This document shows positions 1 to 64,000 of a DNA stretch of 64,000 nt, piece after piece. Each line of letters starts with the position of its first letter. Positions within the stretch are counted from its first letter, which is position 1. The notes under the pieces were generated by a model. That model ran no database searches, was not told the DNA's origin, and saw only the letters and a program-made list of their open reading frames with translations. The stretch spans positions 248,001-312,000 of the forward strand of contig NZ_VCQU01000002.1 of the NCBI RefSeq assembly GCF_012932915.1. Direction: 5' to 3'. Source of the stretch: Antrihabitans stalactiti (GTDB lineage Bacteria > Actinomycetota > Actinomycetes > Mycobacteriales > Mycobacteriaceae). The translations under genes were made by a program, and so were the position numbers.

Positions 1-365
1 GTCACGTCGAGGGCGGTTCCGCAGTCCGTGTGGACGAACACCCGGCGCGGACCGTTCGGTGACCTGAGTTGTTCGCCCCACTTCATCAGCGCGAACATGG
101 CCGGCCACAATGCGAGACCGTCTTCGGTGAGTGTGTACTCCCCATGACGCTCGGGTGAGCGCGACAGCAATCCTTCGTCCACGAGGTCGGATAGTCGTTG
201 CGTCAGAACCGCTTTGGAGATGTCGAGATGGTCCTGAAAGTCGGTGAACCTGCGAACTCCGAAGAAGCAGTCGCGGATGATGAGCATCGTCCATCGCTCG
301 CCGATCAGCTCCAGGGCGCGCGCGAGTGAGCAGTCCTGCCGTGCATAGTCGGTCCCGAGTGCCAT
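1..365 (-). CDS. HxlR-family winged-helix transcriptional regulator (3' end cut by window)
   Basis: Reading from the ATG at 365 gives a 121-codon open frame that runs off the left edge. The N-terminal region contains the HxlR signature: an early Cys, then LIGERWTMLIIRDCFFGVRRF, followed by a winged helix with recognition-helix text SKAVLTQRLSDLVDEGLL and the wing ERHGEYTLTEDG. HxlR proteins are small dimeric DNA-binding regulators, often responding to reactive electrophiles or redox change. It is divergent from the MFS transporter gene, and a large palindromic element lies between them, so it probably controls the transporter and itself. The ligand is not visible from sequence. The family call is firm; the C-terminus is not in the window. 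Confidence 0.88.
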   Translation of the reverse strand, partial: MALGTDYARQDCSLARALELIGERWTMLIIRDCFFGVRRFTDFQDHLDISKAVLTQRLSDLVDEGLLSRSPERHGEYTLTEDGLALWPAMFALMKWGEQLRSPNGPRRVFVHTDCGTALDV

Positions 366-385
366 GCATCGATCATACAGCCATG

Positions 386-440
386 GTCTGTTCAACGAAC
401 CAATCTGCTACATTCGTATGGGTTAGTTCGTTCAACAGAC
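386..440. promoter_or_regulatory. Palindromic operator between hxlR-type regulator and MFS gene
   Basis: Two 15-base arms, GTCTGTTCAACGAAC (386-400) and GTTCGTTCAACAGAC (426-440), form an inverted repeat with one mismatch around a 25-base centre. The core GTTCAAC also recurs directly with a 40-base period, about four helical turns, and the left arm contains the small palindrome GTTC-N3-GAAC. The arms cover the start-side region of both divergent genes. I infer a binding site for the neighbouring HxlR regulator. Confidence 0.6.
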
Positions 441-457
441 TTAGGTTGGGACAGGCT

Positions 458-1822
458 ATGAAAGCAACGCAAGCCCTCACGGCTGCCGGACTTGGGACGT
501 TACTGACGCTGATCGCCTTCACAGCGCCTTTGGCCACCGTCAACAGCACGGCGGCCGGTCTGGGTGCCGACACGGCAGGCAAGACGTGGATCCTCAGTTC
601 GATGAGCATCGGCCTCGGCGCAGTGTTGCTCTCGACGGGAACGATCTCCGACGATTACGGTCGCCGCCGGACCTTCCAGATCGGCCTGATCACTCTCGCT
701 CTTGCGTCCGTCCTGTGTGCAATCGCTCCGAATGCGCTCGTCTTCGTTCTCGCTCGGGTGTTGCAAGGCGTTGGCGGCGCCGCCGTGGTCGCATCGAGCC
801 TCGGCATCATCGCGCACGCATATCCAGCGGGTCCGGCACGCGCTGCGGCCAGCGGTGTGTGGGGTGCGAGCGTGGGAGCCGGTATCGCGGTCGGACCGCT
901 GCTGTCGGCGGGTATGGACCGTGCCATGAGCTGGCGTGACGTGTACTGGTTTCTCTTCGTTGCAGCGGCCGTCCTTGCGGTGGCGGCGCAGTATCTGGTG
1001 GACGAATCGCGCACGGAGACAACGCGAAAGCTCGACATTCTTGGGACGGTATTGCTGGCCGTCGGTATGAGTGCCTTACTCGCCGCGCTGGTGGAAGGAC
1101 GTCAGGGCTGGGTGTCGGTCGAAGCGATCGGCCTCGCGATCGCCGCTGCGGCATTGCTGACTGCTTTTGCCGTCGTCGAATACCGAAGCGACTCGGCAAT
1201 GTTGGATCCGGCGCTGTTTCGGCGACCGGCGTTCGTCGGCGCGACGACGGCTGCACTGGCGACCGGTGGGGGAATCATCGCGTTGATGTCCTACATGCCC
1301 GGCTTTGTGGTCGTGGCGCTCGACATCTCCGCGTTGAACGCAGCATTCCTGCTGCTCCTGTGGTCGGGTGCAAGCGTCGGGACCGCGCTGCTGGCACGCC
1401 GAATTCCGCCGGCCGTTTCCGGTCAGGTGCAACTGTCGATCGGCCTGTTCGGCGTCGGTGTCGGCCAGTTGATGTTGTTCGGTATCAACGATTCGTCCAC
1501 GTGGACCCGGTTCGCCCCCGGATTGATCGTGGCGGGCATTGCCAGTGGCGTGCTCAACGCCGCGCTCGGTCGCGAAGCCGTGGCGAGTGTTCCCGCCGGG
1601 CGCGGCGGCATGGGAAGTGGAGCGAACAACACCGCCCGCTACGTCGGATCGGCAGTCGGCGTCACGGTGGTCGCGGTGATCGCCGCAAAATCAGGTGTCG
1701 ACGGGTGGAACGCCGCCGCACTGGTGACGGCGACGGTATCGATCCTCGGGGCAGCGGTTGTCTTGTTCTTGCAGCGCGCGCGGGCGACTCAGGATTTGGT
1801 CACTGTGGGACCCCGAGCGTGA
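458..1822 (+). CDS. MFS transporter, DHA2/QacA-like drug exporter
   Basis: A 454-residue integral membrane protein of the major facilitator superfamily, expected to export a small molecule using the proton gradient. Seen in it: a motif-A loop GTISDDYGRRR near residues 61-71, a motif-B helix ARVLQGVGGAAV near 100, and a motif-C-like antiporter helix GASVGAGIAVGPLL near 140. About a dozen or more hydrophobic segments follow to the C-terminus. The frame is open upstream to 326, but that part crosses the operator and is not membrane-like, so I chose the ATG at 458. It is divergent from the HxlR gene, which suggests inducible resistance. Its 3' end overlaps the convergent next gene by 23 bases. 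The substrate is unknown. Confidence 0.88.
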   Translation: MKATQALTAAGLGTLLTLIAFTAPLATVNSTAAGLGADTAGKTWILSSMSIGLGAVLLSTGTISDDYGRRRTFQIGLITLALASVLCAIAPNALVFVLARVLQGVGGAAVVASSLGIIAHAYPAGPARAAASGVWGASVGAGIAVGPLLSAGMDRAMSWRDVYWFLFVAAAVLAVAAQYLVDESRTETTRKLDILGTVLLAVGMSALLAALVEGRQGWVSVEAIGLAIAAAALLTAFAVVEYRSDSAMLDPALFRRPAFVGATTAALATGGGIIALMSYMPGFVVVALDISALNAAFLLLLWSGASVGTALLARRIPPAVSGQVQLSIGLFGVGVGQLMLFGINDSSTWTRFAPGLIVAGIASGVLNAALGREAVASVPAGRGGMGSGANNTARYVGSAVGVTVVAVIAAKSGVDGWNAAALVTATVSILGAAVVLFLQRARATQDLVTVGPRA

Positions 1823-2489
1823 AGGTCATCGAGTCGACGACCGCGCCGAGGTGCCGGCCTTTGCGCAACCACGTCGGCAGCGGACCGTCCGACTCGACTT
1901 CGACGGCGATCAACGCGGGACGCAGCTTTCCCTTGGCGGACAGCACCGAAGTGGCGATGCTGCCGTCGGCGAACTGCTGAACGGTCTTCAGTCGGGTTGC
2001 GAACGGCACGCCCGGACCAAGGATCCGGGGTGTGGCCGACACCCGCCACGACGAACCGACTGCGCTGCTGGCGGTCATGGTTGCTCCGTTGCCGATCTCG
2101 CCGTTGAACTCTGCGAGCGTCTTCGGCATTGCCCAGTTGGTACGGCCGCCGACGAGGCTGACCGCGGAGTCGACGGCCATGAACGCGACACTGCCGCGAA
2201 TGCTGAGACCCTGGCGGTGTCCGACGATGCCGAGTACCTCGTCGTAGGCACCGACCGGTGTATCGGTGTAGCGGACCATCCCGCCGACCACGGCGAGGGG
2301 GTCGACCAGCTCCCGAAGTCGAGTCGGCAGCGCAGCGCGTGCCGCATGGCCGCCGCGACCTGACCAGACCAGCGACTGTGCCGTGCATTCCCATGGTGCG
2401 CCACTGAGGTTTTCGGGCAAGCGGGTGAGCAGGTCGGCAGGCAGATCCGTCTCGGGGACGCCTGCGACGGCGAGTTCGGTGCGGATCAC
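1800..2489 (-). CDS. Acetoacetate decarboxylase (ADC)-family protein
   Basis: 229 residues, the usual length of the ADC fold. The central segment contains VRYTDTPVGAYDEVLGI and then NWAMPKTLAEF. In true acetoacetate decarboxylases the P-K-K motif at this place carries the Schiff-base lysine and a neighbouring lysine that lowers its pKa. Here the first Lys is kept but the second is Thr, so decarboxylase activity on acetoacetate is doubtful. The start overlaps the stop of the upstream SDR gene by four bases, so the two are one translational unit. It may act on a cyclic or keto compound together with that dehydrogenase. The family call is good; the reaction is not known. Confidence 0.75.
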   Translation of the reverse strand: MIRTELAVAGVPETDLPADLLTRLPENLSGAPWECTAQSLVWSGRGGHAARAALPTRLRELVDPLAVVGGMVRYTDTPVGAYDEVLGIVGHRQGLSIRGSVAFMAVDSAVSLVGGRTNWAMPKTLAEFNGEIGNGATMTASSAVGSSWRVSATPRILGPGVPFATRLKTVQQFADGSIATSVLSAKGKLRPALIAVEVESDGPLPTWLRKGRHLGAVVDSMTFTLGVPQ

Positions 2490-3334
2490 GACACTGCTCC
2501 GTCGACTCGGCTTTGGTAGGCAGCCCGGGCTTCGAGGTCCATGGTTTCGGTCACGCTGTTGCCGCCAGCCAGGCGAAACAGGGTGTCACGCACGTCGTTC
2601 GGCAACGTGTTGGATCCCTTTACGATCGCGGCGGCGGATTTCGGCACGAATACCTGGCGCGACCTGCCCGACTCGATGGCAGCAAGGACGGCGGCGGCAA
2701 CGGCATCTGGATCGACCATGGCGAGCTTTTCCATCGCCTTGTTCGCCTTCATTCCGGAAATGAGCTCGGTCCGGACGAACCCGGGGCAGATGGTCGTGAT
2801 GTGCACGCCGGTGCCGCGCCACTCCTGCCGCAATGCTTGTCCGAATCCGACGATCGCGAACTTGGCCGCGCAGTACGAGGCCGCGTTGGGCGAGGCGAGT
2901 GTGCCCATGATCGAGGCGATGTTGACGACGTGGCCGGCCCCGCGCTCGTGAAACCGCTGACCTGCGAGCTTCGTTCCGGTGAGAACGCCGCGGACGTCGA
3001 TATCGAGGACGCGGTCGGTCACGTTGTCGGACTCGGCGAGAAATGGTCCGATCGGCATGATCCCCGCGTTGTTGACCAAGACATCGAGCGGCCCGAGGGC
3101 GGCTTCGGCTTGGTCGAGGAAGTGGGCGAACCCGTCCGGGTCGGTGACGTCGAGGGGATAGGCGACGACACCATTGCCGAGCTCGGTTGCGGTCGCTTGC
3201 GCTGCGTCGGCTGCGATATCGCCGATCGCGACACGTGCGCCGGCGTCGACGAATGCGACCGCGATCTCGCGGCCGATGCCGCGAGCGCCACCGGATATCG
3301 CAACCGAGAGTCCTGCGAGAGAATGAGATGACAT
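2486..3334 (-). CDS. Short-chain dehydrogenase/reductase (classical SDR)
   Basis: A 282-residue Rossmann-fold oxidoreductase. It shows the nucleotide-binding loop SGGARGIG at residues 14-21, the structural NNAG motif, and the catalytic SYCAAK (Tyr-x3-Lys) with an upstream Ser in NIASIMG. Asp in GDIAAD after the second strand suggests NAD(H) preference. An in-frame ATG four codons upstream (3346) is possible; neither start has a clear Shine-Dalgarno. It is the first gene of a two-gene unit with the ADC-family protein, overlapping by four bases. The substrate cannot be read from sequence; mycobacteria have many such SDRs. Confidence 0.85.
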   Translation of the reverse strand: MSSHSLAGLSVAISGGARGIGREIAVAFVDAGARVAIGDIAADAAQATATELGNGVVAYPLDVTDPDGFAHFLDQAEAALGPLDVLVNNAGIMPIGPFLAESDNVTDRVLDIDVRGVLTGTKLAGQRFHERGAGHVVNIASIMGTLASPNAASYCAAKFAIVGFGQALRQEWRGTGVHITTICPGFVRTELISGMKANKAMEKLAMVDPDAVAAAVLAAIESGRSRQVFVPKSAAAIVKGSNTLPNDVRDTLFRLAGGNSVTETMDLEARAAYQSRVDGAVS

Positions 3335-3363
3335 ATCTCGCACCATACCGGGCTTATTGACCG

Positions 3364-4536
3364 TTAGCCAATAGCGGCGCTTACGTCGACGGATCGACGG
3401 TGGCTGGGAAACGGCGCGACTACGTAGCGGTCGCCGCCTGCACGCTTCGCCTGATACATCGCGTCGTCCGCCCGGCGCAACAGATCGTTCAAGGTCGGCC
3501 CGGTTCGCAGCACGGCCGCTGCCTCGGATGCGATTCCGACGCTGCCCGTGACCGTCCAGGGCGCTTCCTTGATGCGTACGGAATCCAGGAGGGCTGACGC
3601 CATAGCGGCGACCGGAGCGTCCTCGGAAATGACGGTGAAGATCGCGAATTCCTCGCCGCCGATCCGCGCGACCAACGAATCACGAGGGGCGTGCGCGATC
3701 ACCGATCTCGCGACCGCGGCGAGCACGGCGTCACCGGCTTCGTGCCCGTACGCGTCGTTGACCTGCTTGAAATCGTCGAGATCCAGCAGCGCGACGGTGA
3801 CGCGGTCGGCGGGAGCGGCGCCCTTGACGAGGGACGGGATGCGTTCCCAGAGGCCGCGCCGGTTGAGCATCGTCGTCAGCTGGTCGTGCACGGCGGCGTG
3901 GGCATGCTCGCGGGCCGATTCGATCAGCACATTGCGCAACGACAGTTCCATCGCGGACGTGCCGAACAGCACAGCTCCAGTCGAGAGAGCGAACGACACG
4001 ACCAGCAAACGTTCTTGCACGCCGTGCGTCGCGGCGATAGCCCAGCCCGTATGCGTCGCAAGTACCAGCGCGACCCATACGAGATGCACCCGCATTGCCG
4101 TTCGATCGAGTTCAGCGCAGATGAGCGCGCCGGGAAGAGTGAGGACGACGCAGGTGAACATGGCGTACACCGCGTTCGTCGGATAGAAGCTGGCCACTGC
4201 AAGCGAGAAGTCGGCAACGATCGCGATCAGCGCAAAGTTGCGAAACGACGGCCACGGACAGACCAAGATCGCAATGCCGCCTGCCACTGTGCCGACCACG
4301 GTGGTGATCGCCAGGCCGACCCACACCGGATTCGTTCGTCCCACCCCGATCGTTCCGGTCACTTCGATGAAGACGAACGTGACGCATGTGAACGCGATGA
4401 CGAGCCGGGCCCTCCGGTAGATGTGGTCCGGCCAAGAAAAGGGATGCGGCTGCGCAAGCCACTCGCGAAGTGTTCGGCGGACTGCTGCGTATTTCACGCC
4501 CGTGCCTTTTGTCGTCGATAGCTCTGCGTTCGCCAT
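3364..4536 (-). CDS. Membrane-anchored diguanylate cyclase (GGDEF domain)
   Basis: About 390 residues. The first 180 residues hold several hydrophobic helices, likely a membrane sensor region with no named domain I recognise. The C-terminal half is a GGDEF domain: HDQLTTMLNRRGLWE at its start, LLDLDDFKQVNDAYGHEAGD for metal binding, and an intact GGEEF active loop near residues 290-295. The product would be cyclic di-GMP made from two GTP at the membrane. I do not see an RxxD inhibitory site at the expected distance before GGEEF. The start is either the ATG at 4536 (chosen; a weak AAGGTG lies upstream) or a GTG at 4551. An HD-GYP-type protein that may act on the same messenger is encoded about 2.5 kb to the right. 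Confidence 0.88.
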   Translation of the reverse strand: MANAELSTTKGTGVKYAAVRRTLREWLAQPHPFSWPDHIYRRARLVIAFTCVTFVFIEVTGTIGVGRTNPVWVGLAITTVVGTVAGGIAILVCPWPSFRNFALIAIVADFSLAVASFYPTNAVYAMFTCVVLTLPGALICAELDRTAMRVHLVWVALVLATHTGWAIAATHGVQERLLVVSFALSTGAVLFGTSAMELSLRNVLIESAREHAHAAVHDQLTTMLNRRGLWERIPSLVKGAAPADRVTVALLDLDDFKQVNDAYGHEAGDAVLAAVARSVIAHAPRDSLVARIGGEEFAIFTVISEDAPVAAMASALLDSVRIKEAPWTVTGSVGIASEAAAVLRTGPTLNDLLRRADDAMYQAKRAGGDRYVVAPFPSHRRSVDVSAAIG

Positions 4537-4559
4537 TAGCGGTGTTTTCACCTTGCAGG

Positions 4560-5207
4560 CTACGCGTCAGGCGCAAGTTCGAGGAGAAGGTTTGCGTTCT
4601 CTGCTGATCGGTCGACCAACTCGGCATTTCGCTCGTCGACGTCGGCGACCCACACCGCAGCCTCGGACTGTGACTTCCCGTACTCCTCATGGCGCCGGAC
4701 CAAACGGCGACGCCGGACCTCGGAAGGCAGATCGACGAACCACACCTCGTCGATGGCCGCACGGACGCGTGGCCATCTGCCGATGTCGAGCAGGAGATAG
4801 TTGCCCTCGGTGAGGATCAGGGGAGTGGAGCGGAGTATCGGCACGGCGCCTGCGATCGATGCCTCGATGTTGCGGAGAAACGTCGGCGCGTAGACGATTT
4901 CGTCGGTCGAGGACCGCAGTCGTTCGAGCAGGGCGGCGTATCCATCGACGTCGAAGGTGTCCGGTGCGCCTTTGCGAGCCCGCCGCCCGAGGCGCTCGAG
5001 TTCGGCGTCCGCGAGGTGAAAGGCGTCCATACCGACGACCGCTGCGCGGTCGCCGAGCCTAGTGGCGAGCGCGTCGCAGAGCGTCGATTTGCCGGCTCCG
5101 GGTGCCCCGGTGATGCCGAGAATCGTTCGCTTGCCGGGCACGATCAAGGCCTCTGCGCGAGCAGCCAGCGTGCCGATGTCAGCGACCACGCGGACCGGCG
5201 GGCTCAC
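4560..5207 (-). CDS. P-loop nucleoside/carbohydrate kinase-like protein
   Basis: 215 residues. The Walker A motif GAPGAGKST lies near residues 33-41, followed by VVGMDAFHLADAELERLGRRARKGAPDTFD. That arrangement is typical of the uridine kinase / pantothenate kinase / FrcK-like group, which transfers the ATP gamma-phosphate to a nucleoside, sugar or vitamin precursor. A later acidic strand LILTEGNYLLLD and the arginine-rich lid RRRRLVRRHEEYGKS fit the same fold. It starts at GTG overlapping the stop of the GlxA-type regulator gene by four bases (GTGA), so both are co-translated. Which substrate is phosphorylated is unknown. Confidence 0.8.
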   Translation of the reverse strand: MSPPVRVVADIGTLAARAEALIVPGKRTILGITGAPGAGKSTLCDALATRLGDRAAVVGMDAFHLADAELERLGRRARKGAPDTFDVDGYAALLERLRSSTDEIVYAPTFLRNIEASIAGAVPILRSTPLILTEGNYLLLDIGRWPRVRAAIDEVWFVDLPSEVRRRRLVRRHEEYGKSQSEAAVWVADVDERNAELVDRSAENANLLLELAPDA

Positions 5208-6157
5208 ACCGCCACGCTTCGGAATGCGGCGCGATGTGCGGCCGGACTGATGTCGAGTACTCGGTTGAAATGGTGCCGCAGCGTAACCGCGCTGCCGAAC
5301 CCGGACCGCTCGGCAACTAAATCGATGGGTTCGTCACTGGTCTCGAGCAGGAGCCGCGCTCGGTCGATCCGTTGTCGAAGGAGCCACTGTTGTGGGCTCG
5401 ATGCTGTCCGATCGCGGAACTGTCGAGTGAAGGTGCGGCGCGCCATATGCGCCGTCGCTGCCCAGGTGTCGAGGTCGATGGGCTCACCCAGATTCGTGCG
5501 CGCCCACACCATCGCCCGTTCGATCGGGTCGTCGCCGATGTCGTTCGACAGCGGGATCGGAATGTATTGCGCTTGCGATCCCGTGCGGTGCGGTGCCAAC
5601 ACGAGCGCGCGCGCCAGCTCGGTCGCGGCTGCCGTTCCACAGCTGGTCCGGACGATGTGCAGGCAGCAATCGAGCGCAGCAGCGACACCGGCTGAAGTGA
5701 TGACGTCACCCAGGTCCGACCACAGGATGTCGCTGCGCACGGTCACCTCTGGATAGCGCTCGCCGAGCCCTCGCGCTGCCGACCAATGCGTCGCCACCTC
5801 TCGGCCATCGGCGAGGCCGCTGGCGGCGATGACTGTTGCGCCCAGGCAGAGGCCGACGATGCGCGCCCCTGCCGCGTGCGCGGCGATCAGCGCGCCGAGC
5901 AATTCGCGGGAGGGCTCCGTGTCGTGGCGCCAGCTCGGGACGACCACCATGTCCGCCCCTTCCGTGGCGTTCAGGCCGTGGTCGACGGATATCGCGTAAC
6001 CGGCGGGCGTCGACAGCCGACCTGGCTGCTCGGCGAACACGGTGACCTCGAAGTGCGGTGGTGCGCTGGCGATTCCGGCAGCGCCGAACACCAGGGTCGG
6101 CACCGACAGGTGGAACGGGCTGATGCCGTCGAACGCGAGAACGGCCACTTTCTGCAT
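5204..6157 (-). CDS. GlxA-family regulator: DJ-1/PfpI domain plus AraC DNA-binding domain
   Basis: 317 residues. The N-terminal part (about 1-175) is a DJ-1/PfpI-like glutamine amidotransferase fold with the nucleophile-elbow region IVGLCLGATVIAASGLADG. The C-terminal 110 residues are an AraC/XylS domain with two helix-turn-helix motifs, from WAATAHMARRTFTRQFRDRT to ERSGFGSAVTLRHHFNRVLDISPAAHR. Such proteins are transcription activators, often of amine or one-carbon catabolism. Start: ATG at 6157. It forms a translationally coupled pair with the P-loop kinase downstream. The divergent MBL gene begins 71 bases away and may be a target. Confidence 0.88.
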   Translation of the reverse strand: MQKVAVLAFDGISPFHLSVPTLVFGAAGIASAPPHFEVTVFAEQPGRLSTPAGYAISVDHGLNATEGADMVVVPSWRHDTEPSRELLGALIAAHAAGARIVGLCLGATVIAASGLADGREVATHWSAARGLGERYPEVTVRSDILWSDLGDVITSAGVAAALDCCLHIVRTSCGTAAATELARALVLAPHRTGSQAQYIPIPLSNDIGDDPIERAMVWARTNLGEPIDLDTWAATAHMARRTFTRQFRDRTASSPQQWLLRQRIDRARLLLETSDEPIDLVAERSGFGSAVTLRHHFNRVLDISPAAHRAAFRSVAV

Positions 6158-6228
6158 GGCCCGATCTTAGCGAATATTTGCCCACGGGCCACTGGTCGAC
6201 GGTACTTCGTTCGCGGAAAGTTGGGTGC

Positions 6229-7011
6229 ATGACAACAGCGACACAGAATCGGATCAAGGCACTTCTCGTCGGCGGGCCGACGTTGTACTTCGAATACGCC
6301 GGGCTTGCTCTAATAACGGACCCGACCTTCGACGAGCCCGGTGACTACCCAGGCGGGGTCACGCTGCACAAACTGACCGGCCCCGCGGTCACGCCGGCAG
6401 AACTCGGGCCGGTCGACATCGTGCTGCTCTCTCACGATCAGCATGCCGACAACCTCGATCACTCCGGTCGGGACTTCCTGACCACAGTCGGCACTGTCCT
6501 CTCGACACCGGACGCGGCCGCGAGGATCCCTGGCGTCACCGCGTTACCGAACTGGACTACGGTCGCGCACGCGCTGCCGGACGGCGGAAGCGTCGACATC
6601 ACAGGTGTACCCGCGCTGCACGGACCGCCGGGGTGTGAATCGGTGACCGGCGTGGTCACTGGATTCGTGTTGCGGGCAACCGGTCACCCGACGGTCTACG
6701 TATCCGGCGACAACGCCTCGGTGGACATCGTCGGGGCGATCGCGCAGCGGATCGGGCGTATCGACATCGCGGTTCTACATGTTGGGGCGGCCAATCCCGG
6801 CAGGTTCGGTGATACGGACGTGACCCTCAACGCCCGGACCGCGCTGCAAGCGGCGGAACTACTCGGCGAGGCGGTGATCGTTCCCGTTCATGCTGAGGGT
6901 TGGGCGCATTTCAGCGAAACCCTCGATCGGTTGGAACTGATCTTCGGCTATGGCGGGCAGCGAGAGCGTCTGCAGGTACTGGAGAAGGGCCACGTGAAAC
7001 CCATCGGGTGA
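6229..7011 (+). CDS. MBL-fold metallo-hydrolase (UlaG/L13-like)
   Basis: 260 residues. The dimetal motif reads SHDQHADNLDHSG at residues 68-80, a variant of HxHxDH, preceded by LITDPTFDEPGDYPGG, as in lactonase-like members of the superfamily. Further metal-site text: SGDNASVD near 160 and VPVHAEGWAHF near 220. The frame is open upstream to a TTG at 6178, but the ATG at 6229 with GGAAAG ten bases before it is the better start. It is divergent from the GlxA regulator gene and probably soluble. The substrate may be a phosphodiester, a lactone or another ester; sequence alone does not decide. Confidence 0.82.
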   Translation: MTTATQNRIKALLVGGPTLYFEYAGLALITDPTFDEPGDYPGGVTLHKLTGPAVTPAELGPVDIVLLSHDQHADNLDHSGRDFLTTVGTVLSTPDAAARIPGVTALPNWTTVAHALPDGGSVDITGVPALHGPPGCESVTGVVTGFVLRATGHPTVYVSGDNASVDIVGAIAQRIGRIDIAVLHVGAANPGRFGDTDVTLNARTALQAAELLGEAVIVPVHAEGWAHFSETLDRLELIFGYGGQRERLQVLEKGHVKPIG

Positions 7012-7023
7012 GAAAATGGTCCG

Positions 7024-8604
7024 GTGACCGAAGCTGATGGTGAGGTTCGGCGGTCCGAGCTGATGGCGGCGGTCTCGCTGGCCGCCGACCTCGGAATGGG
7101 TCAACCGCTCGAAAGTGGCCTCGCCAACTGTGTTGTGGCCGCCGCATTGGCAACTCGACTCGGCTTCGAACCGGATCTCGTCCAGCGCACCTACGACCTC
7201 GCCTTGCTCGAGCACATCGGGTGCACGGCCGTCTCGGCTGAGATCGCGCACATCATGGGTGACGAACTGGTGATGCGCGGGCATGCTGCGACACTCGATT
7301 TCGCCGATCACAAGCAGATGTTTCGTTTCATGCTCGGCCACGTCGGCCGGATCAGCCCTCCGCTAGGGCGTCCGGTCGCACTTGCGCGTGCGATGGCATT
7401 GGGCGGCCGGATCGTCGACGGTGCCAACGAAGTCTGCGAGGCTGCGCGAATGCTCGCGGAGCGTTGCGGGTACGAACCGGACTTCCTCGCTGACGTCGAG
7501 TGCGTCTACGAGAACTGGGACGGGTCGGGATTTCCTGGTGTCGTTGCGGGTGAGGATATTTCGCTGCCGACCCGGGTTGTGCAAGTCGCGACGTTGGCAG
7601 CCTCGGCGCACCGCGAAGGTGGCATCGACCATGCTGTCGACATCGTCGGAGCGCGCAGCGGGCACAGCCTTGCGCCGGAGATAGTGGCAGCGTTTCTTGC
7701 CGACGCACAGACATTGCTGCGTCCACTCGAGCAAGTCGCTTCCTTGTGGGACGAAGCAATCGGCTCCGAGCCCCAGGCTGCTGAGACGCCAACCAGCGAC
7801 GACATCGACCGAACCCTTCGCGCCATCGCCGACCTCGTCGACCTGAAATCGCCGTGGCTCCGCGGTCATTCGAGTGGTGTTGCGGCACTTGCGGCTTCGG
7901 CTGCGACGGTATGGGGGCTCGCGTCCGACGAGGTTGTGACTGTGCGACGGGCGGGATGGTTGCACGACGTCGGCCGGATCGGCGTCAGCTCGGCGATCTG
8001 GGGCAGGCCTGGACCGCTTCGACCGCACGAATGGGAACAGGTGCGGCTGCATTCCTACTACACCGATCGGGTCCTCGATCGGACGCCGTTTCTTCGCAGG
8101 CTCGCGGCGGTCGCCGCCGCCCACCACGAAAGGCTCGACGGCAGCGGCTATTTCCGCGGAGTGCATACCGCGCAGCTCTCGCGGCCCGCGCGGCTTCTCG
8201 CCGCGGCGGATGCCTTTCATGCGATGACGGAAGCGCGGCCCTACCGTGAGCCGCTCGCGGCCGAGGTCGCAGCGAAGGAGCTACGCGCGGACGTGTCGGC
8301 CGGCAAGCTCGATGGTGGCGCTGTCGACGCCGTGCTTGCCGCTGCTGGGCAGCCGGTCCGTCGGTCGCGGTGCGAGGGTGCGGGCGGGCTCACGCCGCGC
8401 GAAACCGAAACGTTGTGCCTGGTCGCCCGAGGTTTGTCGACCAAGCAGATCGCGCGGCAGCTGACGATCTCGCCGAAGACGGTCGACGGCCATATTCAGC
8501 GGATATACGCCAAGATCGGTGTTTCGACGCGGGCAGGTGCGACCGTGTTCGCGTTGCAGAACGATCTGCTCGATGCCTCGCAAAACAGGGAGAACTCCCC
8601 GTAG
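7024..8604 (+). CDS. Tandem HD-GYP-like phosphohydrolase with LuxR-type DNA-binding domain
   Basis: 526 residues starting at GTG. Two HD-GYP-like repeats are visible. The first (about 1-230) is degenerate: the HD dyad is replaced (LLEHIGC), but ENWDGSGFPG is kept. The second (about 260-440) is intact: GWLHDVGRIG, an AHHERLDGSGY loop, and LLAAADAFHAMTEARPYR. The last 65 residues are a LuxR helix-turn-helix, GLTPRETETLCLVARGLSTKQIARQL. HD-GYP domains hydrolyse cyclic di-GMP, although some actinobacterial members have other substrates. The protein could therefore join a phosphodiesterase or sensor to direct transcription control. It follows the MBL gene by 12 bases and is likely co-transcribed. 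Confidence 0.82.
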   Translation: MTEADGEVRRSELMAAVSLAADLGMGQPLESGLANCVVAAALATRLGFEPDLVQRTYDLALLEHIGCTAVSAEIAHIMGDELVMRGHAATLDFADHKQMFRFMLGHVGRISPPLGRPVALARAMALGGRIVDGANEVCEAARMLAERCGYEPDFLADVECVYENWDGSGFPGVVAGEDISLPTRVVQVATLAASAHREGGIDHAVDIVGARSGHSLAPEIVAAFLADAQTLLRPLEQVASLWDEAIGSEPQAAETPTSDDIDRTLRAIADLVDLKSPWLRGHSSGVAALAASAATVWGLASDEVVTVRRAGWLHDVGRIGVSSAIWGRPGPLRPHEWEQVRLHSYYTDRVLDRTPFLRRLAAVAAAHHERLDGSGYFRGVHTAQLSRPARLLAAADAFHAMTEARPYREPLAAEVAAKELRADVSAGKLDGGAVDAVLAAAGQPVRRSRCEGAGGLTPRETETLCLVARGLSTKQIARQLTISPKTVDGHIQRIYAKIGVSTRAGATVFALQNDLLDASQNRENSP

Positions 8605-8665
8605 TTCGGCCGTCCTCCAGCGCCGATTCTGAATGTGTCACAAGGACACAGCCAAGGAGGACATC

Positions 8666-9073
8666 ATGAACAAGCTCGAAAAGATGGTGCGCACGCACTA
8701 CGACGGTCTGGAAAGCGGTGACCTCGATCTCTCGCTGTCGGTGTTCGATCCAGCCGTCGAGACGGTCACTCCGAGCGGTGTGATGCAAGGGGTCGATGAG
8801 TTCCGCGCCTTCGGCCAGACGTTTCTCGATGCGGTGTCCGGCGGTCGCCACGAGGTCCGCAACACGGTGGAGGTCGACGACACGATCGTCGTTGAAGGCA
8901 CCTATTCCGGCACCCATACCGGTGACCTCGCCGGGCCAGGCGGGACGATTCCTGCGACCGGCCGCGAGTTCTCCTTTCCTTACTGCGATGTGCTGCAGGC
9001 CAGGGACGATCTGTTCGTCGCGCACCGCATCTATTGGGACAACGCCGCGTTCGTGGCCCAGCTGACGGGCTAG
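8666..9073 (+). CDS. NTF2/SnoaL-like small protein
   Basis: 135 residues with the cone-shaped alpha+beta fold pattern of the NTF2/SnoaL superfamily: helices MVRTHYDGLESGDLDLSLSVFD, the strand-rich core RHEVRNTVEVDDTIVVEGTYSGTHTG, and the end YCDVLQARDDLFVAHRIYWDN. The start is fixed by a perfect AAGGAGG (8654-8660) five bases before the ATG; an upstream in-frame ATG at 8633 has none. Members are polyketide cyclases, isomerases or binding proteins, and no catalytic pair can be assigned here. Its stop overlaps the convergent aldR stop by four bases. Confidence 0.72.
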   Translation: MNKLEKMVRTHYDGLESGDLDLSLSVFDPAVETVTPSGVMQGVDEFRAFGQTFLDAVSGGRHEVRNTVEVDDTIVVEGTYSGTHTGDLAGPGGTIPATGREFSFPYCDVLQARDDLFVAHRIYWDNAAFVAQLTG

Positions 9074-9576
9074 TCGCGACCGGGTCGCAGGTGCTCGAAG
9101 ATCAATGTGGTCTCGGTGCCTGCGACCTCGGGGTCGGCACCGAGGTGTTCGATGACGAAGTCGCGCAAAGCGTGTGCGCCTGCGACGGCGACGTGCAGCA
9201 GGTAGTCGTTCGCGCCGGCGATGAAGTAGATGTCGACCACTTCGTCGAGGCGTGCGATGCGCTTCGTGAAGGCCTCGTGCTTGCGGGCGTGGGCCTGCAG
9301 CCGGACCGAAATCATGGCCTCCAGGCCCCGACCGAGCGCTTCGGGGGCGATGTCGGCGTGAAATCCACGGATGACGCCACGCTCGCGAAGTGCGCGGACT
9401 CGGCCCAACGCGGTCGACGGCGCAATTCCGGCGATCTCGGCCAAGGCATTGTTCGGAATGCGGGCGTCGCGTTGCAAGGCTTCGACGAGTACGCGGTCGA
9501 CGTCGTCGAGCGAGGCCCGAATTTCATTCGACTGTCTGGGGTCGCGATGGCGCGGCGATGAAGATATGGCGGGCAT
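9070..9576 (-). CDS. aldR: AldR, Lrp/AsnC-family regulator of alanine dehydrogenase
   Basis: 168 residues: an N-terminal AsnC helix-turn-helix (LDDVDRVLVEALQRDARIPNNALAEIAGIAPSTALGRVRALRERGVI) and a C-terminal RAM effector domain. It is divergent from ald, the same arrangement as Rv2779c/Rv2780 in M. tuberculosis, where AldR binds amino acids and controls ald. The frame is open to an ATG at 9627. I chose 9576 because a -10 TATAGT (9588-9583) lies exactly six bases before it, the geometry of a leaderless mRNA, and the extra N-terminal residues look non-coding. The regulator probably binds the intergenic region. Confidence 0.88.
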   Translation of the reverse strand: MPAISSSPRHRDPRQSNEIRASLDDVDRVLVEALQRDARIPNNALAEIAGIAPSTALGRVRALRERGVIRGFHADIAPEALGRGLEAMISVRLQAHARKHEAFTKRIARLDEVVDIYFIAGANDYLLHVAVAGAHALRDFVIEHLGADPEVAGTETTLIFEHLRPGRD

Positions 9577-9686
9577 GTTGTCACTATACAGAATCATATG
9601 CGGCGCTATTTCGAATTTCGCTTGCATTGTTCAGACTTGAACCCAGAGGACGTCGTCGGTCGTTCTGTAGGTGAAAAGGAGAAGAC
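9577..9686. promoter_or_regulatory. Divergent aldR/ald control region
   Basis: This 110-base, AT-richer stretch holds a -10 element TATAGT (minus strand, 9588-9583) for leaderless aldR and an inverted repeat GTTCA-N4-TGAAC at 9629-9642. Just before ald there is a Shine-Dalgarno AAAGGAGAAG. By analogy with mycobacteria, AldR should bind several sites here and switch ald with alanine supply. The exact AldR sites are inferred, not proven. Confidence 0.55.
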
Positions 9687-10778
9687 ATGTTCGTTGGTGT
9701 ACCCCGTGAGGTCAAGGACCACGAATATCGCGTTGCCCTCACTCCGGCTGGGGCACACGAACTGGTGGCGCGCGGCCATGATGTCGTCGTCGAGACAGAT
9801 GCTGGAATCGGCTCCGGATTCTCCGATGCGGCTTACCGGGCGGTCGGAGCGCGCACGGTGCCGACGGCCGAAGCGGTCTGGCGCCGCGCGGACCTCCTGC
9901 TGAAGGTGAAAGAGCCTATCGCGCAGGAGTATTCACTGCTTCGGCCCGATCAAGTGCTGTTCACCTACCTGCATCTCGCTGCGTCGCAGGCATGCACCGA
10001 CGCGGTCATGAATTCCGGAACCACTGCGATCGCCTACGAGAATGTGCGCGGTGCGGATGGTTCGCTGCCGCTGCTCGCGCCGATGAGTGAGGTCGCGGGC
10101 AAGCTTGCGGTGCAGGCCGGCGCGTATCACTTGATGGCAGCCGGTGGCGGTGCAGGCGTGCTGCTCGGGGGAGTGCCCGGCGTCCGTCCCGCCCACGTTG
10201 TCGTGATCGGCGCGGGTGTGTCGGGCACCAACGCTGCTGCCGTCGCGGTCGGCATGGGTGCGCGAGTGACGATCCTGGATCTGAACATTGCCCGGTTGCG
10301 CGAGGTCGACGCGCAGTTCGGTGGCCGCGTGACGACGGTGACGTCGAACAAATTCGAACTCGAACGGGCCGTTCTCGATGCCGATATGGTGATCGGCGCA
10401 GTGCTTGTGCCAGGTGCGAAGGCGCCGAAACTCGTGTCCAATTCTGTTGTGGCGCGGATGAAGCCGGGCGCCGTGGTTGTCGATGTCGCGATCGATCAGG
10501 GCGGTTGCTTCGAGGCGTCGCGTCCGACGACCCACAGCGACCCGACCTATCGCGTCGGGAACGTGGTCTTCTACTGCGTCGCCAACATGCCCGGCGCGGT
10601 CCCGCACACGTCGACGTACGCACTGACCAATGCGACCCTGCCGTACGTGATCGCGTTGGCGGACAAGGGTTGGCGCAAGGCGTGTGCCGCCGATCCCGGT
10701 CTCGCCCTAGGCCTCGTGACTCAGTCTGATGCGCGCGGCACACGCAAGCGCTCGCGGGACGTAGCCTCTGTTGGATGA
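9687..10778 (+). CDS. ald: Alanine dehydrogenase
   Basis: 363 residues, close to the family length (about 370). The enzyme interconverts L-alanine and pyruvate plus ammonia with NAD(H), as a soluble hexamer. The sequence shows the N-terminal MFVGVPREVKDHEYRVALTP with the substrate Arg, LLKVKEPIAQEY with the substrate Lys, FTYLHLAAS with the catalytic His, and the NAD loop VVIGAGVSGTNAA near residue 172. A Shine-Dalgarno GGAG precedes the ATG. It is divergent from aldR. Its stop overlaps the cobD start by four bases, an unusual coupling of nitrogen metabolism to corrinoid synthesis. Confidence 0.95.
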   Translation: MFVGVPREVKDHEYRVALTPAGAHELVARGHDVVVETDAGIGSGFSDAAYRAVGARTVPTAEAVWRRADLLLKVKEPIAQEYSLLRPDQVLFTYLHLAASQACTDAVMNSGTTAIAYENVRGADGSLPLLAPMSEVAGKLAVQAGAYHLMAAGGGAGVLLGGVPGVRPAHVVVIGAGVSGTNAAAVAVGMGARVTILDLNIARLREVDAQFGGRVTTVTSNKFELERAVLDADMVIGAVLVPGAKAPKLVSNSVVARMKPGAVVVDVAIDQGGCFEASRPTTHSDPTYRVGNVVFYCVANMPGAVPHTSTYALTNATLPYVIALADKGWRKACAADPGLALGLVTQSDARGTRKRSRDVASVG

Positions 10779-11761
10779 ACAGAGGAGCCTCGATCGGCCT
10801 CGGCCTGCTCGTCGGCTACGCCGCCGACCGCTCTTTCGGTGATCCGCGGCGGTTTCATCCCGTCGCCGGGTTCGGCGCGGCCGCAATCGAACTCGAGCGC
10901 CGGACGTATCGCGACGACCGGCTCGCCGGAGTAATCCATACCGCCGTGCTCGTTGGCGCCACGGTATTGGTGGGGCGCGTCGTCGGCAGCGGTGTTGTGC
11001 CGACGGCAATCGCGACCTGGACGGTCTTGGGCGGAACGTCGTTGGCGCGCACCGGAAATGCGATGGCCGATCGGCTCGATGCTGCCGACATCGCGGGTGC
11101 GCGAGAACTCTTGCCCTCGCTGTGCGGACGCGATCCCGACCTGCTCGACGCCGACGGACTTGCGCGCGCAGCACTGGAATCGGTCGCGGAGAACACTTCC
11201 GACGCAACGGTCGCACCCCTCGTCTGGGGCGCGGTCGCCGGGGTGCCGGGGCTGCTCGGCTATCGCGCGATCAACACGCTGGACGCGATGCTCGGCTACC
11301 GGAACGAGAAGTACGAGCGGTTCGGCTGGGCCGCGGCCCGGACCGATGATGTCGCCAACATCGTGCCCGCCCGGGTAACCGGTTGGCTGACAGTGCTTCT
11401 CGCGCCGGTCGTCGGCGGATCACCGGCTGCCGCATTGCAGGCGTGGCGCGCAGATGCCGGTCGGCACCCGAGCCCGAACGCTGGCGTCGCCGAGGCGTCG
11501 ATGGCGGGGGCGTTGGGTGTGACGCTCGGGGGTCGCACCGCGTACCGCCATGGCGTCGAGATTCGGCCGACGCTTGGGTCCGGTCCGCGGCCGACCGCCG
11601 CCGATCTGCGCCGCGCGGTCCGGCTGTCGACGGCCGTGCAGGGTGCAGCCGTCGTCGTGTCAGCCGCGGCGGCCGTAGCGGTCGGCGAGCTTGTCCTCTT
11701 TGGTCACAGGCGCGGGCGCAGGCTCGGGCGACGCCCCGCGATTCTTGCGGCGTTCCAGTAA
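10775..11761 (+). CDS. cobD: CobD/CbiB adenosylcobinamide-phosphate synthase
   Basis: 328 residues with several membrane helices. CobD/CbiB attaches (R)-1-amino-2-propanol phosphate to adenosylcobyric acid in cobalamin synthesis. Diagnostic text: GYAADRSFGDPRRFHPVAGFG at the N-terminus, ESVAENTSDATVAPLVWGAVAGVPGLLGYRAINTLDAMLGYRNEKYERFGWAAARTDD in the middle, and HPSPNAGVAEASMAGALGV near 230. Rv2236c is the M. tuberculosis counterpart and also neighbours the SURF1 and ptpA genes. The start overlaps the ald stop (ATGA). The 3' end overlaps the convergent SURF1 gene by 102 bases. No cobalamin riboswitch is apparent upstream. Confidence 0.93.
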   Translation: MNRGASIGLGLLVGYAADRSFGDPRRFHPVAGFGAAAIELERRTYRDDRLAGVIHTAVLVGATVLVGRVVGSGVVPTAIATWTVLGGTSLARTGNAMADRLDAADIAGARELLPSLCGRDPDLLDADGLARAALESVAENTSDATVAPLVWGAVAGVPGLLGYRAINTLDAMLGYRNEKYERFGWAAARTDDVANIVPARVTGWLTVLLAPVVGGSPAAALQAWRADAGRHPSPNAGVAEASMAGALGVTLGGRTAYRHGVEIRPTLGSGPRPTAADLRRAVRLSTAVQGAAVVVSAAAAVAVGELVLFGHRRGRRLGRRPAILAAFQ

Positions 11762-12475
11762 CTCGGCGCGCACGAAGTAGGCGAGTCCGAGCGGGGCCAT
11801 GACGCCGAACGCGAGCCATTGCAGCCCGTACGAGAGGTACGGTCCGGCGTCGAGTTGGGGGAGCGGAACGGGCGCGAACCCGCCGGCTTGATCGTCGGTC
11901 AGCTGAATGTAGCCGCCGAGGAGCGCGGTATTCAGCACCTGTGAAACCTGTTGTGGATCAATCGAGTACACCTGGCGGAAGCCGTCTTCGAAGATCGGCT
12001 TCTTGTCCGGATCGGAACCCTCGGATTTGCGGATTCGGCCGTCGAGAGTCACCTGCTGCGTGGGAGCGGCTGCAACGGCGGGCGGTTTGGTGCCTTCCAC
12101 GGCGTCCAGGAAGCCCCGATCGACCAGGACGGCGCGGCCGTCGTTGAGCGCAAACGGTGTCAGCACCTCGTACGCAGGGGTGCCGTCGTGGGATCGCAGT
12201 CGGACGAGCACATCGCTGTTTGCCAGGTAGTGGCCGGTGACCGTCACCAGGCGCCATTCGTCGCCTGTCTCCGGCTTGCCCGGACCGAGCAGCTCCTCTG
12301 CGGGAACCGGGTCGGACTTCAGCGAATCCTCGATCAGCTGATTGCGATGTTCGGTGGTCGAATTCTTTCCGAGCTGCCACGGGGCGAGTACGGAAAAGCA
12401 CAGGTAGGCGAAGACGGCGACGAGCAGAGCCAGGATCACCCAGCCCGGTCGGAACAGAAACGCTAGCCTTCGCAC
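11660..12475 (-). CDS. SURF1-family cytochrome oxidase assembly protein
   Basis: 271 residues with the SURF1 layout: one transmembrane helix near residues 10-32 (WVILALLVAVFAYLCFSVL), a large extracytoplasmic domain, and a second helix near 210-235 (YGLQWLAFGVMAPLGLAYFV). Family text includes APWQLGKN, WRLVTVTGHY and VLVDRGFL. SURF1 helps insert heme A into cytochrome aa3 oxidase. It corresponds to Rv2235. The gene lies downstream of ptpA on the same strand, 9 bases apart. Its last 102 bases are also the coding end of cobD on the other strand. Confidence 0.88.
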   Translation of the reverse strand: MRRLAFLFRPGWVILALLVAVFAYLCFSVLAPWQLGKNSTTEHRNQLIEDSLKSDPVPAEELLGPGKPETGDEWRLVTVTGHYLANSDVLVRLRSHDGTPAYEVLTPFALNDGRAVLVDRGFLDAVEGTKPPAVAAAPTQQVTLDGRIRKSEGSDPDKKPIFEDGFRQVYSIDPQQVSQVLNTALLGGYIQLTDDQAGGFAPVPLPQLDAGPYLSYGLQWLAFGVMAPLGLAYFVRAELLERRKNRGASPEPAPAPVTKEDKLADRYGRRG

Positions 12476-12484
12476 GTTTCCACG

Positions 12485-12946
12485 TTAGCGGGCCAGCTCG
12501 TCGCGCACCCACTGCAGTAGGCCGGGAATGGCCGCCGTGACCTGTTCGTACACCAAATCGTAGTCGGCGGCATCGCCGTAATAGGGGTCGGGAACATCGG
12601 GTCCGTCGGCGTCGGGGTCGAAACTTCGCAGCAGTCGGCGGCGATCGCTCGGCACGCCCAACCGCGCGAGCGCGCGTTCGTGTCCGGTGTCGAGGGCGAC
12701 GACGAGGTCCGCGTCGAGGTGCTCGTCGGCGATGACGGCGGCGCGATGATCTGTCGGGTAGCCGTGCTGGCGCAGCACTTTCGCCGTGCGTGGGTCCGCG
12801 GCGTCGCCGACGTGCCAACTGCCGGTGCCCGCACTCGTGACGGTGACTTGGTCGGCCAATCCGGCGCGTTCGATATGGGCCGCGAAGATCTTTTCGGCCA
12901 TGGGGGAGCGGCAGATGTTGCCGGTGCAGATGAAGGTGACGTGCAT
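12485..12946 (-). CDS. ptpA: Low-molecular-weight protein tyrosine phosphatase (PtpA-like)
   Basis: 153 residues. The catalytic P-loop C(x5)R is CTGNICRS at residues 7-14 and the general-acid loop is DPYYGD near 119, both standard for this family. The start is the ATG at 12946 with AAGGGAA just upstream; the longer open frame to 13069 crosses the TetR promoter and is rejected. M. tuberculosis PtpA (Rv2234) is secreted into the macrophage and also sits next to a SURF1 gene. Here the role is simply phosphotyrosine dephosphorylation. It is divergent from the tetR gene, so the palindrome at 12959-12978 may influence it too. Confidence 0.92.
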   Translation of the reverse strand: MHVTFICTGNICRSPMAEKIFAAHIERAGLADQVTVTSAGTGSWHVGDAADPRTAKVLRQHGYPTDHRAAVIADEHLDADLVVALDTGHERALARLGVPSDRRRLLRSFDPDADGPDVPDPYYGDAADYDLVYEQVTAAIPGLLQWVRDELAR

Positions 12947-12954
12947 GTGTTCCC

Positions 12955-12989
12955 TTGGACTCGAGGTTGAGCTCGAGTATAAGTAGGGG
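12955..12989 (+). promoter_or_regulatory. tetR promoter with operator in the -35/-10 spacer (leaderless)
   Basis: TTGGAC (12955-12960), 17 bases, then TATAAG (12978-12983), then six bases to the ATG at 12990, so the transcript should begin at or next to the start codon. The 20-base palindrome ACTCGAG-N6-CTCGAGT (12959-12978) fills the spacer. The same architecture recurs before the acyl-CoA dehydrogenase gene (13678-13697). Binding there would block RNA polymerase directly. Confidence 0.7.
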
Positions 12990-13700
12990 ATGACAACCGA
13001 CGGCGACTGGGAAAACGATCCGCCACCGTCCATGGCGCAATCGTCATTGTTGCGCGATCCGCCGGTCACCGAGCGTGGCGTGCGGACGAAGGCCGCATTG
13101 GTGAAGGCCGCCCGGGTGGTGTTCGAGCGCGACGGCTACCTCGACGCGCGGCTGACCGACATCACGAAGGAAGCCGACTGCTCGACCGGGACCTTCTATA
13201 CGTATTTCGCGAGCAAGGAAGAGGTGTTTGCGGCGGTCCTCGAGGTCGCGCAGGAGGACATGCTGCACCCGGGGATGGGGCGAGTGGCCGACACCGACGA
13301 CCCGTACGCCGTCGTCGAAGCCAGCAACCGCGCGTACTTCGAGGCTTACCAACGTAATTCGCGACTGATGGGGTTGCTCGAGCAGGTCTCCAGCATTGAC
13401 GCGAACTTTCGAGAGGTGCGGCGACGTCGTAGCTCGGCGTTCATAAAGCGGAACGCGCGGTCCATCGCGGACCTGCAAGCCCGCGGTTTGGCCGATGCGC
13501 AGCTGGATCCGCTGATGGCGTCGCGGGCGTTGTCGTCGATGATCAGCCGCCTGGCGTTCGGCGCGTTCGTACTGGACGAAGGTATCGACGATGGTGACCG
13601 TCCGTCGTTCGACGACCTGCTCTTCACGGCGTCGAGGATCTGGGCGAATGCGCTGCGCTTCCCCGATCGACACTTGAACTTGACGCCAGATTCAAGTTAG
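12990..13700 (+). CDS. TetR-family repressor
   Basis: 236 residues. An N-terminal TetR helix-turn-helix spans about 30-80: RGVRTKAALVKAARVVFERDGYLDARLTDITKEADCSTGTFYTYFASKEEVF. The rest is a helical ligand-binding domain. The gene is followed eight bases later by an acyl-CoA dehydrogenase gene, and both promoters carry the same operator (see 12955 and 13674). It most likely represses itself and that dehydrogenase and is released by an acyl-CoA or related lipid. ptpA is divergent from it and may share control. Confidence 0.88.
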   Translation: MTTDGDWENDPPPSMAQSSLLRDPPVTERGVRTKAALVKAARVVFERDGYLDARLTDITKEADCSTGTFYTYFASKEEVFAAVLEVAQEDMLHPGMGRVADTDDPYAVVEASNRAYFEAYQRNSRLMGLLEQVSSIDANFREVRRRRSSAFIKRNARSIADLQARGLADAQLDPLMASRALSSMISRLAFGAFVLDEGIDDGDRPSFDDLLFTASRIWANALRFPDRHLNLTPDSS

Positions 13701-13708
13701 AGTGACGC
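13674..13708 (+). promoter_or_regulatory. Second TetR operator and promoter before acyl-CoA dehydrogenase
   Basis: TTGAAC (13674-13679), 18 bases, then TAGAGT (13698-13703), then five bases to the ATG at 13709. The 20-base near-palindrome ACTTGAC-N6-TTCAAGT (13678-13697) sits in the spacer, matching the tetR operator in length, spacing and position; the shared core is ACTYGA-N8-TCRAGT. It lies inside the last codons of tetR. Confidence 0.65.
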
Positions 13709-14920
13709 ATGGCATTCGAGAACAGCGCACGGAGTCTGCAGTACCAAAAAGACCTGCTCGCCTTCATGGACGAGCACGTCTACCCGGCCGAAGCGGTCTA
13801 CGAAGAGCAGATGCTCGCGTCCGGCGATCCGCATTTCCACCCGCCGATTCTCGAAGAACTCAAGGCCGAGGCGAAGAAACGCGGGCTGTGGAACCTCTTC
13901 AGTCCGCATCCCGAGTGGGGACCAGGGCTCACCAACTTGGAGTACGCGCCGCTGGCCGAAATCATGGGCCGCAGTGCGCATCTCGCGCCCGAGGCATGTA
14001 ACTGTGCGGCGCCCGACACGGGAAACATGGAAGTGTTCACGCTTTTCGGCACCGATGAACACAAAGAGAAATACTTGAAGCCGTTGTTGGACGGAACAAT
14101 TCGGTCCGCGTTTGCGATGACGGAACCCGACGTGGCCAGCTCCGACGCGACCAACATTGCCATGACAATGGAACGTGACGGCGACGAATACGTGCTCAAC
14201 GGTCGTAAGTGGTTCGCGTCCAATGCAATGCACAAGAACTGCAAGGTCCTCATCGTGATGGGCAAGACGGACCCCAACGCGTCGACCTACATGCAGCAGT
14301 CGATGTTGGTCGTCCCGATGGATGCGCCAGGCGTGAGGGTCGTGCGGAACCTGCCCGTCTTCGGCTACCACGACCGTGAAGGCCACGCCGAGATCACGTT
14401 CGAAAACGTCAGAGTCCCAACGAAAGACGTGTTGGCGGGTGAGGGTGCCGGCTTCATGATCGGTCAGGCGCGGCTCGGTCCGGGGCGTATTCACCACTGC
14501 ATGCGCACCGTCGGAATGGCGGAGCGCGCACTGGAATTGATGTGTAAGCGCGCCGAGTCCCGCGTCACGTTCGGCAAGCCGCTGAGCACTCGCGGCAACA
14601 TCCGCGACTGGATCGCGGAGGCGCGCATCGAGATCGAAATGGTTCGGCTGCTGACCCTCAAGGCCGCCTGGATGATGGACACCGTCGGAAACAAAGAGGC
14701 CCGGATCGAGATCGCAGCCATCAAGGTCGCCGCACCGCAGATGGCGTTGAAGATCATCGACCGTGCCATTCAGGTCCACGGCGCCGGTGGCGTGACCGAC
14801 GACTTCCCCCTCGCCACCATGTACGCCCACATGCGCACCCTCCGTCTCGCCGACGGACCCGACGAGGTCCACAAGCTGACCATCGCCCGTCAGGAGCTGA
14901 AGAAGTACCGCGAGGGCTGA
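13709..14920 (+). CDS. Acyl-CoA dehydrogenase (FadE-type)
   Basis: 403 residues, typical for an FAD-dependent acyl-CoA dehydrogenase that introduces the alpha-beta double bond in acyl-CoA breakdown. Recognisable parts: [37 protein letters not shown] (flavin/substrate domain), [22 protein letters not shown] (C-terminal helical domain), and [35 protein letters not shown] (FAD and dimer contacts near the end). It is likely controlled by the adjacent TetR protein. The last 32 bases, including the stop, recur with three changes at 16422-16453, inside the accessory region downstream. Chain-length preference is unknown. Confidence 0.92.
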
Positions 14921-15009
14921 GAGGTCGTTCTCGCGGGCCCCCGACCTGCTTCGAGATACTCGGCCGGGGACCTGCGGGAATCGATGCTGAATTGCCTATT
15001 GCAATAAAA

Positions 15010-15038
15010 CGCGGCCGCGCAAGTCGATTCTTACGCGG
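15010..15038 (-). terminator. Rho-independent terminator of the 42-residue peptide gene
   Basis: On the minus strand CCGCGTAAG (15038-15030), a six-base loop, then CTTGCGCGG (15023-15015) with one G-T wobble, followed by CCGCG and a TTTTATTG tract. It begins seven bases past the stop of the small gene at 15045, which supports real transcription of that gene. Confidence 0.7.
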
Positions 15039-15044
15039 CGGATC

Positions 15045-15173
15045 TCACGCGCCGCTATGGATGTTGAGGTTCAGGATGATGCCCCCGAATGTCAGGATCG
15101 TGTTCGCCAAACCCAGCGTGATACCGCTGTTGAGTGCGCCAAGCATCCCGGTCAAAACATCTGTCTGCGGCAT
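15045..15173 (-). CDS. Hypothetical 42-residue hydrophobic peptide
   Basis: A small gene not matched to any family I know. From the ATG at 15173 it encodes 42 residues: a polar start MPQTDVL, then a Gly/Leu/Ile-rich stretch (GMLGALNSGITLGLANTILTF and onwards) ending in NLNIHSGA. It has no charged residue after Asp5 and no signal peptide. Support: AAGGGGAAG seven bases before the start, and a terminator immediately after the stop. It lies 156 bases downstream of the secreted Gly-rich protein gene on the same strand, with a possible -10 TATTCT in between. It might be a membrane peptide or a small outer-membrane channel subunit of the PorA/PorH kind; that is only a guess from size and setting. 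Confidence 0.55.
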   Translation of the reverse strand: MPQTDVLTGMLGALNSGITLGLANTILTFGGIILNLNIHSGA

Positions 15174-15329
15174 GTAATCTTCCCCTTTGTAGACTGTCCG
15201 GCGCGACCAGTGCGCGCCGCGTATGAGAATAGAATAGATACGAGAAATTGGCGGTGAATCGCTGAAAGATTCTTCGTCGTCTTGTTCGTCTCGATTAAGA
15301 AACCGGGCGGTCGTCAGTTCTAATGTTGA

Positions 15330-15947
15330 TCATGGGCGAAATGTGCTCATGAATTCTCCGAACGCTGGCTGCACCTCCGGATTTCCATTCACTATTCCAG
15401 TCACGGCGCCAACCCCCGCGCCGAGAATGGTTCCGATGATGCAACCGGCGCCGAAGTTCGGAAAGATCGACAAGCATCCGATCCCGAATCCGATGCCAGC
15501 ACCGAGTGCCGTGGAGATCGGACCTGCGTTGTTCCAGCCGATCGCGACCTGCCGCATCAGATTGTCCAGCGCTGCCTGGCGGTCTGTTCCAGCGACGCCT
15601 TGTGTTGCGCCTGAAAGCTTCTCCGGTGTGAGCACCAACTGTTTCCCGTTTTGGCCGACGTACGGCGTGATCGGATGGATCTTGCCGTCGTACGCGTACT
15701 CCAACGGGAACGTCTCGATCGGTCGACCTGATTCATCGACGAGTTGGGCGATCGACCCGTCCTTCGTAACAACGAAGTTTCCGTAGTCGACCGTCGCACT
15801 TACCGAAATATCGTTGGGAAGTTCGACGCTGTATTCGTACACCCGCTCCAAGGGGACATTTACCGGTTCGCCGTACGACACGCCCGTCCCGAACAGGGAG
15901 CTGGTGGCCACCAGTGCTGTCAAGGCACATGCTCTCGACCGGTTCAT
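15330..15947 (-). CDS. Secreted Gly-rich hypothetical protein (DUF8020-like)
   Basis: 205 residues. A Sec signal peptide is clear (MNRSRACALTALVATSSLFGTGVSYG, cleavage near residue 26). The middle domain ISVSATVDYGNFVVTKDGSIAQLVDESGRPIETFPLEYAYDGKIHPITPYV resembles a domain common in secreted proteins of Nocardia and Rhodococcus (I believe DUF8020). The C-terminal 70 residues are Gly-rich and hydrophobic with two cysteines (GCLSIFPNFGAGC), probably a membrane-inserting hairpin. The function is unknown. It lies in the mosaic region, with a possibly related tiny peptide gene downstream. Confidence 0.65.
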   Translation of the reverse strand: MNRSRACALTALVATSSLFGTGVSYGEPVNVPLERVYEYSVELPNDISVSATVDYGNFVVTKDGSIAQLVDESGRPIETFPLEYAYDGKIHPITPYVGQNGKQLVLTPEKLSGATQGVAGTDRQAALDNLMRQVAIGWNNAGPISTALGAGIGFGIGCLSIFPNFGAGCIIGTILGAGVGAVTGIVNGNPEVQPAFGEFMSTFRP

Positions 15948-16241
15948 CTAATCACGTGTCCAATTCCTCTTGTTGGTGGCGTCGCTCGATCTGCTGCCGA
16001 CGATTCCACCAGATGATAGGGGCAGTGCGGCTCGATTCCGCGCCTTTTCTCGACTTATTCGCAAGCAAAGTGTCGGCAACCGAAAGCAATTTTTGGAAAG
16101 GTCATGAATCAAAAGCGATTCGCTGTCGTATGTTCGTATCGTGGAGGTCGCCGCAGGGATTCCGTCGGTTTTTTTGACTGAACCGGACTGTTCGACAGCC
16201 TTTCGGTCACATTCGAAGTCACGCCGGCGTGGACAAGTTTC
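15948..16241. other. Non-coding spacer, AT-richer than surroundings
   Basis: No open frame with coding character, RNA gene or clear terminator is seen here. It should contain the promoter of the secreted-protein gene at 15947. A run of seven T at about 16170 follows no good stem. The base composition is lower in GC than the neighbouring core genes, in keeping with accessory DNA. Confidence 0.5.
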
Positions 16242-16421
16242 TTGTCGGACCCGTCTGATCTAATAGAACGTATGAGCGAACATCGTGCCGAGTGGGTCGG
16301 CGTCACCGAGATCGGGTTGGTCGAGGCCCTGCGGGCGCGCCACCGCGCGGTCGCGGTGGCCCAAGGCGCCGAGGTGTTCGCTGGGGGTGGTGGGGGCGCG
16401 GGATGGGACGTGCCGGTTCCC
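16242..16421 (+). pseudogene. Internally deleted 13E12-type (DUF222-HNH) gene copy
   Basis: The first 140 bases (16242-16381, including promoter and the ATG at 16272) nearly match 17815-17954, the start of the full-length gene. The text then jumps to a 37-base match with 18894-18932, the HNH-domain region (GARDGTCRF in the intact gene), carrying two single-base losses. About 939 bases of the intact gene are therefore missing and the frame is broken, and no HNH motif survives. It ends where the acyl-CoA dehydrogenase tail repeat begins (16422). This is a clear decayed copy, not a functional gene. Confidence 0.85.
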
Positions 16422-16453
16422 TCAGGAGCTGAAGAAGTACTGCGACGCCTGAG
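16422..16453 (+). repeat. Duplicated 3' end of the acyl-CoA dehydrogenase gene
   Basis: 32 bases matching 14890-14921 with three mismatches. In the original they encode the last ten residues [10 protein letters not shown] and the stop; here they are out of frame, fused to the broken 13E12 copy. The pair forms a direct repeat with a 1532-base period enclosing the 42-residue peptide gene, the secreted-protein gene and the 13E12 remnant. Confidence 0.75.
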
Positions 16454-16460
16454 TCCGGCC

Positions 16461-16486
16461 ATACCCAACAGGGGTATGATGGCGGC
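16461..16486 (+). promoter_or_regulatory. CsoR-type copper operator and leaderless promoter
   Basis: ATACCC (16461-16466), five bases, GGGTAT (16472-16477): the classic arrangement bound by CsoR/RcnR-family copper sensors. A -10 TATGAT (16475-16480) overlaps its right arm and the GTG start follows six bases later, so transcription likely begins at the start codon. Copper would release the repressor and turn on the DUF6153-DUF305 pair. No csoR gene is in the window. Confidence 0.65.
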
Positions 16487-16897
16487 GTGGCCGCAGCGTC
16501 GATCCGCCTTGGGTTGATTCGCCTGGTGGGCATCGTTTTACTGCTCACCGGCGTCGTCGCCATGCACGTCGGGGTATTCGCCAACGGTCATGCGCACGAG
16601 GCCGATGCGATGCCTTCGCACCACTCGCTTGCGATGGCGGATGTAGGCGCCACCATCTCGGCGAGCGACCCTTGCCTCGACGACGGCTGCGATACCGGGC
16701 ACGCCATGGTGCATGCGTGCGTATTCGTATTGTCGACGGTCGCGCTGATGGTCGTGCTCACCCTGCTGTGGTGGATCGGTATCGACCGGGTGCGGCGAGT
16801 TCTGCCGTCGAAGTTGCTCTTCCGCTCCGGACGTCGGGGGCGGGCCCCACCCTGGACCGTGCTGACTCTTTCCGAATTGTCGATTCTGCGGATCTGA
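16487..16897 (+). CDS. DUF6153-like small membrane protein, His/Met-containing
   Basis: 136 residues from a GTG. Two hydrophobic helices: residues about 12-32 (VGIVLLLTGVVAMHVGVFA) and 76-97 (VFVLSTVALMVVLTLLWWIG). Between them is an extracytoplasmic stretch with several His, Met and Cys (NGHAHEADAMPSHHSLAM, then PCLDDGCDTGHAMVHAC) suited to binding copper. I recall this pattern as the DUF6153 family, often beside DUF305 genes. A CsoR-type operator overlaps its promoter. It is likely co-transcribed with the DUF305 lipoprotein gene 62 bases downstream. The precise biochemical role is unknown. Confidence 0.65.
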   Translation: MAAASIRLGLIRLVGIVLLLTGVVAMHVGVFANGHAHEADAMPSHHSLAMADVGATISASDPCLDDGCDTGHAMVHACVFVLSTVALMVVLTLLWWIGIDRVRRVLPSKLLFRSGRRGRAPPWTVLTLSELSILRI

Positions 16898-16959
16898 CAG
16901 GTAGCTGCCTGTCCGCATTCGCCGTAATCACCAATCCACAATTCGCAAGGAGCACAACC

Positions 16960-17586
16960 ATGTTCACCACACGCGCTCGATTCACCTTCGCCGTTGCCGC
17001 GATAGGTGCTGCCGCAGTACTTGCCGTCGGCTGCAGCAGCGACGATTCCGATTCGCACATGATGCCCGGCATGAGCTCGATGCCTGGAATGCACGACGGC
17101 ACGACGGCGCAGTCAGCCACGCGCAGCGATTTCAACGACGCCGACGTGACGTTCTTGCAGGAGATGTATCCGCACCACGCGCAAGCGGTCGAAATGGCCG
17201 AATACGTGCCGGCACGGTCGCAAAATCAGGCGGTACTCGACCTCGCCGCGAACATCTCGAAAGCCCAAGCCCCAGAAATGGAGCAAATCGCGGGCCTGCT
17301 GCAAAGCTTCGGTAAGTCAGCACCCACAACCGCGATGGGGCACATGCCCAACATGCCGGGCGGGATGTCCCACGACACGATGGATGGCCTGAAAGCGCTG
17401 TCCGGCAAAGATTTCGACCGCGCCTGGCTCCAGGCGATGATCGATCACCACGCCGGCGCGATCACCATGTCCAACATCGAGCTCGCCGGCGGTACCAACC
17501 CCGACGCCAAGGCGCTGGCGCAGAAGATCATCACCACCCAGCAAGCCGAAATCGACCAGATGCGCACCATGCTGAGCCAGAACTAG
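16960..17586 (+). CDS. DUF305-family copper-associated lipoprotein
   Basis: 208 residues. The signal peptide ends in a lipobox (LAVGCSS), so the protein is anchored outside the membrane. A Met/His-rich linker follows (HMMPGMSSMPGMHDG). Two DUF305 repeats show the family signature: FLQEMYPHHAQAVEMAEY near residue 65 and WLQAMIDHHAGAITMSN near 160, with GHMPNMPGGMSH between them. The cyanobacterial DUF305 protein CopM binds copper outside the cytoplasmic membrane, so copper capture is the best guess. The start is set by AAGGAG seven bases before the ATG; a longer open frame upstream overlaps the previous gene and is rejected. It belongs to the operon with the CsoR-type box. Confidence 0.82.
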   Translation: MFTTRARFTFAVAAIGAAAVLAVGCSSDDSDSHMMPGMSSMPGMHDGTTAQSATRSDFNDADVTFLQEMYPHHAQAVEMAEYVPARSQNQAVLDLAANISKAQAPEMEQIAGLLQSFGKSAPTTAMGHMPNMPGGMSHDTMDGLKALSGKDFDRAWLQAMIDHHAGAITMSNIELAGGTNPDAKALAQKIITTQQAEIDQMRTMLSQN

Positions 17587-17608
17587 CGATCGGTGTAGTT
17601 ATAGGCAC

Positions 17609-17639
17609 GGCGCGACGGCGGCATCATTGCCGTCGCGCC
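17609..17639. terminator. Hairpin after the DUF305 gene
   Basis: GGCGCGACGGC (17609-17619), nine-base loop, GCCGTCGCGCC (17629-17639): an 11-base perfect stem 23 bases past the stop, without a T tract. Such hairpins often act as terminators in high-GC actinomycetes. A second weaker hairpin, TGCTCGAT/ATCGAGCA, is at 17722-17746. Confidence 0.45.
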
Positions 17640-17814
17640 CGCCGGCCCCGGGTCGCCGAAGGGGCGTGTGCACTTGTTGTTGTAGACGGTCTGGAAGTCG
17701 CTTGGGGCCATCAACGAGGATTGCTCGATTCCGCCGCGATCGAGCACGGCCGTTTCGCACGCTCGGTCGTGCGGAATGCGTCAACTCCAATGCTCCCAGC
17801 CATGGACCCCATTT

Positions 17815-17954
17815 TTGTCGGACCCCTTTGATCTAATAGAACGTATGAGCGAACATCGTGCCGAGTGGGTCGGCGTCACCGAGATCGGGTTGGTCGAGGC
17901 GTTGCGTGCGCGCCACCGCGCGGTCGCGGTGGCCCAAGCCGCCGAGGTGTTCGC
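17815..17954 (+). repeat. 140-base direct repeat shared with 16242-16381
   Basis: Promoter, start codon and first 37 codons of the intact 13E12-type gene, nearly identical to the upstream deleted copy. The two copies are exactly 1573 bases apart and flank the DUF6153-DUF305 copper operon, so recombination between them would excise or duplicate that module. Confidence 0.85.
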
Positions 17955-19434
17955 CTTGACCGAGCTGTACCGGCGCCGGTTCGATGAGGACACCGCACGC
18001 GGGCTCAACGGGTCGGTCGCCGGGCAGTGGGCCGCGGTGGAAGCGGCGGCAGCGTTGCGGGTGAGCGAGGCGGTGGCGAATGCATGCCTCGATCTGGGGT
18101 TGGCGTTGGAATCGTTGCCGCGCACGCGGGCGGCGTTCGCGGTCGGGGATATCGACTTCGCGCGGGCGAAGGTGATCGCCGATCTGCTGGTGAACCTCGA
18201 TCCGGACCTGGTCGCCGAGCTGGAGAAACGGCTCGCCGGGGTGGCGGGATCGTGCAATCCGGCGAAGCTACGCGAACGTGGTCGGCGGTGGATCGCGGCG
18301 GCGGATCCGGACGGGGAGAAGGAACGTCGGAAACGGCGGACCGAGGATCGGGATGTGCGGATCCGGGGGCATCAGGACGGGATGAGTTACCTGGACGGGT
18401 TGCTCCCGGCCGCGGGTGCGCAAGCCCTTGCGGCACGGTTGACGGAGCTGGCCAAACAGGTCTGTGCTCATGATCCGCGGACGTTCGCCCAACGGCGGGC
18501 GGACGGGTTGGTCGCGTTGGCCGACGGCAGTGAGCATCTGTCGTGTGAGTGCGGTCGTGACGATTGCACCGCGAACACCGACGCGACGGCGGGCCTGGCG
18601 CGGCGGGCGTTGATTCAGGTCGGGGTGTCGTTGGAGACGTTGCTCGGGTTGGCTGATCACCCCGGGTTTTTGGCGGGGTATGGGGCGATCGATGCGGATC
18701 TGGCGCGGTCGTTGGCGGTGGATGGTCGGTGGGAGTGGATCATGGCCGCGGTCGAGAAAGCGGTCGCCGACAGCGACACCGAAACCGAGACTGCGGCAGT
18801 CACAAAGATGAGCAAGGACGATTCCGCCGCTGATGCCGATGATCCCGCTGATGATGCTGAGGCGTTGCGGTATGCGTGGACGGCGAAGGTGTCGGGGTGG
18901 GTGGGGGCGCGGGATGGGACGTGCCGGTTTCCGGGGTGTGTGCGGCCGGCGGTGGAGGCGGATACCGATCATGTCGAGCGGTATGACCATGACGATCCAC
19001 GTCGAGGCGGCCGCACCGTGAAAGAGAACGCCGCGAAGTTGTGTCGGCGGCATCATCGGTGCAAGACGGCGGGGGAGAACGGGCTCAACGGGTGGCGGGT
19101 GCGTCAGTGTGGGGGTGGTCGGTTGGTGTGGACGACGCCGACGGGGGAACAGGTTTTCACCGAGCCGGAGGGCGCGAAGTTCCTGTGGCCGCAGCCACCC
19201 CCAGTGGCACCGAAACCACGACCACAGCCACCGCACGTCTATGTGCCGCGCCCGGGTGATGGGATTGTGTGTTCGAGTTCGTCGATGTTGGAGCAGTTGC
19301 GGTTCGGACGGTCCAAGGCCGAGCAGCAACTGGTGTTCCTGCTGGAGGTGCGTGGGGTGAAACCGGCACGCCGACAACCTAAGTCGAGGATCGTCTACAC
19401 CACCGACGACCCCGAAGAACCCTGCCCGTTCTAA
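17845..19434 (+). CDS. DUF222/HNH endonuclease-signature protein (13E12 repeat family)
   Basis: 529 residues from the ATG at 17845, the position matching the start in the deleted copy. The N-terminal DUF222 region (about 1-330) begins VGVTEIGLVEALRARHRAVAVAQAAEVFALTELYRRR. The C-terminal HNH domain (about 350-420) reads DGTCRFPGCVRPAVEADTDHVERYDHDDPRRGGRTVKENAAKLCRRHHR, with DHV and the late HH as expected. Mycobacteria and relatives carry many copies of this family at variable sites, but the function is unproven; a role as a mobile or recombination-associated nuclease is often assumed. A broken copy lies 1.6 kb upstream. Confidence 0.9.
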   Translation: MSEHRAEWVGVTEIGLVEALRARHRAVAVAQAAEVFALTELYRRRFDEDTARGLNGSVAGQWAAVEAAAALRVSEAVANACLDLGLALESLPRTRAAFAVGDIDFARAKVIADLLVNLDPDLVAELEKRLAGVAGSCNPAKLRERGRRWIAAADPDGEKERRKRRTEDRDVRIRGHQDGMSYLDGLLPAAGAQALAARLTELAKQVCAHDPRTFAQRRADGLVALADGSEHLSCECGRDDCTANTDATAGLARRALIQVGVSLETLLGLADHPGFLAGYGAIDADLARSLAVDGRWEWIMAAVEKAVADSDTETETAAVTKMSKDDSAADADDPADDAEALRYAWTAKVSGWVGARDGTCRFPGCVRPAVEADTDHVERYDHDDPRRGGRTVKENAAKLCRRHHRCKTAGENGLNGWRVRQCGGGRLVWTTPTGEQVFTEPEGAKFLWPQPPPVAPKPRPQPPHVYVPRPGDGIVCSSSSMLEQLRFGRSKAEQQLVFLLEVRGVKPARRQPKSRIVYTTDDPEEPCPF

Positions 19435-19485
19435 ACGGTTCGGTAACCTTCGGCACATGACATTCGTAGGGGGATCCGCGATCGC

Positions 19486-20178
19486 GTGCTCGCGACTTTC
19501 GCGGCACAACTGGCGCTGCCCACTGGCCGAATGGGCCAGGTGGTCGGCCGCGTACTGAATCGCGCGAATGGACCGCTCGTCGCCGCGACAGTCGACGCGG
19601 TCGCGGCGGAGGAGGGCCATATCTGCGCTGACATCGGGTTCGGGGGTGGCGTCGGGCTCGATCTGCTTCTGCGCCGAGTCGGAGCATCCGGCCGGGTGCA
19701 TGGCATCGAGATCGCGCCCACGATGCTCGCCGACGCGCGACGCAGATTCGCCAAGGACCTCGACCTCGGGCGCCTCGTGTTGCACGACGCGGCAATGGAT
19801 CAGCTACCCCTCGCCGACGGCTCGCTCGACAGGTTGATCACGACGAACACGGTGTACTTCATCGAGGACCTAGCGCCCGCGTTCGCCGAACTCGCGCGAG
19901 TACTCCGACCGTCGGGGCGGGCAGCAATCGGACTAGGAGATCCGAGTGCGATGGGCAAGATGCCCTTCACCAAACACGGGTTCCGATTGCGCTCGGTCGC
20001 GGAGGTGACCGCTCAGCTCGAGAGTGCGGGACTTCATGTCACCGAGGACCGTCGAGTCGGCAACAGCATCAACGCTTTTCATATCCTGGTTTGTCAGCGC
20101 TCCGACACCAGCTCGGCCAGCCGCGCGACCGATTCCGCGATCCAGACCGCGCCATCCGATTCGCCGGCCAAACCGTAG
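19486..20178 (+). CDS. Class I SAM-dependent methyltransferase
   Basis: 230 residues. The SAM-binding motif I is ADIGFGGGVGLDLLLRRV near residue 48, followed by HGIEIAPTMLADARRRF (acidic end of strand 2), LHDAAMDQLPLADGSLDRLITTNTVYFIEDL (motif IV region) and ELARVLRPSGRAAIGL. This is the pattern of small-molecule C- or O-methyltransferases of the UbiE type. The start is a GTG; the AGGGGG at about 19469 is a little far from it, so a slightly different start is possible. Its 3' end overlaps the convergent HAD gene by 85 bases. The substrate is unknown. Confidence 0.8.
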   Translation: MLATFAAQLALPTGRMGQVVGRVLNRANGPLVAATVDAVAAEEGHICADIGFGGGVGLDLLLRRVGASGRVHGIEIAPTMLADARRRFAKDLDLGRLVLHDAAMDQLPLADGSLDRLITTNTVYFIEDLAPAFAELARVLRPSGRAAIGLGDPSAMGKMPFTKHGFRLRSVAEVTAQLESAGLHVTEDRRVGNSINAFHILVCQRSDTSSASRATDSAIQTAPSDSPAKP

Positions 20179-20777
20179 CCCCAGCCGGCGAAAATGGTTG
20201 GGATGCCCCAGTGCGCGGCGCCGCGGACGTCATGGCTGCGGTCGCCGACCATCACGACGTCTGGGGTTGCGTCGACAACCGGCGCAACATCCATCGAGCC
20301 AAGGGTGTGCGCTACAACATCGACCTTGGCACGGCGTTTGCCGTCGTCGCTGGCTCCTCCGATGAACTCGAAGTACTTGCTCAACTCGAAATGATCCAGG
20401 ATGCGGACCGCCAGGCGCTGTGCCTTGGACGTGGCGACGCCGAGTCGGATGCCGCGCTCGAACAAATCGAGCAGCACTGGCTCGATTCCCTCGTACACCG
20501 CGTTCTGCGCCCAGCCGCCACCATCGTCGTACAGGTCGAAATACGCGCGCCAGGCCGCTTGGGCGCGATCTTCGTCGAGCCCCAAGCGCCGAAACGTCTC
20601 GAGCATCGGTGGTCCGACAACGTCGGCGACTACCTCGGGCGGAGGTTCAGGCGCGCCGACGGCAGCGAGTGCGTGGCGGAACCCGGCGATGATCCCGGAA
20701 GCCGAATCCGTCAGTGTGCCATCGAGATCGAAGAGCATGACCGGGGCGGGAAGCGGCGACTCGGGCAATTGGTTCAC
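20094..20777 (-). CDS. HAD-superfamily phosphatase (Gph/phosphoglycolate-phosphatase-like)
   Basis: About 227 residues. Motif I FDLDGTLTDS lies near residues 16-25, the cap domain follows, motif II is GVATSKAQRL, and motif IV is VMVGDRSHDVRGA near 180. The protein should hydrolyse a small phosphate ester in the cytoplasm; MDVAPVVDATPD lies before the last strand. The frame is open to a TTG at 20840. I prefer the GTG at 20777, which places the FDLDGT strand close to the N-terminus as usual. It is divergent from gabT. Confidence 0.85.
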   Translation of the reverse strand: MNQLPESPLPAPVMLFDLDGTLTDSASGIIAGFRHALAAVGAPEPPPEVVADVVGPPMLETFRRLGLDEDRAQAAWRAYFDLYDDGGGWAQNAVYEGIEPVLLDLFERGIRLGVATSKAQRLAVRILDHFELSKYFEFIGGASDDGKRRAKVDVVAHTLGSMDVAPVVDATPDVVMVGDRSHDVRGAAHWGIPTIFAGWGYGLAGESDGAVWIAESVARLAELVSER

Positions 20778-20850
20778 GCGGCCATTATTGCCTGCAGTTG
20801 GTTCGAGGAATTTCCAGCGACCGCCGTGTGAGACGCGCAAGGATGGTCAC

Positions 20851-22200
20851 ATGACCGACCTCGTGTATCGGCTCGCGCAGGAACGACACCTTGCTACGGC
20901 ACTACCGGGGCCGAATTCGGAGAAACTCACCGCCCGAAGGCGAGCCGCGGTCGCAGCCGGCGTCGGGTCGGCGGTGCCCGTGTACGTCGCCGATGCGGAC
21001 GGCGGAGTGATCGTCGACGTCGACGGCAACTCGCTTATCGACCTCGGGTCCGGCATCGCCGTCACCAGCGTCGGCGCATCGAATGCTGCCGTCGCGGCGG
21101 CGGTCGGTGAGCAGGCGGAGCACTTCATCCATACCTGTTTCATGATCACGCCGTACGAGGGTTACGTCCGTGTCGCGGAAGAACTTGCCGCACTGACGCC
21201 CGGTGATCACGAGAAACGCTCGGCGTTGTTCAACTCCGGTTCGGAGGCGGTCGAGAACGCGGTGAAAGTCGCTCGCCTTGCCACGGGGCGAAACGCGGTC
21301 GTCGCCTTCGACCACGCCTACCACGGCCGGACCAACCTCACCATGGCGTTGACCGCGAAGTCGATGCCCTACAAGACCAACATGGGACCGTTCGCGCCCG
21401 AGATCTACCGGATGCCGATGTCGTACCCCTACCGCGATGCGGGCGTGACGGGTGAGCAGGCCGCCCAGCGTGCGATCACCCGGATCGAGGCGCAGATCGG
21501 CGCAGCCAGCACCGCAGCACTCATCATCGAACCGATCCAAGGTGAGGGCGGATTCATCGTTCCCGCACCGGGTTTCCTCCCGACGTTGGTCGAGTGGGCG
21601 AAGGCGAACGGCGTGGTGTTCATCGCCGACGAAGTGCAGTCGGGCTTCGCGAGGACCGGTGCGTGGTTCGCATCCGAGCACGAAGGGATAGTTCCCGACA
21701 TCGTCACGATGGCCAAAGGCATCGCAGGCGGAATGCCGCTCGCGGCGATCACCGGTCGTGCCGAGTTGCTCGACGCGGTGCACCCTGGCGGGCTCGGCGG
21801 CACCTACGGTGGCAATCCGGTCGCATGTGCGGCGGCATTGGCGGCGATCGACTTCATGCGCGAACAGGATCTCCCCGCCCGCGCGCGACGCATCGAAACA
21901 GCCATCAGGGCACGGCTCGAGCCGCTGGCAAAAGAGGTGAACACGATCGGCGACGTACGCGGCCGCGGAGCCATGATAGCGCTCGAACTGGTCAAGGCGG
22001 GGACCGACGAGCCTGACGCAGCTGCTGCGAAAGCAATTGCAGCACAGGCATTGTCGGAGGGAGTGGTCATCTTGACGTGCGGCACGTACGGCAACATCAT
22101 CCGGCTGCTGCCGCCGTTGGTGATCGGCGACGACCTGCTGTCAGAGGGACTCGGCGTGCTCGAAGCCGCTGTCCGCACCGGCGCGGGGAGCGCGACCTAG
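20851..22200 (+). CDS. gabT: 4-aminobutyrate--2-oxoglutarate transaminase
   Basis: 449 residues, class III PLP aminotransferase. Diagnostic features: LFNSGSEAVENAVKVAR for the PLP phosphate, FDHAYHGRTNLTMALT, the cofactor Asp and Gln in FIADEVQSGFARTG near 260, and the Schiff-base Lys in TMAKGIAGGMPLAAI near 285. It converts GABA to succinate semialdehyde. The ATG at 20851 is preceded by AAGGATGG; upstream open sequence belongs to the antisense of the HAD gene. The 3' end overlaps the convergent channel gene by 60 bases. No gabD is adjacent. Confidence 0.9.
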   Translation: MTDLVYRLAQERHLATALPGPNSEKLTARRRAAVAAGVGSAVPVYVADADGGVIVDVDGNSLIDLGSGIAVTSVGASNAAVAAAVGEQAEHFIHTCFMITPYEGYVRVAEELAALTPGDHEKRSALFNSGSEAVENAVKVARLATGRNAVVAFDHAYHGRTNLTMALTAKSMPYKTNMGPFAPEIYRMPMSYPYRDAGVTGEQAAQRAITRIEAQIGAASTAALIIEPIQGEGGFIVPAPGFLPTLVEWAKANGVVFIADEVQSGFARTGAWFASEHEGIVPDIVTMAKGIAGGMPLAAITGRAELLDAVHPGGLGGTYGGNPVACAAALAAIDFMREQDLPARARRIETAIRARLEPLAKEVNTIGDVRGRGAMIALELVKAGTDEPDAAAAKAIAAQALSEGVVILTCGTYGNIIRLLPPLVIGDDLLSEGLGVLEAAVRTGAGSAT

Positions 22201-23952
22201 CCGCAGGACGGCCATGATTTCCGCATACGGACCGATCAGGTAGGCAACGTCGCCCGGGTGCAGGCGACTCTCGCGGCGCGGATTGTGTTCGGTTTCGCCT
22301 GTCGCGGCGTGGGCGATTGCGACCACCCTCGTTGCGGCCGACAGATCGAGCAGGCGGGTGCCCGCCAGCACACTGCCCGCCTGGACCGACACCGCTCCGA
22401 CCATGAACGACTGCTGCCAGACCGAGAACGTTGCCATGACGTCGAGTCCTTCTGCGGCGCCTATGAACCACGGCGCCGACAATTCGACCGTCGACCGGAC
22501 GTTCTTGAAACCGAACCGCTGCGCGACGACCTGACCGAGGGGCAGGTCGAACACCCGCAGGACGACGGGAACGCCAGGTATACCTGCACGCTCGGTCCAG
22601 CGTTCGCCGAGCATGGTGCGGACGACGAGGCCGACCTCGATGTTGACCATTTCGTTGGACGTCAGGACTGCGACGGCGGATGCTCGCGTGACGCCGGCCG
22701 CGGCGAGGTCCTCACGAAGCGTCGCGTTGCCGAAAACGACTGGTACGTCCAACTCTTCGGCGGCGGCAAGGTGGCGGTGGTCGGTATTGGATTCGATCAC
22801 GACGACCTCCTTACCCCGTGAAATCAGATCGGCAGCGACCCGGATACCGAAGACGCCCAGGCCCACGATGAGGACGTGGTCCTTCATCGTCCGAGCACGA
22901 CGCCGACCGGCTGTGTGCGCGATGCGTCTGCTGACAAGGAGGTCGGACAGAAAAGCCACCAGCACAGCGGTATTCGCGATACCGCACACCATGAGAAAGA
23001 TCGCGAAGATGCGCAGAAACGACGGCTGATCGATGAAGTTGAAATCGCCGTAGCCGACGGTGGCAATGGTCTCGACCGTGAAATACCACGCGTCGACGTA
23101 ACTCATTCCCGGCTGGTTGTAGGTGTACCGCAGGATGAGAGTGGACGCGGCCATCAACGTGAGCATCGCGGCCATCGCGCGAAAGAAATTGGGGTCGACG
23201 TCCTGCCACAGGTCGACGACCGCAATCCGGAATCGCGCGAACGGGTTTCGGCGTCTCGGCGGACGGATGTGCAGATGCGCAAAGGCATGGTGCTCGGGTG
23301 CCAAGCCATGTTGGTGCAGTTCGTCGGCGGTCCCGATCAGCGCCGCCCAATCGCCCTTGGCCATTTCGGTGTCGCGGGGCGGGCAGGCGACCACGTCGCC
23401 CGCATACGGATTCTCGACGCCGCGGGTGATCGCGATCGGACCCAGGTCACCGAATGCCTGCCGCAGTGTCGTGTCGGATTCGAGCTGCGCAGTAGTGACG
23501 AAACACTCGCGGCCCGCGATCGAGATGCGGTGCGTCGTCTTCCGAAGACAGGCATCGACGACCGACGGGGCGGCGAGGTCGGCGACGTTCAGCACGGCAC
23601 CCGGACTGTTGTCGGCAGCGACCGCCCCGCGCACGACCTCGTTCGCCAGCCTGACTACGACCCGAACGTCCGCGCGGGCGCTGCGAGCGAACAACGCCAA
23701 CTCGAGATTGACGACGTCCTCGGCGTGCGCGCACACCACCGCGTCGGCGGTCGCGATGCCTGCGTCCAGCAACGCGTTGGGGATGCTCGCACCGATCTGT
23801 CGATACGGGATACCCCAACCCTCGACGACGGCGGCCAATCGCGGATCGGGTTTGGTATCGAGCACGATCATGGGTTCGCCGAAACCGTGGAGCTCTTCGA
23901 CGATCCTCAAACCGAGCGGATCGAGGCCGCACACGATGGTGTGCCCGGCCAT
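22141..23952 (-). CDS. Two-TM ion channel flanked by two RCK/TrkA-N domains
   Basis: About 603 residues. An N-terminal Rossmann/RCK domain (MAGHTIVCGLDPLGLRIVEELHG...MIVLDTKPD) is followed by a 2-TM pore module near residues 265-360 with the selectivity filter TIATVGYGDF. A second RCK domain follows (HVLIVGLGVFGIRVAADLISRGKEVVVIESNTD) with a TrkA-C-like end. The order RCK-pore-RCK within one chain resembles a K+ channel gated by nucleotide or ions, unlike the usual pore-RCK chain. The frame is open to 24054, but the ATG at 23952 places the Rossmann strand at the N-terminus. It lies 16 bases downstream of the decarboxylase gene, so acid or osmotic stress may link the two. Confidence 0.82.
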   Translation of the reverse strand: MAGHTIVCGLDPLGLRIVEELHGFGEPMIVLDTKPDPRLAAVVEGWGIPYRQIGASIPNALLDAGIATADAVVCAHAEDVVNLELALFARSARADVRVVVRLANEVVRGAVAADNSPGAVLNVADLAAPSVVDACLRKTTHRISIAGRECFVTTAQLESDTTLRQAFGDLGPIAITRGVENPYAGDVVACPPRDTEMAKGDWAALIGTADELHQHGLAPEHHAFAHLHIRPPRRRNPFARFRIAVVDLWQDVDPNFFRAMAAMLTLMAASTLILRYTYNQPGMSYVDAWYFTVETIATVGYGDFNFIDQPSFLRIFAIFLMVCGIANTAVLVAFLSDLLVSRRIAHTAGRRRARTMKDHVLIVGLGVFGIRVAADLISRGKEVVVIESNTDHRHLAAAEELDVPVVFGNATLREDLAAAGVTRASAVAVLTSNEMVNIEVGLVVRTMLGERWTERAGIPGVPVVLRVFDLPLGQVVAQRFGFKNVRSTVELSAPWFIGAAEGLDVMATFSVWQQSFMVGAVSVQAGSVLAGTRLLDLSAATRVVAIAHAATGETEHNPRRESRLHPGDVAYLIGPYAEIMAVLRLGRAPRAGADSGFEHAESL

Positions 23953-23968
23953 GACCGGTCCGATTGGA

Positions 23969-26785
23969 TCACTCAGCGGACGCACCTGCCGGTTTCGGTC
24001 GGCGCTTCGTGGTCGGCTTCTCGACATCGCCGTTGGAGCCGATCGTGACGGCAAGCGGAGTGGTCACCGGCGTCGCCATCTCGATCGCCTTGCCCGTGTA
24101 GCACCGGTAGCCCAGATGTGGCTGGAAGCCGTGGATCTCGGGGGTATCGAGGAAGCGCACGAAGTTCAGGATCTGCTTGCTGAACAGCTGACCCGGTACC
24201 AGCACTGGGAATCCGGGGGGATAGGGCGTCACGAAGGTCGCCGATACCACCGACTCGCCGGCGTCCAACTTCGCCTCGACCTCGTCGGGCGTGAGGTATT
24301 CGCAGAACGAGTCGTTGTACGCGAGATAGAACGCCTTCCGAACATCACCCTCGTCGCTGACGTCGCCGTCTCGGAAGCTCGGGTGGAACCCGCTGAAATC
24401 GGGCATGTACCGCGATTCCTCGGTCTGGCGGAGCACCCGACGGTCGTGGATCGCCCGCTCTGTCTGGCTCATGTCGGTGATGTTGTCGTCGAGCTCGCGT
24501 GCGATCTTGACCAGCACCTCCACCAGGTACGCGACGGAACTGCGGGTGGTGCCGATGTTCGTCATGAACAAGACCGTGTTGCGCGAGGTCTTGTTGATCT
24601 GGACGCCGTAGCGGTCCATGAGCTGTTCCCGCTTGAAGGTGTCGCCGTCGTAGCCGGTCGGTCCGATGTAGAGCGTGATGCGCGATGGATCGAGGACGAA
24701 CTCGTCGTGGCGCCACGCCGCTTCCATGTTGTGCAACCCGGACCGTAGCGGCTGGGCGATTCCGGACGGTCGGAAGTCCTCGGGAATCAACTCCGCGGTA
24801 CTCAGGCAGTGCATGTACTTGCTCAGCAGCGGATGGTTGTCGATCGCATCGCGCAGCTGCATCGCGTTCTCGATCTGCTTCTGCACCAGCTCGACGCCCT
24901 CCAGCGCAACCTGCCGACGGCCGAGATCGAGCGAAGCGACGATCTGGTAGTTCGGCGACGTCGACATGTGGGCCATGTAGGCCTCGTGGAATGCCTCGGC
25001 AACCTTCTGCTCGAAATCCTGGTCGTAGACATGGATCATCGAGCCCTGGCGCAGCGACGTGAGCGTCTTGTGCGTCGACTGCGTGGAGTAGACCCGAACC
25101 CGCGCCTGGGCCGGATCGGGCATCAGCCGCTGATCGAGCAGATCTTCGTCGCTCGCGTCAGGCTTCTTCGCTTGTTCGGCGAGGTAGGAGTTATAGCGCT
25201 CGCGGTACGCGGGGTCCTTGATCCGTTCGCGCAACGCCTTCGCCGCCGCCATGCCGGTCCGGGTGCGATACACCGGGTGGAAGCGCGCAAACGCGAACCA
25301 TGCCTCGTCCCACAGGAATACGAGATCCGGCTTGATCGCGAGGCATTCTTCCATCACGCGCTCGACGTCGTAGACGACGCCGTCGAAGGTGCAGTTCGTC
25401 AACATGATCATGCGGACGCGATCGAGCTTGCCCGCGGATTTCAGTGCGAGCAGCTTGCCCTTGATCTCGCGCAGCGGAACCGCACCATACATCGAGTACT
25501 TGGTGAGCGGATAAGCCTCCAAGTACTGGACGTGCGCGCCTGCGAGCATCGTTCCGTAATGGTGGGACTGGTGGCAATTGCGGTCGACGAGCACGATGTC
25601 GCCGGGAGCGATCAACGCCATCCCGACGATCTTGTTCGCCGTCGACGTGCCGTTGGTGACGAAGAACGTGTGTCGCGAGCCGTAGGCCTTCGCAGCCAAG
25701 TCCTGAGCGTCACGCAGCGGCCCGGTGGGTTCGAGCAGCGAGTCCAGCCCACCGCACGTGGCGGACGTCTCTGCCATGAAGACGTCGAGGCCGTAGAACC
25801 CGACCATGTCCTTGATCCAGTGCGAGTTCACGATCGACTTGCCCTGCGAGATCGGCAATGCGTGGAACACCCCGGTCGGGCGGTGGCTGTACTTCTTGAG
25901 TGCGTCGAAGAACGGTGTGCGGTACCGCTCGGCGACCCCGTGCAGGATGCTCAGGTGCAGTTCGAGCACGCCCTCACGGGCGTGGAACACCCGACGGAAA
26001 TCGTGGCCGACGCGGCCAGCCACGTCTTCCACCTCGATCTCCGTCATCAGGTAGAGGTCGAGCTCGGGGCGGATATTGCTGATCTGTGCCGCCAGAATCT
26101 GCGCGCGCTCTTCCGGCGAATGGTCGGCGAGTTCGTCGGATACCCGCGAATCGACGAAGTCGCCGAGGCTGGTCAGATCCTTGGCCGACTTGTGCGCGAA
26201 GCGTCGACGGACGACGCACGCCTGAATGTTGACGTTGAGCCGAGTCGCGATCACCGCTTCGTCGCCGCTACCGACGACCACCAGTTCGTAGACGAATTCG
26301 TCGTCGGGGCGACGCCAGCTCCGAACCTCTTTGCGAAGTGCGCGTTCCTGCTGCTCGGTCATCGTTTCGACGACGAGGACTTCGAAGTACGGCCGTTCGG
26401 TGCGGTCCGACGTCGTTTCGTCGTAGTGCACGTCGATCGACTGCTCATGGTCGTTGGTGCCGGTGATGTGGCTTTCGCCGGAGCGATACGACTCGGTGAC
26501 CAGTGCGCGGTTGATCTTGGCAACGGTCCGCGAGAACTTGTCGTAATTGCCCGACGTGAACTGGCGCTGCATCTGAGCGAAATATTGAGTGCCAGGGAAA
26601 GCCCAGTAATGCTCGTAAGGTTGCAGACCACGGACGAGCGCTCTGACCGAATCCGCGAGTGCCTCGGTCGGCCGGCCTTGGGTCGCTGCGCGCGAAAGCC
26701 GTTCCGCCGCTTCTTCGAGACGGCACCACGCGTCAGCGCGGAATTGCCAAACACTGTTGTATGCGCGGGAATTCGAGTCTGTCAT
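23969..26785 (-). CDS. Orn/Lys/Arg decarboxylase, large actinobacterial type (Rv2531c-like)
   Basis: 938 residues. The N-terminal 330 residues are helical and regulatory-like, unlike the short wing of enterobacterial enzymes. The PLP domain follows, with FFVTNGTSTANKIVGMALIAPGDIVLVDRNCHQSHHYG and FLWDEAWFAFARFHPVYRTRTG, and the Schiff-base Lys in STQSTHKTLTSLRQGSMIH near residue 590. The C-terminal domain ends with TPYPPGFPVLVPGQLF. The size and layout match M. tuberculosis Rv2531c. It removes CO2 from a basic amino acid to give a polyamine precursor, consuming a proton. The start ATG at 26785 has GGAGGC just upstream. It is followed by the RCK channel gene. Confidence 0.88.
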   Translation of the reverse strand: MTDSNSRAYNSVWQFRADAWCRLEEAAERLSRAATQGRPTEALADSVRALVRGLQPYEHYWAFPGTQYFAQMQRQFTSGNYDKFSRTVAKINRALVTESYRSGESHITGTNDHEQSIDVHYDETTSDRTERPYFEVLVVETMTEQQERALRKEVRSWRRPDDEFVYELVVVGSGDEAVIATRLNVNIQACVVRRRFAHKSAKDLTSLGDFVDSRVSDELADHSPEERAQILAAQISNIRPELDLYLMTEIEVEDVAGRVGHDFRRVFHAREGVLELHLSILHGVAERYRTPFFDALKKYSHRPTGVFHALPISQGKSIVNSHWIKDMVGFYGLDVFMAETSATCGGLDSLLEPTGPLRDAQDLAAKAYGSRHTFFVTNGTSTANKIVGMALIAPGDIVLVDRNCHQSHHYGTMLAGAHVQYLEAYPLTKYSMYGAVPLREIKGKLLALKSAGKLDRVRMIMLTNCTFDGVVYDVERVMEECLAIKPDLVFLWDEAWFAFARFHPVYRTRTGMAAAKALRERIKDPAYRERYNSYLAEQAKKPDASDEDLLDQRLMPDPAQARVRVYSTQSTHKTLTSLRQGSMIHVYDQDFEQKVAEAFHEAYMAHMSTSPNYQIVASLDLGRRQVALEGVELVQKQIENAMQLRDAIDNHPLLSKYMHCLSTAELIPEDFRPSGIAQPLRSGLHNMEAAWRHDEFVLDPSRITLYIGPTGYDGDTFKREQLMDRYGVQINKTSRNTVLFMTNIGTTRSSVAYLVEVLVKIARELDDNITDMSQTERAIHDRRVLRQTEESRYMPDFSGFHPSFRDGDVSDEGDVRKAFYLAYNDSFCEYLTPDEVEAKLDAGESVVSATFVTPYPPGFPVLVPGQLFSKQILNFVRFLDTPEIHGFQPHLGYRCYTGKAIEMATPVTTPLAVTIGSNGDVEKPTTKRRPKPAGASAE

Positions 26786-26929
26786 CGGAGCCTCCAGCAT
26801 TAGTCCTTCGAGACAAGCCTTGCACAGGGAACCGTGCGGTACGTCGTGTTCGGAGAACATTCAGACAGCGTTCGGATCGCGACAAATCGTCGTACAAGAA
26901 AGCCGTTCGGGCATTCCGGACAATTCGAA

Positions 26930-27991
26930 ATGCTGCGCCGAATTTCGGCCGCCGTAGGCTCTTTCCTCGTGGACGAAACCGAACGCCTTCGACATCACGG
27001 CGACGTCGACGTGACGGCTGGGATGCTCGACTTTGCCGTGAACGTCGCGGGCCTCACACCACCCGAGTGGCTGCGCCGCCGGCTGGCGAACACGCTCACC
27101 ACACTCGGGCGCTATCCGAGCGCCGCGCACGATCTCGATGCGCGCGAGGCCGTGGCGGCGCGGCACGGTCGCATCGCGGACGAGGTCCTGCTACTCGCGG
27201 GCGGAGCGGAGGGCTTCGCGATGCTTCCGCGGCTCGCGCCCACGTCGGCTGCCTTGATCCATCCGTCGTTCACCGAGCCCGACCTCGCATTGCGGGAGGC
27301 CGGCATTCCCGTCACCCAAGTGATTCTCGCTCCGCCGTACCGACTGGACACCGCAGCCGTACCCGACGACGCGGACCTGGTGGTGTTGGGCAACCCCACC
27401 AACCCGACCTCCGTTCTGCACCCCGTCGAATCGATTCTCGGTCTGCGTCGGCCGGGCAGGATCGTGGTGGTGGACGAGGCGTTCGCCGACGCGGTTCCGG
27501 GCGAGCCGGAGACGTTGTCGAGTTTCGCGCTTCCAGACGTGCTCGTGCTTCGCAGTCTCACCAAGACGTGGTCGCTGGCGGGCTTGCGTTGTGGCTACTT
27601 GCTCGGACCGCCCGACCTGTTGGACCGACTCCGCGTCGGTCGTGCGCACTGGCCGCTCGGCACGTTGCAGATCGAGGCGATCGCGGCTTGCAGCGAACCA
27701 GGCGCTGTCGCGGAAGCAGCCGAACGGGCCGACCGGATAACTATCGACCGGGAGGTGATGGTCGCAATGCTCCTCGACGCGGGCTTCGACGTCGCGTTGC
27801 CCGCCAACGCGCCATTCCTGCTGCTACGGGTGGGTGATGGTGAATTGATGCGTAAACACCTGCGGGAGAACGGCATTGCCGTGCGCCGCGGCGACACATT
27901 TCCGGGGTTGGGGCCCGACCATCTGCGGGTCGCGGTGCGCGGCAGACACGAGGTCGACCGGCTGATCACTGCGATGAAAGAGGTCGGATGA
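26930..27991 (+). CDS. cobC: CobC-type PLP-dependent aminotransferase/decarboxylase (Rv2231c family)
   Basis: 353 residues, aspartate-aminotransferase fold. Seen: [30 protein letters not shown] with the cofactor Asn, [19 protein letters not shown], and the Schiff-base Lys in [20 protein letters not shown] near residue 210. CobD/CobC-type enzymes make aminopropanol phosphate from threonine phosphate for cobalamin; in M. tuberculosis Rv2231c is named cobC and heads the same gene order. The start is uncertain: the ATG at 26930 lacks a good Shine-Dalgarno and a GTG at 26969 is possible. It overlaps the next gene by four bases. Confidence 0.82.
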
Positions 27992-29127
27992 CAACAACAC
28001 TCGCGGATGTCATCGCTGCTTTGGACGCGGCGTACCCGCCCCGGCTTGCCGCCGACTGGGATTCGGTCGGGCTGGTCTGCGGCGACCCTGCCGACGAGGT
28101 AGGCCGAGTGCTGCTTGCCGTCGATGCGACCGATGCCGTCGTCGACCAGGCGCTGGCCTGGGGCGCGCAGGCGCTTGTGGTGCATCACCCGTTGTTGTTG
28201 CGTGGCGTCGACTCGGTCGGGGCGCACACGCCAAAGGGATCGGTCGTACATCGGCTCATCCGCGGTGGCTGTGCGTTGTTCACCGCGCACACGAATGCGG
28301 ACAGCGCTGATCCTGGCGTGTCCGACGCGCTCGCGGCTGCGCTGGGACTGACAGTGACGGGCGTCATCGACCCGATCCCCGACCGGCCGCTCGACAAATG
28401 GGTCGTCATGGTCCCGCGGACCCACACCGACCAGGTGCAGTCCGCTCTGTTCGCTGCTGGAGCGGGCGAGATCGGCGACTATCGCGAGTGCAGTTGGCGA
28501 ACTGCGGGCATCGGTCAGTTTTTGGCGATGCAGGGTGCGGACCCAGCAATCGGCGCGGTCGGCAAATTGGAGACCGTCGACGAAGACCGCGTGGAGGTTG
28601 TGGCATTGCGCAGTCTTCGGTCGCGCGTACTCGCGGCACTGCGCGATGCCCATCCCTACGAAGAGCCGGCGTTCGACGTATTCGAGCTCGCAACGCTGGG
28701 ATCCTCGCTCGGGATCGGGCGGGTGGGGGTACTGCAATCGCAAGAAACCTTGCGCGACTTCACGTCTCGTGTGTGCGGCGCATTGCCGGTAACCGCGTGG
28801 GGTGTACGAGCGGCGGGCGACCCGGATGCGGTTGTACGGACTGTTGCGGTCTGCGGGGGAGCGGGCGACTCGTTGCTCGACGCGGTCGCGCGGCTGGGCG
28901 TCGACGCCTACGTGACGGCCGATCTGCGTCACCATCCGGTCGACGAACATCTGCGCTCCGGCGGTCCGGCGGTGGTCGATGTGGCGCACTGGGCGAGCGA
29001 GTTTCCGTGGTGCGCGCAAGCGCAGGGCGTGCTGCAGCGGGCGTTCGGCGGACTCACCATTCGCGTGTCCGAGATCCGGACCGATCCGTGGACGCTGGGC
29101 AACAGTGCCGCGCAGGCTCGACGGTAG
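27988..29127 (+). CDS. Nif3-like dinuclear metal-centre protein (Rv2230c family)
   Basis: 379 residues, Nif3/YbgI family with an inserted domain in the middle, as in the long bacterial form. Seen: an N-terminal [24 protein letters not shown] with metal His, [20 protein letters not shown], and a C-terminal [12 protein letters not shown] and [10 protein letters not shown]. The family forms hexameric toroids with two metals. It is often annotated as GTP cyclohydrolase 1 type 2, but the true reaction is unsettled. It is coupled by ATGA to cobC and followed at nine bases by the zinc-ribbon gene, the same order as in mycobacteria. Confidence 0.88.
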
Positions 29128-29136
29128 GGTGGCCGG

Positions 29137-29874
29137 ATGAACGTCGACCCTCAGATCCAGGCCAAACTGCTCGATCTCGCTGCCGTCGATGCGGAGCTCA
29201 ACCGGATCTCTCACCGTCGCAAAACACTGCCTGAACAGCAGGAAGTCGACCGGCTCCAGGCGGAGCGGGTGACGCGCAAAGACGCCGCCGTTGCGGTTCA
29301 GATCGCCATGGACGACCTCGACCGTGACATCAAGAAGTTGGAGGGAGAGGTCGACGCCGTCCGCAAGCGTGAGGAGCGCGACCGCGCCATGCTCCAGAGC
29401 GGCACGGTCGGTGCGAAGCAACTCTCCGAACTCCAGCACGAGCTGGGCAGTCTCGAACGGCGCCAGTCGAATCTCGAGGACGAACTGCTAGAGGTAATGG
29501 AGCGCCGCGAGGCATCGGAAGCCGACCAGCAGCACGCCGGAGCCAATCTGAGCCGCATCGATGACGAGCTGATCGATGCGGTCCGGCATCGCGACCACGC
29601 GGTTGCCGATCTCGACACCGCTGAAAAACGGTGCACGGGTGATCGTTCCACTCTCGTGGCGCTGTTCCCCGAGGAACTGATCAAGATCTACGAGCGCCAG
29701 CGCGGCCTGCACGGTGCTGGAGCATCGTTGTTGCGGGCGCGCAGTTGTGGCGTGTGCCGGATCGAGATCGACCGTGGCGAGATTTCCCGCATCGCGAAGG
29801 CCGAGCCCGACGAAGTGGTGCGATGCCCCGAGTGTGGCGCAATTCTGGTGCGGACCAAAGAATCCGGGCTGTGA
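29137..29874 (+). CDS. Coiled-coil protein with C4 zinc ribbon (Rv2229c/CT398-like)
   Basis: 245 residues. Residues about 10-170 are a long charged coiled coil (heptads such as LDRDIKKLEGEVDAVRKREERDRAML). The end is a zinc ribbon with two CxxC pairs: SCGVCRI near 204 and VRCPECGAI near 230. Structures of this family suggest a chaperone- or nucleic-acid-associated tethering role, but no function is established. It sits between the Nif3-like and RNase H genes, whose start overlaps its stop by four bases. Confidence 0.85.
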   Translation: MNVDPQIQAKLLDLAAVDAELNRISHRRKTLPEQQEVDRLQAERVTRKDAAVAVQIAMDDLDRDIKKLEGEVDAVRKREERDRAMLQSGTVGAKQLSELQHELGSLERRQSNLEDELLEVMERREASEADQQHAGANLSRIDDELIDAVRHRDHAVADLDTAEKRCTGDRSTLVALFPEELIKIYERQRGLHGAGASLLRARSCGVCRIEIDRGEISRIAKAEPDEVVRCPECGAILVRTKESGL

Positions 29875-30944
29875 GTGGGCTCGAGGTCATCGTCGAGGCC
29901 GACGGTGGATCGCGAGGAAATCCAGGTCCGGCAGGCTTCGGCGCGGTCGTATACGCCGCCGACCACTCGACCGTCTTGGCAGAACGCAACGAAGGCATCG
30001 GCAATGCCACCAACAACGTCGCCGAATACCGCGGTCTCATAGCGGGATTGAGCGCGGCAGCCGAGCTGGGCGCGTCGGTCGTCGATGTCAGGATGGATTC
30101 CAAACTCGTCGTCGAGCAGATGTCGGGGCGTTGGAAGATCAAGCACCCCGCCATGATTCCGCTCGCCGAAGAGGCGCGTGCGCTCGCCGACGGCTTCACG
30201 CGTGTGACCTACACATGGATTCCGCGCGCCGAGAACGCGCACGCAGACAAGTTGGCCAACGAAGCGATGGATGCGGCCGCAGAAGGGGCCGTTGCCACGA
30301 CGACTCCCGCATGGTCGCATGCCACCGGTGCCCCGACGCGGTTGCTGCTGCTTCGGCACGGCCAGACGGAACTGTCTGTGGACCGGCGCTATTCGGGTCG
30401 TGGCAATCCGCCGCTCACCGACATCGGGCGCACCCAAGCGGACCGTGCGGCGAAGCGGCTCGCGGCCAGAGGTGGGATCGACGCGGTTGTCTCGTCACCG
30501 CTCGGTCGCGCCCGCGAAACCGCGGCGGCTGCGGCGGCGGCACTTGGTCTTTCCGTCACGGTCCTCGACGGGCTCACCGAGACCGACTTCGGCGAGTGGG
30601 AAGGTCTGACGTTTCGCGAAGCGGCCGAACGTGATCCGGAGGTGCATCGCCGCTGGCTCGGCGATACTTCGGTCCGGCCGCCGGGCGGGGAGAGTTTCGA
30701 CGCCGTCCGGGCGCGGGTCGACGCGGTCCGGCAGCAGCTGACGACCGACTTCGCCGGCTCGAATGTGCTTGTCGTCAGCCACGTCACGCCGATCAAGACA
30801 CTGCTTCAGCTTGCGCTGAATGCTGGTCCGTCGCTGCTGTTCCGCCTGCACCTCGACCTCGCGTCCCTTAGCATCGCGGAGTTCTACCCGGACGGTGGCG
30901 CCTCTGTCCGGCTGGTGAACGACACGTCCTACCTCGACGACTGA
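29871..30944 (+). CDS. Bifunctional RNase H / acid phosphatase (Rv2228c-like)
   Basis: 357 residues. The N-terminal RNase HI domain (1-140) shows the acidic residues in VEADGGSRGNPGPAGFGAVV, NNVAEYRGLI and VRMDSKLVVEQM and the later HADKLANEAMD. The C-terminal domain (about 155-357) is a histidine phosphatase: LLRHGQTELS with the phosphorylated His and VVSHVTPIKTLL with the second His. The M. tuberculosis protein cleaves RNA-DNA hybrids and has CobC-like alpha-ribazole phosphatase activity, joining the operon to cobalamin synthesis. The start is a GTG overlapping the upstream stop (GTGA); the longer frame to 29745 lies inside the zinc-ribbon gene. Confidence 0.93.
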   Translation: MSGLEVIVEADGGSRGNPGPAGFGAVVYAADHSTVLAERNEGIGNATNNVAEYRGLIAGLSAAAELGASVVDVRMDSKLVVEQMSGRWKIKHPAMIPLAEEARALADGFTRVTYTWIPRAENAHADKLANEAMDAAAEGAVATTTPAWSHATGAPTRLLLLRHGQTELSVDRRYSGRGNPPLTDIGRTQADRAAKRLAARGGIDAVVSSPLGRARETAAAAAAALGLSVTVLDGLTETDFGEWEGLTFREAAERDPEVHRRWLGDTSVRPPGGESFDAVRARVDAVRQQLTTDFAGSNVLVVSHVTPIKTLLQLALNAGPSLLFRLHLDLASLSIAEFYPDGGASVRLVNDTSYLDD

Positions 30945-30945
30945 C

Positions 30946-31497
30946 CTACAGCAAGCCGGCGAGTTTGTATGCCACCAACGACCCGGCAACTGCGACGTTG
31001 AGGCTCACTCCCGAGCCGATCATCGGAATCTCGACGGCAATGTCGATGCGCGCCAATCCTTCTGGTGGAATGCCGGTCTGCTCGTGGCCGAGCACGATGA
31101 CGGTCCGTCCTCGTGCGGCGGGAAGATCGGCGAGCCGAATCGATTCGTCGGTGAGTTCGACGCCGACGATGTAGGCGCCGTCGGCGCGTTGGCGGTCCAG
31201 CCAGAGCCCGGCGTTGGTCGATGTCCAATGAATACAAGGGTTGCGGCGCAGCGTATTTCCCTTGTCGAGCGCCTCTGGGACCCACGGTAATCGGGGAACC
31301 GCCATGCATCCGCCGACGGCGTCGCAGGTTCGCAACAGCGTGCCGAGGTTGACACCATGCAGCGGCCACAACGGTGCGACCACGAGGTGGTTCCAGCATT
31401 TGTGTCGACGAGGTCGGCGATACGCCTTGATTTCCCGGCGCGTACGAGCGCGCGGGGCGGTCACGACAGAGCGGGAACGAGAGCCTTCCCTGAGCAC
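30946..31497 (-). CDS. SpoU/TrmH-family RNA 2'-O-methyltransferase
   Basis: 183 residues, SPOUT knot fold. Motif 1 is GVNLGTLLRTCDAVG, motif 2 VIVLGHEQTGIPPE near 140, and motif 3 IPMIGSGVSLNVAVAGSLVAYK near the end. It should methylate a ribose of tRNA or rRNA using SAM. A basic N-terminal tail (TAPRARTRREIKAYRRPRRHK) may aid RNA binding. The start is a GTG at 31497 and is uncertain. It is convergent with the RNase H/phosphatase gene and ends one base after it. The target nucleotide is unknown. Confidence 0.85.
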   Translation of the reverse strand: MLREGSRSRSVVTAPRARTRREIKAYRRPRRHKCWNHLVVAPLWPLHGVNLGTLLRTCDAVGGCMAVPRLPWVPEALDKGNTLRRNPCIHWTSTNAGLWLDRQRADGAYIVGVELTDESIRLADLPAARGRTVIVLGHEQTGIPPEGLARIDIAVEIPMIGSGVSLNVAVAGSLVAYKLAGLL

Positions 31498-31611
31498 GAG
31501 GTGAAAGTCATGAACTCATTCTTGCATGTGTGAACCGGGCAACCTTTGGGTAACCCCGCCCTGTCTGGCGCCTGACGGGATGGCGCCCTATCGACGTAAG
31601 GGGAGAATTCG

Positions 31612-32472
31612 ATGGTTTCGGACAGTCTTGCGATCGACTTCGACGGAGGTGTCTCCGAAGCGTTCAGTTCGGTCGCAACCTTCGTGCCGAAGTTCCTCGC
31701 CTTCATCGCGATTCTGCTCATCGGCTGGTTCATCGCGAAATTGGTGGCAAAAGTCGTCAACAAAGTGCTCGAGCGTGTCGGCTTCGACCGCGTCGTCGAA
31801 CGTGGCGGTCTCAAGCAGATGCTCGCGCGAAGCAACTACGACGCGTCCGACATCCTCGCCAAACTCGCGTACTACGCGATCCTGCTGATCACGCTGCAAA
31901 TGGCGTTCGGCGTGTGGGGTCCGAACCCGGTCAGCGAGTTGCTGACCAGCGTCGTCGCCTGGTTGCCCAAGGCAGCGGTCGCGATTCTCATCATCGTGGT
32001 CGTCGCGGCGATCGCGAGGGCGGTCAAGGACATGATTGCCAGCGCTCTCGGCGGCCTGTCCTATGGCAGGACGCTCGGAACGATTGCATCGGTGTTCATT
32101 TGGGGTCTCGGCATCATCGCGGCGCTCAACCAGATCGGCGTCGCGACTACGGTGGCCACGCCTGTGTTGATCGCAGTGCTCGCGACAGCAGGCGGAATCC
32201 TGGTCGTGGGTGTCGGCGGCGGTCTCGTGCGTCCGATGCAGCAACGATGGGAAGGGTGGCTCGGTAGCTTGGAGCGCGAAATCCCCGCGGTGAAGGGTCA
32301 GGCGCAGGCATATCAGCGTGGACGTGAAGACGCTGCTCGGAACTTGGCGCCCTCGTACCAGCAGCCGTCGGGGCAGTATGCGCAGGGTCAGTACCCGCCA
32401 CCGCAAGGGCAGTACCCGCCGCAGCATGGCCAGTACCTGGGCGAAGGTCAGTACCCGCCCGACTACCGCTGA
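31612..32472 (+). CDS. Mechanosensitive-channel-like membrane protein (conserved TM-helix family)
   Basis: 286 residues with about five hydrophobic helices: near 25-48 (VPKFLAFIAILLIGWFIAKLVAKVV), 85-105, 118-142 (AAVAILIIVVVAAIARAV), 158-176 and 185-208. This is the conserved-TM-helix pattern found in MscS-related proteins, but no MscS beta domain is present. The last 50 residues are a low-complexity tail of GQYPPP-type repeats rich in Gln, Tyr and Pro. A GGGGAG Shine-Dalgarno precedes the ATG. It may sense membrane tension or simply form a small channel; no substrate is known. Confidence 0.7.
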   Translation: MVSDSLAIDFDGGVSEAFSSVATFVPKFLAFIAILLIGWFIAKLVAKVVNKVLERVGFDRVVERGGLKQMLARSNYDASDILAKLAYYAILLITLQMAFGVWGPNPVSELLTSVVAWLPKAAVAILIIVVVAAIARAVKDMIASALGGLSYGRTLGTIASVFIWGLGIIAALNQIGVATTVATPVLIAVLATAGGILVVGVGGGLVRPMQQRWEGWLGSLEREIPAVKGQAQAYQRGREDAARNLAPSYQQPSGQYAQGQYPPPQGQYPPQHGQYLGEGQYPPDYR

Positions 32473-32485
32473 GCGGATAACTAGC

Positions 32486-33016
32486 TCATTTTCCGGCGGC
32501 GACCTTCAGTAGCGTGCGTAAGTTTCGGTTCGTAGTGGTCGACTTGTAGCGCTTCTTGCCGAGCGTCTTGCCGAACGTCGATTTCAACGTCTGGCCGCGC
32601 TCGACTTCCCAGTACAGCACTCCGTCGCCACCGGCGATGCGCTCGAGCGCCGGGTCGAGGTCGTCGGCGAATTCGAGCAACTCGGCGATCGGGGCGGGGT
32701 CGGACGATAGCAGCACGTACGGTTGCCAGCCTTCGCGTTCCGGCTCGAACGGGTAGGCATCGATCACGCGCTGGACTGTCGGGATGTCGAGCAGCACGAC
32801 CCAGGCTTCGTACCCGAACGCCTCGTTCAGTCCTTTTTCGATGTCGCGCTTGAGCTTCGCGCGGTCTGTGCGCGCCGAGTCGAACAGCACATTGCCCGAC
32901 GCCAGGATCGTCTTGACGTTCTCGAAGCCGAGGTCGGCGAACGTCTTTCGCAGATCCTCCATCTTGATGTTGATTCCTGCGACGTTGATGCCCCGGAGGA
33001 ACGCGACGAACCTCAT
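32486..33016 (-). CDS. DUF1697 family protein
   Basis: 176 residues, typical length for DUF1697. It opens with MRFVAFLRGINVAGINIKMEDLRKTFADLGFENVKTILASGNVLFDS, the family hallmark, and ends with TFGKTLGKKRYKSTTTNRNLRTLLKVAAGK, also conserved. The function is not known for any member. The start overlaps the stop of the upstream alpha/beta hydrolase by four bases, so they are co-translated. The open frame upstream of 33016 lies inside the hydrolase gene and is rejected. Confidence 0.88.
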   Translation of the reverse strand: MRFVAFLRGINVAGINIKMEDLRKTFADLGFENVKTILASGNVLFDSARTDRAKLKRDIEKGLNEAFGYEAWVVLLDIPTVQRVIDAYPFEPEREGWQPYVLLSSDPAPIAELLEFADDLDPALERIAGGDGVLYWEVERGQTLKSTFGKTLGKKRYKSTTTNRNLRTLLKVAAGK

Positions 33017-33900
33017 GGCTGGAGGACCGAAACCAGGAACTCCGTCTGGTCTTTCACGGCGCGCTCGAAAGGCTCGTCGTAGTAGATGTCGAAATGACCC
33101 ACGGGGTAATGCTTTACGACGGCATTGGGCGTTCGCGCGGCCGCCTTGATCGTCGGACCGGTGGGCGCAACGATGTCCTTGTCGCAAATCGCGTAGAACA
33201 CCGGCATTGCCAGATTCTTCGTCTTGCGGCCGGGTGCGTCCAAGAGGATGGAGGCGCCGACTCTGGCAGCGACTTGTGGCCGGTAGAGCGGACTCTCGTC
33301 TGCCAGTCGGCCGAATCCGGGTACAGCGTCCGGCGCAGTCATCAACGCGCCGTCGCCGTAGCGCCCGCTCAGGCTGACCATCACCGGCGGTCTGCCGAGC
33401 AACGAGCCGGCAATATCGAGCGTCGCCAGAATAGCGACCTTGGCCAGGCTGATCGGTCGCATGGCGATCGCCGACGCAATGCCGTCGGTGAACGGACACT
33501 GACTGACCACGGCGGCGATCGTCGGATCCTCCGAACCGACGGCCAGCACGTTTCCGCCGCCGAAAGAACTGCCCCACACCGCAACTCGCGAGGCGTCGAC
33601 GCTCGGTAGGCCACGCACGTACTTGACTGCGGCGTGGTAATCGTCGCGCTCTCGGCGGATGTCGAGCAGCTGACGCGGTTCGCCCTCGCTGGCGCCGAAG
33701 GACCGGTAATCGAACACGAGCACCAACAGTCCCGCGGCGGCGAATTCCCTTGCGTACTTGTCGAGTCCCATCTGGCGATTCGCCCCCAGGCCGTGCCCCA
33801 TCACGACTATGGGCCCGGGACCCGTGAAGTTGGAGGGCGTGTACAGCCACGCCGCACAGCGATCTTCTCCGGAGACGAAGCTGACATCCGAGCGGTCCAT
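33013..33900 (-). CDS. Alpha/beta hydrolase (dienelactone-hydrolase-like)
   Basis: 295 residues. The oxyanion region is VVMGHGLGANRQMGLDKYA, the nucleophile elbow GSSFGGG near residue 125, the acid likely in AICDKDIVAPTG near 240, and the His in YPVGHFDIYYDEPFERAV near 270. It looks like a cytoplasmic esterase or thioesterase. The substrate is unknown. It is divergent from rnpB, and its downstream partner is the DUF1697 gene. Confidence 0.85.
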   Translation of the reverse strand: MDRSDVSFVSGEDRCAAWLYTPSNFTGPGPIVVMGHGLGANRQMGLDKYAREFAAAGLLVLVFDYRSFGASEGEPRQLLDIRRERDDYHAAVKYVRGLPSVDASRVAVWGSSFGGGNVLAVGSEDPTIAAVVSQCPFTDGIASAIAMRPISLAKVAILATLDIAGSLLGRPPVMVSLSGRYGDGALMTAPDAVPGFGRLADESPLYRPQVAARVGASILLDAPGRKTKNLAMPVFYAICDKDIVAPTGPTIKAAARTPNAVVKHYPVGHFDIYYDEPFERAVKDQTEFLVSVLQP

Positions 33901-33930
33901 AGCCGATCACAATAGACGAGTACGCTGGTC

Positions 33931-34350
<420 letters not shown>

Positions 34351-34357
<7 letters not shown>

Positions 34358-34378
34358 TACCCGCTCGGGTAAGGGCGG
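34351..34378 (+). terminator. Terminator hairpin after rnpB
   Basis: CCGCCC-c-TACCC (34351-34362), four-base loop, GGGTA-a-GGGCGG (34367-34378), with one internal mismatch. It immediately follows and slightly overlaps the 3' P1 strand of RNase P RNA. It also lies just beyond the 3' end of the convergent lipoprotein gene, so it may stop transcription from both sides. Confidence 0.65.
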
Positions 34379-34387
34379 ACGGCACTG

Positions 34388-34852
34388 TCAGCAGCTGACT
34401 TTGATGTATTCGAGCAAGCCGGGGGCCGTGGAGTCGGACAGTTCGTTGCTTCCGTTCTTGGCCCGCGCCTTCAACGCCTTCGTCAGGTCGGCGTCGCTCT
34501 TGCCGGACTTGATGTCGGCGCAGGTGTCGGTGAGGATCTTCTCGATCGCTGCGTCGTCGAGGCCCTCGGCGAGTTCGCCGTATCCTGCCTTGTAGGTTGC
34601 GACGAAGGCCGTCACCTTCCCTTCGTCGATGGCCTTGCCGATGTCGGTCGGGATTGCGGGAATACTGATGCTCGGCACGTTGGACAGGGCGCTCTGCACG
34701 GCGCTCTGCGCCTGGCTCTGCAACGCGGAAGCCTGGCTCTGAATGGCCGAAACCTGGCTCTCTGCTTTGTCTTTGTCGTCGTTGCCGCAGCTCGCAAGCA
34801 CGAGACCAAGGGCAATGGCGGTCGCAGCAATTGTCGCTGAAGGGATTCGCAT
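34388..34852 (-). CDS. Small lipoprotein with Ser/Gln-Ala coiled segment
   Basis: 154 residues from the ATG at 34852. The signal peptide ends in a lipobox LASC. A low-complexity helical stretch follows (QVSAIQSQASALQSQAQSAVQSAL), then a domain with two cysteines, DTCADIKSG and a C-terminal Cys, which may form a disulfide. No family is recognised. The start lies five bases after the stop of the LpqH-like gene, so the two are one operon and the products probably share the cell envelope. Confidence 0.68.
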   Translation of the reverse strand: MRIPSATIAATAIALGLVLASCGNDDKDKAESQVSAIQSQASALQSQAQSAVQSALSNVPSISIPAIPTDIGKAIDEGKVTAFVATYKAGYGELAEGLDDAAIEKILTDTCADIKSGKSDADLTKALKARAKNGSNELSDSTAPGLLEYIKVSC

Positions 34853-34856
34853 TCGA

Positions 34857-35387
34857 TCAGCCGCCAACGATCGTGTCGCAGGCGAACACCAGCTCGTAGG
34901 TCGACTTCTTCGGTTCGAGCGGGTTCGCGAGGTCGACGCCCGTTGCTTCGCCCGTCACCGTGTAGGTCTTGCCGTTCTTCTCGAGCTTGGCGGATCCGCC
35001 CGGCGCACCCTCGGCGTAGCCGAGACCGCCGCTGGCAACATTGCCGATGCCGACAGCGGAAACCGTGTCGTCGCTCTTGACGGTTGCGCTGGCGCCCTTG
35101 GTCGCGTCACCGGAGGGATCGGCGATCGTGAGTGCGAGCAGATCACCCTGTTTCGCGCACACCGTGGTGAACGTTCCCGTCCAAGCCTTGCCGTCGACCG
35201 TCACCGACGATTTGCTGCCCGACGCTGTGTCGGTCTTGGCGCCCGTGGTTGCAGCAGCGGCGGCGGAGGTGGTGTCCGCAGCTTTCGAGTCGTCCTTCTT
35301 GTCGTCCCCACACGCCGAAAGTCCACCGATGAGCGCGACCGAGAAACAGAGTGCCGCAGTAGCTTTCGTAATCTTGCTCTGGATCAA
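34857..35387 (-). CDS. LpqH (19 kDa antigen)-like lipoprotein
   Basis: 176 residues. A lipobox LSAC ends the signal peptide, followed by a Ser/Thr/Ala-rich linker and a beta domain SSVTVDGKAWTGTFTTVCAKQGDLLALTIAD...YTVTGEATGVD...ELVFACDTIVGG, with two cysteines as in mycobacterial LpqH. I chose a TTG start at 35387 because a strong AGGAG lies six bases upstream; the open frame to a GTG at 35414 has no such site. These lipoproteins are abundant surface antigens of unsettled biochemical role. Confidence 0.75.
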   Translation of the reverse strand: MIQSKITKATAALCFSVALIGGLSACGDDKKDDSKAADTTSAAAAATTGAKTDTASGSKSSVTVDGKAWTGTFTTVCAKQGDLLALTIADPSGDATKGASATVKSDDTVSAVGIGNVASGGLGYAEGAPGGSAKLEKNGKTYTVTGEATGVDLANPLEPKKSTYELVFACDTIVGG

Positions 35388-35561
35388 TTCAGTCTCCTGA
35401 TTCGAGAGGGCCACGGCCGGAGGTGGCCGCGGCAGTCGTGGCGGTCCCGGAGCAGGGACTCAGCAGATCAGTATGGGGGGTCGCTGCGTAGCTCACAGTG
35501 ATTCCGGTCATACTGTGCGGGATCGTATCGGGCTAGTCGAATCTTGTAGGGGTAACCGGAA

Positions 35562-35897
35562 ATGTCGTTCGGTCGTTCAATTGCTGTCGGTGTAGTCGCG
35601 CTCGGCGCAAGTGCTGGAATATGCGCTCTCGGGGCCGGTTCCGCGTCGGCGGTAGCCATCACGCCGCTGCCAGGTGGGGTGCAGGTCGATTTCACCCACG
35701 ACGAGACTGTGTGGGTTGACCAGAGCAACGTCGGCCTCGGGATCTACGCGATCCCCAACCCGTCGGCTCAGTCGTTCGGTTTGACGTTGGACGCAGCGGC
35801 TGCACTTGCCCGCACTTTCCCGCAAGGGCGAGTCAGCTTCAGCGCGTTCGGACCGCTCGACGCACCGCAGGGCGAAATCGTCGCCTTCGTGGAGTAG
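35562..35897 (+). CDS. Small secreted hypothetical protein
   Basis: 111 residues. A signal peptide (RSIAVGVVALGASAGICALGAGSASA) is followed by about 80 residues of mature protein with no cysteine: ITPLPGGVQVDFTHDETVWVDQSN and so on, ending PQGEIVAFVE. It resembles small secreted proteins common in Rhodococcus and Nocardia, but I cannot name a family. It is divergent from the LpqH-like gene and 12 bases upstream of the RNB ribonuclease gene. Confidence 0.6.
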   Translation: MSFGRSIAVGVVALGASAGICALGAGSASAVAITPLPGGVQVDFTHDETVWVDQSNVGLGIYAIPNPSAQSFGLTLDAAAALARTFPQGRVSFSAFGPLDAPQGEIVAFVE

Positions 35898-35909
35898 CGC
35901 CGAATCCCT

Positions 35910-37316
35910 GTGGTCAGCACCAGAATTGCCGCGCGCGCACTCGATTTCGGAGTGATCCGAACCGAGTTCGCGCTCAGCGAGGACTATCCAGCCGACGCGG
36001 TCGAGCAGGCGCGCAGCGCGGTCGATGCCAATGCCGCAGACCGCGTCGATCGGACCGATCTGCCGTTGGTGACGATCGACCCGCCGACGTCGATGGATCT
36101 CGACCAGGCTGTGCACATCGCAAAAACCGACTCGGGCTTCGTCGTCAGCTATGCCATCGCCGATGTCGGGGCTGTCGTCGTACCGGGCAGCGCCCTCGAC
36201 ATCGAGTCGCGCAAACGTGGGCAGACGTTCTATTTTCCCGACGGATCGTTGCCGTTGCATCCACGCGAACTGTCGGAAGGTTCGGCGAGCCTGCTGCCGG
36301 ACCAAGTTCGCCCGGCAGCGTTGTGGACGATCGAACTCGATGCGACCGGCGAACCGACGAAGTTCGGGGTCGCGCGAGCGCTCGTTCGTTCCGTTGCTCG
36401 ATTCGACTACCAGGGCGTCCAGGCCGCTGCGGCGGCCGGGACGTTGCACCCGTCGATCGCAGCGCTCCCGGAGGTCGGGAAACTGCGCAGCGAGGCCGCA
36501 ATCGCCCGTGGCGCAATCGAATTGAAGCTTCCTGACCAGGAGGTAGTTGGTTCACCCGGTCAGTGGACCATCGAACTGCACCCGCATACCGAAGCCGACG
36601 ACTGGAATGCCGAGATCTCCCTGCTCACCGGCATGTGCGCCGCGAAGCTGATGATCGAGGCGAAGGTCGGACTGCTGCGAACCCTGCCGCCACCGGATCG
36701 CGAAGCGCTGCAGTCGATTCGACGCACTGCCTCCGCGTTGGGTGTGACATGGGCCGACGGTAGACCGGTCGGCGAGTTGCTCGCCGCGCTGGATCCGAAC
36801 TCGCCCGCTTCGCTGGTCCTGATGACAGAGGCGACGACGCTGCTGCGCGGCGCCGGCTACGCCGCCTTCGACGGGCAACTCCCGGAACTGATCGAACACG
36901 GCGGGATCGGCGCTCCGTATGCGCACGTCACAGCGCCGCTGCGCAGACTGTCGGACCGCTATGCCACGGAAGTGTGCCTCGCAGTCAGTGCCGGCACCGA
37001 TATCCCGGCGTGGGCGCGCGACGCGTTGCCCGAACTGGCCGAGCTGATGCGCGGATCCGACTCGACGGCAAACAAGATCGATCGCGCCTGCGTCGATCTC
37101 ACCGAAGCTGTGATCCTGGCGAACCGGGTCGGCGAGAAATTTCAGGCCGTTGTCGTCAAAGAGGCGGACGGCAAACGCGACGCAGACGTCTTCGTCGCCA
37201 ATCCGCCGATCGCGGCTCGCTGCACCGGCAAACCGCCCGAAGGTCAGATGGTCGCGGTCGAGTTGGCTGTCGCCGACGTCGCAGCCCGATCAGTGGTCTT
37301 CGCGTACTCGGGCTAG
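35910..37316 (+). CDS. RNB-domain (RNase II/R-type) 3'-5' exoribonuclease
   Basis: 468 residues from a GTG. The RNB catalytic domain shows the metal-binding acids in TIDPPTSMDLDQAVHI near residue 55 and AIADVGAVVVPGSALDIESRKRGQTFYFPDGSLPLHPRELSEGSASLLPDQVRPAL. Later LLTGMCAAKLM and APLRRLSDRYATEVCLAV are also family blocks. It lacks long cold-shock and S1 domains, so it is the short actinobacterial form. It should degrade RNA from the 3' end. Its 3' end overlaps the convergent CHAD gene by 27 bases. Confidence 0.9.
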   Translation: MVSTRIAARALDFGVIRTEFALSEDYPADAVEQARSAVDANAADRVDRTDLPLVTIDPPTSMDLDQAVHIAKTDSGFVVSYAIADVGAVVVPGSALDIESRKRGQTFYFPDGSLPLHPRELSEGSASLLPDQVRPAALWTIELDATGEPTKFGVARALVRSVARFDYQGVQAAAAAGTLHPSIAALPEVGKLRSEAAIARGAIELKLPDQEVVGSPGQWTIELHPHTEADDWNAEISLLTGMCAAKLMIEAKVGLLRTLPPPDREALQSIRRTASALGVTWADGRPVGELLAALDPNSPASLVLMTEATTLLRGAGYAAFDGQLPELIEHGGIGAPYAHVTAPLRRLSDRYATEVCLAVSAGTDIPAWARDALPELAELMRGSDSTANKIDRACVDLTEAVILANRVGEKFQAVVVKEADGKRDADVFVANPPIAARCTGKPPEGQMVAVELAVADVAARSVVFAYSG

Positions 37317-38183
37317 CGCGTCGAGCGCGGGCTCGTACTGTGCCAACGCACGCTGTGCGTCGTCCCCTTCGAGCTGGTACAGCACGCCGTAGGTGAAAGT
37401 GTCTTCGCCCGCAGCCCGCGCAACCGCGCAGGTCTCGAGAATGACGCGCTGCGATTCGATGGCATCACGGTGATCGCCCAGAATCGTTTGCAGCGCTTTG
37501 GCTTCCACGCCGAGGTCGGCCGCGTGCTCACCCAACGGTTGCGCCGACTCCGCCGCGTACCGCAAGCGTTTGGCCGATTTACGGACCTCGTGCAAAGCCG
37601 CAACGCGTTCGTCGTCGCGTGCGGCCGCCGCGCAGTCGACTTCGCCGACCAATCGTTCATTTTCTGCGGCCAGCGCTTTCGTGAAAATCTTGCTGGCTTT
37701 GCGCTCCGCTCTCGGTTGGCGAAACGGCGGATCTGCCAGCAGATCGTCGAGGTGTTTTCGCAGGTCGCGGTAACGGTCGCCGTCGAGCGCAGCGAGCACA
37801 TCGTTGTGCGCGGCGGTGTAGGCGGCGCGCTGCGCTCCGACCAGTCGGTCGGCGATTGGGCCGACCACGAGGTCCGTCGGGAGTTCGTCGAGTAGGCGCT
37901 CGAACCGTTCCGCCATCACTTCGGCATCGCGTGCGACGCCGAGAATGCCTGCGAGCCATTTCAATTCGAGGCGGACTGCATTGACTTCCTGGCGGTCGAA
38001 CACCAATCGGTACGAGCGCAGCATGCTCCGGATTCTGCGTGTGGCGACGCGCATCTGGTGAATCGAATCGGTGGCGTCCGCGCGCACGTCCGGCTCGGCG
38101 GAGACGAGGCGGTCTACGTCGGAGCGCAGCGCCTCGACGACCGCGGGTCCAGCGGGTTCGGCGGGTTCGGCGGGTTCGCTCAC
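37290..38183 (-). CDS. CHAD-domain protein
   Basis: 297 residues, almost all CHAD domain: conserved basic and His residues in DSIHQMRVATRRIRSMLRSYRLVF near residue 40, ELKWLAGILGVARDAEVMAERF, and LHEVRKSAKRLRYAAE near 205. CHAD domains bind polyphosphate through such basic faces and go to polyphosphate granules. It is the second CHAD protein in the window (the other is at 51325-52881). It is coupled to pip: its ATG overlaps the pip stop by four bases. Confidence 0.9.
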   Translation of the reverse strand: MSEPAEPAEPAGPAVVEALRSDVDRLVSAEPDVRADATDSIHQMRVATRRIRSMLRSYRLVFDRQEVNAVRLELKWLAGILGVARDAEVMAERFERLLDELPTDLVVGPIADRLVGAQRAAYTAAHNDVLAALDGDRYRDLRKHLDDLLADPPFRQPRAERKASKIFTKALAAENERLVGEVDCAAAARDDERVAALHEVRKSAKRLRYAAESAQPLGEHAADLGVEAKALQTILGDHRDAIESQRVILETCAVARAAGEDTFTYGVLYQLEGDDAQRALAQYEPALDALARVREDH

Positions 38184-39136
38184 GGTCGGAACTTGTCAGT
38201 TGCATCGACGAGATGCGAGACGATGCCGGGCTCGGTGGCGGCGTGGCCGGCGTCGTCGACGATGATCAGCTCCGATTTCGGCCACGCCCGATGCAGCTCG
38301 TACGCGCTCGTCGCCGGGCAGACGATGTCGTAGCGCCCTTGGACGATCACACCCGGAATGTGTTGTATCGCAGTGGCTTCGGTCAACAACTGGCCCTCGG
38401 TGAGGAAACCGTGGTTGACGAAGTAGTGGTTCTCGATGACAGCGAAGGCGCGTGCGAAACGGGGTTCGGCGGTTTCGGCGACGCGGTCCGGGCGCGGGAG
38501 CAGCGAACTCGTGGCGCCTTCCCATGTCGACCAGGCGACGGCGGCGCGGGTCGCGACCTCCAGATCAGGGGAGTGCAGCAAGCGGTGGTAGGCCTCCACG
38601 AGGTCGCCGGAGCGGTCCGACTCGGGGACCGGTGCGAGAAATTGCTCCCACAGTTCGGGAAAGACGTACCCAGCCGCGCCGTTGTAGTACCAATCGATCT
38701 CCTTGCGGCGCAACAGAAAGATGCCGCGCAGCACCAACTCGGTGACCCGCGCTGGATAGACCTGGGCGTAAGCCAGCGCCAACGTCGAGCCCCATGAACC
38801 GCCGAACACGAGCCAGCGGTCGATCGCCAAATGCGTTCGCAACGCCTCGATATCGGCGATCAGGTGCGCAGTTGTGTTGACCGACAAGTCGGCATCGTCG
38901 GCGATGTGGGGCGTCGATCGCCCACATCCACGCTGATCGAACAGCACAATCCGATACGCGGCGGGATCGAAGAACTGCCGTTGGAACGGCGACGTGCCGC
39001 CGCCGGGGCCGCCGTGCAGAAATACCGCAGGTTTGCCGTCGGGATTGCCACTGCATTCCCAGTAGATCTGCTGACCGTCACCGACATCGAGGTGACCGCT
39101 CACGTATGGCTCGATTGCGGGGTAGAGGTCGCGCAT
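38180..39136 (-). CDS. pip: Proline iminopeptidase
   Basis: 318 residues, alpha/beta hydrolase of the S33 family. Oxyanion motif HGGPGGGTSPFQRQFFDP, DQRGCGRSTPH, the nucleophile Ser in FGGSWGSTLALAYAQ near residue 112, and the late acid and His in YDIVCPATSAYELHRAWP and VDDAGHAATEP. It removes N-terminal proline from peptides in the cytoplasm. It is followed by the CHAD gene with a four-base overlap and preceded at five bases by the small lipoprotein gene. Confidence 0.93.
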   Translation of the reverse strand: MRDLYPAIEPYVSGHLDVGDGQQIYWECSGNPDGKPAVFLHGGPGGGTSPFQRQFFDPAAYRIVLFDQRGCGRSTPHIADDADLSVNTTAHLIADIEALRTHLAIDRWLVFGGSWGSTLALAYAQVYPARVTELVLRGIFLLRRKEIDWYYNGAAGYVFPELWEQFLAPVPESDRSGDLVEAYHRLLHSPDLEVATRAAVAWSTWEGATSSLLPRPDRVAETAEPRFARAFAVIENHYFVNHGFLTEGQLLTEATAIQHIPGVIVQGRYDIVCPATSAYELHRAWPKSELIIVDDAGHAATEPGIVSHLVDATDKFRP

Positions 39137-39141
39137 CGGGA

Positions 39142-39576
39142 TCAGAGGCCGACGAGGCCGGCGGCGAAATCGGGGATTTCGAGTGCCTTGAGTGCCTGGT
39201 CACGCGTGTCGGCGCAGTTGTCGATCGTGATCTTGTCGATGATCGTGCGGTCCATGATGATCTCGCCGTTCAGTCCACCGTTCACAGCGGCCCATTCCTG
39301 GACCAAGATGTTGAGCCCACCCTTGCCCAGCGTCGGCGTTTGCACCCGCCAATCCGACAGCGTGCGGTCCAGGCGAGCGCAGAGATCTTTGGCTGCGGCC
39401 TCGGTGACTTTTCCGTGCGCGTACGCGCCCGTCGTCGGCGCACCCTGCGACGTCGGCGCTGGGGTAGCCGACTTCGCGCCGGGTTGGTTCGTGTTATCGG
39501 TCGCGCAACCGGCCGCGACGGCGACGGCCGCCGACACTGCCGCGAGCAACGCAATTGCCTTCGGGCGAACCGACAT
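39142..39576 (-). CDS. Hypothetical lipoprotein
   Basis: 144 residues. The signal peptide ends in a lipobox AAGCAT. A Pro/Thr-rich linker follows, then a helical domain with two cysteines (KDLCARLDRTLSDW and IDNCADTRDQALKALE). I do not recognise a family. It lies five bases before the start of pip on the same strand, so it is probably co-transcribed. Its place outside the membrane is clear; its role is not. Confidence 0.65.
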   Translation of the reverse strand: MSVRPKAIALLAAVSAAVAVAAGCATDNTNQPGAKSATPAPTSQGAPTTGAYAHGKVTEAAAKDLCARLDRTLSDWRVQTPTLGKGGLNILVQEWAAVNGGLNGEIIMDRTIIDKITIDNCADTRDQALKALEIPDFAAGLVGL

Positions 39577-39621
39577 CTAGACCCCGTCCGTAGTTTGTGG
39601 CTATCGCTCTCGAGTGTGCCA

Positions 39622-40389
39622 TCAGTCCAAGAGTCCGCGCCGCAGCGAACCGAGCAGATCGTCCACAAACTCGGCAAATGGGCTGGCGAGGTTGTCGATC
39701 CGACTCCACGGATGTATCCCGATCAGCGGTGCAAGCTTGCGCGCCGCGACGATTTCCAGGTCGCTGACCTGCGTACCTTGTCGCCAATGCGCGAAATACT
39801 CGTCGGACCAGTCGCCGCCGAACATCCGTACCGACAGGAAGGGATGTGTGATCACCGCATCACCCCAGTCGAACAGCCGGCCCGAGCCGAATACGTTGCC
39901 CGGGTACAGATCGTTGTGTTCCACGGTCAGCCTGCCGGATTCGGTCAGGATGTCGGCGTAGCGCGCGATCGCCGTGTCGATCGCCGGATCGTCGTCATAT
40001 AGGTGGTAAATGTCGACGAGGCGGTCGGGTGGCAGAAATGGCGTTGCGGTGTTGCGGAGGTCCTCGACTCGGGATGCCATGTCCTGCTGCAACTGTGCGT
40101 AGGTGCCGACAACGTGGTGCCAGTCATGCGCACTGCTGTCGAACGTAGGGCCGCCATCAGGTGTGAGCAGCCATCCTCGGTCTGCGTTCACCGCGATCGG
40201 TGCGAGTACGAGGTCCGGATGGTGTTGCGCGAGTAGGGAAATCAGCGGACCCTCATGGGCGAAGCCGCGCGCGTTCGCTTTGGCCCAGATCGGACCGACG
40301 GTGGTCGGGATGCGCGTGATCAGCGACCATTGTCGGCGTCGGGTCTGGTCGGGTTCTCCTACGACGTCGATGCCTTCGGTCGCGAGCAC
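39622..40389 (-). CDS. Aminoglycoside phosphotransferase-like (APH-fold) kinase
   Basis: About 255 residues. The kinase-like catalytic loop is LTVEHNDLYPGNVFGSGRLFDWGDAVITHPFL near residues 165-195, with HND as catalytic motif and D in FDWGD as the metal ligand. Such proteins phosphorylate antibiotics or cellular alcohols (choline, homoserine, maltose); the substrate cannot be told. The open frame extends far into panB without an ATG. I chose the GTG at 40389, just past the hairpin that follows panB; this start is uncertain. Confidence 0.72.
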   Translation of the reverse strand: MLATEGIDVVGEPDQTRRRQWSLITRIPTTVGPIWAKANARGFAHEGPLISLLAQHHPDLVLAPIAVNADRGWLLTPDGGPTFDSSAHDWHHVVGTYAQLQQDMASRVEDLRNTATPFLPPDRLVDIYHLYDDDPAIDTAIARYADILTESGRLTVEHNDLYPGNVFGSGRLFDWGDAVITHPFLSVRMFGGDWSDEYFAHWRQGTQVSDLEIVAARKLAPLIGIHPWSRIDNLASPFAEFVDDLLGSLRRGLLD

Positions 40390-40395
40390 GTCGAA

Positions 40396-40429
40396 GGCCC
40401 AACCCAGCAGGGGCTCTGCGGGTTGGGCC
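40396..40429 (-). terminator. Strong hairpin after panB
   Basis: GGCCCAACCC (40396-40405) pairs with GGGTTGGGCC (40420-40429); inside, GCAG pairs with CTGC around a five-base loop with one bulge. It begins 17 bases past the panB stop. It has no T tract. It lies between panB and the chosen start of the phosphotransferase gene, so it may weaken read-through or regulate that gene. Confidence 0.6.
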
Positions 40430-40445
40430 TCGAGTGAACGTGGGA

Positions 40446-41282
40446 TCAGAAGCTGTGCTCCTCGGCCGGGAATGCGCCGGTACGGACCTCGTCGGCGTAA
40501 GCCATTGCGGCGTTGCGGAGTTCGTCGCCCACGTTGCCGAACTTCTTGACGAACTTGGCAGTTTTTCCGCTGGTGTAGCCGGCCATGTCCTGCCAGACCA
40601 ACACCTGCGCGTCGCATTCGCGACCTGCACCGATGCCGACCGTGGGAATCGTGAGCTTGCGGGAGACCTGGCCTGCCAGGTCGGCGGGCACCATCTCCAT
40701 GACGACGGAGAAAGCGCCGGCTTCCTGAACTGCGATGGCGTCGGCGATGAGCTGCTCGGCACCGTCACCGCGGCCCTGGACCCGGAACCCACCGAGAGTG
40801 TTGACGCTCTGCGGTGTGAAGCCGATGTGAGCCATCACGGGGATGCCGGCCGACACGATCTTCGCGATCTGATCGGCTACTCGTTCGCCACCTTCGAGCT
40901 TGACCGCGTGCGCCTGGCCTTCCTTCATGAAGCGGGTGGCGGTCGCGAGAGCCTGCTCAGGGGACGATTCGTACGTGCCGAACGGCAGATCGGCGACGAC
41001 GAGGGCACTGGGCGCACCGCGAACAACGCCGCGGACCAGCGGGATCAGTTCGTCGATGGAGATCGGCACAGTCGTGTCGTAGCCGTAGACGACGTTCGCG
41101 GCCGAATCGCCGACCAGGAGGACGGGAATCCCGGCCTCTTCGAAAATCTTCGCGCTGGAATAGTCGTACGCGGTGAGCATTGCCCACCGATCGCCCGCGG
41201 TCTTCATCGCCTGCAGGTGGTGTACGCGCGTCTTGCGCTTCGGGGTATTTGTTGCAGCACCGTAAGCATTGTTTTCGGACAT
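40446..41282 (-). CDS. panB: 3-methyl-2-oxobutanoate hydroxymethyltransferase
   Basis: 278 residues. PanB adds a hydroxymethyl group from methylene-tetrahydrofolate to 2-oxoisovalerate, the first step of pantothenate synthesis. Seen: [43 protein letters not shown] with Mg ligands, [54 protein letters not shown], and [29 protein letters not shown] lies six bases before the ATG at 41282 (another ATG is adjacent at 41285). M. tuberculosis panB (Rv2225) likewise neighbours caeA. Confidence 0.95.
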
Positions 41283-41414
41283 CATTGTCCCTTTCTGGCC
41301 TCGAGGCCCATTACGGGTCCCCGGGTTGGGTGGTTGCGTGGTCAAGTCTATGACCTGGGCACGGTCGTGTGCGGGTGCGGTTCGTCACACTCCGTGCTGC
41401 GTTCGGAAGCGAAA

Positions 41415-41444
41415 CGACCCGGAGTCGACATTGACTCCGGGTCG
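41415..41444 (-). terminator. Terminator of the csbD-like gene
   Basis: CGACCCGGAGTC (41415-41426), six-base loop, GACTCCGGGTCG (41433-41444): a perfect 12-base stem 27 bases past the stop of the CsbD gene. On the minus strand it is followed by TTTCG. It also insulates panB, which starts to its left on the same strand. Confidence 0.75.
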
Positions 41445-41471
41445 CGGCCACTTCGGTTTACGCAGGTAGCG

Positions 41472-41645
41472 CTAGCTCTTGAAGGCGTCCTTCACCTTTT
41501 CGCCAGCGTCCTTCAGGTTCGCTTTGGCCTGGTCGCCGCGGCCTTCGTGCTCCTGGCTCTTGTCGCCGGTGACCTGACCGAGCTTCTCCTTGGCCTGACC
41601 AGCAAGTTCGTCGGCCTTGTTACGTGCCTTGTCGATTGCACTCAC
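41472..41645 (-). CDS. CsbD-family general stress protein
   Basis: 57 residues, too short for many gene finders. It reads as a typical CsbD: IDKARNKADELAGQAKEKLGQVTGD, then QAKANLKDAGEKVKDAFKS, highly charged and Ala/Lys-rich with no hydrophobic core. GGAGGA lies five bases before the GTG start. CsbD proteins are abundant under sigma-factor-controlled stress, but their action is unknown. It is monocistronic: a strong terminator follows, and the COMT-like gene upstream ends 91 bases away. Confidence 0.88.
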   Translation of the reverse strand: MSAIDKARNKADELAGQAKEKLGQVTGDKSQEHEGRGDQAKANLKDAGEKVKDAFKS

Positions 41646-41736
41646 GTGAATCCTCCTCGTTACTGGGGCGGACCCGCGGAAAGCGGGACTCGAATACCGA
41701 TTACCCCGATTGCGACGGAGGCTAAACCTGGCCGAA

Positions 41737-42570
41737 CTAGACCTTTCCCAAGAATTCCGATTCGGTGACGAGATCTTTGATGACTTTCTGATACTCGGCG
41801 TGGGTCTCGTGTTCGACCGTGCGCCACAGCGTCGCCTCGTTGGCCCGCAGGTAGGCGAGGTAATCGGGTGCGCCCGGGAACTTCACGTTGTCGGCGACGA
41901 CGACGCTGCCAGGGTGTAACCAACCTTCTTCGAGGATTCGTCGTAAATCGGTCAGGTACGCGGACTTGTGATGATCGAGGAAGACGAAGTCCAGCGCAGC
42001 TTCTGTGAAGCCGTAATCGTTGCGCAGCCGGGCGATCGTAGTGCCGCTGTCGCCGATCATTCCGACAACCGCGGTCACACGGTCGCCGACACCCGCGTGC
42101 TCCCAGATCTGCCGCGCAATCCGTGCGTTCGCCGAGTTGATATCGATCGAGTACAGCCGTGCATCGGCAGGCATCGCCCGAATCGTGCGCAGTGCGCTGT
42201 AGCCGCAATAAGTGCCGAGTTCGAGGAGCAGCTTGGGCTTCGCCCGCCGGACAGCAGCGTCGAGGATCTCACCTTTCTCGTCGCCGACGTTCATCAGGAA
42301 GCTCTTCTTGCGGGCGAACTCGTCGATTGCTCGGATGACGTCGTCGATATCGCCGCCGCGCGAATTCTTGATCACGTACAGCGCGAGTGCCCGCTCGCGC
42401 CCGTCGCCGACCTGGCCTCGCTTGTCGAGTCCAGGCAAGTCGACCAGCATCCGGAGCGCCGACCAACGTAAGAACGGAATCGGTTTGCCGGCAAGTTCGT
42501 TCGCGACCACTGCTGCGGCAACGGCGCCTCCGGCCAGCAACACGCCCCGCAGTAGTCGTGGTGCAGTCAT
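41737..42570 (-). CDS. Catechol-O-methyltransferase-like enzyme with N-terminal membrane anchor
   Basis: 277 residues. After one hydrophobic helix near residues 8-25 (GVLLAGGAVAAAVVANEL) comes a class I methyltransferase domain strikingly like animal COMT. It shows LLLELGTYCGYSALRTIRAM, YSIDINSANARIARQI, GVGDRVTAVVGMIGD, the metal and catalytic pair in FLDHHKSAYL (Asp and Lys), VVADNVKFPGAPDYLAYLR (Asp-Asn) and the late Glu in HAEYQKV. All COMT metal ligands and the catalytic Lys appear kept, so an Mg-dependent catechol methylation is likely. AGAGGA precedes the ATG at 42570. It is divergent from the CaeA gene. Confidence 0.85.
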   Translation of the reverse strand: MTAPRLLRGVLLAGGAVAAAVVANELAGKPIPFLRWSALRMLVDLPGLDKRGQVGDGRERALALYVIKNSRGGDIDDVIRAIDEFARKKSFLMNVGDEKGEILDAAVRRAKPKLLLELGTYCGYSALRTIRAMPADARLYSIDINSANARIARQIWEHAGVGDRVTAVVGMIGDSGTTIARLRNDYGFTEAALDFVFLDHHKSAYLTDLRRILEEGWLHPGSVVVADNVKFPGAPDYLAYLRANEATLWRTVEHETHAEYQKVIKDLVTESEFLGKV

Positions 42571-42646
42571 GTGTCCAAATCCTCTCTTGGAACCGCTCGA
42601 AGCTGCGGCACGATTGAAGCCTAAGGGTCCATGGCACCATCGTGGT

Positions 42647-44212
42647 ATGCCGATCAAGAACCGAATCGCAGTTGCCGTCGTGATCGGCGCGAGCGCAGCC
42701 GCTTTACTTGCCGGCTGCACCAAGGAATCCAAGCCGCACGCGGAGCCGAGCACCACACCGCCGACCAGCACGTCGACCGGCGAGCCCACGCCGAAGAACT
42801 TGGAGAAGTTCTACAACCAGAAGGTCGAGTGGGGCTCGTGTGCGGACTACGCCGCACGCGGCGAGGACTTGCCGACCAGTTTCCAGTGCGCGCATGTCAC
42901 GGTGCCGGTCGATTACGACAATCCGGATGGGGACACGGCGAAGATCGCCATCTCGAAGGCCGAGGCAACGGGCGATCGCATCGGTTCCATCTTGTTCAAC
43001 CCCGGCGGTCCCGGCATCGGTGGGCTCGGGCTCGCGTCGCAAGGCAAGGGTACAGAGCTGGCCAAACGCTTCGACCGCATCGGTTTCGATCCCCGCGGCG
43101 TCGGCGCTTCGACCCCCACCGTCCGGTGCTTGACGGACAAAGAGGTCGATGCGGAGCGCGCGGACCTCGACATCGACGAGACCCCCGCCGGAATTGCGGA
43201 GACCGAGCAAGAAGAGAAGGACTACGTCGCCAAGTGCGACCAGCGGGTCGGCAAGAATCTGCTGGCTCACCTCGGCACCCGTGAGGTCGTGCGGGACATG
43301 GACATCATCCGTGGCGCGCTCGGTGACGACAAGCTGAACTACGTCGGCTATTCGTACGGCACGCGAATCGGTTCGGAGTACGCCGAAACCTTCCCGACGC
43401 GCGTTCGTGCGATGGTGCTCGATGGCGCAGTCGACCCGGAGCAGGATCCGCTGGTCGGGCTCGTCGCGCAATACGAAGGTTTCCAGAAGGCGTTCGACGC
43501 CTATGCCGCCAAGTGCGCGAAGAGTACGACTTGCCCGCTCGGCACTGATCCGGCCAACGCGGTGAAGGCGTTCCGCGCGCTTGTCGATCCGCTGATCGAC
43601 AAGCCGGCCAAGACTGACGATCCGCGTGGCCTCGGTTACGGCGACGCGCATACGGGCGTCATCCAGGCGCTGTACTCGACCGAGATCTGGGACGCACTGA
43701 CGCAGGGGCTGACGGAGTTGAAGGCCGGTCGGGGCGACACTTTGCTCAATCTTGCCGACCTCTACGAGGGTCGGAACGACGACGGCACCTATTCCAACGC
43801 CGACGACGCGTTCAAAGCGATTCGGTGCGTGGACGATCCGCCGATCACGGACCGTGCGGCGGTCGGCAAGGCCAACCTCGATGTACGCAAGGTCGCGCCG
43901 TTCCTCGACGACGGACGCGGGACCGGTCAGTCGGCGCTCGACGAGTGCGCATTCTGGCCGGTGCCGAATACCGGTAAGCCACACTCGATCTCGGTGACAG
44001 GGTTGCCGAAGGTTGTTGTCGTCTCGACGACGGAAGATCCCGCGACGCCCTATCAAGCCGGCGTTGATCTCGCCCGTCAGCTCGGCGCGTCGCTGATCAC
44101 CTACGACGGAACACAGCACACCGTGGCGTTGAGCGGCGTGCCCTGTGTAGACGATGCTGTTATCGCGTATCTGGTCGACTTGACGTCGCCTCCCGAGGGT
44201 TTGCGATGCTGA
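42647..44212 (+). CDS. caeA: CaeA/Hip1-like lipoprotein hydrolase (tripeptidyl aminopeptidase-type)
   Basis: 521 residues, nearly the length of M. tuberculosis CaeA/Hip1 (Rv2224c, 520). A lipobox LLAGC ends the signal peptide. The alpha/beta hydrolase core shows SILFNPGGPGIGGLG, RFDRIGFDPRGVGASTP, the nucleophile elbow GYSYGT near residue 235, and a C-terminal TAP-like domain with STTEDPATPYQAGVDLARQLG and the His in GTQHTVAL. It acts as a cell-envelope serine protease/esterase; Hip1 cleaves GroEL2. Its neighbours panB and glnA2 match the mycobacterial locus, which supports orthology, although M. tuberculosis has a paralogue Rv2223c. Confidence 0.85.
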   Translation: MPIKNRIAVAVVIGASAAALLAGCTKESKPHAEPSTTPPTSTSTGEPTPKNLEKFYNQKVEWGSCADYAARGEDLPTSFQCAHVTVPVDYDNPDGDTAKIAISKAEATGDRIGSILFNPGGPGIGGLGLASQGKGTELAKRFDRIGFDPRGVGASTPTVRCLTDKEVDAERADLDIDETPAGIAETEQEEKDYVAKCDQRVGKNLLAHLGTREVVRDMDIIRGALGDDKLNYVGYSYGTRIGSEYAETFPTRVRAMVLDGAVDPEQDPLVGLVAQYEGFQKAFDAYAAKCAKSTTCPLGTDPANAVKAFRALVDPLIDKPAKTDDPRGLGYGDAHTGVIQALYSTEIWDALTQGLTELKAGRGDTLLNLADLYEGRNDDGTYSNADDAFKAIRCVDDPPITDRAAVGKANLDVRKVAPFLDDGRGTGQSALDECAFWPVPNTGKPHSISVTGLPKVVVVSTTEDPATPYQAGVDLARQLGASLITYDGTQHTVALSGVPCVDDAVIAYLVDLTSPPEGLRC

Positions 44213-44222
44213 TTTGCGCGAT

Positions 44223-44261
44223 GTAACACAGATTTAACGCCGGGTGCATAGTCTCGCCACC
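44223..44261 (+). promoter_or_regulatory. glnA2 promoter region with GlnR-like half site
   Basis: GTAAC-N6-TTAAC (44223-44238) resembles the a/b pair of actinobacterial GlnR boxes (GTnAC-N6-GAAAC), with mismatches in the b half. A CATAGT at 44247-44252 is a possible -10, nine bases before the ATG. Nitrogen control of this gene would fit, but the match is short. Confidence 0.35.
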
Positions 44262-45602
44262 ATGGATCGCCAAAAGGAATTCGTGCTCCGGACCCTCGAA
44301 GAGCGCGACATTCGATTTGTCCGGCTGTGGTTCACAGACGTTCTCGGGTACCTGAAGTCGGTCGCGATCGCTCCCGCCGAACTCGACGGTGCCTTCGAGG
44401 AGGGTATCGGCTTCGACGGATCGGCCATCGAGGGTTTCGCGCGGGTGTCCGAAGCGGACATGGTCGCCCGGCCGGACCCGTCGACGTTCCAAATCCTGCC
44501 CTGGTCGACGAGCAAGGGCCACCAGCACTCGGCGCGCATGTTCTGTGACATCGCAATGCCGGACGGTTCGCCGTCGTGGGCCGATCCACGCCACGTGCTG
44601 CGCCGTCAGTTGAGCAAGGCCGGCGACCTCGGCTTCAGCTGCTATGTCCACCCCGAGATCGAGTTCTTCCTGCTCGAGAACAGTCCGCTCGACGGCACGC
44701 CGCCGAAGCCTGCCGACAATGGCGGATTCTTCGACCAGGCCGCGCACGACCAGGCGCCGAGCTTCCGTCGCCACGCCATCGAGGCTCTCGAGTCGATGGG
44801 CATCTCGGTCGAGTTCAGTCACCACGAAGGGGCCCCGGGCCAGCAGGAGATCGACCTGCGCTACGCCGACGCGCTGTCCATGGCCGACAACGTGATGACG
44901 TTCCGGTACCTCGTCAAGGAAGTTGCTATCGACGAGGGCGTGCGCGCGACGTTCATGCCGAAGCCGTTCAGCGACCAGCCCGGCTCGGCGATGCATACGC
45001 ATATGAGCCTGTTCGAGGGCGAGACCAACGCGTTCCACAACCAGGACGACCCCGGCCAGTTGTCGGAGACGGCGAAGGCGTTCATCGCGGGCATTCTCGA
45101 GCACGCCAGCGAGATCAGCGCGGTCACCAACCAGTGGGTCAACTCCTACAAGCGCTTGGTGCACGGCGGCGAGGCGCCGACGGCGGCGTCGTGGGGACGC
45201 TCGAATCGTTCGGCGTTGGTGCGCGTTCCGATGTACACGCCGAACAAGGCGTCGTCGCGCCGAGTCGAGGTCCGCAGCCCGGACTCCGCGTGCAACCCCT
45301 ATCTGGCCTTTGCGGTACTGCTTGCGGCGGGCCTGCGCGGCATCGAGAAGGGCTACACGCTGCCTCCCGAGGCCGAAGACGATGTGTGGTCGTTGACGTC
45401 GGCGGAGCGTCGCGCCATGGGCTACCGCGAACTGCCGGGAAGCCTGAACGAAGCATTGCAGTCGATGGAGCGGTCCGAGCTTGTGGCCGAAGCCCTCGGT
45501 GAGCACGTGTTCGATTTCTTCCTTCGGAACAAGCGTCGCGAATGGTCGGAATACCGCAGCCACGTAACGCCGTTCGAACTCAAGGAGTACCTGAGTCTGT
45601 AG
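44262..45602 (+). CDS. glnA2: Glutamine synthetase GlnA2
   Basis: 446 residues, the same length as M. tuberculosis GlnA2. It makes glutamine (or a gamma-glutamyl amide) from glutamate, ammonia and ATP in a dodecamer. Seen: the latch-side start VLRTLEERDIRFVRLWFTDVLG, GFDGSAIEGFARVSEADM, EIEFFLLE with metal Glu, SHHEGAPGQQEIDLRYADAL, ATFMPKPFSDQPGSAMHTHMSL, and RVEVRSPDSACNPYLAFAVLLAAGLRGI. GYTLPPEAEDD lies where the adenylylated tyrosine is in type I-beta enzymes, consistent with the adjacent glnE. The start is the ATG at 44262; the upstream open codons are ignored. Confidence 0.95.
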   Translation: MDRQKEFVLRTLEERDIRFVRLWFTDVLGYLKSVAIAPAELDGAFEEGIGFDGSAIEGFARVSEADMVARPDPSTFQILPWSTSKGHQHSARMFCDIAMPDGSPSWADPRHVLRRQLSKAGDLGFSCYVHPEIEFFLLENSPLDGTPPKPADNGGFFDQAAHDQAPSFRRHAIEALESMGISVEFSHHEGAPGQQEIDLRYADALSMADNVMTFRYLVKEVAIDEGVRATFMPKPFSDQPGSAMHTHMSLFEGETNAFHNQDDPGQLSETAKAFIAGILEHASEISAVTNQWVNSYKRLVHGGEAPTAASWGRSNRSALVRVPMYTPNKASSRRVEVRSPDSACNPYLAFAVLLAAGLRGIEKGYTLPPEAEDDVWSLTSAERRAMGYRELPGSLNEALQSMERSELVAEALGEHVFDFFLRNKRREWSEYRSHVTPFELKEYLSL

Positions 45603-45628
45603 TCGAGGCACTGGGCTAAGTTTGGTTC

Positions 45629-48628
45629 ATGAGGCCCGCGCGTTCTGTTGTTCCCAGGGCGGGTCGTCTCGGGCTGGTCGAGCCATCGGCGCCTGACGAC
45701 TTGCAGGCGCTGGGTTGGGTCGACAGCGACAGCATCGAGTTGCTGTGGTCGCTGTCGCGGGCACCGAATGCCGATTTGGCCTTGGCGACCCTGATGAGAA
45801 TGCGATCCGCGCTCGGTCAGGGCTGGGACGAGCTGGAATCGGTGCTGCGAACCGACAAGTCCTTACGAGGACGGTTGTTCGGCCTGATCGGAGCGTCGTC
45901 GGCATTCGCCGACCATGTTGTCGCCGACCCGCCCTGCTGGAAATTGCTGCGCGGCACCACGTTGCCGACCCGAGAACACCTCATCGAAGACATGCTCGGC
46001 GTGGTCGAGGCGACGCCGGAGACCGGTCCCAATGCGGCGCCTTTGCTGTTTCGCGCGAAACATACTGGTCCGGCCGTCGTGGCTCAGCTCAAGAAGCGGT
46101 ATCGCGACCATCTGATGCTGCTCGCCGCAGTCGATCTTGCGGCGGTCGTCGAAAACGAGCCCGTACTCCCGTACCAGACGGTGGGTCGGCATCTTGCCGA
46201 TCTCGCCGACGCTGCCTTGACTGCGGCGCTCGCGGTCGGTGTCGCGAGGGTCTGCCCCGACGAGCCGTGCCCGTCCCGTATCGCGGTCATCGCGATGGGG
46301 AAATGCGGTGCGCGAGAACTCAACTACGTCAGCGATGTCGACGTCGTGTTCGTCGCGGAACCGGCGGACACCCGCGCCAGCCGGATCGCGGGGGAGATGA
46401 TGCGAATCGGGTCGGCGGCGTTCTTCGAAGTCGACGCGGCGCTTCGGCCGGAAGGCAAGAGCGGCGAGCTGGTCCGTACGCTCGATTCGCACGTCGCCTA
46501 CTACAAACGCTGGGCGAAGACCTGGGAGTTTCAGGCGTTGCTCAAGGCCCGGCCCATGACGGGTGACTTGGCACTCGGCGAGGACTACCAGCGGGCACTG
46601 CTCCCGATGGTGTGGACGGCATCGGAACGTGACGATTTCGTCCCAGAGGTCCAGGCAATGCGCCGTCGCGTCGAACAGAACGTGCCCGCCGAACTGCGTG
46701 AGCGCGAGCTCAAACTCGGCCAGGGTGGGCTGCGCGACGTCGAATTCGCTGTGCAACTGCTGCAGTTGGTGCACGGGCGCGCCGACGAGGCACTGCATGT
46801 GACGGGGACGGTCGAGGCGCTGACTGCGCTCGCAGAAGGCGGCTACGTCGGGCGCGACGATGCCGCCAACCTGACCGCGTCGTACGAGTTTCTGCGGTTG
46901 CTCGAGCATCGCCTGCAATTGATGAAACTCAAACGCACCCATACGCTTCCGCCGCAGTCCGACGAGGAGGCGATGCGATGGCTGGCCAGGGCGGCGCACG
47001 TTCGCCCGGACGGACGAAACGACGCACTTGGTGTGCTCAATGCCGACATCAAGCGGAATTCGCTGCGTATTCGTCGGCTGCATTCGAAGCTCTTCTATCG
47101 TCCGTTGCTGGAGTCCGTGGCGCGGTTGGACAAAGATGCGATTCGGTTGAGCCCGGACGCGGCGGTGCGGCAGTTGAAAGCACTCGGTTACCTGGCTCCC
47201 GAGAACGCGCTCGGGCATTTGAAGGCGTTGGCGGCAGGACCCGAGCGAAAAGGCAGAATTCAGGCGCTTCTGCTGCCGACGTTGCTCGAATACCTCAGCG
47301 ACACTCCCGATCCCGACGCAGGCTTGCTCGCATATCGCCGGGTCAGCGATGCGCTCAACGATCAGGTGTGGTTCCTTCGGGAGCTACGCGACGAGGGAGC
47401 GATCGCCCAACGGCTGATGCAGGTCCTCGGTTCGTCGGCGTATCTGCCGGACCTGCTGGTCAAGGCGCCGGATGTGATTCGGCTGTACGCCGACGGTCCG
47501 CACGGTCCGCTGCTGCTCGGTCCGGATCCGGCCGACGTGGCACGAGGGATCCTCTCGTCGTCGGCGCGCTACGACGACCCGAAGCGCGCGATTGCGGCCG
47601 CACGGTCGTTGCGGCGCCACGAACTGGCCCGGATCGCGTCGGCCGACATCCTTGGTATGTACGACGTTCCCCAAGTGTGTCGAGCGTTGTCGTCGGTCTG
47701 GGCGGCCGTGCTCGGTGCCGCGTTGTCTGCGGTGATCAAAGCCTCCGAGGCCGAGCGCGGGGGTCCGGCACCTGCGACGTTCGCCGTCATCGGGATGGGC
47801 CGCTTGGGCGGCTGGGAACTCGGCTACGGGTCCGACGCGGATGTGTTGTTCGTCTGCGATCCCGTCGAGGGCGCCGACGAGACCGACGCGGTCAAATGGG
47901 CGAACAGCGTGGCCGAGAAGGTGACGAAGCTGCTCGGCGCACCGAGTACCGATCCACCGCTGCAGGTCGACGCGGGGCTGCGGCCGGAAGGTCGCAACGG
48001 ACCGCTCGTCCGCACGCTGGCCGCCTACGAGGCGTACTACGCGCAGTGGGTGCACACGTGGGAAGTGCAGGCGCTGCTGCGCGCGCATCAGATGGCAGGC
48101 GACGAAGATCTGGGTGTGCGATTCCTGCACGTCGTCGACAAGGTCCGCTACCCCAAGGGCGGCGTGTCACCTGAAGCGGTCCGCGAGATCCGGCGGATAA
48201 AGGCGCGCATCGATTCCGAGCGTTTGCCACGCGGGGCCGATCCTGCGACGCACACCAAGCTGGGGCGCGGTGGGTTGGCGGACATCGAGTGGACGGTCCA
48301 GCTGATTCAGCTGCGGCACGCGCACGAAATCGAGTCGCTGCACAATACGTCGACGCTGCAAACTCTCGATGCGATCGGCTCGGCGGAGCTACTCAGCGCC
48401 AGCGATGTCTCGTTGCTGCGTGATGCCTGGCTGACTGCAACCAAAGCCAGGAACGCGCTGGTTCTGGTCCGCGGCAAGCCCGTTGATCAGTTGCCGGGGC
48501 CCGGTCGCGTGCTGACCGCGGTCGCACATGTGGCGGGCTGGAAGGCCGACGGTGGCGCGTTTCTCGACAACTACCTGCGCATCACCCGACGCGCCAAAGC
48601 CGTCGTCGAGCGGGTCTTCGGGGAATGA
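45629..48628 (+). CDS. glnE: Glutamine synthetase adenylyltransferase/adenylyl-removing enzyme
   Basis: 999 residues. Two nucleotidyltransferase domains are clear: [25 protein letters not shown] near residue 220 (deadenylylation half) and [25 protein letters not shown] near 725 (adenylylation half), each with the D-x-D metal pair. Each is followed by a helical bundle containing [18 protein letters not shown] or [18 protein letters not shown]. GlnE switches glutamine synthetase activity by AMP on a tyrosine. It lies 26 bases after glnA2. Its stop overlaps the next start by four bases. Its original main target, glnA1, is interrupted at 60148 in this genome. Confidence 0.96.
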
Positions 48629-49566
48629 GCTGGGGCCGTCGGATCACCATCGGCTTCGGTTGGGCAGCGGTGGTGGTCGGGCTGTTCGGCGTCTATCTCC
48701 ACGTGTCGTCGTCGACCGTGAAGCTGTTGATTCTGCTTGCCTCGTTCGCGCCGTACCTGATGCTCGGCGGAGTGCTGGGATTCGTGGTGTTGGCCATCGC
48801 CAGACACTGGGTCGGCGTGGCAGTGGGTGGGCTGGTGATCGGCGCGTCGGTCGCCACTCAGCTGCCTGGCTACCTTCCGAACGGAACTCCTGGTGCGGGT
48901 CCAGCGATGACGGTCATGCAGACGAACATCTTGTTCGGCGGCGGCGACGCCGGGGTAGTCGTCGACGAGGTCCGGCGCAACGGCGTCGACCTACTCACCG
49001 TCAGCGAACTCACCGACGACGCGCTCACCCGGCTTGACGCTGCAGGCGTGGGGTCCGAGTTGCCGCACCGGTACGTCGCTCCCGGTCCGGGCGGTTCGGG
49101 GACAGGAATGTGGAGCCGATATCCGCTCGATGAGCACAAGCGCTACGACGGTTTTGCGCTAGCCCAACTGTCGGCTCGGATGCTTATGCCAGATGGCCAA
49201 GCGGTCACGGTGTTCGCACTCCACCCCGTTCCGCCGTATCCCGTTACCGAGCAATGGGTTTCGGAGATGCGCAGAGTCGAACAGATCCTCGCTGACGTCA
49301 GCAGCGGTCCGGCGATCGTCGGCGCCGACATGAACTCGACCACCGACCATTCCTTGTTCCGCGATGTGCTGTCGACCCGATTCGAGAACGCCGCCGGTCA
49401 GGTGGGCGCCGGGATCGTCCCAACGTTCCCGGCGGAGAAGTGGTACCCCGCGATCATCGGGATCGATCACATCCTGCTCGCCGGTGCACGCGCCGAAAGC
49501 GTACGAACCGTGGAGATTCCGCACGCCGACCACCTGGCGATCATCGCTGACCTGCGCTTGGACTAG
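48625..49566 (+). CDS. EEP-family (endonuclease/exonuclease/phosphatase) membrane protein 1
   Basis: 313 residues. Three N-terminal hydrophobic helices (about 5-25, 32-58, 63-85) anchor a C-terminal EEP domain: [63 protein letters not shown] and [14 protein letters not shown] near the end. The Glu, Asp-x-Asn and final Asp-His residues needed for phosphoryl hydrolysis are present. The domain likely faces outside the cytoplasm. It is translationally coupled to glnE and followed by a paralogue. The substrate (nucleic acid, lipid phosphate or other) is unknown. Confidence 0.82.
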
Positions 49567-49620
49567 CCGGTCGAGCGCGTCTTAGGTGTGTAGGCGCTCG
49601 GTGGTCCCTATCCTCGTCTG

Positions 49621-50592
49621 GTGAAGGACGAGCGTGGCCGCCGATATGTCATCGGCGCTGCGTGGCTCTCGGTGTCGGTCGGGGTGTTCGGCATCTATCT
49701 GCATTCGACACAGTCGACGACGAAAATTCTGGTTCTCCTCGCGGCGTTCGCTCCCTACGTGATGCTGGCCGGGTTGCTCGGACTGCTGTTGTCGACCGTC
49801 GCGAAGCACCGCATAGGTGTGTGGGCGAGTGTGGTGGTCGTGGGTGTCGCGGTATGGACCCAACTGCCAGTCTTCGTCGCCAACGGCGCTGCAGGTGCAG
49901 GCGCCCAACTCACGGCGATGCAGTCGAACATCCGGTTCGGTCACGCCGACGCACACGCGCTCGTCGCGCAGATCCGGGCCAATAATGTCGACGTGCTGAC
50001 GGTCAGTGAACTGACCGACGATGCCCTCGCGAATCTCGCGGCCGCTGGTATCGGGGAGCTGCTTCCGCACAGCTACGTCGTGCCCGCGCCGAGTAGCGCC
50101 GGTGAGGGAATCTGGAGCCGGTATCCGTTGACCGAGCAGCGGAGCTACGACGGTTTCGGCAACGTCCAACTGTCCGCGCGGATGACGTTACCGAGCGGAG
50201 AGGTCGTGACCGTGTTCGCTTTTCACCCGGTCCCGCCGTATCCGGACACCGACCGCTGGAGTGTCGAGATGCGCGAGATCAAGTCGATCTTGTTCGGTTC
50301 GCCGGAAAGCGCTGGGGCAGCGATCGTCGGCGCCGACCTCGGCGCGACACACGACCATGCATTGTTCCGCAGCCTGCTCGAAACACGGTTCGAGGACGCC
50401 GCCGATCAGATAGGGGCGGGAATGGTGGCGACCTACCCAGCGGACCAGATCTATCCCGCTCTCGTCGGGATCGACCACATTCTGGCCGCCGGTGCGCGCG
50501 CCGATACCGTTGGGACCGTACCGATTCCGCAGTCAGACCACCTGGCGATCGTCGCCGAAGTCCGCCTGCGGATCCCTAGAGGAGCGCCTTGA
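49621..50592 (+). CDS. EEP-family membrane protein 2, tandem paralogue
   Basis: 323 residues from a GTG, aligned along its full length with the preceding gene product: the same three helices (GVFGIYLHSTQSTTKILVLLAAFAPYVMLAGLLG), then MQSNIRFGHAD, LLPHSYVVPAPSSAGEGIWSRYPL, FAFHPVPPYPDT, VGADLGATHDHALFRSLL, LVGIDHILAAG and PQSDHLAIVAEV. The Asn of the D-x-N motif is replaced (ADLGATHDH), so activity may differ from its neighbour. It is likely co-transcribed with glnE and EEP 1. Its 3' end overlaps the convergent ParA gene by 17 bases. Confidence 0.82.
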   Translation: MKDERGRRYVIGAAWLSVSVGVFGIYLHSTQSTTKILVLLAAFAPYVMLAGLLGLLLSTVAKHRIGVWASVVVVGVAVWTQLPVFVANGAAGAGAQLTAMQSNIRFGHADAHALVAQIRANNVDVLTVSELTDDALANLAAAGIGELLPHSYVVPAPSSAGEGIWSRYPLTEQRSYDGFGNVQLSARMTLPSGEVVTVFAFHPVPPYPDTDRWSVEMREIKSILFGSPESAGAAIVGADLGATHDHALFRSLLETRFEDAADQIGAGMVATYPADQIYPALVGIDHILAAGARADTVGTVPIPQSDHLAIVAEVRLRIPRGAP

Positions 50593-51328
50593 CCTCGGAC
50601 CAGAGGGCTCGGTAGGCGTCGGTCGCGGGGGAGTGTGGGGCGAAATCGGGTAGGGGAGAACGGTGTACCGACATCTGCTCGATCGCTGATAAAGCGGGGA
50701 TGACGATGGAGCTGATGCCGTCCCGTTCAGCCGGCAGGTTCGCGATGATCTCGTTGTGCAACGACTTTCGACGATCGGCCATCGAGAAGAACGCGATCAC
50801 CTTCGGCTTCTTGCCTTCGAACGTCTCGATGAACTCGGTCAGTTGATCGAAGGTGCGCGCGGCCAGCACCGTCGGAATGATCGGCACGATAACGACATCG
50901 GCGGCGTGCAGAACATTTTCGGATACCAGCGACAAGCTTGGGGGCGTGTCGAGGAAGACGACGTCGTAGTCGTCCTTGAGATCCTTCAACCGAGCAGCCA
51001 GAGCGCGCGTCACACGGCGCTGACTGCTGGTGGACTGGCTGAGGTCGATGTCCATGTTGCGGTAGGTGAAGTCGGCGGGCAGCAGGTCCAAATTCTCGAA
51101 GTCCGTGCCTTTGCGCGCCCCCTCGATCGGGTTCTTGCCGCTGACCAGCTTGGCGCTACCCCCCTTCACATACGGTCTGATGCGGAACAGGTACGTAGCT
51201 GCACCCTGTGGGTCGAGATCCCACAACAAGGTCCGTAGCCCGGATTCGGCGGATAGATATGCCAGGTTCACCGCGGTGGTCGTCTTTCCGACCCCGCCCT
51301 TGATCGTGTAGGACGCAACGATTTTCAT
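50576..51328 (-). CDS. ParA/MinD-type ATPase without a ParB
   Basis: 250 residues. Deviant Walker A KGGVGKTT at residues 10-17 with both lysines, Walker A' LLWDLDPQGAATYL, and Walker B VVFLDTPPSLSLVSENVL near 130. These ATPases form ATP-dependent dimers on DNA or membrane and move or position cargo. No parB or centromere-like repeats lie nearby. Instead the ATG overlaps the stop of the CYTH-CHAD gene by four bases, so the two are made together. This suggests an orphan McdA-like positioning ATPase whose cargo is linked to the CHAD protein. Confidence 0.88.
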   Translation of the reverse strand: MKIVASYTIKGGVGKTTTAVNLAYLSAESGLRTLLWDLDPQGAATYLFRIRPYVKGGSAKLVSGKNPIEGARKGTDFENLDLLPADFTYRNMDIDLSQSTSSQRRVTRALAARLKDLKDDYDVVFLDTPPSLSLVSENVLHAADVVIVPIIPTVLAARTFDQLTEFIETFEGKKPKVIAFFSMADRRKSLHNEIIANLPAERDGISSIVIPALSAIEQMSVHRSPLPDFAPHSPATDAYRALWSEVKALL

Positions 51329-52881
51329 GGCAGCAGCGCTTCGATCCGTTTGTGCGCATGCGGACCGAGGTAGCGGTGCAACTGGTCGTTGAGTGCCTCG
51401 CGCGCCTCGCGCTGCTGCCGACCGAAAGCGGCTGATAGTTCGCCCATCGCCAGTAGCGTCGCCGCCGGCGGGCGCTCGGCTTCGAGCATCTCCTGGGCGA
51501 ACACTCGCAGCCCCGCACTCTGCATTTCGCCGTCCTGGAACTTGCCGAGTAGATCCTGCAACTGCTTGAGGTCCTTCACCGCGCCGCGGTGCGCGGTCGG
51601 CTCGCAGACCGGCCCGAAGACCTCGAGTAGGTAGCGCAACTCCTTGCACCGCTTGCGTAGTGCATGGACCTCCTCGGACTCCGATTCCGGGGTGATGGCT
51701 TGCGCCTTCTTGACGACGCGCTTGTAGGTCCGGGAAATCCGGTCCGCTGCGAGCGCGGCGGCGGTGAGTTTGCGCGCCGAGGTAGCCGACCCGTCCGCCG
51801 CCGCGACGAGTTCGGCGCGCCAGCTCTCCATGAAGTCGGTGAACCGGGCCGACCCCAGTCCGCGCGCGAGTGTGCGCCGTTCTGTGACCCTGACCGTGCG
51901 CAGATGCTCGCCGAACGCATCCAGGTCAGTGGGCTCGCCGACGGTCAGGTGGTGGGCAAGGTCGTCGAGTTCGAGCAGGTAGACGTCGAGATCCCTTGTC
52001 GGCGTGGTGAGGTCGCCGAGCCAGCGGAATTCGGGCTCGTACCGCGCTGCGATCTCGCCCGGCAATACGTCACCGGCGAGCTTGAGCATGGACCGAGTTC
52101 GGCGAACGGCGACGCGGAGATCGTGCAGGAATTCGGAGTCGATGTCTTTGACGGTGCCGTCCACGTTCGACGTGATCGCGTCGGTGAACCCCAGCAAGGC
52201 AGTCGCCACAGCAACATCGGCGCGGGTGTCGGCGGCCATGACATCGCCGGTGGAACGGTCGATCGACACCCCGACTGCGCGAGTGAGAGCTTCGTAGAGC
52301 GAGTTCTTCGCCTTGCCGAACACGTCGGTCGCCAGCAGCGCTTTACCTACCGCGGCAGCGTCGCTCTGGTAACCGAGGACCGGCCGGACGGTCACCCGGA
52401 CGATCGGCTTGGTCGGCGGCTCGACCCCTTCGGCAGCGGTCCACTCCAGCCGGACCACGATCTTGTCGTCGGAGTTGCGGACCGCGATCTCGCGAGTCGT
52501 CGACTTGCTCCGCAATACGGGAACCGCCGCACGGATCCACAACGGGCCGGCCACGGCGTTTCGAACCGCGCCCTCGGCGAGTTGCTCGATTCGCGCCGGC
52601 CAATGCTGCGGTTCGGTGAGTGCGGTCCGCGTCACCTGGTCTTCGCCGACGAGGACGAGTTCGCCTCCACCAGTGGTGCGTTCGTGACTCAACGTTAGTC
52701 CGCGACTGCGCAGCCGTCCGTCGACCGTGTCGACATAGGTCGTCGACACAGTCCGTCGATTGCCCGGGGTGAGGCTGTATTCCGCAGCGAGTGCCTCGAG
52801 CGCAGCCGGAACGTCCGACTCGTCGAGGTCGGTCGGCTCGCCTCGCCACACGAGGGTCAGCGGGTCGGAATGATCTGCCAC
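51325..52881 (-). CDS. CYTH-CHAD protein (Rv2226-like)
   Basis: 518 residues from a GTG with AGGAATCC upstream. The N-terminal CYTH (triphosphate tunnel) domain covers about 1-200: YSLTPGNRRTVSTTYVDTVDGRLRSRGLTLSHER and KIVVRLEWTAAEG. The C-terminal CHAD domain covers about 220-515: DSEFLHDLRVAVRRTRSMLKLAG, LGDLTTPTRDLDVYLLEL, and EVHALRKRCKELRYLLEVF. CYTH domains bind or cleave triphosphates and CHAD domains bind polyphosphate. Its M. tuberculosis counterpart lies next to panB, and here it has moved. It is co-translated with a ParA-type ATPase. Confidence 0.88.
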   Translation of the reverse strand: MADHSDPLTLVWRGEPTDLDESDVPAALEALAAEYSLTPGNRRTVSTTYVDTVDGRLRSRGLTLSHERTTGGGELVLVGEDQVTRTALTEPQHWPARIEQLAEGAVRNAVAGPLWIRAAVPVLRSKSTTREIAVRNSDDKIVVRLEWTAAEGVEPPTKPIVRVTVRPVLGYQSDAAAVGKALLATDVFGKAKNSLYEALTRAVGVSIDRSTGDVMAADTRADVAVATALLGFTDAITSNVDGTVKDIDSEFLHDLRVAVRRTRSMLKLAGDVLPGEIAARYEPEFRWLGDLTTPTRDLDVYLLELDDLAHHLTVGEPTDLDAFGEHLRTVRVTERRTLARGLGSARFTDFMESWRAELVAAADGSATSARKLTAAALAADRISRTYKRVVKKAQAITPESESEEVHALRKRCKELRYLLEVFGPVCEPTAHRGAVKDLKQLQDLLGKFQDGEMQSAGLRVFAQEMLEAERPPAATLLAMGELSAAFGRQQREAREALNDQLHRYLGPHAHKRIEALLP

Positions 52882-52945
52882 GGCAATAGGATTCCTCGAG
52901 CTCGGTTGGGGGCGACCGGGACCAGAGTAGTCCCCGGACGTGAAC

Positions 52946-55051
52946 TCAGAGTTGCGCCACGAGCCGACGATTGAAGGCAATCAATCTGCCGTAATTCAGC
53001 AGTGAGATCCGCTCGTCGTTGCCGTGTATTCGTTCGAGATCAGCTGTGTCCAGGACGATCGGGGCGAAGTTGAGCCTTGCGTCTGCGATGTCGTCGTAGT
53101 GCCTCGCGTCGGTCGCGCCGGGCACGAGCCCGGTCGTGATCGCGATGCCGGGAACCACGGATCTAGCCGTCTTGGCGACGAGGGTGAACGCGGGAGATTC
53201 GCTGCTGGTCAACGGCGACGGTTCGGCCAGCATCCCTGGTTCCAGCTCGAACGACACCCGGTCGTCGGCGACCACGTGCTCGCAATGAGCGAGCACGTCG
53301 GCGACCGAATCGCCTTGCAGAATACGGAAATTGACCAGCGCCTCGGCGTGTTGGGGCAGCACGTTCGCTGAGACACCGCCGCGGATGACGGTTGGAGCCG
53401 TCGTCGTCCGCACGAGGGCTTCGGTTTGCGGACGATCGGACATGATGCGAGCCAGAATCGGGGTCAGACGATCGGCGACCCCAAGCAGCGAGCGGCGTGG
53501 TTCGGAGAAGAACGGCGTCAGCCGCTGAACCATGTCGAGCACAAGCGGTGTCACCCGCAGCGGCATCGGATTTTCCTGGAGTCGGTCGACGGCGCGTGCC
53601 ACGATTCCGACGGCGGTGCGCTTCGGCGGCATCGACGAATGGCCGCCGATGTCGTGCACCGACAGCCGAACCGTCACAAAGCCTTTCTCACCCAACATGA
53701 TTGTGGCGACCGGGCGTTCGACGCCGTCGACGACACCACGGGTAACGACTCCGCCCTCGTCGAGAACGAGTTCGGGGCGAATTCCCGACGCGGCCAGATG
53801 TGCGGAGATCGTGGCAGCCCCGTTGTCGCCGCCGACCTCTTCATCGTGGCCGAAGGCGAACAGGAGGGTGCCCTGCGGTGTGAATCCCTCCGCGAGCTGC
53901 GCCTCCACCGCCTCGAGTAATGCGAGCACGCGGCTCTTGTCGTCGATTGCACCACGGCCCCAGATGAATTCGTCGTCGACGACACCGGAGAACGCGGGGT
54001 GGGTCCAGGCGTCGGGGTCGCCGACTGGAACGACGTCCATGTGCGCAAGGAACAGCGCGGCGATCCGGCTGGGGTCTGTGCCTGGCCAGGTGTAGAGGCG
54101 GCTGTGGCCGAACACCTCGCACTTCAGTGTGGAATGCACGAGTGGAAAGGACGTTTCGAGGTGCTGGCCGAGCCGGGCGAGTTCGCCTTCGTCTCTGTCG
54201 GCGGGATTCTCGAACGATACGGTCCGTAGCTGCAGCGCCTGCGACAAGCGTTGCGCCGCTGCGGGACTGGCTTCGTCGGCCGATGTCGACAACCCGAGCA
54301 CCCAGCCGATGGGCGGGAGCGGCGCGCAGTCGAGGCGAGCACGCATGCGTGGGAGAGCGACGTCGATCTTGCCGCTGTCGAGTCGAATTGTCGTATTGCC
54401 CAACCGCCACATGCCTGCCGAATCGGGCTCGCCGAGTAGAACTTCGAGCCCGTTCGCGGTGCGGTCGAGGTCGTCGGTGACGACCGTGACGCGGTCGATC
54501 CCCACCGGTGAATCGCGTGGGACGCGCAACTCGGTCGGCGTGGTGTCTGCGATCAGCATCGGCAACGTCGGGTCGTCGGCCGCCGCAATTCGCCACCGGA
54601 CCTGGTCGCCGCTCGGGGTGGTGTGGCTGACTTCGGTCGGCTCGTCGACTGCGAATCCGCGGTCGCGCAGGTCGGCGACGCGAGCGTCCAGGTCGTCGAC
54701 GCGCAGCACCAGGCCGATCAGCCCCTCGGCACGTCCCAGTACGTCGCCGATGCGGCGTTCGACCGCGGTCCGTCGATTCATGAGCGGTTGCCAGCCAGGC
54801 GTTCTCGCGAGCAATCGGGCCGCCCTGCCCAAGGTTGGGGAGCCGAAGGACACGAGTTCGATGTAGGTCTGGTCGCGGCACGTCACCAACGCGGTGACCG
54901 TCGACCCGCCGTCCTGCCTGCCGCCGTCGACAACGTCGAATCCCGCCGCGCGAAACTCGCGGATCGTTCGTTCGATGTCTCGAACACCCAGCACGAGATG
55001 GTCGAGGGCGATGGTCACCTTCCCCACACTAGCGTTCGACACTCCACCCAC
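52946..55051 (-). CDS. VOC/glyoxalase-like domain fused to M20 (PM20D1-like) metallopeptidase
   Basis: Up to 701 residues in one uninterrupted frame. Residues about 13-230 hold VOC/glyoxalase-like repeats: IALDHLVLGVRDIERTIREFRAAGFDVVDGG and IDRVTVVTDDLDRTANGLEVLLGEPDSAGMW. Residues about 265-700 form an M20 dizinc hydrolase: LAHMDVVPVGDPDAWTHPAFSG, GRGAIDDKSRVLALL, GHDEEVGGDNGA, DIGGHSSMPPKRTAV for dimerisation, and the late zinc His in VPGATDARHYD. The M20 part is closest in style to PM20D1/carboxypeptidase S, which split or join N-acyl amino acids. The start is one of four close GTGs (55051, 55042, 55027, 55018). It is divergent from the DUF2334 gene. Confidence 0.85.
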   Translation of the reverse strand: MGGVSNASVGKVTIALDHLVLGVRDIERTIREFRAAGFDVVDGGRQDGGSTVTALVTCRDQTYIELVSFGSPTLGRAARLLARTPGWQPLMNRRTAVERRIGDVLGRAEGLIGLVLRVDDLDARVADLRDRGFAVDEPTEVSHTTPSGDQVRWRIAAADDPTLPMLIADTTPTELRVPRDSPVGIDRVTVVTDDLDRTANGLEVLLGEPDSAGMWRLGNTTIRLDSGKIDVALPRMRARLDCAPLPPIGWVLGLSTSADEASPAAAQRLSQALQLRTVSFENPADRDEGELARLGQHLETSFPLVHSTLKCEVFGHSRLYTWPGTDPSRIAALFLAHMDVVPVGDPDAWTHPAFSGVVDDEFIWGRGAIDDKSRVLALLEAVEAQLAEGFTPQGTLLFAFGHDEEVGGDNGAATISAHLAASGIRPELVLDEGGVVTRGVVDGVERPVATIMLGEKGFVTVRLSVHDIGGHSSMPPKRTAVGIVARAVDRLQENPMPLRVTPLVLDMVQRLTPFFSEPRRSLLGVADRLTPILARIMSDRPQTEALVRTTTAPTVIRGGVSANVLPQHAEALVNFRILQGDSVADVLAHCEHVVADDRVSFELEPGMLAEPSPLTSSESPAFTLVAKTARSVVPGIAITTGLVPGATDARHYDDIADARLNFAPIVLDTADLERIHGNDERISLLNYGRLIAFNRRLVAQL

Positions 55052-55131
55052 CTCGACGATATTTGTTCAGCCCCCGGCAATCCGCCGGTGTTACCGTCGC
55101 CGCTCTGGTCCACGAGTCAGGGGAGCGAGGG

Positions 55132-55872
55132 ATGGCCGACGGGTCCGCACGGTTGGTTGTGAGCGTGCACGACGTGGCGCCGGCGAGCGCCGACGAAACG
55201 GCTCGATGGTGCGCAGACGCCGACGCGCTGGGTATCCCGGTTTCGCTGCTGGTCATTCCAGGTCCGTGGCGGGGGATGTGCCTCGACGACACTCCCGACT
55301 TCGCAAGCCAGTTGCAGAAACGGCGAGCTGGGGGTGACGAGATCGTCGCGCATGGTTGGGCGCATGCCGCCGGACCCGAGGGTTCGGCGCTGCGCAGGAC
55401 AGTCGGCCGACTGGTCGCGCGCGGGGCCGCCGAATTCGCGGCGCTCGACGAATACCAGGCTGGCGAGCGGATTTCGGCGGGTCGAGCGGTCATGTCTCGG
55501 GCTGGACTGGCTACCACGGGCTTCACACCGCCCGGTTGGCTCGCGTCGCCTGCCGCCGAACGCGCGTTGCGACGCGCAGGATTCACCCATACGACGAACC
55601 ACTTCGGCGTGAAAGACCTGCGGTCCGGACGGCTGCATCGCGGCTTCGCGTTGTCGCACCGACCCGGCGGCGGCTGGACCGAGCAGTTCGGGGAGGCGAT
55701 GTTCAGCAGGGTCGCGCAGCGCAATGCTGCCCGCGGCGGCCTGGTTCGACTCGCACTGCACCCCGACGACCTGCGGCAGCCCGGCTTACGCGACACCACG
55801 CTGCGAACAATCGAGCGTGCACTCGCGGCGGGAGCGACAGCGACCACCTACGACGCGGTGGTCGCCCGTTGA
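55132..55872 (+). CDS. DUF2334 polysaccharide-deacetylase-like protein
   Basis: 246 residues. The deacetylase-like core shows LVVSVHDVAPASADETARWCADADALGIPVSLLVIPG (metal Asp in SVHDV) and GGDEIVAHGWAH (metal His pair), then LVRLALHPDDLRQPG near 210 with the late His. It fits DUF2334, a family within the carbohydrate esterase 4 fold. The start is fixed by GGGGAG a few bases before the ATG at 55132. The next gene, a glycosyltransferase, begins inside its stop codon (TTGA), so both act on a common glycan or glycolipid. Confidence 0.85.
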   Translation: MADGSARLVVSVHDVAPASADETARWCADADALGIPVSLLVIPGPWRGMCLDDTPDFASQLQKRRAGGDEIVAHGWAHAAGPEGSALRRTVGRLVARGAAEFAALDEYQAGERISAGRAVMSRAGLATTGFTPPGWLASPAAERALRRAGFTHTTNHFGVKDLRSGRLHRGFALSHRPGGGWTEQFGEAMFSRVAQRNAARGGLVRLALHPDDLRQPGLRDTTLRTIERALAAGATATTYDAVVAR

Positions 55873-57002
55873 AGATCGTGCAGCTGGCCAATTTCTACAC
55901 ACCGACGTCCGGCGGCCTCAGAACCACCGTCGACGAACTCGGACGCGGGTATCTGGACGCGGGCCACGAGCGCGTGCTGGTTGTTCCGGGCGACGCCTAC
56001 GCGACCGAAGACACTCCAGCGGGGCGGCGGGTCACGCTGAGCAGCCCACAATTCTTCTGGTCGAAGACCTATCACGTGCTGACCAGTCGGCAAACGTGCC
56101 GACTACTCGACGAGGAACAACCTGACGTCCTCGAGGTCAGTGACAAGCTCAGCGTCGCGTGGCTTGCCCCGTGGGCGCGTAGGCGCGGGGTGCCGCTGGT
56201 CTTGTTCTCGCACGAGCGGATCGACGCGATACTCCGGACCCGCGTACCTGACTGGTTCCCACTCGTCGCGCTCGCAAACGCCTCCAACAGTCGGCTGAGC
56301 AGGCGAGCCGACGAGATCGTTGTGACGTCGAACTTCGCCGCCGCCGAATTCGCCCGTGTTGGAGCGACGAACGTCAGTCGAATCCCGCTCGGCGTCGACC
56401 TGGACGTGTTTCGGCCACGACTAGGGAAGTCCGCGCCGGGCCCGGTGAAGTTGGTGACGCTCAGCCGACTGTCGGGGGAGAAGAACGCCGACCTGGCCGT
56501 CGAAGCGCTGCGGATTCTGTGTGCCGACGGCGTCGACGCCGAACTGACGATGATCGGTGACGGACCCCTGCGGTCCCGCATCGAAGCGCTGGCCGATGGA
56601 CTTCCTGTGACGTTCGCAGGCCACATCGCGAGCCGCGAGACGATTGCGAGCATGGTGGGCGCTGCCGATATCGCGGTGTTTCCTTCACCTGCCGAAACGT
56701 TCGGACTGGCATTGCTCGAATCGTTGGCGTGCGGAACGCCGATCGTCGTCCCCAGCGAGGGCGCGGCACCCGAGTTGGTCGGTGACGTCGGGTCCGGAGC
56801 GGTGACCGACGGATCGCCGATGGGGTTGGCGCGAGGGGTCCGGGCGCTGCTGACCGTGCCCGAGGTGCAGCGGCGGAAGGCGGCGCGCGTAACCGCGCAG
56901 CGATATCCATGGTCGGCGACTATCGAGCGTCTGTTGGCGCTGTACTCCGATCTGACTCGTCATGAAGAGTCGGTGAATTGGCAAGCAGCACAACGCCGGT
57001 GA
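55869..57002 (+). CDS. GT4-family glycosyltransferase (MgtA/PimB-like)
   Basis: 377 residues from a TTG that overlaps the upstream stop. GT-B fold, family 4: N-terminal IVQLANFYTPTSGGLRTTVDELGRGYLDAGHERVLVVPG, IPLGVDLDVFRP, LVTLSRLSGEKNADLAVEALRIL, and the donor loop PSPAETFGLALLESLACGTPIVVPSEGAAPELVGD with the E-x7-E motif near 285-295. This resembles the mannosyltransferases that make mannosylated glycolipids (MgtA, PimB) in mycolata, transferring from GDP-mannose. It is coupled to the DUF2334 gene. Its 3' end overlaps the convergent permease gene by 83 bases. Confidence 0.85.
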   Translation: MKIVQLANFYTPTSGGLRTTVDELGRGYLDAGHERVLVVPGDAYATEDTPAGRRVTLSSPQFFWSKTYHVLTSRQTCRLLDEEQPDVLEVSDKLSVAWLAPWARRRGVPLVLFSHERIDAILRTRVPDWFPLVALANASNSRLSRRADEIVVTSNFAAAEFARVGATNVSRIPLGVDLDVFRPRLGKSAPGPVKLVTLSRLSGEKNADLAVEALRILCADGVDAELTMIGDGPLRSRIEALADGLPVTFAGHIASRETIASMVGAADIAVFPSPAETFGLALLESLACGTPIVVPSEGAAPELVGDVGSGAVTDGSPMGLARGVRALLTVPEVQRRKAARVTAQRYPWSATIERLLALYSDLTRHEESVNWQAAQRR

Positions 57003-57786
57003 TGACGAGCGCCGCTGCGAACACGAGTATTGCGGGACTCGCTGTTGTCGCCACGGCGAACAACGTGACGCCGGCGGCATAGCTCAGCACAGGGTCGGTG
57101 ATCGTCATGGCGGTGAGCGCGGTCGGCAGCGAGCCGCTCGCGAACGCTTCCTGCACGAGCAGTCCACCGACGATTGTCGAGACTCCGATGCACGGCAGGG
57201 CCCAACTCACGTGTGGAAGGTTGGCCGCGGTCAAATAGACGGCGACCGCCGTCGTCGTGAAACAACAGCCCGCGGCGATCGCGACGAGCGCTGACCGCGT
57301 TTGTTGGCGGTGGCCCACCACACGCGCTACGACGACGAGGACACCGATTGCCGTCGCCGCGAGAGCCGCCGCAATCGGCAAGAGCTGCGGCCGGACCTCG
57401 CCGCGAGGCACACCCTGAGTCACGAGTGCGACCAAACCGCCGCAGACCAACGCCGTGCCCAACCAGTCGCGAACAAGCGGCCACGACTTGCAACGGACCG
57501 CTGCGAACGGCAATGCGAACAGGAGTTGTACGACGAGTACCGCCTGAACGGTCGGGATCGAGCCGAGACGCAGTGCCAGCACGTGTGCGGCAAAACCCGA
57601 GAGGGCCGCAGCGAATCCTGCGAGCCAGATTCGATCACGCAACAGGGTGCCCAGTAGTTCGAAGGCCGCGATGAATCGATTGCGACCTGGTCGGGCGAGC
57701 GCCGCGGTCCGGGCTGCCGATTGCTGCAGCGCAGCCGACATCGCGAACAGAAAGGCCGCAACGACGGCGAGTGCGATGCTGACCAC
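56920..57786 (-). CDS. DMT-superfamily permease
   Basis: 288 residues with about nine or ten hydrophobic helices evenly spaced, starting IALAVVAAFLFAMSAALQQSAARTA, as in DMT/EamA-type transporters and NIPA-like permeases. Helix ends contain AVLVVQLLFALPFAAV and GVSTIVGGLLVQEAFASGSLPTALTAMTITDPVLSYAAGV. It probably moves a small metabolite or ion across the membrane; no substrate can be inferred. It is divergent from the aldolase gene, 64 bases apart. Confidence 0.8.
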   Translation of the reverse strand: MVSIALAVVAAFLFAMSAALQQSAARTAALARPGRNRFIAAFELLGTLLRDRIWLAGFAAALSGFAAHVLALRLGSIPTVQAVLVVQLLFALPFAAVRCKSWPLVRDWLGTALVCGGLVALVTQGVPRGEVRPQLLPIAAALAATAIGVLVVVARVVGHRQQTRSALVAIAAGCCFTTTAVAVYLTAANLPHVSWALPCIGVSTIVGGLLVQEAFASGSLPTALTAMTITDPVLSYAAGVTLFAVATTASPAILVFAAALVITGVVLLANSPTLHDESDRSTAPTDAR

Positions 57787-57850
57787 TCAGCCATCGTTGT
57801 CGACCCATATGAACTGGAGGTACATCAGGGTGCCTCTAAGATTTCGCACC

Positions 57851-58513
57851 ATGGTGTCCGATGAGGTGCGCAACACGCGTGACGAGGTCGCGCGAGCGTG
57901 CCGAGGATTGGCGGCCGACGGGCTGGTGCTCGGGACCGCAGGCAATGTGAGCGTTCGAGTCGGCGATTCGATAGCCGTCACTGCGACGGGCTCGAAGTTC
58001 GAGTCGATCACCGCCGAGCAGGTCACTGTCGTGGATCTCGACGGCGCCGTCGTCGCCGGCGGCTTGGCGCCGACGTCGGAGATTGCGCTGCACCTCGACA
58101 TCTACCGGAAGTTCGACGCCAGGGCGGTCGTCCACACGCATGCGCCGACCTGCGTAGCTGTGGGATGCGTCGTCGACGAATTGCCTTGCGTCCATTACCA
58201 AATGCTCGCGTTCGGCGGGTCCGTGCGGGTCGCGCCGTATGTCACCTTCGGCTCGCAGGAGCTTGCCGACACCGTTGTCGCTGCACTCGACGGCAAGTCG
58301 GCAGCACTGATGGCGAACCATGGTGCGATCACCTACGGTCCCAGCCTCGACGCTGCGCTCGACTCCGCGCGGCTGCTCGAATGGGCTGCCGAAGTCTATT
58401 TGCGAGCGAGGTCGATGGGAACGGTTCGCGCGCTGACGACCGAGCAACAAGCGGCCTTCGCCGCAGCCGTCGTCGAGAAGAACTACGGATCAGTCAGAGC
58501 AGTGCAACAGTGA
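57851..58513 (+). CDS. Class II aldolase/adducin-family (fuculose-phosphate aldolase-like)
   Basis: 220 residues. Seen: LVLGTAGNVSVRVGDSIAVTATGSKFESI for phosphate binding, APTSEIALHLDIYRKFDARAVVHTHAPTCVAVG with catalytic Glu and the zinc His pair, and ALMANHGAITYGPSL with the third His. All metal ligands of L-fuculose-1-phosphate aldolase are present, so a Zn-dependent aldol cleavage of a phosphorylated sugar is likely. The ATG at 57851 is chosen. Ten bases later comes the first of two small genes of unknown function. Confidence 0.88.
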   Translation: MVSDEVRNTRDEVARACRGLAADGLVLGTAGNVSVRVGDSIAVTATGSKFESITAEQVTVVDLDGAVVAGGLAPTSEIALHLDIYRKFDARAVVHTHAPTCVAVGCVVDELPCVHYQMLAFGGSVRVAPYVTFGSQELADTVVAALDGKSAALMANHGAITYGPSLDAALDSARLLEWAAEVYLRARSMGTVRALTTEQQAAFAAAVVEKNYGSVRAVQQ

Positions 58514-58523
58514 GAGTGGGACA

Positions 58524-58739
58524 GTGAGCGCCGACAGATTTTGCGATGCGACCGGGATCGACCGAAGCGAGGTCGAGGCCCTCGGCGAAATCTCGACTGC
58601 TGACTTGGCGAAATTCGCCGACCTGTACGAGCGAGCCCGCGACGCTCGCGAGAAGGACCTGAACACCGCCATCGACGGTGGCCTTGGTGTGTTGCCGCGA
58701 TTGCTCCGTCCTGTCGTCCGGAAGGTGCTGTTCTCGTGA
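58524..58739 (+). CDS. Hypothetical protein, 71 residues
   Basis: A short soluble helical protein from a GTG, with text ADLAKFADLYERARDAREKDLNTAIDGGLGVLPRLLRPVVRKVLFS. No domain or signal peptide is seen. It begins ten bases after the aldolase stop, and its own stop overlaps the start of the next gene by four bases (GTGA), so the three genes probably form one operon. The amphipathic C-terminus might contact the next protein or the membrane. I do not recognise the family. Confidence 0.6.
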   Translation: MSADRFCDATGIDRSEVEALGEISTADLAKFADLYERARDAREKDLNTAIDGGLGVLPRLLRPVVRKVLFS

Positions 58740-59443
58740 CGCACTCGATCACCGAAGCCGAGATCACCAAGCTGGCGCGCGAACTCGGTACGGACCCATC
58801 GGAGTTCGCGTTCTTGGCTGGCTCGTCACCGGAGGCCGTGCGCACCATTCGGTACAGGATCGCGGCCAGCCTGGACGAACCACATCGGCCTATGTTCCGC
58901 CGACTCGCCCGAGCGAGTGCGCTCGTCCCCGTTGCGCTCGCCGCGACGATCGCCACCCGGTTCTTCGGTCCCATGCTGTGTGGCGCCGTCGCATCCGAAA
59001 TCGCCGCCGAGCGCGCCGCGAGCATGATCGCCCATCTGCCGATGAAGTTCGTCGCCGACGTGACGCCCTACGTCAATCCGCGAACGTCGGGCCCGTTGAT
59101 CAAGGGGATCGAACTGTCGATCTTGGTCCCCGTGATGACCGAGTTGGTGGAGCGTCGAGATCTCGTCACGATCTCCCGGCTCGTCGAGGCGGCAACCCAG
59201 GATCAGGTGCAAGCATCGGCCGAGTTGATCGAAGACCCGGCCGACCTGCTGGCTGTCTATCTCTTCGCCGAGTCCACCGAGAGCCTGGACGCGATGCTCG
59301 CCGCGATCGACGACGACAGACTGGCGGCAGTGCTCGGTGCGGCCCGAGAGGCCGACTTGGCCGACGTGCTCGCCGAGGTGTTCAGCGGTCTGAGTGCCCC
59401 CGGACGGAACCGCGTCGAAGCTGTGTCCGATCGCGGTGCGTAA
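58736..59443 (+). CDS. Hypothetical helical protein, 235 residues
   Basis: From a GTG coupled to the preceding small gene. Mostly helical with one hydrophobic stretch near residues 58-90 (RASALVPVALAATIATRFFGPMLCGAVASEIAAERAA). The C-terminal third consists of short leucine/aspartate repeats (VEAATQDQVQASAELIEDPADLLAVYLFAESTESLDAMLAAIDDDRLAAVLGAAREADLADVLAEV), somewhat like the superhelical N-domain of MgtE proteins. That likeness is only suggestive. No catalytic motif is seen. Its setting with an aldolase gives no firm clue to function. Confidence 0.6.
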   Translation: MTHSITEAEITKLARELGTDPSEFAFLAGSSPEAVRTIRYRIAASLDEPHRPMFRRLARASALVPVALAATIATRFFGPMLCGAVASEIAAERAASMIAHLPMKFVADVTPYVNPRTSGPLIKGIELSILVPVMTELVERRDLVTISRLVEAATQDQVQASAELIEDPADLLAVYLFAESTESLDAMLAAIDDDRLAAVLGAAREADLADVLAEVFSGLSAPGRNRVEAVSDRGA

Positions 59444-59506
59444 TAGACAGTTCGTCGACACAAGATCGTGTGCAACACAATCGCTTGTCGAGGCGATACA
59501 GCGAGC

Positions 59507-59593
59507 ATGTTCACAAATCACCTGTTCGGCGGATTGACCGAGGCCGAAGCCGTAGAGCTCGTTGCGGACGAACTCGCTCTACTCGCGGCCTGA
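59507..59593 (+). pseudogene. Possible 5' scrap of a 13E12-type gene
   Basis: ATG and 27 codons ending in TGA, encoding text like LFGGLTEAEAVELVADELALLAA, which resembles the beginning of DUF222 proteins. About 20 bases upstream is CTTGTCGA, similar to the CTTGTCGG upstream of the 13E12 copies at 16272 and 17845. No Shine-Dalgarno. It is either a decayed 13E12 start or chance. Confidence 0.3.
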
Positions 59594-59610
59594 CCGACAG
59601 CGCGTCGACG

Positions 59611-60066
59611 TCAGTAGACGTTGACCGCGGTAACGCTCGGTAGGTGCGGACGAGTGGTCGTCAAGGTGAGTTCGACCCGTCCCGACCCTGTTTGAAGGTG
59701 AGTGTTCGGCTCCGCCGGAAAATCGACGGGGCTTCCTGCTGCGACCGTGGACCACGACCCGGTTGCGCCGGTCTCGAGATTGCGCCACCCGACGGTGGCG
59801 AGGACAGAACACACAACTCCGGGCGGCGCGGAAATGCCGACGAACGTCGCATTGAGTCGGATGTACAGCTGCCCTGGGAGGCTGTCCGTCGCGACCGTGA
59901 CGCCACCGATACGGCCGCCGCAGGCGATTCCGTCGGCGACGGTCACAGTGTCACGCAGGTTGACCCACCTGTCTTGCGTTTGATCGGCTGCTGCGGGAGA
60001 CGCCGCACCGATCAAGCCTGCCACCGCTAAACCGCTCACCAGGACCGAATTTCGAAGGGACGTCAT
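59611..60066 (-). CDS. Secreted hypothetical protein
   Basis: 151 residues. The signal peptide is clear (NSVLVSGLAVAGLIGAASPAAA, cut before DQT). The mature part is beta-rich: LPGQLYIRLNATFVGISAPPGVVCSVLATVGWRNLETGATGSWSTVAAGSPVDFPAEPN, with two cysteines (ACGG and VVCSV) that may pair. No family is recognised. The ATG at 60066 is preferred to one at 60081. Its promoter region contains the glnA1 terminator, so it starts just outside the interrupted glnA1 locus. Confidence 0.6.
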   Translation of the reverse strand: MTSLRNSVLVSGLAVAGLIGAASPAAADQTQDRWVNLRDTVTVADGIACGGRIGGVTVATDSLPGQLYIRLNATFVGISAPPGVVCSVLATVGWRNLETGATGSWSTVAAGSPVDFPAEPNTHLQTGSGRVELTLTTTRPHLPSVTAVNVY

Positions 60067-60091
60067 CGTTTCAACGTACACACACCCAAAA

Positions 60092-60131
60092 CGAGCCCAC
60101 CCGTTCCGCGGTTGCGGAACGGGTGGGCTCG
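60092..60131 (-). terminator. Strong terminator of the glnA1 locus
   Basis: An 18-base perfect stem, the left arm from 60092 (CGAGCCCACCCGTTCCGC) and the right arm ending at 60131, around a four-base loop. On the minus strand it is followed by GTTTTGGG. It lies 16 bases past the glnA1 stop codon and is the strongest terminator in the window, as expected for a highly expressed gene. Confidence 0.88.
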
Positions 60132-60147
60132 TCTGCCTGCTTACGAC

Positions 60148-60177
60148 TTAGACGTCGTAGTAGAGCTCGAATTCGTA
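60148..60177 (-). pseudogene. glnA1: 3' remnant of glnA1 (type I glutamine synthetase)
   Basis: Reading leftwards, the last ten codons are YEFELYYDV and TAA, the conserved C-terminus of type I glutamine synthetase (E. coli ends VEFELYYSV; mycobacterial GlnA1 ends similarly with YYDV). A strong terminator follows. Upstream of the Tyr codon the expected His-Pro is absent and the sequence is unrelated. The gene is cut at about 60178. The direction, convergent with glnE, matches the M. tuberculosis order glnA1-glnE-glnA2. The rest of glnA1 should lie beyond the element, outside the window. Confidence 0.75.
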
Positions 60178-60333
60178 CCTGCGGAAACAATGCCGAGGTC
60201 GGCCATCTCGCGGGCGGTTGACCAGGCATTTTGTTCGTTGGTTTCGTTGGTTGGTCACGGCTGTCGCCGACTGTCCTGCGGACGCTCTGCGGACGGAGCC
60301 GAAAGCTGCGTCGGGTGCGCTCAGTTCGCACCG

Positions 60334-61158
60334 TCAGCTGACCGGCTGCCTCGCAATCGCCTCGTGGGCGGTCCGGACGCACGGCTCGGCACCGTTGACG
60401 AGCGCCTGCGAGAGCCACAGCGCCTCGTGCACGTACTCGTTCTCGGCGTCAGGCAGTCGATCGGGTCGAGCCCAGCGGTACCGCCGAGGGTCGAAGGTCG
60501 GATCGTCGCTCGCCGTGAGGTACCCACGAGTGCGAAGGTCTTGCACCTGAGCCCAGACCTTGTCGAGTTCCTCTCGCAGCTCGCCGATCCGGAGCACGGC
60601 AGCAAAGCGCGCGGTCCCGGCAGTCATCAAACCGGCCTTCTCGAACTTCTGGACGTGCTCTTTCCAGTCAGTCAGTTCGCGGCTCCAGTTGACTGCCTCC
60701 CAGACGCCCGCCTGCCCACCCTCGACCACGAGCGGCGCACCAGACTCGACGGCACGGACAGCCGAGGCGCACCACGGACCGAAGATGTCGGTGATCATCC
60801 CGTCGCCGAGCTTCTTCAACGCCGAGCCCGCTGCCCGCGAGGTACGGAAGGTGATCTGGTTGGACGCTCGCCTGCGCTCTTTTCCGGTGATGCGCGCCTT
60901 CAACGCGAGCTGTTGCAACAGCTCGTCGGCGTTGGTTTCGCCCGCGACGTAGCGATCGGCCACGACATCGCAGAGGTCTTGCATCTCGGACTCTTCGCCA
61001 GCGATCTCGGCGAGCATCCGCCTCTCATCGGCGGTAATCTTGGCCAGCTCGGCGAGTGTTTTCGCGACTCGCTCGGTCGGCTCCACTCCCGAGTTCTTGA
61101 CGATTCGCGACAGAAGCCGCGCCGTCGTCTCTGCGGTGTCGTAGTACTGAGTAGTCAC
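60334..61158 (-). CDS. Element-encoded hypothetical protein, 274 residues
   Basis: A soluble, mostly helical, charged protein beginning MTTQYYDTAETTARLLSRIVKNSGVEP. Residues about 90-180 include ARITGKERRRASNQITFRTSRAAGSALKKLGDGMITDIFG, and the end ERIR-like helices are followed by TFDPRRYRWARPDRLPDAENEYVHEALWLSQALV. No known motif, signal peptide or membrane helix. It is the last gene before the attachment junction and follows the 154-residue protein gene by ten bases, so both share a promoter at about 61690. Confidence 0.6.
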   Translation of the reverse strand: MTTQYYDTAETTARLLSRIVKNSGVEPTERVAKTLAELAKITADERRMLAEIAGEESEMQDLCDVVADRYVAGETNADELLQQLALKARITGKERRRASNQITFRTSRAAGSALKKLGDGMITDIFGPWCASAVRAVESGAPLVVEGGQAGVWEAVNWSRELTDWKEHVQKFEKAGLMTAGTARFAAVLRIGELREELDKVWAQVQDLRTRGYLTASDDPTFDPRRYRWARPDRLPDAENEYVHEALWLSQALVNGAEPCVRTAHEAIARQPVS

Positions 61159-61168
61159 TTTGTATTCC

Positions 61169-61633
61169 TTATGGTTTCGGCGCGTAGCGCGCTCGGTTGC
61201 GAGCTGTGTTCTCTTCGCTGCGGATCATCCGTTCCAGCCGCTTCTCGTCCCAACGGCGCTGGCGTCTCGGTCCGGCCTGAAGGCGTTTGGCAACGAACGC
61301 CTGCAACGGCGTCGGTCCGGGCGCGAACTCGGCGTCAGGCGCGACCGCTGCCAGCTCTTCGACGGCGCGCGCAGTGCGCTCCTCGATCTCGGGACTACGC
61401 CATTTGAAGCCGTCTTCGAAGAGCTTTCTTACGTCTTTGCGCAGCTCTACGAGTGCCGGTCGGTACGGACCAAGCGGGGCCTCGCTCAGAAGTTCCCACT
61501 GCAGCGCGCTCGGGCCGCGCTTGCTGCTCGTGACGAACGCCAGAATTCGCAACGGGTGACCTTGCGGCAGTTGTTTCGGTATCGGCTCAGCGAGAAAGTC
61601 TCCGGTGTCGTAGTTGCTGTTCGCGCTGATCAT
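61169..61633 (-). CDS. Element-encoded hypothetical protein, 154 residues
   Basis: Begins MISANSNYDTGDFLAEPIPKQ. The C-terminal 45 residues are strongly basic (FVAKRLQAGPRRQRRWDEKRLERMIRSEENTARNRARY), which suggests nucleic-acid contact. No family is recognised. It is the first gene of a leftward pair, with a plausible promoter TTGACA-N17-CATTCT at 61697-61669 and two 17-base repeats just upstream. Confidence 0.58.
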   Translation of the reverse strand: MISANSNYDTGDFLAEPIPKQLPQGHPLRILAFVTSSKRGPSALQWELLSEAPLGPYRPALVELRKDVRKLFEDGFKWRSPEIEERTARAVEELAAVAPDAEFAPGPTPLQAFVAKRLQAGPRRQRRWDEKRLERMIRSEENTARNRARYAPKP

Positions 61634-61668
61634 GATCGTGATCGTAGAGCCATTTTTGCGCCCGCGCG

Positions 61669-61697
61669 AGAATGGATTACTCCGCGTGTGTTGTCAA
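61669..61697 (-). promoter_or_regulatory. Leftward promoter of the element
   Basis: TTGACA (61697-61692), 17-base spacer, CATTCT (61674-61669) on the minus strand, about 36 bases before the ATG at 61633. The -35 matches the bacterial consensus exactly. The 61707-61748 repeats lie immediately upstream. Confidence 0.5.
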
Positions 61698-61706
61698 GCC
61701 CAACCG

Positions 61707-61748
61707 TTAATTGCTAATTGACAGACCGGCCTTAATTGCTAATTGACA
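61707..61748. repeat. Two 17-base direct repeats in the element control region
   Basis: TTAATTGCTAATTGACA occurs at 61707-61723 and 61732-61748, period 25 bases, in otherwise GC-rich DNA. Each copy ends in TTGACA on the plus strand. Further TTGTCA motifs flank them at 61691 and 61757. The repeats sit between leftward and rightward transcription units and probably bind an element regulator, or act as iterons. Confidence 0.65.
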
Positions 61749-61928
61749 AACACGCGTTGTCATATGCTCCTGAGCTGCAGTTATGTTGCAAACGAGCTCC
61801 AAATAATCGCCATTGTTCGGTGCGGAAACGCTTCCGCTCCGACAGGTGGAAAGCGCAGGGTCTTCGTTTAGCACAAGTGTAATATAGTCTTGTGGGCTTC
61901 TGCGCCCCAGGAAAGCGAGACCTTCCGA

Positions 61929-62543
61929 ATGAAAGAAGAAACTACTGACGCGCGTTGGATCGCGCTTAAAGCCGGATTGCACGCCGCGATCGGCGAGGCA
62001 TACCTGCCGTTCTGCTTGGAAAATAAGTGCGGCTACAGCGACTACAGCGAGGACTGGACCGCCGAACATCAGGCAGCGTGGGACGCCGAAATGGATCGGA
62101 TCACCGCACGGTGGAAAGAGTTCGAGCAAGGCGAGCTGAGCGAAACCGAGTGGAGACGCGAAACGCTCTGTTCGGCTTTCAGCCTCGACCCCTTGCACGA
62201 AGAAAGTTGGCCTGCTGACACCGCGCAGATCTGGGACCAGGTGCGCCACAGCGTCCAGCACAACTGGGACGTGGAGCGCGCGAACTTCCGAGACCGACTC
62301 GTAGGCAAGCCGACGGTGCGGCAGCTCGTGGAGAAGCTCGTCGCCGGGGAGATGACCACCGAGCAAGTAGCTGCTGCACTGAGCCAGAAAAAGTTCCGAG
62401 TCGCGGTACGCGGTCCGGCAGACGAGAACGACGCTCGCGCGTACGACGACGACTCGTTCGCCGTAGTAGGCCACGCCTATAACATGGGGCGTCTCACCGA
62501 CGAGCAGTACGACCGGCTAGGTGCTGCGTTCGGCGCTGGCTGA
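61929..62543 (+). CDS. Element-encoded acidic hypothetical protein, 204 residues
   Basis: Begins MKEETTDARWIALKAGLHAAIGEAY. The N-terminal two thirds are rich in Glu, Asp and Trp (YSDYSEDWTAEHQAAWDAEMDRITARWKEFEQGELSETEW) and the predicted charge is clearly negative. A short helix KPTVRQLVEKLVAGEMTTEQVAAAL follows. A TATAGT at 61883-61888 is a possible -10. A TTG at 61890 could be a longer start. Small acidic proteins of mobile elements are sometimes anti-defence or DNA-mimic proteins, but no such family matches. Function unknown. Confidence 0.6.
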   Translation: MKEETTDARWIALKAGLHAAIGEAYLPFCLENKCGYSDYSEDWTAEHQAAWDAEMDRITARWKEFEQGELSETEWRRETLCSAFSLDPLHEESWPADTAQIWDQVRHSVQHNWDVERANFRDRLVGKPTVRQLVEKLVAGEMTTEQVAAALSQKKFRVAVRGPADENDARAYDDDSFAVVGHAYNMGRLTDEQYDRLGAAFGAG

Positions 62544-62694
62544 CTGTACAGCCGAGTGGTGCTGCGCGAGTGTGGGATTCGGTCCCTGATTAGCACAACG
62601 GTGCTTTTTGATCTCCGTGGTTCACTTTGCCTGCCGGAAGCCTTCGCCGTAATAGTCTCCGAAGTCTGACCGCGCTGCCCTGAGCGGCCCAGCT

Positions 62695-63228
62695 CTACGC
62701 CAACCGAAGCTCCCTGTCCTCCGCGAACGTTCGCTCCAGCCGCAGCCGACTGCGCTCGTGCGCAAGGTCGCTCGACCACTGCCTGCGGACCGCAAGGCGC
62801 GCACTGAGTTCGAAGACCTGCACAACGTCGGCCTCGGTGGCGATCGTCGGATGCACTACCACTGTCTGCAAAACGTCATCGTCATCGCGATCGAACAGAG
62901 CCACGGCCCACATGTCCCGCATCGACGTAGGCAAAGCCGATGACATGTCGTGTGTTTGCCTGTGCAGGCGCAGCTTCGCCAGTGCCCAGCTCAACTCGGG
63001 TCTGCTCCATCTGCTGCGCGTGCTGGACGCCAGCTCGCCTGTGGCTGCGTACCGCAGGGTGGTTGTTGTGAAGGGCACGCCCTCGACTGTGGCCGGGTAG
63101 CGCCTGGTGCGAGCCGGGCGCTGTGCTGCTGGTGCCAGGTGCTGCACCCCCAGATACATTGCGCTGTCACGTTTTAGCGCAAGCGTATTCAGCTCGGTCT
63201 TAGTACCGTCCGGCTCAGTGATCCACAT
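62695..63228 (-). CDS. Element-encoded hypothetical protein, 177 residues
   Basis: Begins MWITEPDGTKTELNTLALKRDSAMYLGVQHLAP with GGAAGGGAAT just before the ATG. The middle contains SMRDMWAVALFDRDDDDVLQTVVVHPTIATEADVVQVFELSARLAV, and the end is charged (HERSRLRLERTFAEDRELRLA). No known domain, signal peptide or membrane segment. It is divergent from the small gene before the recombinase. Beyond its stop, another frame continues with text RSDFGDYYGEGFRQAK, so a 3' frameshift cannot be excluded. Confidence 0.58.
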   Translation of the reverse strand: MWITEPDGTKTELNTLALKRDSAMYLGVQHLAPAAQRPARTRRYPATVEGVPFTTTTLRYAATGELASSTRSRWSRPELSWALAKLRLHRQTHDMSSALPTSMRDMWAVALFDRDDDDVLQTVVVHPTIATEADVVQVFELSARLAVRRQWSSDLAHERSRLRLERTFAEDRELRLA

Positions 63229-63284
63229 ATTCCCTTCCTACCGTGGCCCTCGCATTCGGCGGTAAGGGTGGGACAATCGAGAGC

Positions 63285-63512
63285 ATGTTGGACACGCTCG
63301 ATGACGCATTCAGAGGGCTTACGCCTGCAGAGCGAGTGTCTGCGGCTCGTGAGATCGCCGAGCGGTTCTCTGTGGTGCTGGCGAGTATCGAGCGGGGCGA
63401 GATCGGAGCCTCGCCTACCGAAGTCGCCCGTATGGAGGGTGCGGTAGCCGTGCTCGAAGCACTCGGAAGTCCGCAAATTCGTAACAGTGTGGACCGTCAG
63501 TGTTACACTTGA
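63285..63512 (+). CDS. Small helical protein upstream of the recombinase (possible accessory factor)
   Basis: 75 residues from the ATG at 63285 (a GTG at 63243 would add 14). Helical text: LDDAFRGLTPAERVSAAREIAERFSVVLASIERGEIGASPTEVARMEGAVAVLEALG. It ends only three bases before the recombinase ATG, so the two are co-expressed. Near its end GTAACA (63481) and TGTTAC (63501) form an inverted repeat that might serve as an operator. The position suits a regulator or directionality factor, but no motif proves it. Confidence 0.6.
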   Translation: MLDTLDDAFRGLTPAERVSAAREIAERFSVVLASIERGEIGASPTEVARMEGAVAVLEALGSPQIRNSVDRQCYT

Positions 63513-63515
63513 GCC

Positions 63516-64000
63516 ATGCCCGCTACCGATTCCCAAGCTCCCGCAGTCCCCGGTCGGCGTCGCCGTAGTCGCGCAACCGCACCCGCGAACACCTGCGTTG
63601 CCTACACGCGCGTCAGTACCGACGAGCAGGTCGAGTCGGGCGCGGGCCTTGCGGCGCAGCGGGCTGCTATCCAAGCCGAGGCAGACCGCCGAGGTTGGAC
63701 GATCGTTGCTTGGCACACCGATGAGGGTGTCAGCGGTGGCGTAGCTCCCGCGCGCCGTACCGGCCTGTCTGCCGCTCTGGCCGCTGTATGCAACCGTGAG
63801 GCGGCGATGCTGGTCGCGGCCAAGCTGGACCGTGTGAGCCGGTCTGTCGCCGATATGGGCCGTTTGCTGGTCGAAGCCGAGCGCAAGAGCTGGCACTTCG
63901 TCACCTGCGACATGGCGGTCGACATGAGCACGCCGCAGGGTCGCGCTGCCGCGCACATGATGGTGGTCTTCTCAGAGTTGGAGCGCGGACTGATCTCGCA
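63516..64000 (+). CDS. Serine recombinase (resolvase/integrase family), 3' end outside window
   Basis: 161 codons are visible. After a basic 25-residue leader comes the resolvase catalytic domain: VAYTRVSTDEQVESGAGLAAQRAAI with the nucleophilic Ser at residue 34, DEGVSGGVAPARRTGLSAAL, VAAKLDRVSRSVADMGRLL with the catalytic Arg, and MMVVFSELERGLIS at the edge. Whether it is a small resolvase or a large integrase with zinc and coiled-coil domains depends on the missing part. It is the best candidate for the enzyme that inserted the element into glnA1. Confidence 0.9.
   Translation, partial: MPATDSQAPAVPGRRRRSRATAPANTCVAYTRVSTDEQVESGAGLAAQRAAIQAEADRRGWTIVAWHTDEGVSGGVAPARRTGLSAALAAVCNREAAMLVAAKLDRVSRSVADMGRLLVEAERKSWHFVTCDMAVDMSTPQGRAAAHMMVVFSELERGLIS

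Follow-up and report, generated by a model that had tools for sequence, protein, structure and literature searches.

Introduction

That an attP may carry the 3′ end of a conserved gene and restore that gene upon integration is a long-known principle, and icd and prfC are further protein-coding genes targeted in this manner. Elements have also been found at the 3′ end of guaA (PMC12016501). These, and those at trmE (SGI1), resemble the elements described here in having the 3′ end of a conserved protein gene as their site, with a different target gene. The nearest parallel for one integrase family devoted to one protein-coding gene is given by the dusA integrases, which are found with prophages and islands of very different content, have 21-bp consensus att repeats, and whose gene alone is common to all these elements (PMC4482086). 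This pattern is shared by the glnA1 elements, with the difference that the dusA elements target the 5′ end of dusA, whereas those at glnA1 target the 3′ end, in actinobacteria. AICEs have, like the element of genome G000 described below, a tyrosine integrase at one end and a 3′-end target; their tyrosine integrases are reported to use mostly tRNA genes (PMC3218068), whereas the present element sits at a protein gene and no translocase match was found among its scanned ORFs.

The preliminary description of this locus knew of no described element at glnA1. This was too broad: in Macrococcus, prophages have been reported downstream of glnA (PMC12016501), and in S. aureus, phage genes that separate glnA from the following gene (PMC9570271). 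Both cases concern integration beside or downstream of glnA, as here, but in Firmicutes, and the passages concerned do not identify the glnA 3′ end as the att core. Among the matches listed in the open-access literature, a scope that leaves subscription papers mostly outside, no report of an actinobacterial glnA attachment site was found.

Results

Two copies of the glnA1 end

The window, that is, the whole stretch of 64,000 nucleotides analysed, corresponds to positions 248001-312000 of contig C12 of Antrihabitans stalactiti (genome G000), and the element it enters continues past the window end on the same contig. Direct repeats of at least 11 bp were searched by script between window positions 60081-60420 and C12:306001-332000. 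One exact 30-bp pair came out, with copies 18,188 bp apart; the remaining direct repeats among the matches listed were of 11-13 bp. The first copy, the attL core, is made of the last 30 bp of glnA1 (Table 1), and the DNA on its element side is not glnA1. The second copy, the attR core (C12:326337-326366, window scale 78337-78366), is the 3′ end of a complete glnA1, and an 18.2-kb element lies between the two. The preliminary description had placed the left junction of an integrated element inside the glnA1 3′ end, had supposed that replacement C-terminal codons would be supplied at the other junction, and had advised reading past position 64000; reading on revealed this other junction and the complete gene, as it had anticipated. 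The stop codon is TAG at glnA1 (attR) and TAA at the remnant (attL). Given these repeats, the native end of the gene has been displaced as attL.

Table 1. Features at the left end of the element, on the window scale (positions above 64000 lie beyond the window).
Feature	Position	Strand	Remarks
Native glnA1 terminator-like hairpin	60087..60132	-	stem 60091-60109 / 60114-60132, then TTTT; by eye
attL core	60149..60178	-	native final 30 bp of glnA1, now displaced: YEFELYYDV (9 codons) + TA of TAA stop
Left part of integrated element	60179..64000	.	runs on to C12:326336 (window scale 78336)
Distal arm-like motif pair, G000	60276..60294	-	two GTCCGCAG, 11 bp apart
Element ORF, 274 aa	60334..61158	-	without Pfam or PADLOC match
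Element ORF, 154 aa	61169..61633	-	without Pfam or PADLOC match
Element ORF, 217 aa	61890..62543	+	without Pfam or PADLOC match
Element ORF, 177 aa	62695..63228	-	without Pfam or PADLOC match
Small serine recombinase, resolvase/invertase type	63516..64000, on to 64247	+	243 aa, PF00239
HNH protein and DUF6602 protein	66078-67121 and 68675-69589		element cargo

Integrase and gene content of the element

A 429-aa tyrosine integrase with domains PF00589 and PF14659 adjoins glnA1 tail to tail, ending a few bases from its stop. The residues R, K, HxxR, H and Y are readable in its translation, presumably in the roles usual for this family. Judging from its position, its family and the presence of relatives at the same place, it is most likely this enzyme that carried out the integration. 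In the preliminary description, the DNA beyond the junction was said to lead to a serine recombinase. That gene is real, and its presence inside the element leaves room for a scheme in which it mobilised the element, the tyrosine integrase being a bystander. Its product is however a protein of only 243 aa, of the resolvase/invertase type, with PF00239 as its sole domain, and lies internally, about 3.3 kb from attL, whereas the tyrosine integrase adjoins attR and has relatives sitting at glnA1 in other genomes. Integration driven by the serine recombinase was rejected on these grounds, and we hold it to be very improbable. One PHROG 'DNA invertase' match was found among the element ORFs.

Gene content was scanned with Pfam (18 genes) and PHROGs (20 ORFs, 25 of 26 families shown). 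A 917-aa protein combining PF09250 (Prim-Pol) and PF13148 (DUF3987) is a replication protein, as expected of an AICE; at a strict threshold (E ≤ 1e-150) it had a match in its own genome only, among 401. The element also encodes a phage-type HTH regulator and an HTH_17-like, excisionase-like protein, below the Pfam cut-off, of which one member also matches a PHROG excisionase family. Of the two cargo proteins, the HNH protein partly resembles a type IV restriction enzyme for modified DNA, and the DUF6602 protein has a PD-DExK match and weaker NucC matches; their genes may possibly be anti-phage genes. Two further ORFs gave no match with Pfam or PHROGs.

Among the ORFs scanned, the element has neither the head, terminase and tail genes of a temperate prophage nor the FtsK/TraB-type DNA translocase of an AICE, the scan covering some of the small ORFs. 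It does combine an integrase and a regulator with a replication-type gene while lacking the full complement of structural genes, as PICI-like satellites do, and it has the tyrosine integrase beside one att site, the terminal repeats equal to the 3′ end of the target and the intact target gene of 3′-end elements. The scanned ORFs included no recognisable capsid, terminase, translocase or transfer gene, and the element therefore probably relies on a helper to move. That it is instead a decayed prophage or an AICE remnant appears unlikely, though not strongly so: its arrangement of integrase and HTH regulator is common to a 38.7-kb prophage at the same site, and Prim-Pol proteins occur in AICEs too. 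The lack of any structural, terminase or FtsK/TraB-type match among the scanned ORFs speaks for the satellite-like, helper-dependent element, although decay could explain this absence as well.

The site without the element

When three genomes of the same genus (G001, G002 and G003) were compared with a 701-base query having the glnA1 stop codon as its last three bases, similarity stopped at base 700, 700 and 697, thus at most 4 bases from the end of the stop. The sequence just 3′ of this stop varies between species. The stretch adjoining glnA1 aligns in order with window positions 33.7-54.2 kb in G001 and 45.8-55.0 kb in G003; no alignment to the window was obtained for the 2.6 kb (G001) and 9.4 kb (G003) directly preceding glnA1, and the core was the sole element DNA found in these stretches. 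Arm pairs of the kind given in Table 1 are absent at the same-genus empty glnA1 sites. Because the intergenic DNA differs or does not align, the empty site was recognised by three features: the order of the genes, the core, and the absence of arm pairs. Alignment with relatives, which the preliminary description had recommended, showed in this manner that the order of the left-flank blocks and glnA1 is conserved in G001 and G003, where the element is missing.

Integrase relatives in actinobacteria

The integrase was matched at E ≤ 1e-40 in 45 of the 401 family genomes. Loci were obtained for 30 of these (15 were without a locus), and the integrase was convergent with glnA1 in 17 of them, our own genome counted, and not at glnA1 in 13. 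A draw of 394 genomes across the class yielded 11 with a match at E ≤ 1e-80. In 10 of these, which belong to six family groups, the integrase locus also contains glnA1; two of these ten loci have a partial glnA1 at a contig end (L138, about 260 bp away, and L143), and three of the ten genomes were already in the family set. A named collection had glnA1 beside the integrase in 7 of 8 loci, including those of Rhodococcus qingshengii, R. globerulus, Phycicoccus, Lapillicoccus and Geodermatophilaceae. The three sets overlap, and their counts are therefore not additive. Identity to the integrase was 28-30% for the 20 phage records listed of 1708 matching, and 33% for the best plasmid match among those listed. 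In G340, the same integrase match was present on four contigs (C4, C13, C14 and C17), meaning either repeated copies or an assembly effect.

On a tree of 46 rows, the glnA1 users fall inside a 32-row group (support 100/100), which also has two ccsB users and three rows with other or unknown targets; the glnA1 label requires four changes. One clade integrase (L142) has no glnA1 match in its locus, and G010 has a second one away from glnA1 (L109). In two others (L111 and L113), the integrase is directly followed by the 3′ end of a gene for cytochrome c biogenesis, with the C-terminus HSYAGLN and ccsB/resC-like by eye; this is a target switch within the glnA1 lineage. For L093 and L114, the likely 3′-end targets, again judged by eye, are respectively a putative ychF-like GTPase gene and a putative metallopeptidase-like gene. 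Five integrases about 37-42% identical to that of G000 (L085-L089) make up a separate group. In all 5 loci scanned, the integrase faces the 3′ end of a complete RNase P RNA gene (Rfam RF00010) in convergent orientation, and these users are also separate on the tree.

Attachment cores and arm motifs

Twenty-two distinct loci with the integrase at glnA1 were available, and an exact distal repeat of 19-30 bp was found in 13 of them, 2.4-38.8 kb away. A convergent integrase is present in each of the 13 elements so delimited, L090 being a 2.4-kb remnant with a partial integrase. The other nine yielded no distal repeat, within about 57 kb for two of them (G121, R. qingshengii, and G244) and within 0.5-10 kb for seven. 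In 12 of the 13 elements, both core copies agree over 20 bp, made of the last 19 coding bases and the first stop base. In L102, base -5 is the end of the 19-bp repeat; outside it, the copies differ at two synonymous positions, in the last two codons, and in the stop. The stretch common to all 13 is therefore -19 to -5, and the difference between the attR and attL copies places the crossover upstream of base -4 in L102. The gene copies comprise nine versions of the 20-bp end, and the stop codons differ between the two copies in 7 elements out of 13.

Arm-like tandem octamers, 11 bp apart, were noticed at the element ends (GTCCGCAG, GTACGCAG, GCCCGCAG and similar). In G000, the partner of the distal pair is a triple copy at window-scale 78258-78287, beyond the window. 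With a degenerate pattern, picked after reading the element ends, pairs were found at most 200 bp from the glnA1 end in 11 of the 13 elements and from the far end in 10, and none elsewhere in these elements (interiors, both strands, about 209 kb); variants were recognised by eye at both ends of L108 and L061 and at the far end of L090. The paired GTCCGCAG motifs near both ends are probable arm sites of the integrase. When 30 glnA1-end loci were checked, the arm pattern was present in 7, and two known occupied loci were missed. At four loci (L034, L037, L041 and L044), glnA1 ends are followed by arm-like pairs in genomes with no integrase match at E ≤ 1e-40, and these may be remnants or more distant elements. 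Two pattern hits were obtained in G348, because this genome has two full glnA1-type genes (C1 near 2377387 and 5434690; L134 and L135), about 3 Mb apart, the proteins of which are 88% and 85% identical to that of G000. The R. globerulus and G258 elements have a further set of element-end motifs beyond the distal core, which suggests that they sit in tandem arrays.

A related integrase, 60% identical, was found in an IMG/VR record of 11,496 bp (UViG_2795386047_000001). The ends of this record overlap exactly by 72 bp, with one arm pair near each end, and the order across the overlap is left arm, core, right arm, as in an attP. It looks like an excised circle with its attP, or else a head-to-tail tandem copy. 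The 28-bp glnA1-end pattern was found in 0 stretches of IMG/VR, and a shorter core pattern in one 4.8-kb contig (ends only).

A 30-bp repeat alone could arise from other events, and one may imagine that the G000 locus results from a duplicated glnA1 fragment, or from a rearrangement by homologous recombination, rather than from site-specific integration. Such an origin is hardly believable in view of the same architecture in 13 elements, each with its convergent integrase and with cores that follow the host's own codons, of arm motifs placed at the ends only, of relatives without the element, and of the circular-looking attP record.

Other elements at the site

The G258 element (38.7 kb) is a prophage: a scan of 34 of its 44 picked ORFs gave matches for portal, terminase, head, tail and endolysin. 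L099 has a similar size. Three elements of 8.9-10.9 kb were pooled (31 of 43 ORFs): three members had head-protease matches, and at least two had head-protein matches; of 48 families, the 25 shown included neither a portal nor a terminase. In a pool of two elements of 7-9 kb (17 of 19 ORFs), GntR-type regulators were found in two members. With a prophage, small elements having capsid genes, and others all at glnA1, the site is therefore common to different kinds of elements.

glnA1 and its terminator

The glnA1 gene at the far end is a complete ORF of 491 codons, or 478 aa from the start used by homologues, and from residue 4/5 to residue 478 its product matches chains of the M. tuberculosis-type glutamine synthetase 1. 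No glutamine synthetase was therefore lost. The preliminary description had considered that the host might depend on another synthetase, which the intact gene, with its full C-terminus, rules out. Genome-wide, 7 matches to the glutamine synthetase family were counted.

The preliminary description had also expected altered regulation, given that glnE lies in the same window; the analysis lends this no support. The sole visible regulatory change is the separation of glnA1 from its native terminator. The native hairpin is on the host side of the attL core, now 18 kb from the gene. Its best 45-nt window has about -43 kcal/mol, compared to -23 on the element side after glnA1 in G000; a consensus terminator scan listed nothing at either junction, the native hairpin included. 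The best 45-nt hairpin within 100 nt after the stop was then compared between the element and native sides of the 13 elements. In 11 of them the element side had the weaker hairpin, by 1.6 kcal/mol or more. The exceptions are L101, which differs by 0.6 kcal/mol, and L103, where the order is the opposite; for L096 and L100, the side taken as 'native' looks like element DNA too.

Discussion

The locus is very probably explained by an 18.2-kb integrative element whose attP underwent site-specific recombination with the glnA1 3′ end, most likely through the action of the 429-aa tyrosine integrase; for its mobility, the element probably depends on a helper. Given the repeats, this attP carries a copy of the last codons, so that glnA1 was restored at attR by the element's own copy, now with a TAG stop, and the original last 30 bp, with the TAA stop and the terminator, were moved 18 kb away as attL. 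Excision would then yield a circle like that of the related IMG/VR record.

A wider reading joins a class-wide docking site, one shared integrase lineage and nitrogen-tuned excision, and is quite unlikely to hold as a whole. The last six to seven codons of glnA1 would be, according to it, a class-wide and long-lived docking site in actinomycetes, used by an integrase lineage common to prophages, capsid-coding small elements and defence-like islands, each element carrying a host-matched copy of the gene end. Without its strong terminator, glnA1 would be read through, in antisense, into the convergent integrase gene, and, as this read-through would come from a nitrogen-regulated gene, the nitrogen state of the host would tune excision.

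For the actinomycetes, our analysis shows an essential nitrogen-assimilation gene to be a recurrent attachment site. It sets exact boundaries for a group of prophages, small elements and cargo islands, predicts an attP for them, and supplies a marker by which more of them may be found. The integrases and their cores are candidates for single-copy integration leaving the gene intact, and the loss of the native terminator indicates a possible link between nitrogen state and excision of the element.
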